A stretch of 37,517 bases of DNA, taken from positions 1 through 37,517 of the IMG/VR virus record IMGVR_UViG_3300044614_002136, one strand, 5' to 3'. Of the stretch, positions 1 through 37,517 are shown piece after piece. Position 1 is the first letter of the stretch. Each line of letters begins with the position of its first letter. Position numbers and translations under genes: made by a program. A model generated the notes under the pieces. It made no database searches. It saw only the letters and a program-made list of their open reading frames with translations, and was not told the DNA's origin. The DNA is from a virus.

Positions 1-2
1 TG

Positions 3-590
3 GCTTCTCTGGCAGGAGCAGTGTTCGAGGTTAAAGACTTTGATGTTTCTCTGTCAGAGTGTTTGTTCAGGAATCGGAACAGAACAAACCAGGTACCAGA
101 TAAGGTTATTGTAGATATGTATAATAGGTATGTACTGCCTAATAAACCGAAAATAAAGAATGATCCTGATCTGCCTCCTGCTATTGTTTGTGATCTTGAC
201 GGCACACTAGCTATACATGTGGCTAGAGGACCTTTTGAGCTGGAGAAGTGTTATACGGATGAAGTAAACTACTCTGTTCTTGAGTGCATAAAAAACATGC
301 AGCGAACATATCATAAATTGATATTTGTGAGTGGTCGCGAAGATACCTGCAGAGAGGAAACCTTAAAGTGGTTGCATCATAAGTGTGATATCACTCCAGG
401 CTCTTTTCTTCTGTATATGAGACCTGCCGGAGACAATCGTAAAGATAGTATTCTTAAAGAAGAAATCTACAAGCGAGACATTCTCCCCGAGTATTATATT
501 TCCTTTGTTTTGGATGACAGACAGCAGGTTGTGGATGCGCTCAGAGAGATGGGTCTTCAAGTATGGCAGGTAGCTAGAGGAGATTTTTAA
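3..590 (+). CDS. Polynucleotide 5'-kinase/3'-phosphatase, C-terminal part (5' truncated by window edge)
   Basis: The reading frame is open to the left edge, so the gene begins outside the window and the GTG at 21 is not a believable start. The first 40 or so residues look like the end of a P-loop kinase domain, with charged FRNRNR and a VDMYNRYV segment typical of the T4 PNK lid region. After a linker comes a HAD-type 3'-phosphatase domain with the DxDxT motif CDLDGTLA (near codons 57-63 counted from 21), FVSGRED and the late acidic motif FVLDDRQQVVD, ending in QVARGDF as in T4 Pnkp. The family heals RNA or DNA ends by phosphorylating 5'-OH and removing 3' or 2',3'-cyclic phosphate. It sits three genes upstream of an RNA ligase, which is its usual partner in tRNA repair. 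The family call is strong; the missing N-terminus is inferred to carry the Walker A motif. Confidence 0.9.
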   Translation, partial: ASLAGAVFEVKDFDVSLSECLFRNRNRTNQVPDKVIVDMYNRYVLPNKPKIKNDPDLPPAIVCDLDGTLAIHVARGPFELEKCYTDEVNYSVLECIKNMQRTYHKLIFVSGREDTCREETLKWLHHKCDITPGSFLLYMRPAGDNRKDSILKEEIYKRDILPEYYISFVLDDRQQVVDALREMGLQVWQVARGDF

Positions 591-591
591 T

Positions 592-834
592 ATGGCTTTA
601 AGTAAAACTCAAAAAGAAAAAATTAAGTTTGTTAGGGAGCTTGTAGCAAATCTGCAAGCTTCACAAGACGCACTCTTCAAACAACTGGTCAAAGATCTAG
701 GATGGACTGACTTGATTTACTTTGAAAAAGAAGAGAGCAAAAAGTTAGATTACTTGTTTGACGCAGTATATAACTCCAAAACTAACGAGGAGCTAGACAA
801 AAACATCAACCTATTCGAAGACAACAAAAACTAA
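592..834 (+). CDS. Small charged protein of unknown function (80 aa)
   Basis: The ATG lies one base after the stop of the kinase/phosphatase, and an AGGAG sits about 10 bases upstream inside that gene, so translation is probably coupled. The protein is soluble, rich in Lys, Glu, Asp and Leu, and predicted mostly helical, with no Cys cluster or membrane segment. I do not recognise the family. The position between RNA-repair genes suggests co-expression with them but gives no function. Confidence 0.7.
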   Translation: MALSKTQKEKIKFVRELVANLQASQDALFKQLVKDLGWTDLIYFEKEESKKLDYLFDAVYNSKTNEELDKNINLFEDNKN

Positions 835-841
835 CATTTCT

Positions 842-1174
842 ATGAAGAACCTTATTAAAAACTCGGTGACGGTGGCTCTGCTTTTTGGTGCTGCCTTGGC
901 AATGATCACGGCATCTACACCCAAAACAGATGCTAATCAAGTCAGCAAATCAGAAGGAAAGTATTCGGCTTCCATGTCTGTAGGGTTTTTCTGCCCTGTT
1001 GTAGGAGCAGGAACAGAGCCGAACAGCTCTGCAAGTTTTGCTCCTGAGGATGATAGCAACGCACCTATCTATGAGCATTGTCGTAGCTGTCTTACAGGTG
1101 TTTACTCTGAACATAAAGATGAAATCGTCAGATGTACGTTCTGTGGAGTTCTGAAACCCTCCTCAAATGAATAA
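842..1174 (+). CDS. Exported or membrane-anchored small protein with CxxC pairs
   Basis: Residues 1-25 form a signal peptide or anchor: two Lys near the start, then a hydrophobic run ALLFGAALAMITA. The C-terminal third has two CxxC pairs, HCRSC and RCTFC, 16 residues apart, which suggests a small zinc ribbon or a redox-active or disulphide pair. An export signal combined with CxxC pairs is unusual for a phage protein beside RNA-repair genes. The last 8 bases overlap the start of the RNA ligase, so the two are in one transcription unit. No clear Shine-Dalgarno sequence precedes the ATG. Function unknown. Confidence 0.7.
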   Translation: MKNLIKNSVTVALLFGAALAMITASTPKTDANQVSKSEGKYSASMSVGFFCPVVGAGTEPNSSASFAPEDDSNAPIYEHCRSCLTGVYSEHKDEIVRCTFCGVLKPSSNE

Positions 1175-2276
1175 ATTCGACGAGTTAAAAAACAAAGGAT
1201 TCATTGTAAGAGAGCGCGAGATAGCTGGAGAAAAATGCTATCTCGTGTTTCCTTCAAAGATTGGAGTGTCCTGGACCAAAGACAATCTGATATATAGAAG
1301 CAGCATATGGACAGCGTCTGGTGAACCTGTCTCGCTAGGATTTAAAAAGTTTTTTAATCTTGGAGAAGCTGCCGAAGTTTGCCCTGACTTTGTGGAGCAA
1401 GATTTAAAGGATAACGTAGCTCATGTCATTGAGAAAATTGATGGTTCTTGTTTGATAGTCTCTGTATTTAGAGGAGAGCTAATAGTAAGAACACGAGGAA
1501 CGTTTGATGTCGAAGAACACGAGAAGACTAGAGATGATATAGCCGTTCTTAAAAAGAGATATCCAAAAGTGTTCGATCCTTCAAAGCTTGAAAAAGACGT
1601 ATCCTATATCTATGAGTGGACCACCAGAAACAATAAAATCGTTGTTGATTATGGGGCGCAAACAGATATTAAACTGATAGGTATTGTAGAGCATGCTAAC
1701 TATACGTACGTACCGCAGGTACATTTGCCGGAAATAGCTCTAGGCGATTTGCATGTAGGTACAGCTGAGTGTTATCGAATAGCTAGCTTCAAAGATCTGT
1801 ACGATAGACTAGCAAGCATGACTCGGGCAGAAGGATACTGTGTTTATTTCGACAATGGGCAGAGTATAAAGAAAGTTAAGTGTGAATGGTACCTTGAAAG
1901 ACATAGACTGAGAGGAAACTGTAACATAAACTTCATGCTCGATCTGTTTGTAAGTCAAGGGTTCCCTCAGCATGACGATTTTATAGCTGCATTAAAAACA
2001 TTCATGGATTTTGAGTGTTTGCCTGAAGCGGAGGCTTTGGCTAAGGAAGTAACAGAGCACTATCAAAAAGCTAAGAACAGAGAATCTGCTATACTTGCCG
2101 CTATAGACCCTTTTAAAATAGATACAACAAAAGAAGGACGCAAGCAGGCAGCAAGAGCTATTTTAGAGACTTATGGAGACGAGTCTGGTCTCGCTTTCAC
2201 GATTCTTGATAAAGGCTATTTAGCGGCAGCACAAATAAAAAAAATGATCTCAACGCAAATTAAAGATGTGCATTAG
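1167..2276 (+). CDS. rnlA: RNA ligase, T4 Rnl1-like
   Basis: This is an ATP-dependent RNA ligase of the covalent nucleotidyltransferase superfamily. Motif I is EKIDGS, with K90 the likely adenylated lysine. Motif III/IIIa matches YIYEWTTRNNKIVVDY (residues 147-162), very close to the Rnl1 signature. Motif IV is EGYCVYFDNG (222-231) and motif V is KKVKCEWY (235-242). At 369 residues it matches T4 Rnl1 (374), and the helical C-terminal region expected of Rnl1 is present (about 250-369). Rnl1 seals 3'-OH and 5'-phosphate RNA ends, classically in tRNA anticodon loops cut by host nucleases. Together with the upstream kinase/phosphatase it forms a complete healing-and-sealing pair. The ATG overlaps the previous gene by 8 bases and the 3' end overlaps the next gene by 11. 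Confidence 0.92.
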   Translation: MNKFDELKNKGFIVREREIAGEKCYLVFPSKIGVSWTKDNLIYRSSIWTASGEPVSLGFKKFFNLGEAAEVCPDFVEQDLKDNVAHVIEKIDGSCLIVSVFRGELIVRTRGTFDVEEHEKTRDDIAVLKKRYPKVFDPSKLEKDVSYIYEWTTRNNKIVVDYGAQTDIKLIGIVEHANYTYVPQVHLPEIALGDLHVGTAECYRIASFKDLYDRLASMTRAEGYCVYFDNGQSIKKVKCEWYLERHRLRGNCNINFMLDLFVSQGFPQHDDFIAALKTFMDFECLPEAEALAKEVTEHYQKAKNRESAILAAIDPFKIDTTKEGRKQAARAILETYGDESGLAFTILDKGYLAAAQIKKMISTQIKDVH

Positions 2277-2532
2277 GGTATACAACAGAGACTCAGGGGA
2301 GAACACAGACAATCCTCTTACATTTTCAGAAATGCTTGGCGTAAGCGTCGACGCTTTGGTTGTCGACAATGCCTATAACCAGCTTATTCCTGAATCTTGT
2401 CTTTGTCAGGTTGACTGTAAAGCTTCGGCCGAAAAGGCTGGGTTTTGTTGCGAAGAAAACATCGACGCAGATATAGTTATTTGGAAGAAAACTATCGAAG
2501 AAAAAATTAACGAAATTGTGAGATTCAGATGA
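2266..2532 (+). CDS. Cys-rich small protein of unknown function (88 aa)
   Basis: The start overlaps the end of the RNA ligase by 11 bases and the stop overlaps the next ATG in an ATGA arrangement, so this is a translationally coupled gene. The protein has six Cys: one near the N-terminus, then CLC and C spaced around residues 46-51, and a CC pair near 62. The spacing does not match a zinc finger I know. It has no signal peptide. Family not recognised. Confidence 0.68.
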   Translation: MCIRVYNRDSGENTDNPLTFSEMLGVSVDALVVDNAYNQLIPESCLCQVDCKASAEKAGFCCEENIDADIVIWKKTIEEKINEIVRFR

Positions 2533-2975
2533 CATACGAGCAAATTAAAACATGCCAAGAAATTAAACAGCATCTTAAGATGCCGAGGTCTGCAGTACGC
2601 GAGGCTGCAAAAGATTATCTAGAACAAAACGGAGAGGAATCTCCAGTAATTACACTAGAACTTGAAAGATTGGACAGACCTATAAGATTTGCGGTTACAA
2701 AAAAAGCAGCAGGATTAAATCAGTTAATTGTATTTGATACATTTAAAAAAAGCGCTCTGTATAGTGAGTCCAAAGACTTTCTAGACAACTTTGATTTAGA
2801 CTTCGTGTCTTTCTATACAAAGTCACTTATGCTTGCGGTAAGTAGAGATAAGTTTTATAGAGGGCTTGGAGGTTTGTTCGTTATGGAGAGTGAAGACGAG
2901 GAACTCGGAATTATTATTGAACCTCTGAAATATTTTTTAAAGAGGAAGTTCCCGCTGAGAGAAGAGCAAGAATGA
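2529..2975 (+). CDS. Unknown 148-aa protein
   Basis: It is coupled to the gene before by a 4-base ATGA overlap and to the tiny gene after it in the same way. Residues 1-30 are helical and charged. The middle has alternating beta-like stretches (PVITLELERLDRPIRFAV) and the end is acidic, then basic. No membrane segment, Cys cluster or catalytic motif is visible. Family not recognised; only the expression context (RNA-repair operon) can be stated. Confidence 0.7.
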   Translation: MTYEQIKTCQEIKQHLKMPRSAVREAAKDYLEQNGEESPVITLELERLDRPIRFAVTKKAAGLNQLIVFDTFKKSALYSESKDFLDNFDLDFVSFYTKSLMLAVSRDKFYRGLGGLFVMESEDEELGIIIEPLKYFLKRKFPLREEQE

Positions 2976-3058
2976 GATATCTGCTGTTAATTGTTTTAAT
3001 TATATTGAGCACTATTAATTTGTGTAAGGAAATTGTGGCTGTGATACTGGCTACCTAA
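2972..3058 (+). CDS. 28-aa hydrophobic peptide
   Basis: An ATG overlapping the previous stop as ATGA opens a 28-codon frame ending TAA at 3056-3058. The peptide is almost entirely one transmembrane helix: MRYLLLIVLIILSTINL, a short KE break, then IVAVILAT. The coupled start and the clean hydrophobic profile favour a real micro-gene, but at this length chance cannot be excluded. It is the last gene before a promoter. Confidence 0.45.
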   Translation: MRYLLLIVLIILSTINLCKEIVAVILAT

Positions 3059-3076
3059 CGCAATAAAAACTGCAAA

Positions 3077-3089
3077 TTTGTGGTATAAT
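3077..3089 (+). promoter_or_regulatory. Promoter, extended -10 type (TTTGTGGTATAAT)
   Basis: A perfect TATAAT (3084-3089) is preceded by TTTGTGG, which supplies a TGn extended -10. No good -35 hexamer sits 17 bases upstream. The same 14-mer TTTGTGGTATAATA occurs upstream of the tRNA genes at 14113, with close relatives at 7467 (minus strand), 16455 and 18053. It would start transcription near 3096, giving about 100 bases of leader before the gene at 3196. Confidence 0.7.
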
Positions 3090-3095
3090 ATATTG

Positions 3096-3195
3096 ATACG
3101 CTGAAAGGTGTGTTACTCCTGCGCAGGAGAACAGGAAATTTTCTTAGCCTGTATAAGCAAAGAAAGAAAAAAAGATAGAGTATAGTTATCGTATT
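3096..3195 (+). promoter_or_regulatory. Structured 5' leader with perfect palindrome
   Basis: Between the promoter and the ATG at 3196 there is a perfect 14-base palindrome CTCCTGCGCAGGAG (3116-3129), followed directly by an inverted repeat ACAGG (3131-3135) / CCTGT (3148-3152). In RNA these would make two consecutive hairpins, the first enclosing an AGGAG. The ATG itself has no Shine-Dalgarno sequence. This could be an operator for a dimeric regulator, a transcript-stabilising leader or a translational control element; the sequence alone does not decide. Confidence 0.4.
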
Positions 3196-3993
3196 ATGTC
3201 TCAAGAAATCGAAATGTTGGATGAAGTGCTCGAAACAGTTGACGCCTCGAGCGATCATGTAAGCCGCACTGCACTGCCTGAAAACAACATAGTGATCGAC
3301 GCAGACTATCTGGTTGACTGCATCACGAGAAATCAGGATGCCCTCTGTATGCAAAATGCGGAGAGTCCTGTAGAGGGATTTGACCCTATGCGGTTTCCTT
3401 GTAAGATCCAGAGCGAGTTTGTTTGGATCAAGAGAAGAGGAGGTGAAAAGGTTGAGTCGGTTAACGACCTTCTTGAGGTTGTCAGCGATTTGACTCACCT
3501 TACTCAGATGCAGAACTACACCGGGAAAGACAAAGACGAGGTATTTGTTTTGACTGGAAGACTGCCCGTCGGTAAATGGCAGGTAAGTGTCCGGAATGTA
3601 ATGTTCATGGACATTCCTTCTGAGTTCATCAAGAACAAGAAGGTGCAACTGGCTCTGTTGAAGTGTACGAAGAAAAACGGATATCTTCGCAGACAGTTGA
3701 AGTGGGTTTGTCGTGGTGTTGGTGGGGTTACTACTGATGCTGCCTGGGGAGACATTCCTCACAAGCAGATAATTCGGTACCATACCGTAACCATGAAGAT
3801 CACAAGAGACACACATCGCCTCGTAAGCTGGATCCCTGGTCTCGATGTAAGATCAAATCCGTTTCCAGAATTCCGTGAAAGCGGTTTCGTGGAACTGAGT
3901 CAGGAAGATGAGTACGTACCTAAGCCTATGAAGAAAGTATGGGTCAACAAACCCAAGCCTTCACAGGTTCTTACGATCAAAGATCTGAGGTAA
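3196..3993 (+). CDS. Unknown 265-aa protein with its own promoter and leader
   Basis: A soluble protein with an acidic N-terminus (residues 1-50) and a more basic central and C-terminal part. The centre holds IKRRGGEKVESVNDLLEVV and a stretch dense in Lys and Arg (NKKVQLALLKCTKKNGYLRRQLKW). The C-terminal 40 residues are Pro and Lys rich. No membrane segment or recognised catalytic motif. Its codon use seems slightly richer in GC-ending codons than its neighbours, which together with the strong dedicated promoter may indicate high expression. A long hairpin follows it. Family not recognised. A 253-codon frame on the opposite strand is read as a shadow of this gene. Confidence 0.75.
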   Translation: MSQEIEMLDEVLETVDASSDHVSRTALPENNIVIDADYLVDCITRNQDALCMQNAESPVEGFDPMRFPCKIQSEFVWIKRRGGEKVESVNDLLEVVSDLTHLTQMQNYTGKDKDEVFVLTGRLPVGKWQVSVRNVMFMDIPSEFIKNKKVQLALLKCTKKNGYLRRQLKWVCRGVGGVTTDAAWGDIPHKQIIRYHTVTMKITRDTHRLVSWIPGLDVRSNPFPEFRESGFVELSQEDEYVPKPMKKVWVNKPKPSQVLTIKDLR

Positions 3994-4007
3994 TTTGCGT
4001 AGTTAAA

Positions 4008-4029
4008 GGCGGGGGGTAACTCCCCCGCC
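4008..4029 (+). terminator. GC-rich hairpin without a T-tract
   Basis: GGCGGGGG (4008-4015) pairs with CCCCCGCC (4022-4029), and a G-T pair closes a TAAC tetraloop. The stem is 8 to 9 pairs of nearly pure G-C. The following bases (AGACTTCTT) are not a real T-tract, and the next ATG comes only 10 bases after the stem. It may be an attenuator, an mRNA 3'-end stabiliser for the gene upstream, or a translational block for the gene downstream. Confidence 0.45.
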
Positions 4030-4038
4030 AGACTTCTT

Positions 4039-4329
4039 ATGAAAAACAAAAAATTACTTATCGTAGGTATAAGCTTTCTGGCTTTTTTAGGTATTGCCGC
4101 ACTAGCAACATCGAACAAATTTGTGGTAGGCACTTACATAATCCTAAGTTGCCCTCTTTTGTTCGCTGTAGCAGTTGGAGGTATAACAGCTTATTGGCAT
4201 CAAGACATAGAGGACTATAAAGACATCAGGGATGAAGAGCTTCGACTACACATCGAAAAGATCAAGTCTCTCGAAAGTCAGTTATACGCCAAAGTCCTCG
4301 ATTCTGTCGACCCTAGCTTGGGGAAATAA
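4039..4329 (+). CDS. Small two-helix membrane protein
   Basis: After MKNKK come two hydrophobic segments, residues 6-24 (LIVGISFLAFLGIAALATS) and about 30-52 (VGTYIILSCPLLFAVAVGGITAY). A charged helical tail of about 45 residues (DIEDYKDIRDEELRLHIEKIK) probably forms a coiled coil on one side of the membrane. The ATG lies 10 bases downstream of a very stable hairpin and has no clear ribosome site. Function unknown; the shape resembles phage membrane accessory proteins but carries no diagnostic motif. Confidence 0.65.
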   Translation: MKNKKLLIVGISFLAFLGIAALATSNKFVVGTYIILSCPLLFAVAVGGITAYWHQDIEDYKDIRDEELRLHIEKIKSLESQLYAKVLDSVDPSLGK

Positions 4330-4747
4330 AGATTTAGGTAAGACTGCGGTCACTGCCGTATTGGCGGATAGATTTGCAGATCATGTGGATAATAACCTGG
4401 AGTATTACAAAGACGTAATTCGCTATACGTTCTTTAATTCAATAGACTCCAAAGCTAAGAAATACCCCAAAGTTCATTTCAGCGATTTGCCTGCTTCAGT
4501 GACGGCACAAGTAAACGAAATTCAAAAACAATATCTTCAGTATCTAACTATCGACGACATATTCAGCAAGCTCAACATACCCAAAACAGCAAGCAACAAA
4601 TTTTCACCGCTGCAGGGTAAGTATGTATATCACTACAGAAAAATGTATGGAACATCAGACTTCTGCGAAGAAAAGCATGTAAGTTCTGATCTATTGCGTA
4701 CACCTTTATCTGATGCGGAGCGTGCCGAGTATGTAGCTTTAAACTAG
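4232..4747 (+). CDS. Unknown protein, start uncertain
   Basis: The frame is open from an ATG at 4232, which would overlap the membrane-protein gene by 98 bases, far more than elsewhere in this window. A later TTG at 4361 or GTG at 4385 would remove the overlap; no good ribosome site favours any of the three. The part downstream of 4385 looks like a real, mostly helical protein with aromatic-rich segments. A GNKDLGKT string near residue 31 resembles a P-loop but lies in the overlap and lacks a preceding beta strand. The gene ends just before a strong terminator. Family not recognised. Confidence 0.6.
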   Translation: MKSFDYTSKRSSLSKVSYTPKSSILSTLAWGNKDLGKTAVTAVLADRFADHVDNNLEYYKDVIRYTFFNSIDSKAKKYPKVHFSDLPASVTAQVNEIQKQYLQYLTIDDIFSKLNIPKTASNKFSPLQGKYVYHYRKMYGTSDFCEEKHVSSDLLRTPLSDAERAEYVALN

Positions 4748-4756
4748 ATTAAATAG

Positions 4757-4790
4757 AAAGGAAGAACCGTAATGGTTTTTCCTTTTTTTT
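4757..4790 (+). terminator. Rho-independent terminator
   Basis: AAAGGAAGAACC (4757-4768) pairs with GGTTTTTCCTTT (4774-4785) around a GTAAT loop, giving a 12-pair stem with one G-T pair, followed by more T. It closes the first plus-strand block. Confidence 0.88.
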
Positions 4791-4795
4791 AGCTA

Positions 4796-4810
4796 TTGAC
4801 CAGCTATAAT
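4796..4810 (+). promoter_or_regulatory. Promoter with -10 just upstream of the ATG
   Basis: TATAAT at 4805-4810 is followed after only six bases by the ATG at 4817, so transcription would begin at or next to the start codon. TTGACC (4796-4801) is too close to act as a normal -35. The segment TTGACCAGCTATAATAAG resembles TTGGCTGCTATTATTAG at 24996. Medium confidence, because the -35 is not evident. Confidence 0.5.
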
Positions 4811-4816
4811 AAGTAT

Positions 4817-5116
4817 ATGCAAGAAAACAACAACCAGGAAGGATTTGAAATACCTCACAGCTTTCTATTGCAGCTAGAAGAATACACGCGAGGGTATCTG
4901 CTTTTGGTGTGTAACGAGCAAGGAGATCTGTATGCTCACGAGTCTTACGACAACGCAGTCATAAGACTGGGATTAACTAACTTTGCAAACATGCATGTCA
5001 CCGCAGCGCTGCAGCATATGCAAAATACTGCGCTGAGAGACGAGGAAGAAAACCATAGAATTATAGAACATGTCGACGAAGACCTGGATGACGACTCCGA
5101 CGACGACAAGTTCTAG
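4817..5116 (+). CDS. Small acidic protein, possibly leaderless mRNA
   Basis: The ATG at 4817 is preferred over an in-frame TTG at 4796, because the TTG lies upstream of the -10 box and could not be in the transcript. The resulting 99-aa protein has a compact helical middle and a very acidic tail ending DEDLDDDSDDDKF. Its stop overlaps the stop of the convergent endolysin gene by a few bases. Function unknown; an acidic tail is common in DNA mimics and in proteins that bind basic partners, but nothing here proves that. Confidence 0.68.
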   Translation: MQENNNQEGFEIPHSFLLQLEEYTRGYLLLVCNEQGDLYAHESYDNAVIRLGLTNFANMHVTAALQHMQNTALRDEEENHRIIEHVDEDLDDDSDDDKF

Positions 5117-5715
5117 CTAGTACACTTTAGCACTAGCGCAGCTTCTCTGTCTCGTCTGCCTAGAAGGCCTGAGCCTTTCGCCCATAGCCGCTTCATGCTC
5201 TTTATCTGCTTGGCTATGCCTTCATAGTCTTTAGATGGCACCAGCTTTTTAATCTCAGCCATTTCTTTTCTAGATTCGCCTCTTACAGATGTTCCTCTGT
5301 TAAAGACAAGAGATAATAAGGCTGCCTGAGCGTCCTCACAAAGATCGTCTGCGCCAGGAAATACTCTAGCTGTGAGTCCACAAAATTTAGGCAATGTAAC
5401 TGCTTTAAATACAGAAATAGCCTCTTCCCAGGTAAGAATAATCTTCTTTAAGTTCGGCAGATATTCTTTTGCTTTTAACCCGGTCAGTCCTCTACCTTTT
5501 TGAATCAGGGCTAGTTCATCGGCACTGACTATAGACTTAAACATAAGCGAAATGTCTTGCTCGCTATAGTAGCCTATATCGACGCCTACCATGGCCGTGC
5601 AGCCGCTAAATCCTCCAGGCCATATAAAGGTATTCTCATAGACATCCTCATAATAGGCACGTCCTCCTGTTTCTTCTTCGATAATGAATAGCTCGCCTTC
5701 TTTATTGATTTTCAT
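5113..5715 (-). CDS. Endolysin, lysozyme/pesticin-like muramidase
   Basis: The 200-aa protein is a peptidoglycan-degrading muramidase of the GH24/pesticin-like group. Residues 13-49 hold the catalytic region: acidic EEETGG (likely catalytic Glu at 14 or 15), YYEDVYENT, WPGGFSG and TAMVGVDIGY. The downstream signature SLVFNRGTSVRGE (135-147), IKSMKRLW (171-178) and GLLGRRDREAAL (183-194) is typical of the family. There is no signal peptide, so a holin should be needed to reach the wall. It is the last gene of the minus-strand lysis group, and its stop overlaps the stop of the convergent small gene. Confidence 0.85.
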   Translation of the reverse strand: MKINKEGELFIIEEETGGRAYYEDVYENTFIWPGGFSGCTAMVGVDIGYYSEQDISLMFKSIVSADELALIQKGRGLTGLKAKEYLPNLKKIILTWEEAISVFKAVTLPKFCGLTARVFPGADDLCEDAQAALLSLVFNRGTSVRGESRKEMAEIKKLVPSKDYEGIAKQIKSMKRLWAKGSGLLGRRDREAALVLKCTS

Positions 5716-5716
5716 A

Positions 5717-6142
5717 TTAATCTAAAGAGTAGTCCTCTTCTTTTTCTATAGCTATGCTTGTGGTCTGCTGTATTTCTGTCTTTTGAATGTTCTCAGAAAT
5801 ACTAGCATTGCTAGAACTGTTATATTTTAAGTCGACCACAGCTTGTCCTCCAAGATAAACAGCCATAATAGCGGCAAAAACTTCTATGGTCTTAGAAAAG
5901 ATAACCACATAAGAAGGAAGTAAATTTGGGTGACTGTCCATATTGTACAGCAAAACCATATTTACACAGAAAGCTATCCCTAAAATCAGGAAAGCAGACA
6001 TAGTTATAAAAAACTTTTTTGAAGCTAGATGGTTTATAGACTCTAGCGCTTTCTGCTGTTCTGGAGGGGTATTTGGTGGAGCTACACCTTGCTGTAAAAA
6101 AGCAGCAGCATTACTATAAATATTTTTAATTTGATTTATCAT
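5717..6142 (-). CDS. Two-helix membrane protein, holin candidate
   Basis: The protein (141 aa) has a polar N-terminus of about 40 residues, two hydrophobic segments (about 45-68, FFITMSAFLILGIAFCVNMVLL, and about 78-98, VVIFSKTIEVFAAIMAVYLGG) and a polar, acidic C-terminal tail. The gene ends one base upstream of the endolysin start. Two membrane helices, small size and this position make it the best holin candidate in the group, though no family motif is recognised. A holin-like protein is also encoded at 20979. Confidence 0.7.
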   Translation of the reverse strand: MINQIKNIYSNAAAFLQQGVAPPNTPPEQQKALESINHLASKKFFITMSAFLILGIAFCVNMVLLYNMDSHPNLLPSYVVIFSKTIEVFAAIMAVYLGGQAVVDLKYNSSSNASISENIQKTEIQQTTSIAIEKEEDYSLD

Positions 6143-6145
6143 ACT

Positions 6146-6673
6146 TTATAAAAAGAAATATGCTACACCATAACCTACTGAAAAGCACACAGACACACCA
6201 ATGAAAGGAGTCAGAAGTACCCAAGGACCTGCTAACGAGGTTAAAATAGGTTGAAGTAGCTTTTCGAACTTTAGAAACAAAAGAGCGGCACACGATCCAG
6301 CGAGCAAACAAAAGATCCGCTTAATTCTGTCATATTTATCCGCCAATTGTTTTTGTTTCATTTTTTCTAGATCTATAGTTGCTTTTGCCTCGGCCCAGTT
6401 ATTCTCAGCTTCCAATACTTGCTGGTAGTAGCTTTCTTTTTCTTCTTGTTGAAGCAATCCCCAAGACTCCATATTTTGCAATTTAACTATGATTGCATTA
6501 TTGTCTTGTTGCAGTTTGTATATCTGCTGGTCTGCCTGCAACAGGTCTTGTTGGAATCCCGCAACCTCGGCGAGCAACTTTTTCTTTACCTCTGCAGTTA
6601 TCTGACTATCGGCACCACTAGCAAAGAAGCACAGGGATAAGTAAACAAGTAAAGAAAGTGCCGTCTTATTCAT
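6146..6673 (-). CDS. Signal-bearing coiled-coil membrane protein of the lysis group (spanin- or holin-like)
   Basis: I use the ATG at 6673 (MNKTALSLL); an in-frame TTG nine bases earlier is weaker and would overlap the previous gene. A signal peptide (about 1-20, LLVYLSLCFFASGADS) leads a long Gln-rich helical region (about 25-120) expected to form a coiled coil. Two C-terminal hydrophobic segments follow (about 124-139 and 150-175). Periplasmic coiled coil plus membrane anchor suits an inner-membrane spanin partner for the small lipoprotein-like gene beside it, but the topology is unusual. Function by context only. Confidence 0.65.
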   Translation of the reverse strand: MNKTALSLLVYLSLCFFASGADSQITAEVKKKLLAEVAGFQQDLLQADQQIYKLQQDNNAIIVKLQNMESWGLLQQEEKESYYQQVLEAENNWAEAKATIDLEKMKQKQLADKYDRIKRIFCLLAGSCAALLFLKFEKLLQPILTSLAGPWVLLTPFIGVSVCFSVGYGVAYFFL

Positions 6674-6674
6674 A

Positions 6675-6887
6675 TCATTCAATAGAGTTTAGTAGCAATT
6701 TTATTTTTTCAGCTCTAGACTCTAATCTGTTTAGTGTGTCGTCTAGCTTTTTAATGTTATCAGCAGATTGCTCTCTGATATTAGCTATTTGAGGCTTAGG
6801 AATATTGATTGGTGCGGAAGCTTTCTTGTGTTGTGTTGCACAACTTGCAGTACTTAACAGCAGCGCAATCAATAAGGGTCTGAACAT
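6675..6887 (-). CDS. Small lipoprotein-like protein (o-spanin candidate)
   Basis: At 70 aa it carries a signal sequence MFRPLLIALLLSTASC; the Cys at 16 is a possible lipidation site, although the lipobox (STASC) is not ideal. A Pro-containing linker (INIPKPQ) and a C-terminal amphipathic helix (DDTLNRLESRAEKIKLLL) follow. Small outer-membrane lipoproteins with a coiled-coil tail next to an endolysin are typical o-spanins, which fuse inner and outer membranes in Gram-negative lysis. If correct, the host has an outer membrane. Its stop lies one base before the next gene. Confidence 0.65.
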   Translation of the reverse strand: MFRPLLIALLLSTASCATQHKKASAPINIPKPQIANIREQSADNIKKLDDTLNRLESRAEKIKLLLNSIE

Positions 6888-6894
6888 AATCTAA

Positions 6895-7419
6895 TTAAGG
6901 TTTTCCTTGTGGCTTAGTTTTGAAGTCTTCCTGCAGCTGCTGCTGTTTATTTATATACGCAGTAACCTTTGTCATTTCTTCTCTCAAACTATCCTGTCTG
7001 GTCGTCTGCATATTCATTGTCCAGAAAGCACTACCAAATTGAAAAATAATGGCAGCTACCGAGGTGATAAGAAGTCTAATTAGCCAGGTTTTCATCTCTA
7101 CATAGCTGTGGGCAGTCTGCCTAAGGAATTCAAACTCTTTAATCATCGCGGTAACGTCACGAACCAAGATTTCTAAGGTACCCTTTAGGCCGTTATTGCC
7201 GTCCACACCTATAGTAATATGTTTATTGTCTCTGGCCATGTCGCGAATTTCTGTAACTGTAGCTCCTAGGGTTCTGAACTGTTCCTGGGTTGTGGAGATA
7301 TACGACTCTAACCTTATTTTGATGTTAGTTATTTCTGCGTCAGTCAGCCTTTTTTGACTTTCCAACTCAGCTACTGCTAAAGAAATGGCTTGAATTGAAT
7401 GTTCGTCTCGAGGTGGCAT
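6895..7419 (-). CDS. Coiled-coil protein with one membrane helix (XhlA-like organisation)
   Basis: The protein (174 aa) has a long N-terminal helical region (about 1-60) and another around 80-105, then a single hydrophobic helix (about 113-132, LIRLLITSVAAIIFQFGSAF) and a Gln/Lys-rich cytoplasmic-type tail. Its layout recalls haemolysin XhlA-type lysis accessory proteins. It is the first gene after the internal minus-strand promoter and heads the lysis group. No catalytic motif. Confidence 0.65.
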   Translation of the reverse strand: MPPRDEHSIQAISLAVAELESQKRLTDAEITNIKIRLESYISTTQEQFRTLGATVTEIRDMARDNKHITIGVDGNNGLKGTLEILVRDVTAMIKEFEFLRQTAHSYVEMKTWLIRLLITSVAAIIFQFGSAFWTMNMQTTRQDSLREEMTKVTAYINKQQQLQEDFKTKPQGKP

Positions 7420-7452
7420 ATTTAGAAATAGTGGTCCGGGTTATGTTATACA

Positions 7453-7467
7453 TAATTATAGGACAAA
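7453..7467 (-). promoter_or_regulatory. Minus-strand promoter for the lysis group
   Basis: Read on the minus strand from 7467, the sequence is TTTGTCCTATAATTA, with TATAAT at 7460-7455. It begins directly after the stop of the gene at 7468-7836 and lies about 36 bases upstream of the ATG at 7419. It is the same TTTGTnnTATAAT element as the plus-strand promoters at 3077 and 14113. Confidence 0.6.
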
Positions 7468-7836
7468 TCAAGGCTGTTGTCGCTTGATAATTTCGACTTT
7501 TTCGGCAGGGTCAGGCTGATCTTCGTCAGAAATATAATAGTTTAATTCTTTTGAATCGTAATCGGTTTTATCGTCGGAAACGTCATCACTGTCAGCGACG
7601 TGTTCCTTCTTACTTCCTCTGAAAACGGAGCGCACAGAGTCGTCATAGACTTTATTTACTATTCTCAGCTCGCTGGTACCTACCTCGCCCATATAGATAC
7701 CTTTTCTTGGCATATCTAGAGCGTGTTCAACACAAGTCCATCGACTCTCTGGAACGCCAAGCATTTTCAATGCTTCTATTCTTTCTTTCGGTATTTTTTT
7801 ACCGCTAACTACACAAGTATATACTTTGTTTGCCAT
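7468..7836 (-). CDS. Small protein with degenerate DksA/TraR-like finger
   Basis: The first 40 residues read YTCVVSGKKIPKERIEALKM and then WTCVEHA. This is the layout of the DksA/TraR C4 zinc finger (CxxCGxxIPxxRxEAL...CxxC), but the second Cys of each pair is replaced (CVVS and CVEH), so zinc binding would be through C/S and C/H or be lost. The rest is an acidic, probably flexible tail. It sits 1 base downstream of the portal gene. It may be a virion-associated or transcription-related protein; the resemblance is from motif reading only. Confidence 0.6.
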   Translation of the reverse strand: MANKVYTCVVSGKKIPKERIEALKMLGVPESRWTCVEHALDMPRKGIYMGEVGTSELRIVNKVYDDSVRSVFRGSKKEHVADSDDVSDDKTDYDSKELNYYISDEDQPDPAEKVEIIKRQQP

Positions 7837-7837
7837 A

Positions 7838-9631
7838 TCATTGTTGTTGCTGTTGACCTCCTCCGGCAGCTTGCTGTTTTGCTCCAGCTAACCCTTGGGA
7901 TTTTGATTGAGATGTCATTTGTTCTAGCTGAGCTTTTACTTGAGCATACAAGTCCTGGTCGGTGGCCTTGATCTGCTGCAGCTGAGATCTTCTTTGAGCT
8001 GCGTCGAGAGGGAATAGCTGCTGCGCTATCTGCTGTGCCTGTGCGAGAGCATCCTGCGGCGTAACGCCTCCTCCACCACCACCCTGAGCAGGCATTTGTC
8101 CTCCAGGGGCTCCTCCTTGCTGTGGATTTCCCTGAAGCATCTGCATAACGTTCTGCTGAGTCGCCTGCGAGATCTGCTGCTTTTCCATTTCTTCTTCTTG
8201 AATTTCTTGTACAGTACGATCTTCCTGCATCTTTTTCCTGACCTGATCTTCGTAATCGAAGTTGTAGAGTTTGAGCAGTTCAGACCTGGCGATAGAGTTC
8301 GCAGAGACAAGCTGTCCAATAACACTCTTTCTTTCGATGTCGTCACTGAATGTAATCGGAATTAACGATATCTTGGCTTTGGGAAGCCCCATGATATTGC
8401 CGATTACTTCGCCCATATGGTTCAACAGAATGTTGTAATTGCTCGGCACTACGCTCCAAGCATTTTCAAACATACGCAGCATTGGGCCAGCAGCTTGTTG
8501 CTGAAAATTCATCTGGAACATCTCAATAGGGATGTCGAGAGCATTTAGAATATTATTCTTTGCCTGTTCCATTAGCTCCGTAGGTGCCAACTTTGTACCG
8601 TCGCCACCTAACTGCTGATAGTTTAGGGGAAATGCGAATTTATGATAAGCTCCAGGGTCTCTACGGTGTTCATCGATCATCTCGTCGACAGCGCTAGACC
8701 AAACAGCCCCATTCTGATTGAGTAAAGGGTTTGCTGCCGGGTTAGAAGCATCTCCCATCGCAATTACACGGAAGGGAGCAATGTCTTCAAAGCATATAAC
8801 TTCATTATATCTCTTTAATGTTTGAAGCATGAAGAAATCTTCAAAAATGAACATGCTTGGAGGTATGGCTTTTCCATCTGTCCTCAACGTATTAGGAGTA
8901 TCAAGCTTTAGATGAACAAAGTTTTTTGAGTTAAACGCCAGCATTGTCTTGTTAAAGACACATTCAAAAACGATCTTTGGTGTTTTTTTGCTATAGAACT
9001 TATTGTTCTTTGTCATTACTTTTTTAGAATATTGCCCAGGAATATCCCAAAAGTATTCTGCTTCTCCTGTAGTCTCCTCGTATCTGATACGAATCTCTTT
9101 TGCTGGCCAATGAACAACATGAATTTTTTCGACATCGTTGGCAGGCTTATCAACGCATTCATGCTCTCCTTTATAAGAGCACTTCAAACAAGTCATGAGA
9201 TACTTGCCTTTGTTAAACTCAAAATTGTTAAGTTTATCAATATTTGAAGTTTTCTTACAGCTAGGACAAGTAAGATATCTGTAAAATCCTTGGTTTACAG
9301 TTACAAACTCATTACCGTAAGCAAGCAGGTTTAAGCCAGCTTTAGAGCAAACTTTTTTCCATTGAAGCTTATCAAGAATTTCAACGTACTTCTTTTTGGC
9401 CTCTTCATCATCACAATCTACAGTCAAAGATGTAATAAAATAGTTAGCTATTCTATTCAGAGCTTGCTTATAAAAGCCGTTTCTAAAAAGCAAATGCTCT
9501 GCCCACAAAAGCATACCTTCGATATTCATCGGAAGGTACTGAAGAGGTATGTTGTAAAAAGGATTAGAATAGCGGTCTCTACCACTATTAGCTAGATTAA
9601 AGTAACTTTGAGGGTCGTCGGAGTTAATCAT
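7838..9631 (-). CDS. Phage portal protein
   Basis: At 597 residues this fits a portal, the dodecameric ring through which DNA enters and leaves the capsid. Supporting features are the N-terminal segment FYNIPLQYLPMNIEGMLLWAE, an internal ALNRIANYF region, the long central domain, and the LDIPIEMFQMNFQQQAAGPML stretch with a following amphipathic helix (MFENAWSVV) typical of the portal stem and clip. A Cys4 zinc ribbon (CPSC about 122-125, CLKC about 148-151, plus a Cys in HEC) is inserted early. The last 130 residues are Gln, Gly and Ala rich and likely disordered, ending in poly-Gln. Homology was judged by eye. Confidence 0.78.
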   Translation of the reverse strand: MINSDDPQSYFNLANSGRDRYSNPFYNIPLQYLPMNIEGMLLWAEHLLFRNGFYKQALNRIANYFITSLTVDCDDEEAKKKYVEILDKLQWKKVCSKAGLNLLAYGNEFVTVNQGFYRYLTCPSCKKTSNIDKLNNFEFNKGKYLMTCLKCSYKGEHECVDKPANDVEKIHVVHWPAKEIRIRYEETTGEAEYFWDIPGQYSKKVMTKNNKFYSKKTPKIVFECVFNKTMLAFNSKNFVHLKLDTPNTLRTDGKAIPPSMFIFEDFFMLQTLKRYNEVICFEDIAPFRVIAMGDASNPAANPLLNQNGAVWSSAVDEMIDEHRRDPGAYHKFAFPLNYQQLGGDGTKLAPTELMEQAKNNILNALDIPIEMFQMNFQQQAAGPMLRMFENAWSVVPSNYNILLNHMGEVIGNIMGLPKAKISLIPITFSDDIERKSVIGQLVSANSIARSELLKLYNFDYEDQVRKKMQEDRTVQEIQEEEMEKQQISQATQQNVMQMLQGNPQQGGAPGGQMPAQGGGGGGVTPQDALAQAQQIAQQLFPLDAAQRRSQLQQIKATDQDLYAQVKAQLEQMTSQSKSQGLAGAKQQAAGGGQQQQQ

Positions 9632-9794
9632 TAAGATTTTGTTCTTTTAAATTTTCAATTTTTTCGGGGCGAGTCAGCTTATGTTTATTTGATTCATCAG
9701 CTACCTTGAATCCCTCTGCATCGTAATACTCTGCTTTCTTAGTATTGTCAAAATCGCTAAGCGATTCGTCTGTAAGCATGCCATGTTTTTCCAT
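9624..9794 (-). CDS. Small 56-aa protein upstream of the portal gene
   Basis: A complete frame runs from an ATG at 9794 to TAA at 9626-9624, overlapping the portal start by 8 bases and filling the gap exactly between the portal and the 199-aa gene. The peptide is charged and soluble (MLTDESLSDFD, KAEYYDAEGFKVADE, a Lys-rich end). The overlap with the portal start and the gap-filling length support a real gene. Function unknown. Confidence 0.6.
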   Translation of the reverse strand: MEKHGMLTDESLSDFDNTKKAEYYDAEGFKVADESNKHKLTRPEKIENLKEQNLND

Positions 9795-9797
9795 AAA

Positions 9798-10397
9798 TTA
9801 TTCTTGATTTTCTTCGGGCACTTTAAACAAAATCATAAATCTTTTATGTCCAGATGGCGAGTCAAAAATAACTCCTGGGTAATATACCGAGAATGTGTAC
9901 CTATCTGCCGTATGTAGAAGCAGCGTCTCTCCAATTTTAGGCTCAAATACAACAGAGTCCTCATCACTGAAGATGAGGAGGAACGCGAGACTATGTTCTA
10001 TGACATGCTCTACTTTGGCTTTAATTTTACCAAAACTGTTTTCAAACTGAATAGTTTGTAGTCTAATTTCCTCAACCTCTTGTTGAGGTGTTTGTGTTTC
10101 TTCCGGGATATACTCGGAAAACGAGTACTGAAAAGAGTCTGATGTTTTCTGTTTAGCTCCCTTTTTCTTGGAGGTTTTGGGTTGACCGTGAGTAACTAGC
10201 CTTTTGCCTCCGTTACGTATAAGAGAAGTAACGATCGCTTTACCTTGCTCTGCAATAGCCTCAGGATTACCATACAGGCTAACTCCTGACTGAGTGTTTT
10301 TCGCTCCTGTAGCAGAATAGACCGACTTGCTTGGGTCGCTACTCCCGACGACTAGATCTCCTGTTTTGTAGCCTGCTATGTTGTCTGTGGGTGTCAT
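9798..10397 (-). CDS. Unknown protein, first gene of the portal transcription unit
   Basis: A 199-aa protein with a low-complexity Ser/Thr/Gly N-terminal half, a Lys-rich stretch (TSKKKGAKQK) near residue 78, and a C-terminal beta-rich domain from about 115 (IRLQTIQFENSFGKIKAKV, GETLLLHTADRYTFSVYY, KRFMILFKV). The C-terminal domain may be a small beta-barrel. It lies directly upstream of the tiny gene and the portal and reads away from the FN3 gene at 10475. A head- or neck-associated role is only an inference from position. Confidence 0.62.
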   Translation of the reverse strand: MTPTDNIAGYKTGDLVVGSSDPSKSVYSATGAKNTQSGVSLYGNPEAIAEQGKAIVTSLIRNGGKRLVTHGQPKTSKKKGAKQKTSDSFQYSFSEYIPEETQTPQQEVEEIRLQTIQFENSFGKIKAKVEHVIEHSLAFLLIFSDEDSVVFEPKIGETLLLHTADRYTFSVYYPGVIFDSPSGHKRFMILFKVPEENQE

Positions 10398-10474
10398 AAT
10401 TTTATTGATTTTTCCGTAATGTCCGCTTAATGTATAGTATATCTAGCTCCTAGCAACAACTTTCTTACAGTCAA
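10398..10474. promoter_or_regulatory. Divergent intergenic region with -10-like sites
   Basis: These 77 bases separate the leftward portal unit from the rightward FN3 gene. A TATAGT at 10433-10438 could serve as a -10 for the plus-strand gene, and its near-palindromic surroundings (GTATAGTATATC) also give a TATACT on the minus strand. No strong -35 is visible for either. No further gene fits here. Confidence 0.35.
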
Positions 10475-12004
10475 ATGGCAAAAAGCATAAAATTATCTAA
10501 AAGTAGTACCATTGAATTGCCTGACATCTTTTCTTATAAGTTGGTTGTTAAAGCTGTGCAGCCTCAGGGTATGTCTTCCAAAATCTTTGTCAATCAACGA
10601 ACAAGAAATTTTGCGAAAGGCTTGTTTGAGGATACTTTTGTCGCCGTGTGTACTCCTGTTCAATTGGAAGATTTTTCTGAGGATTCTCCTTCTGAAGACA
10701 GCTCTTACTACAGAACAGACTCTATAGAGCTTGTGACAAGAACTCCAGAACTTCTGTCGGAGATCTTTGAGTCTTTAAAGTACGAAGTCAAGAAGCTCGT
10801 CACTGATCTGGAGGCTCTAGATGATCTTGGTCCCGAGCAGCTGTATGATATAACTGGGCGTGAGGCTGTGGTCGCCATACCTGCTGCACCTACCATCGCA
10901 AGCGTAATAGGAGGATACACATCAATAATGATAAACTTTGTTCCTGCGAAAGCTGGAAGTATTCCTATCAAAACTTACGAATATAGTCTGGACGGAGGGC
11001 AGCTATGGAACCATAGAGGAATTGACAGCACTGCGTCTCCAATATACGTAACACAGCTGCATCCTTGGATGACTTTTAATGTGAAAATCCGAGCAGTTGA
11101 TTTTCTTGGAAATAAAGGACTGCCTACACAAGATACAGTTTATGCGTACACAATACCTTCTCCGGACGCACCAACCATAAGTAGTGTTGCTGCTGCGGAC
11201 GCAGGAGAACTATTAGTCAGCTTCATTCCAGCAGCGGCAGGAGCGAACCCTGCAGCGACAAACTACGCATACAGCACTGACGCAGGTAATACTTGGACGG
11301 AAAGAATTCCGGCAAGTACAGCCAGTCCATTAAAAATAGAAGGACTTTCCGACAATACTAACTACTCGATAAGGCTTAGAGGCTTGAGTAATGGTATTGC
11401 TGGAGGAGGATCAAACACAGTAATAGGTAGGACAGCTTCTGTAATTCCTCCTGCAAGTTTCTGGACCACATGCACAGCCACACTAGGAGTAAGCAAACTA
11501 ATATCGAATCTCGATTTGTGTCCTTTGAACTTCACAAGTTCAAGAATAGGCGACGCAGTCAGTGGTATGCCTGGGAAATGGATTGTAGAACAGAATACAA
11601 CTATACCCTCAGCTACAGATGTCTCATTTGAAGTAACAGGCAAATACTCCAAGATGACTCTGGTTGTCTGCTATAGGAACGATTACGTGGATGCAGCAAA
11701 TCCTGGAATAGGGAGCGCAGACGCTGACGGAAACAAGTATCCATATATAGCGTTTTTGCCTACCAGCAACATATCTGCATTTGGTATCGGAAGCTTTGTA
11801 CGCCTCAAATGGAATGGCGTTAAAATCTTTGAGTTTTTGAATCAAGCGAGTACTAAACCGCTGCCTGCTTACTTACCGTCAGCCTTAAAAAATTATGGAG
11901 ATTTAGGTCGAGTAGGTCCTGGACAGACAGGAAGTATTGTGATTGAAATAGAGGCACAAGGAGATGGAGCAGCAGCATTCAGCTTTTTATTGGGTTACAA
12001 CTAA
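10475..12004 (+). CDS. FN3-domain virion protein (tail or surface)
   Basis: The 509-aa protein has a beta-rich N-terminal domain (about 1-130). Two fibronectin type III-like modules follow, about 135-226 (starting PAAPTIASVIGG, with TYEYSLDGGQLW and VKIRAVDFLGNKG) and about 230-320 (PDAPTISSVAAAD, NYAYSTDAGNTW, YSIRLRGLS). The C-terminal domain (about 325-509) is rich in small residues and aromatics and resembles a carbohydrate-binding or fibre-tip fold, without a recognised family. FN3 modules are common in phage tail and surface proteins. It begins a new plus-strand block, divergent from the portal unit. Confidence 0.7.
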   Translation: MAKSIKLSKSSTIELPDIFSYKLVVKAVQPQGMSSKIFVNQRTRNFAKGLFEDTFVAVCTPVQLEDFSEDSPSEDSSYYRTDSIELVTRTPELLSEIFESLKYEVKKLVTDLEALDDLGPEQLYDITGREAVVAIPAAPTIASVIGGYTSIMINFVPAKAGSIPIKTYEYSLDGGQLWNHRGIDSTASPIYVTQLHPWMTFNVKIRAVDFLGNKGLPTQDTVYAYTIPSPDAPTISSVAAADAGELLVSFIPAAAGANPAATNYAYSTDAGNTWTERIPASTASPLKIEGLSDNTNYSIRLRGLSNGIAGGGSNTVIGRTASVIPPASFWTTCTATLGVSKLISNLDLCPLNFTSSRIGDAVSGMPGKWIVEQNTTIPSATDVSFEVTGKYSKMTLVVCYRNDYVDAANPGIGSADADGNKYPYIAFLPTSNISAFGIGSFVRLKWNGVKIFEFLNQASTKPLPAYLPSALKNYGDLGRVGPGQTGSIVIEIEAQGDGAAAFSFLLGYN

Positions 12005-12169
12005 AAAGCTGTTGCCTAGCTTCGATTTATTTGTACAGTCATAGAGCATTTCAACAAAATCTGTATTCTAAACTCAGTTTGTACAAGGACTGTTCAAGAC
12101 ACAAATAGCTAAAAATAAAGAATATCCAGCTTTTTTTGAGAAAACTCATTCGTTTCACAAAAAATAAAA
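12005..12169 (+). other. Intergenic region with inverted repeat and A-rich leader
   Basis: No gene is visible in these 165 bases. TTGTACAGTC (12031-12040) is matched at 9 of 10 positions by the reverse complement of GACTGTTCAA (12088-12097), and TTTGTAC occurs twice. The region ends in TCACAAAAAATAAAAAT running into the ATG at 12170; the same 17-mer lies just upstream of the ATG at 18095. No convincing terminator. Confidence 0.4.
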
Positions 12170-13663
12170 ATGAAGAAAACCGACCTTATTCAGCACTGTA
12201 TCAAGCTAAAAAAGCGTAAACAGGGAATTGCCAAATATCTTGTGAGTCAAGGGTATGATCTGGAAGATGTTGTGGAAATTAATAAAGAAGTCTTGAGAAA
12301 AATGGGCAAGTCCCAACACAAGACTGAGGAAAAAGGGCACGTCGATAACGGTACACCCCTAGGTTTGAAATTTACCGAGAAATACACCTACAACAAAGCC
12401 GATGATACATACGTAATGTATCTTAAAACAGCCAACAGTAATGTTGTGTTGAGCGGTGATGTTGTCAGAGGCATCAAGGAAAACTATTCAAACTGGTATA
12501 ACAATAAGCACACCATCAATGAAATATCCAGGAATTACGCTATTCCTAGAAACTATCTAGTAGAGGTGTTGCGTGTTCTTGAGGTAACTCACGACTCAGA
12601 GCCGATAACCAATGAGCAGCTGCAGGAGCGTGGTGTTGATGAGATTGCCTCAGATCTTCTACAAAAAAAGAAATTCCAGCTACATCAAGAGTTCCAGAAA
12701 AAGAGCTGGAAAGACACGATAAGTTCCGCAGAAAAATGGAATAAGTTGCAGCAAGGAGTGCTTGATCCCTTCGCCAATTTCATCGAGAATTGGGAACCTC
12801 CTGCTTATTTGCCTGTTCAATATCTAAAAAGCAACCATAGAGGCTTTGACGATAAAGCGCTTATTGTTGGTCTGTCTGATGTTCATTTTGGAGCAAAAAC
12901 AAACAGTAAAGAATCTTACAGAGACAAAGGATATAGCTCAAAAGAAGCCGCCGAATGTATCAAACACTATGCAGAAGAAATCAGAAAAATTGTTGAAAAT
13001 AGATCTTATCGGCTTAATGAGTGCGTGCTTGCTTCATTGGGCGATATTCTCCATACGACAGGAGCAGGGTTCACTACCAAGGGAACTATGCTTGTTCACG
13101 ATTGCATCAAGGAGGAGCAGTTCACTATCGCCTTCGACAGCATCGTATATCTAATCAACACACTTCTGACGCTTTTCCCGAAAGTTAAAGTCAAAAGCGT
13201 TAAAGGAAATCACAACGACTTTGGAGACTGGGTATTGTTTAAAACACTCGAGGCCTACTATAGGACAGAAAAAAGAATAGAGTTTGATGTGTTTCAAACA
13301 GACCATGGATTATTTAAAGTAAAGAATACTCTGTTTGTAGCCTCTCACGGCTATAGCGCAGAGTACAAGGGAAGGCTTCCTTCTTCTGGTAAGGCAAGAG
13401 AAAGCTATATAGCAAATCTCTTCTTGAGTAAGCCAGAAACACTTATAGGTGTAACTCAAAAGGTTTTCCTGACCGCAGATCAGCACCATCTAGAGATGCG
13501 TGAGTATGCTGAGTTTGAGCACTATATGCTGAGCACAACAGTACGAGGAGACAAACATAGCGAGGCAATGGGACTCAATAATATATCAAGGCAGTCGTGT
13601 TTTATTGTAGACGAAGGAGGAATCGGTGAAATAGTTTACTGCTATGGAAAGAGAAGCCATTAA
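12170..13663 (+). CDS. Metallophosphoesterase (calcineurin-like)
   Basis: The C-terminal half holds the two-metal phosphoesterase motifs in order: SDVHFG (D237, H239), LGDILH (D292), KGNHND (N347, H348), ASHGYS (H393) and ADQHH (H439, H440), the last replacing the usual GHxH. The N-terminal 220 residues are helical and charged and include a possible helix-turn-helix-like stretch (INEISRNYAIPRNYLVEVLRVL, about 113-134), so it may bind DNA. Family members are nucleases or phosphatases such as SbcD/Mre11, but no SbcC partner is present here. Substrate not predictable from sequence. The gene ends with a 20-base overlap with the next. Confidence 0.8.
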   Translation: MKKTDLIQHCIKLKKRKQGIAKYLVSQGYDLEDVVEINKEVLRKMGKSQHKTEEKGHVDNGTPLGLKFTEKYTYNKADDTYVMYLKTANSNVVLSGDVVRGIKENYSNWYNNKHTINEISRNYAIPRNYLVEVLRVLEVTHDSEPITNEQLQERGVDEIASDLLQKKKFQLHQEFQKKSWKDTISSAEKWNKLQQGVLDPFANFIENWEPPAYLPVQYLKSNHRGFDDKALIVGLSDVHFGAKTNSKESYRDKGYSSKEAAECIKHYAEEIRKIVENRSYRLNECVLASLGDILHTTGAGFTTKGTMLVHDCIKEEQFTIAFDSIVYLINTLLTLFPKVKVKSVKGNHNDFGDWVLFKTLEAYYRTEKRIEFDVFQTDHGLFKVKNTLFVASHGYSAEYKGRLPSSGKARESYIANLFLSKPETLIGVTQKVFLTADQHHLEMREYAEFEHYMLSTTVRGDKHSEAMGLNNISRQSCFIVDEGGIGEIVYCYGKRSH

Positions 13664-14093
13664 ACAAGAGGTAGCTGCACAGAACATAGTCAACGATGCC
13701 TATGGTCTGCAAGATCACGGAGTAGCCTCAAGTCTAGCTGCCTCATCTTACGGACAGATGAGAGCCACTCCTATTGCTCCTCTCACTGTGGCTGACCTGG
13801 TCGAGGCTGACAACAGACTAGCTAGATATCCAGGATATGCAATCAGCTCTGCAGGTTCTTCTGGGTTTGCATATCCTGTCGTAGGTGTGGGTGCGGCAGG
13901 GCAGCAAGAATTTCCATTTACATATGCTTCCTACACAAGCTACGGTTCTACAGACCATATAAGAAACAAAGAAGATGAAGCCAAGCTCAAGAAAGAAGTT
14001 GAAGAACTTCGTAATGAGATTGCAAAAATAAAAGAGCTGCTAAATAATACAGCAAAAATACAGGAGTCAGAGCACAGAAAGATACCAGTCTAG
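13644..14093 (+). CDS. Unknown protein with C-terminal coiled coil
   Basis: Starts inside the 3' end of the metallophosphoesterase gene (20-base overlap). Residues 1-100 are Ala, Ser, Gly and Tyr rich with little predicted helix after residue 30; residues 107-140 form a heptad-patterned coiled coil (EDEAKLKKEVEELRNEIAKIKELL). This suggests an oligomerising or adaptor protein acting with the phosphoesterase. Not recognised. A tRNA promoter follows it. Confidence 0.68.
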   Translation: MEREAIKQEVAAQNIVNDAYGLQDHGVASSLAASSYGQMRATPIAPLTVADLVEADNRLARYPGYAISSAGSSGFAYPVVGVGAAGQQEFPFTYASYTSYGSTDHIRNKEDEAKLKKEVEELRNEIAKIKELLNNTAKIQESEHRKIPV

Positions 14094-14112
14094 TCATATA
14101 TTTTTGGGGTTA

Positions 14113-14126
14113 TTTGTGGTATAATA
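14113..14126 (+). promoter_or_regulatory. Promoter for the tRNA cluster (TTTGTGGTATAATA)
   Basis: This 14-mer is identical to the one at 3077. TATAAT is at 14120-14125 with TGG before it (extended -10). The first tRNA begins about 50 bases downstream. An ATG three bases after the -10 opens only an 18-codon frame that runs into the tRNA and is not taken as a gene. Confidence 0.72.
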
Positions 14127-14175
14127 TTATGAATAGAGTGGGTAAACTTTCCCCCTCACTAGAAGAGAGTAGAAC

Positions 14176-14247
<72 letters not shown>

Positions 14248-14270
14248 CTCTGCTCTTTTTTAGATTCAAT

Positions 14271-14358
14271 GCCGGTGTGGCGGAATGGCAGACGCAACGG
14301 ACTTAAAATCCGTTGGGGAGCAATCCTCGTGTGGGTTCGAGTCCCACCATCGGCACCA
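14271..14358 (+). tRNA. tRNA-Leu (UAA)
   Basis: A class II tRNA with a long variable arm. The acceptor GCCGGTG pairs with CATCGGC, the anticodon stem CGGAC... around loop TTAAAAT gives anticodon TAA, and the T arm is GTGGG-TTCGAGT-CCCAC. The discriminator A at 14355 is followed by an encoded CCA (14356-14358), unlike the other two tRNAs here. It reads UUA and UUG. Confidence 0.93.
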
Positions 14359-14386
14359 CCTTGGTTTAACCTCAACCCTGTTAATT

Positions 14387-14602
14387 ATGAACTCTAGACT
14401 TACGAGCTCTTCGGAATATAAAGATAGCCGGCAACGCAGCAACTCAGTGTTTGGCATTGCGTTCACCGTACTGGCTTTGATCGATTTTTCAACAATTAGG
14501 TTTTTTGACTTGCCTGGGTTTGAAGCCTGTGTTGTATTTCTACTTGGATGCATTTCCTCCATCTTTGCACTAGAGGCAGCAGTAAGACTAAAAATCCTGT
14601 GA
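14387..14602 (+). CDS. Small membrane protein between tRNA genes
   Basis: The ATG at 14387 is chosen because an earlier in-frame ATG (14285) lies inside the Leu tRNA gene. The 71-aa product has a polar N-terminus of about 20 residues and two hydrophobic segments (about 22-35 FGIAFTVLALIDFS and about 45-65 ACVVFLLGCISSIFALEAAV). The stop overlaps the next ATG (TGATG). Function unknown. Confidence 0.55.
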   Translation: MNSRLTSSSEYKDSRQRSNSVFGIAFTVLALIDFSTIRFFDLPGFEACVVFLLGCISSIFALEAAVRLKIL

Positions 14603-14835
14603 TGCCTCATAAAGTAAAGGTGACGGAAGAGTATCGGAGTTTGAATGTCTCTGTGTACAGAGTGAATACCTACCGTAAAGGTGAGTTTTTGCTTTTATAC
14701 TACGGAGATCCTTTCAGCTCTTCGCCAGATATTGAGGTGTATTGGAGCACTCGCACAGAGCCTGTCAGTCCAGGCTCGTCAGAGTACACAAGCGCCAAAA
14801 ATCATGTGGCCGAGTTCTTGAACAAGCATCGGTAA
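14602..14835 (+). CDS. Small soluble protein between tRNA genes
   Basis: The ATG at 14602 overlaps the stop of the previous gene as TGATG; an ATG at 14548 in the same frame is less likely because it would overlap by 55 bases. The 77-aa product looks beta-rich (VTEEYRSLNVSVYRVN, GEFLLLYYGDP, IEVYWSTRT) with a short C-terminal helix. Not recognised. It lies directly before the Arg tRNA. Confidence 0.6.
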   Translation: MPHKVKVTEEYRSLNVSVYRVNTYRKGEFLLLYYGDPFSSSPDIEVYWSTRTEPVSPGSSEYTSAKNHVAEFLNKHR

Positions 14836-14840
14836 AAAAC

Positions 14841-14912
14841 GCACCCATAGCTCAACGGACAGAGCAGCGGATTTCTAATCCGTTGATGAAGGTTCGATTC
14901 CTTCTGGGTGCA
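14841..14912 (+). tRNA. tRNA-Arg (UCU)
   Basis: Acceptor GCACCCA/TGGGTGC, D stem GCTC/GAGC, anticodon stem GCGGA/TCCGT around loop TTTCTAA (anticodon TCT), T arm GAAGG-TTCGATT-CCTTC, discriminator A. No CCA is encoded. It reads AGA and AGG; AGA is visibly the favoured Arg codon in the genes of this window. Confidence 0.94.
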
Positions 14913-14923
14913 CTTTTTCGCAG

Positions 14924-16153
14924 ATGAGAAATCCTCTTGATGTCATGGGCACGCCTGAAAAGGTTGCTTCGTACGACAAGCTAGATGTTTATCTTGAACC
15001 GTTCATTCGAGATAATTTTTCAGTAGATAGCCAGATCTTTACGATGCCTGCCTGTTCTGGAGAGCAGGAAAGAGAAAGAATTCTAGATAGGATTCTCAGG
15101 CTCGAAAAAGATCGTGGCGAATCAAAGCTGAAGCTCCACACGTTCGACTATGAATATCTCAAGGAAGATACAGGGATAGGAGAGTATCCAGAACGATTAT
15201 GGGAGCACCATGTAGGCGACATATTCCATTCATTGTTAAAGAAAGGATTTGTCGAGAAACCCACCTTTGCCTGGTTTGATTTAACAGGACCACTAACAGA
15301 TGGTAACCTGAGTAATATTCAAGCCTGCATCACCAAATTGTGTTCAGTGAACAGTTTTATAGCAATCACACTTGCTGTGCATGCTGTTCAAGGAATACAA
15401 CCAACCAGCAAGGCTGCAGTTGCTTATAGTTTAAATTGTCTTAGCATCGAGGATAAAATCGAGATGACAAGCCAGTTGCTTATAGACGAGGTAGCGCAGC
15501 ATAACAAAGCTCTAGTGGAGAAGTTCGTCTTTTCCTATAGAAAGAAAATAACTACGTTCTGTGTATTCGGATATGTAGTCACCCAACCCAAACAAAAAAT
15601 GCTAGAAACAACGTTTGAGAGATCAGTAAGTCAGCAAGAAAGTCATAACCCTATGGAAGGTTTGATGCTTCTTGAAAAAGCTGTCGAGGGCATGAAGATT
15701 CTGAGAGGCAAGCGCGAAGAATTGCTCTCGGAAATTGCAAAGATCGACGAGCAGTTGACAAAATACACAGGCCTGCTTGGAAGCATGCAGGCTCTTGTGG
15801 GTGTGAGTGTGCCGGTAACTGCACAGCAAACCAATCCAGTCAACGAGCGTTGCTCTGCCCTCGAGCGTGAGATTCTTGGTGCTTTTGTGGATACAGATTC
15901 ACAGAACTATCACAGTATTCTGCTCACCAAAGAGGATATCATCGAGCAGCGCGACATCAGTCCTCAGCAGCTGAATAGTTGGACATACACAACCAACAAG
16001 AAAAAGCGTTTGATCGAGAAGATCGGCAACAAGTATAAGCTCACCGCCAAAGGGTGCAAGTTTATCAAGGAGCAGGATATTTCTCCAGCAAACACAGAGA
16101 GCTTCACAGCAACCACAACTTCAGTGACAACCGCAGTAACAACCCAAGCATAA
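14924..16153 (+). CDS. Possible SAM-methyltransferase-fold protein with C-terminal winged-helix-like domain
   Basis: A 409-aa protein. The N-terminal half reads like a Rossmann-type methyltransferase core: an early strand with FTMPACSGEQERERI, an acidic strand end HTFDYE, then HVGDIFHSLLKKG and the strand TFAWFDLTGPLTDGN followed by a helix and the strand SFIAITLAVH. The classical GxGxG SAM loop is not obvious, so catalysis is uncertain. Residues about 245-290 form a coiled coil (EGMKILRGKREELLSEIAKIDEQL). The region about 310-390 looks like a winged helix ending LIEKIGNKYKLTAKGCKFI. The tail is Thr rich. Judged by eye only. Confidence 0.55.
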   Translation: MRNPLDVMGTPEKVASYDKLDVYLEPFIRDNFSVDSQIFTMPACSGEQERERILDRILRLEKDRGESKLKLHTFDYEYLKEDTGIGEYPERLWEHHVGDIFHSLLKKGFVEKPTFAWFDLTGPLTDGNLSNIQACITKLCSVNSFIAITLAVHAVQGIQPTSKAAVAYSLNCLSIEDKIEMTSQLLIDEVAQHNKALVEKFVFSYRKKITTFCVFGYVVTQPKQKMLETTFERSVSQQESHNPMEGLMLLEKAVEGMKILRGKREELLSEIAKIDEQLTKYTGLLGSMQALVGVSVPVTAQQTNPVNERCSALEREILGAFVDTDSQNYHSILLTKEDIIEQRDISPQQLNSWTYTTNKKKRLIEKIGNKYKLTAKGCKFIKEQDISPANTESFTATTTSVTTAVTTQA

Positions 16154-16160
16154 CAAACCT

Positions 16161-16358
16161 ATGGCCAACAAATCGAGCAAAGTCAAAAACGAGATCCATC
16201 GCAAAGAACTGAAGAAGACGATGGGCGGCAAACCAGTCAATCCGAACTTCTATATCGTGGGTCCTGATGGAGTAAGGAAAAAGAATCCGGATGTTCTCAA
16301 GAGCGGTCCCCGTCGAGGCGTAACAGCCAAGACTAAAAAGGGAAACAAGGAGGACTAG
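16161..16358 (+). CDS. Small basic protein (65 aa)
   Basis: Very Lys/Arg rich over its whole length (KSSKVKNEIHRKELKKTMGG, GPRRGVTAKTKKGNK) with a short central YIVGPDGVRKKN. It starts 7 bases after the previous stop and ends 10 bases before a strong terminator. Likely nucleic-acid binding; not recognised. Confidence 0.62.
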   Translation: MANKSSKVKNEIHRKELKKTMGGKPVNPNFYIVGPDGVRKKNPDVLKSGPRRGVTAKTKKGNKED

Positions 16359-16368
16359 ACCTTCCCCC

Positions 16369-16417
16369 AAAAACAGCCCTCGTCCCGAGCAATCGGGGCG
16401 GGGGTTTTCCTTTTTTT
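16369..16417 (+). terminator. Strong rho-independent terminator
   Basis: CGTCCCGA (16381-16388) pairs with TCGGGGCG (16393-16400) around GCAA. The stem continues outward through CCC/GGG and AAAA/TTTT and is followed by CC and seven T. It ends the tRNA/methyltransferase-like block. Confidence 0.9.
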
Positions 16418-16426
16418 AGGTATTGA

Positions 16427-16441
16427 CCCCCCCCCCCCCCC
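16427..16441 (+). repeat. Homopolymer tract of 15 C
   Basis: Fifteen consecutive C lie between the terminator and the next promoter, directly after TATTGA. Such tracts can change length by slippage. The unit count may also be a sequencing or assembly error. Confidence 0.9.
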
Positions 16442-16454
16442 AACTTCGCGGTTA

Positions 16455-16467
16455 TTTTTGGGATAAT
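16455..16467 (+). promoter_or_regulatory. Promoter of the TTTGTnnTATAAT family (variant)
   Basis: TTTTTGGGATAATA resembles the 3077 and 14113 elements; the upstream GGTTATTT is shared exactly with the tRNA promoter. The -10 is GATAAT (16462-16467). A 40-base leader precedes the ATG at 16508. TTGACC at 16423 is 33 bases away, too far to be its -35. Confidence 0.55.
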
Positions 16468-16507
16468 ACATTGAAACGTAATACTGCGTCTCATTTTTAC
16501 CATACCC

Positions 16508-16780
16508 ATGAGAACAAGAACGCTATACATGGCAGCCGCAATCGCGCTGCTTTTTGTTTGTTTTGATGTCAGCACCAGCCTCTTCTTCTACAGAAGAGAC
16601 TCGCACAAAGACTTTGAGAGAATCAAAGAACTTACTGTGAGTTTCACTAGAGAGCAGGCAAAGGCTGAAGAATTGACAGCTAGAGTAGCAGAACTTGAGG
16701 AGCAGCTAGAGCAGTGCAACGTTGCATTGTTGAAGAGCAAGTATAAACCCACGAAAAAACTAGACCCCTGTAAACTATGA
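16508..16780 (+). CDS. Membrane-anchored coiled-coil protein
   Basis: The 90-aa protein has an N-terminal membrane helix (about 6-27, LYMAAAIALLFVCFDVSTSLFF) and then a heptad-patterned charged helix (about 36-75, RIKELTVSFTREQAKAEELTA onward). This is the general shape of small i-spanins and phage membrane accessory proteins, but no specific motif is seen. It overlaps the next gene by an ATGA. Confidence 0.6.
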   Translation: MRTRTLYMAAAIALLFVCFDVSTSLFFYRRDSHKDFERIKELTVSFTREQAKAEELTARVAELEEQLEQCNVALLKSKYKPTKKLDPCKL

Positions 16781-17409
16781 AAGTTAATAACCTCGAAGTA
16801 ACGTTGTTGGATTATGATCATACTGGTACCGCAATCGGAGGATTGTTCGAGCCTTTTGATACTATTAAGGAAGCGCAGGCTTACCTGGTAGGTCTCAGAG
16901 CAATGAATGCGAACTTTGATGAGGTGAGAGTAGACGTCAGATTCTTCTATAGAAGCGAAGTGACTCTTACTTCAGATGTGATTGGTTGCATGCTGCGTCA
17001 GCTGGATCTTCTGGCCGAGGCCGAGATAAACGAGGAAAGCTCTGAAGCGAAACTCATCAAAGCCTTCACGAACTCGAAGGCTGAGGCTCCGAAGAAAGAG
17101 AACAAGCCTCTGGAAAAGCCGAAAACTGACGAAAAGCCGAGGGCTGTAGAAAAGCCTTTGCCTGAGTGGCCCTCCTATATGGAGCAGCTCGAGATTTCGA
17201 TAGCTGAAATTAAAGAGTGTCTTCTTAAAGAGGATGCTGTGAAATTCACTCCGAAATATTGTCAGGCCAGGGTGGATGCCTGGAAAGATAGCCTTGCCTG
17301 GATGGAAAAAGAGCTCGATGTGCAGAAGCACGAGGAGGACCTCAAAGCTTTGTTGAAGTTTGAGGAAGAGGAGAGAAAGAGGGAACAGGAAGCCGCAGGC
17401 TATTGGTAG
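16777..17409 (+). CDS. Unknown 210-aa protein, charged with Lys/Pro linker
   Basis: Coupled to the gene before (ATGA overlap). Residues 1-75 look like a small alpha/beta domain (VTLLDYDHTGTAIGGLFEPF, EVRVDVRFFY). A Lys/Pro/Glu linker at about 104-128 (KKENKPLEKPKTDEKPR) separates it from a helical C-terminal domain with a very charged end. Not recognised. A terminator follows. Confidence 0.68.
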   Translation: MKVNNLEVTLLDYDHTGTAIGGLFEPFDTIKEAQAYLVGLRAMNANFDEVRVDVRFFYRSEVTLTSDVIGCMLRQLDLLAEAEINEESSEAKLIKAFTNSKAEAPKKENKPLEKPKTDEKPRAVEKPLPEWPSYMEQLEISIAEIKECLLKEDAVKFTPKYCQARVDAWKDSLAWMEKELDVQKHEEDLKALLKFEEEERKREQEAAGYW

Positions 17410-17439
17410 TAGCCCTATCAGGAAGAAAAGGCGAGAAAG

Positions 17440-17465
17440 AGGACTCAGAAATGAGTCCTTTTTTT
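17440..17465 (+). terminator. Rho-independent terminator with GAAA tetraloop
   Basis: AGGACTCA (17440-17447) pairs with TGAGTCCT (17452-17459) around a GAAA loop, followed by a T run to 17465. Confidence 0.88.
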
Positions 17466-17491
17466 AGCTATCAGCCAGTTAAAATACACTA

Positions 17492-17497
17492 TATAAT
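17492..17497 (+). promoter_or_regulatory. -10 box six bases before an ATG
   Basis: TATAAT is followed by ATCTGT and then the ATG at 17504, the same spacing as at 4805/4817. Transcription would begin at the start codon (leaderless mRNA). No clear -35. The sequence after the terminator, AGCTATCAGCCAG, resembles AGCTATTGACCAG after the terminator at 4790. Confidence 0.5.
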
Positions 17498-17503
17498 ATC
17501 TGT

Positions 17504-18022
17504 ATGAACCCTGAATTTAAAAACAACATCATTAGCTTTATTAAAAAAGCAAACACTCTTCCTGCAGCTCAGATAAGCTCAGAACTAAAACAGAAGGCCA
17601 TGGATATCATACGGTCGAAAGCAACAGGGTTCAGAACTGGAGGAGCAGCTGTGGGAGGAACTGCAGGAGCACTGGCTGGAGGAATAGGGGGTGTGATCGA
17701 TCCAGACACTCGTATAGATCCTAGAACAGGACAGAAGATCAGGAAAAGCAGACTTTCATCTGCCCTAAGAGGAGCCCCGGCCGGAGGATTGGTTGGAGCA
17801 GGCATAGGAGCATTTTCAGGACATCTTGCAAGAGAAAGAGCAATCAATAGCTACTATCAGCATGACCTCGCTCCTGAGATGCTTGGAAGAATACACAGTA
17901 ATCCTCAGGTACCTTTAAACAAACTAGAGCAGATCATGCTGAATGATTTTAAAAATAAAAAAATAGATTTTGCAGATCATGCTAAGAGAATGATGGAGAG
18001 AAGGAGGAGTGGAGAGATCTAA
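17504..18022 (+). CDS. Probable virion protein with glycine-zipper segments
   Basis: The 172-aa protein starts with a short helix containing FIKKAN (residues 12-17), a motif repeated in other proteins of this block. Two Gly/Ala-rich hydrophobic segments with GxxxG spacing follow (about 46-65, GGAAVGGTAGALAGGIGGVI, and about 91-107), then a basic helical C-terminus. Glycine zippers are common in membrane-penetrating virion proteins and in channel-forming ones. It has a dedicated leaderless-type promoter. Not assigned to a family. Confidence 0.65.
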   Translation: MNPEFKNNIISFIKKANTLPAAQISSELKQKAMDIIRSKATGFRTGGAAVGGTAGALAGGIGGVIDPDTRIDPRTGQKIRKSRLSSALRGAPAGGLVGAGIGAFSGHLARERAINSYYQHDLAPEMLGRIHSNPQVPLNKLEQIMLNDFKNKKIDFADHAKRMMERRRSGEI

Positions 18023-18052
18023 TTGTCCTGTTTCTGCACAATTTAAACATTT

Positions 18053-18065
18053 TTTGTCTTAGAAT
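18053..18065 (+). promoter_or_regulatory. Promoter of the TTTGTnnTATAAT family (variant)
   Basis: TTTGTCTTAGAAT, with the -10 variant TAGAAT at 18060-18065, lies 29 bases before the ATG at 18095. It is the weakest member of the family. The leader ends in TCACAAAAAATAAAAAT. Confidence 0.4.
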
Positions 18066-18094
18066 AGGCAAATACATCACAAAAAATAAAAATT

Positions 18095-20977
18095 ATGCAT
18101 TCTATAAGAGAGCTATTTGAAAAGATCGCCCTTGCTCATTCAGTGTCTCCGAGTGTTCCTGGTATGGTGGCACAGAATCATCTGGGGGTATTGCCTCAGC
18201 AGGTAGGTGTGCCTGTAGCTCGAGGCAACCCAATGACCACGTCATTTAGCGTAGCAGACAAAAACTTCAAACCTGTACAGAGTCCCACAGTTCCTCAACA
18301 AGGAGCACCAAAACCTCAAGCACCTCCAAGCAATCAGCCGCCTCCTGCTCCTCAGCTGAGTGGCACTAATGCATATAGATCAGCAGCTACTCAACCCATC
18401 AGAACACCAAGCAGAAAGACTGCAGAGTATAGAAGAAGCACAGGGATTATAGATGTGAATGGTGAGGAGTATACAAATCCCGAAGACCTGGAGCTGCTGG
18501 GCAAGCTTGGTTATGATCTGGATATTGAGGAATACACTGGATTGGAGAAAAGCGCCGAAGTACTAGACATATACTCGTATATCGAGAAGGTGGCAGGGGT
18601 ACCTAAAGAGGTGGCTAAGCTTATAGACAAGGGAGAAGCATTCAGTGGTGAATATCTCAAGGATATGGGATATAGTGTGCCTGAAGGGTATGAGGTGAAA
18701 GGTGACTTGTGTTTTCCTGTTGAAAAAACAGAGCAGTCTTTTCAACAAACTGAAAAGAACGAAAAGCAGTCTGGTGAGCGGCCTGGTTTATGGGCAAATA
18801 TTCATGCAAAAAGAAAGCGTGGAGAGAAAGCAGCTAAGCCTGGAGACGAGGATTATCCAGACAAGAAACAATGGGATAAGCTGAGTAAAGAAGGAGCAGC
18901 TGATCCAAGTAAGACTATACTGGTTACAGGACACAGCGGAGCTGGTAAGAGCACACTAGCTAAAGCGCTAGCAGAGAAATTAAATATTCCACTACATAGA
19001 GTAGATGCTCAGGAGAGCTGGGACAATCTAAGAGCAGATTTAGAGAGTAGACCTGACTATGAAAGACTCGCTCTAACTCCAGGTTCCGCTGAGAATAAGC
19101 AGTATATCAAAGATATTCGAAAGATTGTAGGCAAGTCTCTGAAAGAGATGGAGGGTCCAGCTGTTCTTGAAGGTACACAGGTAACCACACTAGGACCAAG
19201 ACAGCTCAAAAAATATATGGCTAATGTTCTTGTGGGTGGTGACGTTGAGCAGTCTATAGCTCAGCGGTTGCAGCGTATGACAGACAAAGCAGCTAAAAAA
19301 GGAATAACCTTATCTCCTGAAGATCTAGATAGAAAAATGCTAGAGTCCAGAATGGTAGCTGACTCGTGGAGTCCAGGAATGGAGAAGTTTAAAAAGGTTC
19401 CTGGTGTAATTAATTATAATCACACAGAGCATGAGGTAGAGCCTTTGATAGAGCAGCTGCGTGCACTGATGAATAAACAAGCTGCTGCCGATCCGGCGCA
19501 ATCTATTCTAGTCACAGGACACAGCGGAGCAGGAAAAACTACACTGGCGCAAACGATAGCTGAAAAACTTGGTCTACCTTTGCATAGTGTGGATAAGCAT
19601 CCTGAGTTTAAAGAATATGTTACTAAAGATGACCACGGACGCTGGCAAAAGTCGCTAACCCCAGGCACAGACGAGCACAAGTTCTATACAGACCTTGTAC
19701 ACAGAGCAAACAAGCACACTATAGATAACAGTCCTCCCGCTTCAATTATTGAGGGAGCTCAGTTAGGACATATGACTCCTGAAGAGCTCGCAAAATATAG
19801 AGCACATATTCTTGTGGGAGGAGATCCTGAGCAAAGTATAGCTCAAAGAATTGCTCGCTCAGCTAAAAAGAAAGGTGTCACATTTTCTCCAGAAGAAATT
19901 CTAGAAAAGCAAATGAAAGCGAGAGCGGTAGTAGACTTCTGGGAGCCTGGAATTGAGAAGTTCAGGAAGCTTCCAGGGGTTATCAACTATAATCATACAG
20001 AGCATCAGATAGAACCTCTAATTTCTCAGCTGCGTGCACTAATGAGCAAACAAGCAGCTTCTGCAGCCAGTCAAAGCAAACCTGTTACAGAACATAGTGA
20101 ATCGATCACAGAGAAACAGGCAATGACTCTGTCGGCTAGTAAAAACATACTAAGAAACTTTAAAGCCTCTGGAGGTAAATTGCGTAGAGTTATGGGCACT
20201 TCAGAATACTCGCCTATTGAAAATATGATTCAAATAACTGGAAAATATAGAAAAGACGGATTCTCCCCACTTGCGAAGTTCTGGCACGAATATGGACATT
20301 TTTTAGATAAAGATAAGGTACTGGAGGCATACAGGCAAATGACTACTCATCCTTCGGCTATGACACAAGAGCTTAAAACTAAAATGCCTGCAGTTTCACT
20401 ACAACTAGAAAACACTGCAAATACGAATGCATTGAGAGAGATGCAACGGCTCGGAGTTCCTGAAGCTCTACAGCAAAAATACACACCTACTGCAAGTGCA
20501 GGATATAATACATACCGGACGGGGACTAATCTAATTGCACCATTACAGGATTTCATACACACCGAAGGGCTCACACTTCCTCAAAGTCTAGATGTTAGCC
20601 TCCCTGACCACATGGCGGCTGTGCAAAAATTTAATCAGTCGGCTATGCCTATAATGGCTCCCATAGGAAAATATATGTCACAAACTCTTGAGAAAATTTC
20701 TCCAGAGTTTGATCCATTTAAAATGGTTGGCCGTCCACTATCTAAAAATTTACGGAAAAATAACCCTGGGTTTGATAAATCATTTAGAGAATACCACGGT
20801 AAGTTCAAAGAACCTTTGAGCTTACCATATGCCGGACCTCCACAAGCAAATGTAAAGCAAGGGTCAGGCAGATGCTGGGAAGGCTATGAACCTGTTCCTG
20901 GAAAAGAAGCATATAGTGAGGATAGTTGCAGACCAAAAACTGAAAAGAAAAAGCCTAACGCAGACAAAGAGAAATAA
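18095..20977 (+). CDS. 960-aa fusion: two P-loop kinase-like domains plus HEYGH metallopeptidase-like domain
   Basis: Order of parts: an N-terminal helix LFEKIA (7-12), a Pro/Gln-rich linker (about 55-105), a small domain with YIEKVAGV (162-169), and a basic GLWANIHAKRKRGE segment (231-244). Then comes P-loop domain A (about 274-460, GHSGAGKS 279-286), P-loop domain B (about 470-652, GHSGAGKT 475-482), a C-terminal domain with the zinc-peptidase motif HEYGH (731-735), and a tail with CWEGY...DSC (927-945). Domains A and B are a clear tandem duplication: both share LVGGD.EQSIAQR, FSPE or LSPE, PGVINYNHTEH and QLRALM.KQAA. They may be kinases or AAA-type NTPases; the substrate is unknown. A virion or injected protein is likely from context. 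Confidence 0.78.
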   Translation: MHSIRELFEKIALAHSVSPSVPGMVAQNHLGVLPQQVGVPVARGNPMTTSFSVADKNFKPVQSPTVPQQGAPKPQAPPSNQPPPAPQLSGTNAYRSAATQPIRTPSRKTAEYRRSTGIIDVNGEEYTNPEDLELLGKLGYDLDIEEYTGLEKSAEVLDIYSYIEKVAGVPKEVAKLIDKGEAFSGEYLKDMGYSVPEGYEVKGDLCFPVEKTEQSFQQTEKNEKQSGERPGLWANIHAKRKRGEKAAKPGDEDYPDKKQWDKLSKEGAADPSKTILVTGHSGAGKSTLAKALAEKLNIPLHRVDAQESWDNLRADLESRPDYERLALTPGSAENKQYIKDIRKIVGKSLKEMEGPAVLEGTQVTTLGPRQLKKYMANVLVGGDVEQSIAQRLQRMTDKAAKKGITLSPEDLDRKMLESRMVADSWSPGMEKFKKVPGVINYNHTEHEVEPLIEQLRALMNKQAAADPAQSILVTGHSGAGKTTLAQTIAEKLGLPLHSVDKHPEFKEYVTKDDHGRWQKSLTPGTDEHKFYTDLVHRANKHTIDNSPPASIIEGAQLGHMTPEELAKYRAHILVGGDPEQSIAQRIARSAKKKGVTFSPEEILEKQMKARAVVDFWEPGIEKFRKLPGVINYNHTEHQIEPLISQLRALMSKQAASAASQSKPVTEHSESITEKQAMTLSASKNILRNFKASGGKLRRVMGTSEYSPIENMIQITGKYRKDGFSPLAKFWHEYGHFLDKDKVLEAYRQMTTHPSAMTQELKTKMPAVSLQLENTANTNALREMQRLGVPEALQQKYTPTASAGYNTYRTGTNLIAPLQDFIHTEGLTLPQSLDVSLPDHMAAVQKFNQSAMPIMAPIGKYMSQTLEKISPEFDPFKMVGRPLSKNLRKNNPGFDKSFREYHGKFKEPLSLPYAGPPQANVKQGSGRCWEGYEPVPGKEAYSEDSCRPKTEKKKPNADKEK

Positions 20978-20978
20978 T

Positions 20979-21353
20979 ATGAATCAAAACAACCTAAAAG
21001 AGTACGGTATAGATGTAGGTTTACTCATGAGTGGGTTGTTTGGCGCTATATTGCTTACAAGTAAGGATACAGCGGTAAACTTAACAAGAACAATATCTAG
21101 TTTAATAGGAGGAGCAGCCAGCGCTAACTATCTAACTCCTATTGTGGTTAACGTAACAAAGTTAGACAATACACACTACCACTATGGAATAGCTTTTCTG
21201 CTTGGTTTCCTTGGACTGAGAGGCATCGAATATTTTAGTCGAAAAATCATTCCAGAGTCTGCGCACAAAGAGCTGCATGAAAGTGCACAAAAGACAGCCT
21301 ATTCTTACAGAAGAAGAAAGCCCAGGAAAAGAAATGTACCAAGGATAGACTAA
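20979..21353 (+). CDS. Holin-like membrane protein
   Basis: The ATG at 20979 (one base after the previous stop) is preferred over an in-frame ATG inside the previous gene. The 124-aa protein has three hydrophobic segments: IDVGLLMSGLFGAILL (about 11-26), TISSLIGGAASANYLTPIVV (about 37-56) and YGIAFLLGFLGLRGIEYF (about 68-85). A very basic tail follows (YRRRKPRKRN). The order GIDVGLLMSGLFGA, then GGAASANYLTP, then FLLGFLGLRGIE recalls a family of phage putative holins. It is distant from the endolysin, so it may be a second holin or a virion channel. Confidence 0.6.
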   Translation: MNQNNLKEYGIDVGLLMSGLFGAILLTSKDTAVNLTRTISSLIGGAASANYLTPIVVNVTKLDNTHYHYGIAFLLGFLGLRGIEYFSRKIIPESAHKELHESAQKTAYSYRRRKPRKRNVPRID

Positions 21354-21354
21354 T

Positions 21355-21720
21355 ATGATTACAGAGACCACCATCAATGCCGTTGCCAATATAACCACGT
21401 CCCTTTCTGCTCTTGGACTGCTCATTCACATATTCGGTGATCCTGATAATCCTGTCTGGGATAATAGCGTGAAGGCCTGGCTTGCTAAAGGAGGACTATC
21501 TATTGTGATTTGCGGAGCTTCGGCGAATGTACTCACTCTTAGCGCACCTCCAGTTACAGAAGTGATTTTAAATGTTGGAATCAGCGTTACTTTTTTCTGG
21601 CTTAGCTGGTGGCAGTGGGAGCTTTTTAAGGAAATGCAAGAGAAAGCAGCAGGCAAGAAAAAGAGAGCAGTTATAAGAAAACCGAAGAGCAGAACAGCTA
21701 AACCCAAAACATACAAATAA
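21355..21720 (+). CDS. Multi-helix membrane protein
   Basis: Starts one base after the holin-like gene and ends one base before the DUF1501 gene. The 121-aa protein has hydrophobic stretches at about 10-26 (ANITTSLSALGLLIHIF), 45-64 (KGGLSIVICGASANVLTL) and 66-86 (PVTEVILNVGISVTFFWLSWW), then a strongly basic tail (KKKRAVIRKPKSRTAKPK). The basic tail matches that of the gene before, so the two may work as a pair. Not recognised. Confidence 0.6.
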   Translation: MITETTINAVANITTSLSALGLLIHIFGDPDNPVWDNSVKAWLAKGGLSIVICGASANVLTLSAPPVTEVILNVGISVTFFWLSWWQWELFKEMQEKAAGKKKRAVIRKPKSRTAKPKTYK

Positions 21721-21721
21721 T

Positions 21722-22993
21722 ATGAACAGACGTGAATTTCTATACACAGGATTGTTTGGTGGACTAGGCTTGAGTCTGGGAGACGTGCTTAAACTACAGG
21801 CAGAGTCTGCAACAGTTCCAAAGGCTAGCTCGGTTATTCATATATTTCTTCCTGGCGGAGCAGCCGCACAGGAAACATGGGATCCAAAAATAAACGCTCC
21901 TTCTGAGTATAGAGGACCTCTAAAATCTGTAGCCACAAGCATCCCAGGAATACATTTCTCTGAGCATCTGTCCAAAACAGCTAGAATTGCGGACAAGCTG
22001 ACTGTTGTACGTTCGATGACCCACGGCGAAGCTGCGCATGAGCGAGGAGTAACTAGTATGTTTACAGGTTACAAGCCCTCTCCTGCTATAACCTATCCAT
22101 CTTTTGGTTCTGTAATATCTCAACAGCAGGGAGGAAGAAACAGCCTGCCTGCATATGTCTGTATACCTCAAAAGATGGAGAATAACGGCACAGATGCTCT
22201 TGGCGCAGGCTTCTTGCCCACAGCATACGGACCATTCAGTCTGGGAAGCGATCCTGCAGCCGAGGGATTCAAGGTAAGAGATCTTTCATCAAACGTATCG
22301 GAAGAGCGCTTTGACAGAAGAAGGTCCATACTCGATACAGTGGACAGTCATTTCAGGTATCTAGAAAAGAGCGACTCTTTGTCTGCTATGGATACTTTCT
22401 ATCAGCAGGCATATGACCTTATAGCTTCTCCAAAAGCCAGAGAGGCCTTTGCAATAGATCGTGAGACTCAGGCTATGCGAGATGCTTATGGAAGAAACCA
22501 GGCAGGTCAGCGACTTCTTATGGCCAGAAGAATGGTAGAGGCAGGGGTTAGATATGTGTCTGTTACCTACGGCGGCTGGGACATGCACACAACAATAGGC
22601 AACGGCATAAGCAAGGCTCTACCTGCTTTTGACCAGGCCTACTCCACCTTGATAACTGATCTCGAACAGAGAGGCATGCTAGACTCTACACTGGTGATGA
22701 TCAGTTCTGAATTTGGACGCACTCCAAAGATCAACAAAGATGCAGGTAGAGATCACTGGCCTAGAGTGTTCTCTGTTGTTTTTGCAGGAGGAGGCTTCAA
22801 AAAAGGACTAGTGTATGGTCAGTCTAGCGTCACAGGAGATGATGTTGATGAGAAGCCTGTAACAGTAGAGAATCTCGCTGCCACACTATACCATCAGATA
22901 GGCATCAACCCTGAAGGTACTCTTGAAGGAGGAGGCGGAAGGCCTGTAAAAATCGTGTATAACGGAAGTGTTATGCACGACCTGCTCACCTAG
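21722..22993 (+). CDS. DUF1501 family protein with Tat signal (first copy)
   Basis: A Tat-type signal starts MNRREFLYTGLFGGLGLSLG. The 423-aa body carries the DUF1501 signatures: HIFLPGGAAAQETWDPK (40-56), EHLSKTARIADKLTVVRSM (81-99), the paired His of THGEAAHERG (100-109), GGWDMHTTI (284-292), SEFGRTPK (329-336) and GRDHWPRVFSVVFAGGG (342-358). DUF1501 belongs to the alkaline-phosphatase-like superfamily and is usually exported and of unknown substrate. In family members the first motif normally has D where QETWD has E. Such proteins are abundant in Planctomycetota and Verrucomicrobiota and unusual in phages. The family call is strong. Confidence 0.9.
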   Translation: MNRREFLYTGLFGGLGLSLGDVLKLQAESATVPKASSVIHIFLPGGAAAQETWDPKINAPSEYRGPLKSVATSIPGIHFSEHLSKTARIADKLTVVRSMTHGEAAHERGVTSMFTGYKPSPAITYPSFGSVISQQQGGRNSLPAYVCIPQKMENNGTDALGAGFLPTAYGPFSLGSDPAAEGFKVRDLSSNVSEERFDRRRSILDTVDSHFRYLEKSDSLSAMDTFYQQAYDLIASPKAREAFAIDRETQAMRDAYGRNQAGQRLLMARRMVEAGVRYVSVTYGGWDMHTTIGNGISKALPAFDQAYSTLITDLEQRGMLDSTLVMISSEFGRTPKINKDAGRDHWPRVFSVVFAGGGFKKGLVYGQSSVTGDDVDEKPVTVENLAATLYHQIGINPEGTLEGGGGRPVKIVYNGSVMHDLLT

Positions 22994-23152
22994 TCACCAG
23001 TGGCGTATTATTCCAGCAACGATGAAGATGTTGGTGATTATATAGCAAAAAATAATTAAAGTTCTTATTATTGCTATTTGATCTGCAATTTCATTGTCTT
23101 TGTGAGACTTTTCGCCAATTGCCTTGGACCATATATACCAGATACGTTTCAT
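22994..23152 (-). CDS. 52-aa membrane protein on the opposite strand
   Basis: A complete frame from an ATG at 23152 to a TGA at 22996-22994 fills the gap between the two DUF1501 genes; its stop abuts the stop of the first copy. The peptide starts MKRIWYIWSKAIGEKSHKDN, then a helix IADQIAIIRTL and a hydrophobic segment IIFCYIITNIFIVAGIIRHW. The pattern (KAIGEKS, then IRT, then a membrane helix ending RHW) recalls a tiny conserved phage membrane protein, so it is likely real despite its size and orientation. It is the only minus-strand gene in a 27-kb plus-strand run. Confidence 0.6.
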   Translation of the reverse strand: MKRIWYIWSKAIGEKSHKDNEIADQIAIIRTLIIFCYIITNIFIVAGIIRHW

Positions 23153-23180
23153 AAGTAGATTATACAAACCACAAAAGACT

Positions 23181-24539
23181 ATGCAAGACTGCGGTAATCA
23201 CGACACTAATCCTACAACTAGAAGAGAGCTGCTCACCAAGTTTGGCTGGGGCCTTGGGGGTCTTTCACTAGCCTCACTGTTCGGTGTTTCAACATCCGAG
23301 GGAGCAAGCCCACTGCAACCAAAAAATCCTCACTTCCCTGTAAAAGCAAAGGCGGTGATTCATCTTTTTGCTACAGGGGCACCCTCTCATCTTGATACAT
23401 TTGATTTTAAGCCAGAGCTAAAAAAAAGAGATGGAGTGAATGATGGAGGAGGACAGCTGCTTGCTTCTCCTTTTGAGTTTCCACGATTTGGCAAATCAGG
23501 TCTAGAGATATCTGAGGTATGGTCAAAGCTGGGTAAACATGCGGATGATATGGCTATCATCAATTCTATGCAGACAGATGTGCCAGACCATGGCATTGCT
23601 CAAAAGATGATGAGCACAGGCTCTACACAGCTGCCAAAGCCAAGCCTAGGTTCATGGCTCGTGTATGGTCTTGGAACCGTGAATCAGAGCATGCCAGGCT
23701 TTGTAACCTTGAATGGTGACGCTACCTGGAGGCAATGCGCTTTTCTTCCAGGCATGTATCAAGGGTGTAACATAAACTATAAGCTCGGTATGAGAGCAGA
23801 AGAGGCTCTCAACAACATACGCAGCGAGTTCTCTACTCTCGACAGGCAGAGAAGGCAGATAGATTTCTCAAAAATGATGAATCTCGATCACATGAAGCAG
23901 CTGCAAAGAGATGTGCAGCTAGAGTCTAGAATAGAGGCTTTTGAGGTGGCTTTTAAGATGCAGACTGAGGCTACAGATGCTTTTGACCTCAGCAGAGAGC
24001 CTGAGACAATAAAAGATTTGTATGGACGCACAGAAGAGGGAGCAAGAATGCTGCTTGCTCGTAGGCTTGTAGAGAAAGGGGTGAGGATGGTTCAGGTAAA
24101 TGTGGGAGGGTTTGACCACCACAGCGACATCAAAACAAACATGACTAGAACAGCAGGAAGATATGATCAGGCATTTAGTGCGCTGCTCACAGACCTCAAG
24201 CAAAGAGGCTTGCTAGACTCTACACTAGTGATTTGGGGAGGTGAGTTTGGCAGAACGAGCATTGCTGGAGGAGGGGCTGGGGCACCAGGAAGAGATCATA
24301 ACGGCAAAGCTTTTAGCATATGGATGAGTGGAGGTGGTGTAAAAGGCGGACAGAAATACGGAGAGACAAATGAGATCGGCTCGACATCTGTGAAAGATGT
24401 GGTACATGTTCACGATCTCCACGCTACAATACTGCAGCTCATGGGGTTTGATCACACAAAGCTAATCTACGAGTATAACGGCAGACCATTCAGGCTTACC
24501 GATGTATTTGGAAATGTAATAAAAGAAATAATCGCTTAA
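23181..24539 (+). CDS. DUF1501 family protein with Tat signal (second copy)
   Basis: The ATG at 23181 is chosen because it puts the Tat motif TTRRELLTKFGWGLGGLSL (12-30) near the N-terminus; an upstream TTG at 23124 would lie within the antisense small gene. The 452-aa body has the canonical first motif ATGAPSHLDTFDFKP (64-78), VPDHG, GGFDHHSD, GGEFGRTS and PGRDHNGKAFSIWMSGGG. It differs from the first copy throughout, including an insert-rich middle, so the two are diverged paralogues and not a recent duplication. Its stop overlaps the next gene's ATG (TAATG). Confidence 0.9.
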   Translation: MQDCGNHDTNPTTRRELLTKFGWGLGGLSLASLFGVSTSEGASPLQPKNPHFPVKAKAVIHLFATGAPSHLDTFDFKPELKKRDGVNDGGGQLLASPFEFPRFGKSGLEISEVWSKLGKHADDMAIINSMQTDVPDHGIAQKMMSTGSTQLPKPSLGSWLVYGLGTVNQSMPGFVTLNGDATWRQCAFLPGMYQGCNINYKLGMRAEEALNNIRSEFSTLDRQRRQIDFSKMMNLDHMKQLQRDVQLESRIEAFEVAFKMQTEATDAFDLSREPETIKDLYGRTEEGARMLLARRLVEKGVRMVQVNVGGFDHHSDIKTNMTRTAGRYDQAFSALLTDLKQRGLLDSTLVIWGGEFGRTSIAGGGAGAPGRDHNGKAFSIWMSGGGVKGGQKYGETNEIGSTSVKDVVHVHDLHATILQLMGFDHTKLIYEYNGRPFRLTDVFGNVIKEIIA

Positions 24540-24985
24540 TGAGGCATAAAACGCATGAATGTTCCATATGCGGAAAGATATGGAACAGAGAGACAGAAAG
24601 AATGAGACAAGGCAAAACCTGCAGCACGAAATGCGCTAGCATAAAAGGCTATTTGTCTGGAGACAGGAAAGAAACAAGCATAGAGCTTAAGCTACAAGAA
24701 ATACTAGCTGCTCTAGATATAGCATTCGTCACTCAACAACCGCTACTAGGTATTACTGTAGCAGACATATTTATAGCTCCTAATGTGGTTGTTTTTGCTG
24801 ACGGCACCTACTGGCATAGCGGAGCAATGAAAGAGTATAAAGACAGAGAAAAGACCAAGAGGCTTGAGAAAGCAGGCTATGTTGTGCTTCGACTGGATGA
24901 AAAAGAAATAAACAAAGATGCAGACGCAGTTAAAGAAAAGCTGCTAGAGGCTTACGGAAAGAGAAAGGTATCAAAAACTCTTTAA
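24539..24985 (+). CDS. Vsr-like PD-(D/E)xK endonuclease with N-terminal zinc finger
   Basis: Residues 8-32 form a Cys4 finger (CSIC ... CSTKC). The catalytic part begins ETSIELKLQEIL (about 46), then VADIFIAPNVVVFADGTYWHSG (about 79-100). This matches the Vsr-type core in which an Asp precedes a strand ending FxDGxxWH, with the ending AGYVVLRLDEKEIN (about 116-129). Related nucleases include very-short-patch repair enzymes and free-standing phage homing endonucleases. The 1-base overlap with the DUF1501 gene shows it is co-transcribed. A homing role would fit a mobile cassette but is inference. Confidence 0.78.
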   Translation: MRHKTHECSICGKIWNRETERMRQGKTCSTKCASIKGYLSGDRKETSIELKLQEILAALDIAFVTQQPLLGITVADIFIAPNVVVFADGTYWHSGAMKEYKDREKTKRLEKAGYVVLRLDEKEINKDADAVKEKLLEAYGKRKVSKTL

Positions 24986-24995
24986 TTTTTTATAT

Positions 24996-25009
24996 TTGGC
25001 TGCTATTAT
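24996..25009 (+). promoter_or_regulatory. Promoter-like element TTGGCTGCTATTAT
   Basis: TATTAT (25004-25009) with TGC before it gives an extended -10, 19 bases before the ATG at 25029. It resembles the element at 4796. The start of an extended frame at 24996 is not used, because the ATG at 25029 lies downstream of this element. Confidence 0.42.
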
Positions 25010-25028
25010 TAGAACAACCGCAATAACT

Positions 25029-25547
25029 ATGAATAACATCGAAAAATCTTATCTGTACGGCTTTGTTAAAAAGGCAAATGAGTTTGGCTATACTGACGAA
25101 CAGGCAGTTGCTCTACTGAAGTCAGCTAATACCGTTCCTGGTAGAATTCCGTCGCCATTGCAGCGGCCACTCATCTCTGGAAATGATGCAGCCTATATTC
25201 AGCAACCAAAGAGAACGCCTCAAGAGGCGTCAGCATCATATATTCAACACAGTGCTTCCCCGTTGAAGCAGATGATGGGTGTGAATGTTCCTTACCCAGG
25301 CTCTAGCCGTCCTGATGCTGTTCGCCCTGGCTGGTCTGGAGAGTCTGTTCCTGTTGGAGGACATAATTTGATGGGGCAAGCCAAACTGAACATTGGCGAT
25401 GCTAATCCCTCCAATGTAAATCCTCTAGGATACAACCATGCTGGAGTAGCGAACGAGATGCTTCAGAATCAGGCGGCTAACATGGGAGGTCCTGGTGCAG
25501 GCTATTTAGGTAATCTTCAAGCTATCAATGCAACAAGTCCTCGATAA
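25029..25547 (+). CDS. Probable virion protein with N-terminal Lys-Ala motif
   Basis: The 172-aa protein opens with a helix MNNIEKSYLYGFVKKANEFG (1-20), then DEQAVALLKSANTVPG. This is the clearest case of the FxKKAxExG/LLKxA module seen in several proteins of this block. The rest is Pro, Gly, Asn, Ser rich and low in predicted structure, as in disordered virion or scaffold proteins. No enzymatic motif. A terminator follows. Confidence 0.65.
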   Translation: MNNIEKSYLYGFVKKANEFGYTDEQAVALLKSANTVPGRIPSPLQRPLISGNDAAYIQQPKRTPQEASASYIQHSASPLKQMMGVNVPYPGSSRPDAVRPGWSGESVPVGGHNLMGQAKLNIGDANPSNVNPLGYNHAGVANEMLQNQAANMGGPGAGYLGNLQAINATSPR

Positions 25548-25576
25548 CAGCTAAAAACACCATATTAAACCTAGAA

Positions 25577-25606
25577 AGAGCCTGCCTTTGCGCAGGCTTT
25601 TCTTTT
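25577..25606 (+). terminator. Rho-independent terminator
   Basis: AGAGCCTGC (25577-25585) pairs with GCAGGCTTT (25592-25600) around CTTTGC, followed by a T-rich tail. It separates the 25029 gene from the next virion-type block. Confidence 0.85.
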
Positions 25607-25637
25607 AATCTGAGTTGAGTTAATTTAAACTACAACA

Positions 25638-25643
25638 TATAAT
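25638..25643 (+). promoter_or_regulatory. Probable -10 box (TATAAT) before the 286-aa gene
   Basis: A perfect TATAAT sits 25 bases before the ATG at 25669 and just after a terminator, in a 121-base gap with no gene. No clear -35 and no extended TG, so the call rests on the hexamer and the position. Confidence 0.45.
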
Positions 25644-25668
25644 GTAATAAACAAATCCGTGCAAATAT

Positions 25669-26529
25669 ATGAGTAAAGCCATTAAGCTGTTAGAAAAAAT
25701 CGCCAAAACCGAAGAAGAAACCGGAGGGAAAAAGACTAACCCGTTTCTTATTGCAGGTATACCATTGGCTGCTCTGGGAGCACTTAGTCTTCCCGGTAGT
25801 ATCCCTGCCAGCAAAATGGCTCTGAAGCAGTTGATGGATCCTAGAATGAATGTGAAGAGAAATCCTGAAACTGAGGCTATTATAGAAGGGACGGAAGGTT
25901 TTCTAGCGAGACACTTTGGAAGAAAATATATGCCTGCTGAGTTTGTGGCAGACTATATTGAAAGCGGCCATGGGCTTGGAAACACTCCATACAAGGAAGG
26001 GTTTAAAGCGTTTGCAAAAAGTCAGGCAAAAACAACTCCAACCTATCCTACTCTAGAGGCAGCCAAACGAGAAGCCATAGATCATTACGACAAGTTTACA
26101 GGTCCCGAGCGTGAAGGATTGTTAAAGTGGCTCGATGAAATGCGTGCGCATAATCTTGAAAACATGACTTATGCCAAAGAGCCAGGCGCTAAAGGTAAAC
26201 ATATTATGCACGATGGCAAGTATGTGGAAAAGATGCCCGGCAAAGATCATAGAACATCAAAGAAAATGCAGGAGTTTGAGAGGCGCGCAGAAAAATTTAA
26301 AGCTCTTGTAGAGCAGGAGGGTGATGTGCTTGCCAATATTAGAAACACCAAAGATGAGGACATTCTTCATATCTTAAAAACCATGCAGGCACAAAAAGCA
26401 GGGGTGGGAGCAATGTATGGTAAGGCAGGTCTCGCTGGACTTGGAATGACTGCTGCAGGAGCAGGATTGACTGGTGTGGGCGCTGCGAAGCATATATATG
26501 ATAATAAAAAAGAGAAAAGTCATTCTTAA
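25669..26529 (+). CDS. Probable virion protein with terminal hydrophobic segments
   Basis: The 286-aa protein starts MSKAIKLLEKIAKTEEE (the LLEKIA form of the shared motif), then a hydrophobic helix (about 26-44, PFLIAGIPLAALGALSLPG). A long charged central region follows (His, Lys, Glu rich). The C-terminus has a second Gly/Ala-rich hydrophobic segment (about 248-275, GLAGLGMTAAGAGLTGVGAA). Two membrane-active ends with a helical middle suit an injected or membrane-penetrating virion protein. Not recognised. Confidence 0.65.
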   Translation: MSKAIKLLEKIAKTEEETGGKKTNPFLIAGIPLAALGALSLPGSIPASKMALKQLMDPRMNVKRNPETEAIIEGTEGFLARHFGRKYMPAEFVADYIESGHGLGNTPYKEGFKAFAKSQAKTTPTYPTLEAAKREAIDHYDKFTGPEREGLLKWLDEMRAHNLENMTYAKEPGAKGKHIMHDGKYVEKMPGKDHRTSKKMQEFERRAEKFKALVEQEGDVLANIRNTKDEDILHILKTMQAQKAGVGAMYGKAGLAGLGMTAAGAGLTGVGAAKHIYDNKKEKSHS

Positions 26530-26546
26530 GCCTAATCAATTTAACC

Positions 26547-29036
26547 ATGAGTACTGAAAAAAAACAAAATGATCACAAACTGGAAACATATCTTAATTAT
26601 GTTGGCAGCGGACTTGGTCTTGCTGGCGGCTATAGGTTTATTCAAGGAGGCGGAACAAGAGGATTAGATACAGAGGCTGCTCCTAGAGTACAGGTAATGA
26701 GCGGAGCAGAAGGATCTTTTGGTAATCAAGCTAAAGGGCTAGAATCTATGCTGAAGGCTGAAGGTATCGAAGCCACTCCATACTCTTGGACAAGCACAGC
26801 AGACAAAGAGCGTCTGGGAGGATTTCGACGATTGCTCGATGCTCCAGGCTCCGATGCTTCTATTTATGTAGGACATAACTCGTTTCCAGGTAAAGATCTG
26901 GCAGACATAGGAAAGGTTAAATACAGAATCAACAGTGACTTTAGAGAAGGCAACTTTATCAGTCCCAAGCTTCTCTATCATGGAGGTGAAAGTGAGTCTT
27001 CTTCAGACAAACTGAAGAGAAAGATCATCGAGACTGTAGGAGGAGACAGGATGGCTGTGCGTGAGGACCCAAAGAGCTACGATAGGTTCTTTACACCAGG
27101 AGATCCTAGCATACCTATGCCTGAACAATACCAGGGTAAGCTTCCTACAGTAATGACAGGTAACATTCCTACGAGAGATGTGTTTGGTCAGACTCCGTTT
27201 AAAGAGAAAGACTGGAGTCCTGGAGCAAAGATCAATGCTGTGCTTACTACTGGTGGAGGTAACGCGATGCCTCAGGTGTTTGACGAGCTTCCTAAAGAGC
27301 ATGCCGGACTTCTTCCAGGAGCAGATCGTCCTGGAGTATATAATCTTGAAGAGAGACTCAAGGGACAGCAATGGCGTGATTATGACGTTAGCAAGAGATT
27401 CTTCCTTGATGACATTATGGAGAATCTCAGAAAGACTCATGGCGAAGACAATGTGAATCTCAAATTCCTTACCGGACTAGGTAAAGCGAATACATGGCCT
27501 GACAACAAAGAGTTTATCGAGAAACTCAGGAAGTATGTTACAGAAGACCCAGAAGGACAAAGGAGATTCAAAGGACTTCAGGTGCTTGATCATATCGACG
27601 ATATGCCAGGGGCTTTTGCTGATGCTCATTACGTTTTTGCTACACCAGGAAGCACAGTGGCTGAAGTGATGCGTATGCCAGGAGAACATGTACCAAGAAT
27701 GATTAATGTTCTGCCTAACGATAAGCCTGAAGGTTATATGAAGCATTTTCCTGTTAATGCTGAAGAGACTGTTCGTAAATTTCCAGGAGCTCATACATGG
27801 GATACTATGGGAGAGAATAGGGGTGAGGCTCTTGCCAAGATCATGAGCGAAGGAGTTCCTCACGCTCCAGGCAGAACAACAGGCTACGAGTCTGATTTCT
27901 CTCAGATAGGTAAAACTATTCGAGAAGATGTTAAGAACAATAAGATCAAAAATATCAAAACACTTGCTGCTCTAGGAGGAGCTAGTGCTGGGGCGTTTTT
28001 GCTGGCGCAGGTCGCTAAAATGGTGAGAAAAAGACAAGAGCGTAAGGCTCTTGAAGGGCAAACAAAGCATGCCGGCGTGGCTTTTGTGGAAGAGTATCTC
28101 GCCAAAGAAGCCAATTGGTTGACGAGGCAGTTTGCTCCTTCCCAGAAAAACAGACAAAATCAATATCAGAAGGATATGGATGCAGGCATAGGCTGGGCAA
28201 GCAATGCAGACAGAAATGCATACTTCAAAGCAAAAGGAACTCCTGTTCCTGTAGGTGCTCCTGAAATAATTGACCAGCCTGAGGTCCGCCCGACTCCAGT
28301 GCAACCTGTGGCTCGTCCTCAGCCTCCAGCGGCTCCTCAAAGACCTGCTGCTGGTACACAAGCTAGAACTCCTGGATATAATGAAATCCCTCCTATGATG
28401 AGGGAGCACATTTGGAGAAGTAACCCTGGATATGCTTCTTCTCTGCTTGGTGACCAGGTTCAAGCAGATCAGAACAAAGCTAACATGACTACCTATCAGA
28501 ATGAGCAGGCTAGGCTCGCTCAGCAATATCCTGATCTGGCTGTTGCAGGCTCTCCGATGAACCAGGCGTTTGTTCAGCAAGCGCAGCAGCAAGGATATGC
28601 AGGCAATCCTCAACTAGCGGCAAATGCAGACCCTAGCTGGTTAAGTATGGCAGCATATAATGCGTATAATCAGGTAAATCCTCAGCAACCTCAGACAGCT
28701 GCTCCATCGCCTGTACCTAAAGGACAAGGGCCTAATCCTCCTGTTGCTAACTTCCGGACAACACCAGCAGTTCAGCTCCAGAATGCGCCTCAACCTCAAG
28801 CGCAGCAGCCACAACAACAGCAACCTGCAGTAAGACCTCCTTCTATGCCTGCTCCTGGTCAGCCTGTAACACCTGCGGCTCCGTCTGCAGATTATAGAGG
28901 AATTATGGGAAGCTATAATCAGCGTTCGCCACTAGATCAAAGAAAGAAACAGTATATTGACCAATTGTTGAGGAACAACCCAGGTATGACTAAGCAGCAA
29001 ATCTGGGCAGATAAAGGATACAACAATATTCGATAA
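26547..29036 (+). CDS. Virion-like protein with GT-B-like N-terminal domain and disordered tail
   Basis: An 829-aa protein. Residues about 48-440 look like a degenerate GT-B glycosyltransferase or MurG-like fold: RVQVMSGAEGSFGNQAKGLESML near the start and DAHYVFATPGSTVAEVMRM followed by NVLPND (about 359-395) near the end, as in nucleotide-sugar-binding C-domains. A membrane helix follows at about 471-492 (LAALGGASAGAFLLAQVA). The shared Lys-Ala motif (YLAKEAN) is at about 525. The C-terminal 260 residues are Pro/Gln/Ala rich and likely disordered, ending in a short helical module. Whether the GT-B part is active is unknown. Confidence 0.6.
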   Translation: MSTEKKQNDHKLETYLNYVGSGLGLAGGYRFIQGGGTRGLDTEAAPRVQVMSGAEGSFGNQAKGLESMLKAEGIEATPYSWTSTADKERLGGFRRLLDAPGSDASIYVGHNSFPGKDLADIGKVKYRINSDFREGNFISPKLLYHGGESESSSDKLKRKIIETVGGDRMAVREDPKSYDRFFTPGDPSIPMPEQYQGKLPTVMTGNIPTRDVFGQTPFKEKDWSPGAKINAVLTTGGGNAMPQVFDELPKEHAGLLPGADRPGVYNLEERLKGQQWRDYDVSKRFFLDDIMENLRKTHGEDNVNLKFLTGLGKANTWPDNKEFIEKLRKYVTEDPEGQRRFKGLQVLDHIDDMPGAFADAHYVFATPGSTVAEVMRMPGEHVPRMINVLPNDKPEGYMKHFPVNAEETVRKFPGAHTWDTMGENRGEALAKIMSEGVPHAPGRTTGYESDFSQIGKTIREDVKNNKIKNIKTLAALGGASAGAFLLAQVAKMVRKRQERKALEGQTKHAGVAFVEEYLAKEANWLTRQFAPSQKNRQNQYQKDMDAGIGWASNADRNAYFKAKGTPVPVGAPEIIDQPEVRPTPVQPVARPQPPAAPQRPAAGTQARTPGYNEIPPMMREHIWRSNPGYASSLLGDQVQADQNKANMTTYQNEQARLAQQYPDLAVAGSPMNQAFVQQAQQQGYAGNPQLAANADPSWLSMAAYNAYNQVNPQQPQTAAPSPVPKGQGPNPPVANFRTTPAVQLQNAPQPQAQQPQQQQPAVRPPSMPAPGQPVTPAAPSADYRGIMGSYNQRSPLDQRKKQYIDQLLRNNPGMTKQQIWADKGYNNIR

Positions 29037-29037
29037 T

Positions 29038-29619
29038 ATGCCTGCTAAAAGCGAAGCACAACAAAGACTGTTTGGTATGGCGCTTAGTGCAAAAAGAGGC
29101 AAAGGCAGCTATGACAAAAAAATACATGAGCTTGCTTCCAGCATGTCTGAGAAGCAGCTTCATGACTTTGCAGCCACAAAGCATTCTAAACTTCCAGAGA
29201 AGAAGGGAGAGGCAGGAAATAGTTTTGCTGCCTCTATATTGCTAGGATTGCAGAAACTGGCCGCAGATCCGACAGCTGACTTTAATCACCTCTATACAGC
29301 TAAAGAAAAACCACTGACAGACAAGAGACTGAAAGAGAATAAGCCTAGTGTTCCAAAAGACGATACATTCAAGATACCGAAGCATCGAACACCCACATTA
29401 AAGATAGCTCTAGAGCTGCTTTCTGGAGGCATGGCTGACGAGCTGCCTGACAGCGAATACGACAAAAAAGAACTTCGAAAAGGGCAGGAGCACGAGAAAG
29501 AGCATACAACAAACGCTAGGCTGGCTAAAGAGATAGCGAAAGATCATCTCGAAGAGCACGAAGACTACTACTCGAAACTAGAAAAAACTAAAATAGGACT
29601 GGCTCGTTTTGTATTGTAA
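29038..29619 (+). CDS. Small protein with DUF3008-like N-terminus
   Basis: The first 55 residues (MPAKSEAQQRLFGMALSAKRGK, HELASSMSEKQLHDFAATKHSKLPEKKG) match a short phage module often annotated as DUF3008, with SMS.KQL.DFA.TKH.LPEKK. The rest is helical and charged, with LLGLQKLAADP (about 66-76) echoing the shared Lys-Ala motif and PTLKIALELLSGG. It starts one base after the previous gene. A virion location is likely from neighbours; function unknown. Confidence 0.65.
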   Translation: MPAKSEAQQRLFGMALSAKRGKGSYDKKIHELASSMSEKQLHDFAATKHSKLPEKKGEAGNSFAASILLGLQKLAADPTADFNHLYTAKEKPLTDKRLKENKPSVPKDDTFKIPKHRTPTLKIALELLSGGMADELPDSEYDKKELRKGQEHEKEHTTNARLAKEIAKDHLEEHEDYYSKLEKTKIGLARFVL

Positions 29620-29651
29620 CAAGAAGGAATATCACTGTAGATTCAGTGAAT

Positions 29652-30638
29652 ATGAAAGTTCTACACATTTCCTTCCATTCTGGCTGCTTTAAAGATCAGT
29701 ACAGCATACTTAACATTCTGGGATTTCAGGTAACGAACCTCCCATTCTATCCTGGAGCCTATACGGTATCGAGAGACATAGCATCAACTTTCTGGAATCA
29801 GCACAGAGAGCTTATCAACTCTCACGACTACGTGCTTGTGTCAGATACATCTGCAATCACCAGATGTATTCTGCAGCACATGGATGAGTTTAAATCAAAG
29901 CTCGTTATCTGGATATGCAACAGGTTCGACTATGCTATGTGGCACGAGCCTGAGTTCTATGAACTGTTCAACAGATACAAGGACCATCCTCAAGTAAGAG
30001 TAGCATGCTACACTTTCTGGGAAAAGATATGGTGTTTGAAGCGAGGCATTGATGTTCTGTCTGCTCCTGTAATTACTCCATTAGGAAAAGCTTTGGGAGA
30101 CACTATTCCAGAGGGAGAGAGTCCTTGCCATTCCTGGAAAGAGGCTGAGAGTGAGCAGAAAGAGATGATCGTACCAGGGTATAGAAACGATGTTCTGCTT
30201 GGACAAAGTTTAAAAGCGAAAGAACTCAGCGTATATCACGGAAAGTTTAAGAATGTAGCCGAGCTCTCTGGCTTCAAGGCCTATATTACTCAGCCTGATG
30301 CAATGTCTAAGCTGTTTGTCTTTGAATCGTTGCATGCAGGTATTCCTGTTGTGCTTCCGTCCATCTCGAGACTTCTCGAGCTGAGCAAAGGAGACTATCT
30401 ATTCAATCTAACAGGGCATGGAGGAGGAAGCATGCTTACAGAAGATCTTGCTAAGCTCTGCGAATGGTACAATCCAGAACACAAGAGTGTGAGATTCTAT
30501 TTTGAATCTGAAGAAGATATTCCAGAAATAGTAAAGAGTATAGATAGAGACAAATTAGCTCCATATTTTAAAGATATCACAGCTAATCTAGAAAACAGTG
30601 TTTTAAATAAATGGAAAACACTGTATGATGGGTTTTAG
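29652..30638 (+). CDS. GT-B glycosyltransferase
   Basis: The ATG at 29652 is preferred over a GTG at 29646. The 328-aa protein has the N-terminal Rossmann strand MKVLHISFHSGC, a long alpha/beta N-domain (YVLVSDTSAITRCIL, KLVIWICNRFDY) and a C-domain with YITQPDAMSKLFVFESLHAGIPVVLP. This is the nucleotide-sugar-binding helix-loop with its conserved acidic residue (E225). Donor and acceptor are unknown. It lies directly upstream of the two collagen-like fibre genes, whose Thr/Ser-rich repeats are candidate acceptors. Confidence 0.75.
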   Translation: MKVLHISFHSGCFKDQYSILNILGFQVTNLPFYPGAYTVSRDIASTFWNQHRELINSHDYVLVSDTSAITRCILQHMDEFKSKLVIWICNRFDYAMWHEPEFYELFNRYKDHPQVRVACYTFWEKIWCLKRGIDVLSAPVITPLGKALGDTIPEGESPCHSWKEAESEQKEMIVPGYRNDVLLGQSLKAKELSVYHGKFKNVAELSGFKAYITQPDAMSKLFVFESLHAGIPVVLPSISRLLELSKGDYLFNLTGHGGGSMLTEDLAKLCEWYNPEHKSVRFYFESEEDIPEIVKSIDRDKLAPYFKDITANLENSVLNKWKTLYDGF

Positions 30639-30693
30639 CCTTATATAGTTTGCTTTTGAATAAGGTTGAAATTTATTGCTGGCTACAGTAACA

Positions 30694-30699
30694 TATAGT
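30694..30699 (+). promoter_or_regulatory. -10-like TATAGT before the first fibre gene
   Basis: TATAGT lies 8 bases before the ATG at 30708 in a 69-base gap that otherwise holds no gene. It is a weaker match than other -10 boxes here but has the same near-leaderless spacing. No -35 is visible. Confidence 0.32.
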
Positions 30700-30707
30700 T
30701 ATTATTT

Positions 30708-32921
30708 ATGGTTGTTCTTACTGAGAAAATTGCTGACCTTATTGCCGCGACAGTGGTAAATAATCCTGACCTGCTCATATTAGAGCAGAACGGCAGAACC
30801 AAAAAGGTCGACTTCGGTTTGTTGAAGCAGGCTATTGCCGGAGCTATAGGTACAGGAAAAGACGGTCGAGAGATCACTCTAAGAAACAACGGAACATCAA
30901 TTCAGTGGAAGTATACGACAAATGATATTGTCTGGAAAAACCTGCTAGATATATCAAATCTTGTTGTAACAGGTACAGGTAGCGGTGGAGGTGGAGGAAA
31001 CGGTGCGACAGGAGCGACAGGACTTGCAGGGTTTACAGGAGCAACCGGAGCAACCGGACGACAAGGAAGTACAGGACCTCAAGGCAGCACAGGCAGTACA
31101 GGAATAACTGGATCAACAGGAAGTACAGGAAGTACAGGAGCCCAGGGAGCCACAGGCAGTACCGGATTAGCAGGAAGCACAGGGGCAACCGGATTAACCG
31201 GAGCAACTGGCACAGCAGGAACTGGAGGAAGTACCGGAGCTACAGGGCTAGTAGGAAGCACTGGAACAGCAGGAGCCACAGGATTGGCAGGCAGTACCGG
31301 AGCTACTGGACTTCAGGGAAGCACAGGGATTCAAGGCAGTACAGGTAGTACCGGGAATCAAGGTTCTACAGGTGCAACAGGGTTTGGAGCCACAGGGGCT
31401 ACAGGAGAAACAGGTGCAACAGGATTGACGGGAGCCACAGGATCGAAGGGAGATCGTGGTGATGCAGGTGGAGCCACAGGAGCGACTGGTATTCAAGGTG
31501 CTACTGGTCCTGGCGGAGGCGCTACTGGTCCTACAGGAGCAACAGGGATTCAGGGAGCTACTGGTCCTGAGGGAGCCACAGGTGCTGGTGCAACAGGCGC
31601 AACAGGAGTTCAAGGAGCTACAGGTATACAAGGATCGACTGGTCCTGAGGGAGCTACAGGTGCTGGCGCAACAGGAGCAACTGGTATTCAAGGGGCCACC
31701 GGAACACAGGGCGCAACTGGGGCAGGAGCTACAGGAGCTACAGGTCCTCAAGGCGCGACAGGAGTTCAAGGAATTCAAGGAGGATCAGGAGGTGCGGGCG
31801 CAACAGGAGCTGCAGGTGCTACTGGAACTCAAGGAAGTACTGGAGCAACCGGGTCACAAGGAAGCACTGGATCTCAGGGAGCCACAGGCGAAACAGGTGC
31901 TACTGGAACTCAAGGAAGTACTGGAGCAACTGGATCACAAGGAAGCACAGGAAGCACAGGAGCTCAAGGGTCTACAGGATCTGAAGGAGCTACAGGATCT
32001 CAGGGAGCTACCGGAATTCAAGGAAGCACCGGAGCAACCGGATCACAAGGAAGTACCGGGACGCAAGGGTCTACAGGATCTGAAGGAGCTACAGGGGCAA
32101 CAGGGATTCAGGGAGCTACCGGAACTCATGGATCTACAGGAGCCACTGGAGTTGGTGCTACAGGCAGTACAGGTCCAATAGGAGCCACAGGACCCGCAGG
32201 CGGTCCAACAGGAGCTACGGGAGCCACTGGGTATATTTCCATTACAGCTGTAGCAGGCTCAGTAAATACTCAGATTACAGGTAATGGATTTCAATCAGCG
32301 TTTACATTCGACGGATTTAATGGAACAGATCCGGCAAACTATTTCGTAAGTATTGATGGAATAGATCAGATTCCTGGATTGAATTTTACTGTAATTCAGC
32401 ATCCTACGCTTCCTACAAAAGGACAAATAACCCTGTCTTCGGTGCCTTTAAATAACAGTGTTATTTCTGTCAGAGCTCTGATTGGTGGAGTTGCTGGAGG
32501 TTCAGCATCTTTCTCAGGCTTGCTAAATCCTCCTGTGTATGAAGTTCTTTCTAGCACTGCTCCTAATAGTGCAGGACCCACTGTAGGGGTAGCCAGAGGG
32601 GTGGTCTCTTTGAATCTTAACTCATCACAGATATTTAGTCTGCAGGCCGTAAACACCGCCTACACATTAAATGTGACCACACCTACAGGACTAAATGCGA
32701 ACCAAGTTGTGAGTTTTTCTCTTTTTGTTTTTGCTGATGTAAGTACAGGAACAACTGTGTTCGACAGCATATCTATAAATGGAAGCGTTGCTAATCCTTT
32801 ATGGCCTAACGGAGCAAATCCAACAGGCAGTATGGCAGGCATAGACTTTTATGCGTTTACAATAATTAAAAACACATCAGGAGAGTTTTCCCTGGTAGCT
32901 AACCATATAAATTATGTGTAG
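30708..32921 (+). CDS. Collagen-like tail-fibre or surface protein
   Basis: A 737-aa protein. Residues 1-95 form a globular N-terminal domain ([40 protein letters not shown]) suited to virion attachment. Residues about 98-508 are an unbroken run of about 135 collagen-like triplets, mostly G-[A/S]-T and G-x-[Q] types with few Pro and almost no Lys (one GSKGDRGD). Residues about 509-737 form a beta-rich C-terminal head, probably the trimerisation and receptor-binding end. Triple-helix fibres of this kind are known in phages, Bacillus spores and giant viruses. Thr-rich repeats may be O-glycosylated. Confidence 0.85.
30999..32231 (+). repeat. Collagen-like Gly-X-Thr triplet repeat region
   Basis: The region consists of 9-base units and their multiples such as GGAAGTACA and GGAGCTACA, encoding G-S-T and G-A-T triplets. 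DNA-level similarity across units means recombination could change the number of triplets. It is not a CRISPR array: there are no uniform spacers and the frame is coding. Confidence 0.85.
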
Positions 32922-32954
32922 CTTTAATAAATTTAACTAGTTAATATATCCTTC

Positions 32955-35900
32955 ATGAGTACTCCATTTAACAAGCCAGACGCAGGAATGCTTGATCTAA
33001 TCGGCGATGTGGTTGCCGCTTCAGATGGAACGTCCACAAAAGTTGTTAAAATTCAAGGAAGACCGCTTGCTGATGTGAGTCCTTCTCCTGGTCAGGCAAT
33101 GACCTGGGATGGAGCTAGCTGGACTCCTGGAGCAGGAGCTGGGAGGCAAGGAAGCACTGGAGCAACAGGGATTCAGGGAGCTACCGGACTTCAGGGAAGT
33201 ACCGGTGTAACTGGAGCTACAGGGCAAAAAGGAGACCAGGGACCTCCTAACGGAGCAACAGGAAGTACAGGGATTCAAGGAAGTACAGGAAGTACTGGAA
33301 GTACTGGAGTGCAAGGATCTACTGGAGTGCAAGGAAGCACCGGAAGCACAGGTCTGCAAGGAAGTACAGGACTACAAGGCAGCACAGGAAGTACTGGAAT
33401 AACCGGATCAACAGGAAGTACAGGGATTCAAGGAAGCACAGGTCTGCAAGGAAGCACAGGACTGCAGGGAAGTACAGGACTCCAGGGAAGTACAGGAAGC
33501 ACTGGAGTGCAAGGTGCTACAGGAACGCAGGGAAGCACAGGACTCCAGGGAAGCACAGGGCTACAAGGAAGCACAGGAAGCACTGGCGTGCAAGGAGCCA
33601 CAGGTATACAAGGTTCTACTGGACCTCAAGGAGCGACTGGCTCTGGAGCTACTGGAGTGCAAGGAGCCACAGGACTACAAGGAAGCACAGGAAGTACCGG
33701 ACTAGGGCATGCAGGACTAACCTCAGCATCGAGTCTCACTATAGGTACAGGGAACAAAGCGTTTACAACAAGTCTCGGATCGTCAGCTACCGCGTTTAAT
33801 GTGGGAAGTCGTGTTCGTGCCGCACACACAGCCTCTCCTGAAAACTACATGGAAGGCACTATTACGGCTTTCGCTGGAACTGCTTTAACTTTGTCTGTTG
33901 ATGTTGCGGCAGGTACAGGAACGCTTACTCCGTGGACTTTTAGCATCGTCGGGTCTGCAGGAGCAACTGGAGCGACTGGAGCACAAGGAGCGACTGGAGC
34001 ACAAGGAGCGACTGGGTCTCAGGGACCTGCAGGCCAGTCGACAAGCTTTTACAACTATCAAATAGATACCGCTGTTTTTCCTACCCCTGTAGGTACATTT
34101 AGTGTCACAGGAGGACATATATATTATAACACAGCCACTCAAATTGCAGCTACTAGCATACTAGTGTCACATAAAGATGTCTCTAATAACGACATTGATA
34201 TGTTTTTGGCTCTGCTAAAGAAAGACGACGTTTTTGTGATTCAACAAAAGACGGATTCTAGCAAGTCTCAGAGATGGACTGTAAATGCTGCTCCTACACT
34301 AGTTGATAATAATTATATACTTCTTCCTGTTACCCTTACCGGAGGAACAGCCGAATTCAATAACAATGACGCTGTTCTTTTTGCTCCTGTGTCTGGAGGA
34401 TTGGTTGGAGCTACAGGAGCTCAGGGAGCTACAGGAGCTCAGGGAGCTACAGGTCCAGGAGTAACTCTTCCTGTATCCATAGGTTCAGGAGGAACAGGAG
34501 CAACAGGAATTTATGAGGCATTAAATGCCCTAAACAGTCCCATATACTATGTTAACGTCGCACAGATAGGAAACCTATCAGGTGTGATGACAGGAGACAC
34601 GTACGCCACAGGCAATCTAGCCTCGCCGATCACCTTTGATACGGCGTATAGTCCGCCGGTTAATTCTGTCATTCTATTTACTGCCCAGACAAGCAATATT
34701 CAAAATGGTTTTTGGATTATTACTTCTCTTGGAGGAGCAGGAACGCCTGCTACGTTTGAGAGACCTCCGTGGTATAAAGGCACAGTCAGAAGTGGTGTTT
34801 TGGCCTATGTACGCTTCGGATCAACTAGAGTAAACTATATATACAATGTATATTCTGCTACTGTAAACTCAGACATTGTTGTGGGTAATACAGGTATCAG
34901 CACAGTAGTCATAGGGCAGAGATCAACCAATACCACAACTGCAGGCAACACATATATAGCAAGACAGACATTCGCTCCAGGTTCTACCACAGGATCTCCT
35001 ATTGGATTTCAGGCTGGCGTGCTATTACAGACTCCAGCTGCTCACGCTGTAGAATGGGATAGTAATACGCTTTATGTTACAGGAAGTACCCCGTTTTCCA
35101 ACGTAACAAATAACGTCGCTAGAACTAACCTTGTTAGCGAACAGCTTCCTTATGGAGGAACTATCCCAGGAGCAACAGGATTCTCTCCTGCTTCATTATA
35201 CTATGCTGCAGCCTATAGCGAAACCAATATTGCTGCTACGACAACTGCAAATCAGCTTTATACCGCAGCAGGTCCTCTTGTAATAGATGGCTACACGGTA
35301 CTAGCTAACGATTTGGTTCTGCTGGGAGCACAAACAACAACTCCAGCACAGAGAGGTTTGTGGAAGGTTGTTTGTGCAGGCTCTAACTACACAGGACTTG
35401 CTGCTGCCAGCTCGACCACAACACTGACCATGAGTAACGGAGCTGGAACTCCTCTCAGTCTCAACTCATATCTTCTGGGTGTTGGAGGAGCAAACAACAT
35501 ATACATCGCAAGCACAAACAACACGTTCTACGGCACTGTTACAACAACAAGCACAACAAACTCACTTAGTTTGAATAACTGCAGTGGAACTCCTCTCACT
35601 GTAGGTGTTGGAATTCAAGGATTAGGTATTCCAGCAGGAACAACAGTCACAGCTGTTACATATTCACTGAGCACCACAGTGTCAGCAACAGCAACGAATA
35701 CGACCTCTTTCTCAACAACTGGAGGCAATATTCTGCCTGCAGGCACATTTATTCAAGGAGCAGGGATACCTCCGAACACATTCATCGTCTCAGGAACAGG
35801 CGCACCATATACTGTTAATAATTTGGTTAATTTGACTGCAGGAGCCACGGTAACGAATAATGCAGTCACATGTACCACGAGCAATAATGTGAATATAGCT

Positions 35901-36749
35901 GCAGGGTTGCTAGTAAGCTTTAGTTCCTCGACATACACAACAAACACAACTCTCAGCATAGGAGCCAACACAGCGGTCACAGCTCCTACTGTATTGGCTC
36001 GTCCATTGTCCTTCTATCAAGGAAATTTATACAGAGGCCCTTTCCTGGTCAGTGTATACAGAGGAACAAAATACTCTGGATACATGTTCTCTATGTACAA
36101 CAGTGCAGCAGGGAACGCGACAATGATTCCCAATACTACCACAACGATTGAGGCTAGTATTGTGAATGCAAAGACAGCTAATAATGGAGCCACAGGAGCC
36201 ACAGGTCCGCAAGGAGCCACAGGCTCTGGAGCCACAGGAGTTCAAGGAGCAACCGGATTAACTGGAGCAACTGGAATTCAAGGATCTACAGGACCTGGCG
36301 GGTCAGCAGGAGCTACAGGACTTCAGGGTGCTACCGGGCTAGTAGGGGCCACAGGTGCGGTAGGGGCAACAGGACTAGTGGGAGCTACAGGAGTATTTGG
36401 AGCCACAGGACTTCAGGGAAGTACAGGCCCATATAGTGCTCCGAGCACCAGAACAGTAAGTTCTGGCACAACCGACGCACTGCAGACGACAGATGCAAAC
36501 AACACAGTATACTACACAGGAACAAGCGCAGTCACAATCACCGCACCTGTAGCTACAAATGTTGCTCAAGGAACGCAAATAATTCTAGTTAATGGTTCTG
36601 CGAGTGCGCTTCACACTGTCTCCTCGGCAAACGGCGTTGTTTCTGCAGGAGGGAGATATAAACTTGCCCAGCAGTATTCGACTGCTGTGCTTCATTGTGT
36701 ATCAACAACTCCTGCTGTGTGGGTACTGAGCGGAGATCTTATCGTATAA
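32955..36749 (+). CDS. Large multi-block collagen-like fibre protein
   Basis: A 1264-aa protein beginning with a short N-terminal domain (1-62, [18 protein letters not shown]). Collagen-like blocks lie at about 63-251, 335-360, 485-503 and 1078-1160, separated by beta-rich domains. The large one, about 504-1077, has a repeat-rich Thr/Asn segment around 820-1010 ([21 protein letters not shown] is typical). The C-terminus (about 1161-1264) resembles a fibre head: [20 protein letters not shown], then an ending with [16 protein letters not shown]. Short collagen blocks as hinges between folded domains suggest a long flexible fibre. Confidence 0.82.
33141..33711 (+). repeat. Collagen-like triplet block 1 of the large fibre
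   Basis: About 63 triplets, dominated by GSTG, GLQGSTG and GVQGSTG units, with many 18-base direct repeats (GGAAGCACAGGACTGCAG type). One GQKGDQGPP interruption is near the start. Confidence 0.8.
36186..36437 (+). repeat. Collagen-like triplet block near the C-terminus of the large fibre
   Basis: About 27 triplets, with units such as [17 protein letters not shown] and GLVGATG, preceding the C-terminal head domain. Confidence 0.75.
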
Positions 36750-36753
36750 CCCT

Positions 36754-37517
36754 ATGCCTAGATTTCCTGGAGGAAGAGCAAAAGCACTAAATATTGTTCC
36801 AAATATTAGTGCTCAACCAGCAGCCAATACGAACGTAGGGCTAAACAGTGCTTTTGCTCCGAGTATCACCGTAAATAACGGAACACTGCCTATTGTTATA
36901 GAATGGTATAAAACAGGGTTCTCTACAGTTCTCGCTACAAGCACAGCGAATACCCTGCCATTTACATCTAATCCGACTTTGCTGGCCAATGCAGGAACTG
37001 CAGATATTGCTACATATTATGCAAAAGTCACAAACAGAGCAAACACCCTAGGCTCGAACTCCTCGAACACAACACTAGGAATACTTCCATCAGCTCCAAA
37101 CACAATAAGTCTAGCAGGGAATGGTACAGCTCGTACGCTGGTGATTACTTTTGGTACAGGAGCAGGAAACACGTACCTTAACGGAGGGACCTTGTCGGAG
37201 TTTATATATACAATATTTAGCGATGCAGCATACACAACTCCTGTAGCAGGATTAAGTAACGTGGCTACGCCTGCACAGGCTAAAACTGTAACTGTAACAA
37301 ATTCAAATTTAAATAATGGAACAACATACTATGCTAGAGTATTTGTAAGAACGCTGAGTTCTGGAGATAGTTCGCCAGCCTCTTCAGCAGGAGCATTTCC
37401 CTACGCTCCTCCTCAGGCTCCTTCTGGCATGACTGTTGCTGGTAACGGAACATCCAATACTCTGGTAGTTACATTCCCCACACAGACATCCACAACTTTA
37501 AATCATTCTACTTTTGG
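36754..37517 (+). CDS. Ig/FN3-type protein, 3' truncated by window edge
   Basis: An ATG four bases after the fibre gene opens a frame that continues without a stop to the window edge (254 codons visible). Residues about 15-90 resemble an Ig-like module (QPAANTNVGLNSAFAPSITV, IVIEWYKTG, TYYAKVTN). Residues about 97-190 resemble an FN3-like module (PSAPNTISLAGNGTART, TYYARVFVRTLSSGDSSPAS). A second FN3-like module begins at PQAPSGMTVAGNG. Probably another surface or tail protein; length and ending unknown. Confidence 0.75.
   Translation, partial: MPRFPGGRAKALNIVPNISAQPAANTNVGLNSAFAPSITVNNGTLPIVIEWYKTGFSTVLATSTANTLPFTSNPTLLANAGTADIATYYAKVTNRANTLGSNSSNTTLGILPSAPNTISLAGNGTARTLVITFGTGAGNTYLNGGTLSEFIYTIFSDAAYTTPVAGLSNVATPAQAKTVTVTNSNLNNGTTYYARVFVRTLSSGDSSPASSAGAFPYAPPQAPSGMTVAGNGTSNTLVVTFPTQTSTTLNHSTF

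Follow-up and report, generated by a model that had tools for sequence, protein, structure and literature searches.

Genes and features of the locus

We analysed a 37,517-nucleotide stretch of viral DNA (hereafter the window), positions 1 to 37,517 of the IMG/VR record IMGVR_UViG_3300044614_002136. At its centre lies a 960-aa ORF, P0001, which opens with ATG and contains no internal stops (Table 1). The encoded protein is 100% identical to copies in two more IMG/VR contigs, L001 and L002, and L001 (IMGVR_UViG_3300042468_001259) represents the same virus as the window (99.99% identity across 30.5 kb aligned). The initial annotation had described one chain holding two P-loops, an HEYGH motif, the GLWANIHAKRKRGE module and a CWEGY..DSC module, and all of these were found where it had placed them.

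Table 1. Features of the multi-module ORF and its neighbours in the window
Feature	Residues (aa)	Coordinates	Strand	Basis or remark
Whole ORF, multi-module protein P0001	1-960	18095..20977	+	Identical in L001 and L002
N-terminal peptide MHSIRELFEKIA, proposed head-targeting sequence/propeptide, KxA at end	1-12	18095..18130	+	Proposed role
Pro/Gln-rich spacer, ends SRKTA	13-110	18131..18424	+	Sequence; KxA list
Conserved N-terminal module, family marker, invariant YIEKxA	111-215	18425..18739	+	Alignment A4, 12 contigs
GLW module GLWANIHAKRKRGE	231-264	18785..18886	+	PHROG_11180/16028/22379
P-loop kinase module 1, GHSGAGKS	268-462	18896..19480	+	Alignment A3; Pfam AAA_18 and others
KQA junction, kinase 1/kinase 2	461-463	19475..19483	+	Proposed cleavage
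P-loop kinase module 2, GHSGAGKT	464-653	19484..20053	+	AF2; Foldseek
KQA junction ahead of HEYGH module	674-676	20114..20122	+	Proposed cleavage
Putative zincin-type metallopeptidase core, candidate third ligand E772	677-810	20123..20524	+	Alignment A6
CWEGY..DSC C-terminal module	927-950	20873..20944	+	Copies in other contigs
Next gene, holin-like, start probably MNQNNLKEYG		20979..21353	+	PHROG_2359; neighbour kept in G003, G009
DUF1501 gene 1		21722-22993		Pfam 6e-112
DUF1501 gene 2		23124-24539		Pfam 9e-128
Separate ORF with proposed head-targeting tag YLYGFVKKANEFGY..ALLKSA		24996..25547	+

The holin-like gene begins directly after the 960-aa ORF. Other genes in the window include an RNA ligase/tail-fibre attachment gene, an exonuclease, collagen-like tail fibres, three tRNAs and a portal-like gene with a weak match. 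Judged by its DUF1501, RNA ligase, collagen-like fibre and tRNA genes, the window comes from a large tailed phage and holds part of that phage's genome. Two very long tail-fibre genes with collagen-like GATGATGxx sequence occupy 30708-36749, and more collagen-like genes were found in the L001 contig (39696, 40694). A small DUF559/Vsr-like endonuclease gene at 24539-24985 has counterparts adjoining tagged cargo ORFs in the related contigs G003, G006 and G009. The head genes and head protease of this virus lie outside the window and none were found in its 62.5-kb contig; likewise, the capsid gene of the phage group described below has no homologue within the window.

The DUF1501 gene pair is also found downstream of the polyvalent-protein gene (see below) in G003 (137836, 139110). 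The closest homologue of the first DUF1501 gene among 84,980 genomes was 66% identical, and its top matches were mostly from Verrucomicrobiota (Chthoniobacteraceae, Spartobacteria; MAGs), followed by Planctomycetota, phyla in which this family is frequent. Since Verrucomicrobiota predominate among these matches, the host of the virus is likely verrucomicrobial.

P-loop kinase modules

The Walker A motifs GHSGAGKS and GHSGAGKT lie at aa ~278 and ~474, respectively. HMM scans place the similarity of the two repeats (53% identity) far beyond chance, in line with the earlier description of tandemly duplicated P-loops, but a recent tandem duplication is disfavoured. Repeat 2 is nearer to a kinase of phage L042 (79% identity) than to repeat 1, and the codons of the two repeats mostly differ even where the residues are identical; on these grounds, the kinase pair seems either to predate this virus or to be independent of it.

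An alignment of six kinase copies from five phages (A3, whose positions are used for residue numbers here) identified the Walker A motif, Asp37, Glu90/Gln93, Gln121/Arg122/Arg125 and a YNH[TS]EH tail as common features, with Walker A and the other conserved residues intact in 6/6 copies. The AF2 model built with this alignment (pLDDT 88.2, pTM 0.84) predicts a complete kinase fold, and this, together with the intact Walker A motif and the conserved Asp and basic residues, supports the P-loop part of the initial annotation. Foldseek searches of the PDB matched the model, at TM-scores of ~0.5, to adenylate, uridine-cytidine, shikimate and gluconate kinases (adenylate kinase 3adk at 4.4e-7; 6pwz at 7e-7), and nucleotide/AAA-type kinases were matched among viral models. 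Because of these matches, the modules are assigned to the small-molecule type of P-loop kinases on the basis of Walker A and the predicted fold. Pfam matches were near the cut-offs and no one family was dominant; for example, the zeta toxin kinase family (PF06414) scored 17.2 and 17.9 bits with the separate modules, below its 22.3 cut-off. A kinase profile found no relatives in 84,980 genomes, and no homologue of the module was found in 50,697 phage records. The kinase pair looks new.

The HEYGH module

The HEYGH motif (aa 731-735) belongs to a module with relatives in three other phages (G003:135358-136395, L006 and L048), of which L006 and L048 have the orders tag-GLW-DUF6321-peptidase and tag-GLW-peptidase-DUF6321. 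In an alignment of these four divergent proteins (A6), HExGH and a downstream ExxANxNA are invariant, while the other sequences are only 27-34% identical to the window copy. The candidate third ligand, E772, falls inside ExxANxNA, and HExxH..E at such spacing is the usual zinc site of zincins. It is likely that this domain belongs to the zincins and is a putative zinc peptidase. The zinc-metallopeptidase-like character first read from HEYGH gains support from the conservation, in four proteins, of a module that combines the motif with a Glu at some distance from it. Single-sequence AF2 modelling of the region was of low confidence (pLDDT 39.6). Pfam gave no matches to the region, and PDB sequence searches, including one with the four-member profile, returned nothing significant. 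A tblastn match (H2) in a faecal phage was dropped, as the long ORF there is a conjugation-type ATPase without HExxH.

Module sharing and shuffling

The conserved N-terminal module was found once per contig in 12 contigs, followed by varying downstream modules, and had no homologue in 50,697 phage records. Kinase modules occur in the window (twice), L003, L040, L042 and L051, and HExxH modules in the window, L003 and L005. KTSC modules were identified by Pfam in L006, L042, L043, L047 and L048, MazG modules exceeding the Pfam cut-off in L040, L043, L047 and L051, and DUF6321 modules in L003 and L005. The order kinase-kinase-peptidase was found solely in this virus, while single modules are shared with other phages. 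The combination that was first remarked on is outweighed by the modularity itself: the theme common to the family is one N-terminal module with interchangeable cargo.

The short modules, earlier described as tag-like, do recur as mobile units. The GLW module, which begins with GLWANIH at aa 231, was found again in >25 contigs, and copies of CWEGY that are 65-96% identical occur in L005, L008, L043, L051, G003 and G009. In addition, small ORFs carry lone modules preceded by an N-terminal tag that recurs among them, AYIxGFVKRAxEYGYSxxEAxELLKxA; the ORF G009:60455-60652 consists of the proposed targeting tag and CWEGY, and nothing else. Scars of lost modules were observed in L005 (2490-5831), where the kinase-module tail EHQAEPLIKQLQQLMSKKAEA is present and the kinase itself absent, and where a KTSC start, HELKSSNIKAVGY, is joined directly to an M14/AstE-like module. 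Readings by eye of RelA/SpoT, ART and GNAT modules in L040, L047 and L042 were unconfirmed by Pfam, and AstE in L047 reached E = 0.038 at best. The C-terminal part of L040:7560-11483 (NDLLGFRV..DGYHGWNI..PVEFQM) is RelA/SpoT-like by eye, with no Pfam report.

K-x-A motifs at module junctions

What had been taken for a Lys-Ala helix corresponds to a recurring K-x-A motif, present at ten places in the window protein (aa 10, 108, 152, 165, 245, 398, 461, 652, 674 and 937). Four of its module junctions carry strict K-x-A, among them the kinase 1/kinase 2 junction, LMNKQAAADP; those ahead of GLW and of kinase 1 carry K-x-S, and the one ahead of CWEGY has neither. K-x-A also occurs inside folded modules, namely at aa 398 in kinase 1 and in the N-terminal module. 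Across the family, K-x-A lies no more than 15 residues upstream of the module start in 23/29 cases, against 5.5 (maximum 15) at random positions of the same proteins in 5000 draws, the 29 starts sharing ancestry and so not being 29 phylogenetically independent events. The same junction mark precedes differing modules with differing upstream partners, as in HLMGKEA/EYKW, SELEKEA/EYKW and PVAKKEA/EYKW or NKQAA/ADP, EKTAA/ADP and EKKAA/ADP (a slash marks the junction).

The motif is found within the first 60 aa of 11/12 family members, where shuffling expects 4.9. Over the whole ORF it is weakly enriched (7 vs 2.75, in a narrower form), as it is over the whole family (148 vs 110), and in cargo gene clusters taken whole it is not the top pair. 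The signal sits at the junctions and in the head proteins.

Head genes, head protease and cultured relatives

G003 (184 kb), G006 (150 kb) and G009 (204 kb), which are long contigs of related phages, allowed the head genes of the group to be analysed. K-x-A is the top one-gap pair in their head gene clusters (99 vs 51, 83 vs 52 and 86 vs 44, respectively) and not in the remainder of G003 and G006, and the enriched head genes include ones without any peptidase module. In six G003 head proteins, 56/76 K-x-A motifs are kept in G006 and G009. Per protein, 62-100% of the motifs were conserved; the corresponding figures were 14-55% among the remaining K-x pairs and 22-62% among the remaining x-A pairs, and K-x-A came out higher in 6/6. 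Among the products of the head cluster is a head-maturation protease (PHROG_18299, 1.8e-9), which was found in 4/4 long family contigs searched (G003, G005, G006 and G009) and in G003 (14077-15525) lies inside the K-x-A-rich cluster. Far from the head cluster, G003 also encodes a K-x-A-rich protein (L057:14103-15161; G003:54103-55161) with 15 motifs where 2.4 would be expected; it has conserved counterparts in G006 and G009.

The only cultured relatives that we found are distant ones, Salmonella phage Arash and the Vibrio phages D69/D181/D148, whose capsid protein and head-protease homologues are 27-29% identical (27-28% for the capsid protein). K-x-A is the top one-gap pair in the structural proteins of Arash (58 vs 32). 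In the capsid proteins of both Arash and G003 it stands just ahead of the conserved core, with VKEA/GAAMSAFVRQKLRE of Arash (capsid protein gp226) aligned with KKAAVSAQSFTRNKLRE of G003. The published virion proteome of Arash (PMC10585845) could already hold K-x-A cleavage sites (L097; Arash 128000-160000).

The gp21-type protease Peptidase_S77 had no matches in 13 family contigs, in a search for which T4-like contigs served as positives; it is present in the long T4-like contigs searched (G014-G017). In T4-like contigs the GLW module follows [LIV]-x-E (VNE/ESEGLW, LDE/EGLW), and in L016 the CWKGY module, which is related to CWEGY, follows LTE/A. Between these two lineages, whose head proteases differ, the mark ahead of the GLW module thus differs as well, being that of the K-x-A group in the one and [LIV]-x-E in the T4-like phages, so that the mark seems matched to the lineage. 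Among the T4-like contigs L009-L028, GLW and CWKGY modules occur in precursors of large T4-like phages (e.g. L016:7248-9086).

Proposed function and alternative explanations

Based on these analyses, we consider it probable that the ORF encodes a phage polyvalent cargo polyprotein that is packaged into the head, cut by the prohead protease at K-x-A and ejected. The prohead protease is proposed as the processor because K-x-A occurs both at the module junctions and in head genes beside the head-maturation protease, and virion delivery is the best-supported setting. The N-terminal part of the protein would guide the chain into the prohead during assembly, where the head-maturation protease would cut it after Lys-x-Ala into the N-terminal module, GLW module, kinase 1, kinase 2, peptidase and CWEGY tail. 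The freed modules would then leave the head together with the DNA and enter the bacterium. The most likely task of the kinases would be to phosphorylate a small metabolite, whether a nucleotide or another one, at an early stage of infection; in relatives, the corresponding slots are taken by MazG, KTSC and further modules. The HEYGH domain, probably a zinc peptidase, may be one more cargo or may serve in self-processing.

The last role leads to an alternative in which the protein is packaged and injected but cuts itself with the zincin-like HEYGH peptidase, the prohead protease having no part in this, following the model of Iyer et al. No domain is commoner in polyvalent proteins than such peptidases, self-processing has been proposed for them (PMC5512222), and HExGH..ExxANxNA is conserved here. 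However, four members of the N-terminal-module family (L004, L040, L042 and L047) keep their K-x-A junctions with HExxH undetected, and head genes devoid of any peptidase module show the K-x-A enrichment too, which makes processing by the HEYGH domain unlikely in our view. It seems equally improbable that the protein is an unpackaged intracellular enzyme of nucleotide metabolism whose K-x-A motifs reflect mere flexible linker composition. Kinase and MazG modules both indicate nucleotide chemistry, and Lys and Ala are frequent linker residues. Nevertheless, such an enzyme would hardly be fused to non-enzymatic modules (GLW, CWEGY, DUF6321 and the N-terminal module) and proposed targeting tags, nor does linker composition fit the selective conservation of K-x-A in head proteins or the lineage-matched [LIV]xE ahead of the GLW module in T4-like phages.

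The initial annotation had suggested an injected effector that modifies and cuts host targets, taken here as host proteins on which the kinases and the protease would act as one chain. The kinase fold and HExxH are both there, and injected ADP-ribosyltransferases such as T4 Alt provide a precedent (PMC9026906). This reading appears very unlikely, since the fold matches are to small-molecule and nucleoside-phosphate kinases, not protein kinases, relatives carry MazG, and the modules are also found apart and in other combinations. Finally, a virion structural or scaffold protein with inactive remnants of enzymes might be considered, given the GLW and CWKGY modules in T4-like precursors from contigs with the gp21-type protease, but the intact Walker A and conserved residues in all six kinase copies and the invariant HExGH..E make this the most implausible of the explanations.

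Beyond the single protein, we tentatively suggest a cassette system, a broader idea that we regard as possible but doubtful. Unrelated phages would share GLW/CWxGY cargo separated by the mark of their own prohead protease (K-x-A, or [LIV]xE in T4-like phages); the marks and a tag would make any module an injected one, and shared junctions would drive swaps. If this is true, the K-x-A rule, the part likely to surprise specialists, would let the injected proteome of the group be read straight from genome sequence. If the packaging and K-x-A processing proposed above are real, a readable code of targeting tag and K-x-A cut would predict the injected proteins of a large, mostly uncultured phage group that probably infects freshwater Verrucomicrobiota, and polyvalent proteins would have a processing mechanism that differs from the proposed zincin self-cleavage.

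Comparison with known systems

Polyvalent proteins, described by Iyer et al. (2017) from phages and conjugative elements, are single large chains of 2-15 disparate domains with cassette-like variability, for which packaging in the head and injection have been predicted (PMC5512222). The window protein shares with them at least two disparate domain types per chain (P-loop kinases, HExxH, GLW and CWEGY, with KTSC, MazG and DUF6321 in relatives) and a shuffled architecture around a common domain (12 contigs with the N-terminal module and differing cargo). By its architecture it is a polyvalent protein; its presumed transfer into the host with the DNA is supported indirectly by K-x-A, the tags and the head protease. 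On the other hand, the kinases of polyvalent proteins are truncated and of the Ser/Thr type whereas those in the window are of the small-molecule P-loop type, KTSC and MazG go unmentioned in the main text of that paper, and the K-x-A mark at the junctions points to the prohead protease instead of the zincin self-cleavage proposed there (PMC5512222).

The internal head proteins of T4 (IPI-III and Alt) have a capsid-targeting sequence, are processed by gp21 and are ejected with the DNA (PMC9026906). The likeness would lie in a short N-terminal targeting peptide, the protease cut and the ejected cargo, all three proposed for the window protein; the window family differs in its K-x-A site, in having the PHROG_18299 protease and not Peptidase_S77, and in the many modules per chain. 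In SPN3US (phiKZ/SPN3US type), head ejection proteins are cut after AXE by gp245 (PMC10052503). A motif of the P3-x-P1 type, many internal proteins and multiple cuts per propeptide would be common to both, the likeness of AXE/LxE presuming the same P3-P1 logic for K-x-A. The motif itself and the protein families are different, and in SPN3US the cuts free propeptides, not enzyme modules. Arash and D69/D181/D148 share capsid and head-protease homologues with the group, and Arash the K-x-A enrichment as well, but no homologue of the N-terminal or kinase modules was found in them or elsewhere among 50,697 phage records. Overall, injected multi-domain proteins are already known, and it is the mark at which they would be cut, along with the kinase pair, that looks new.
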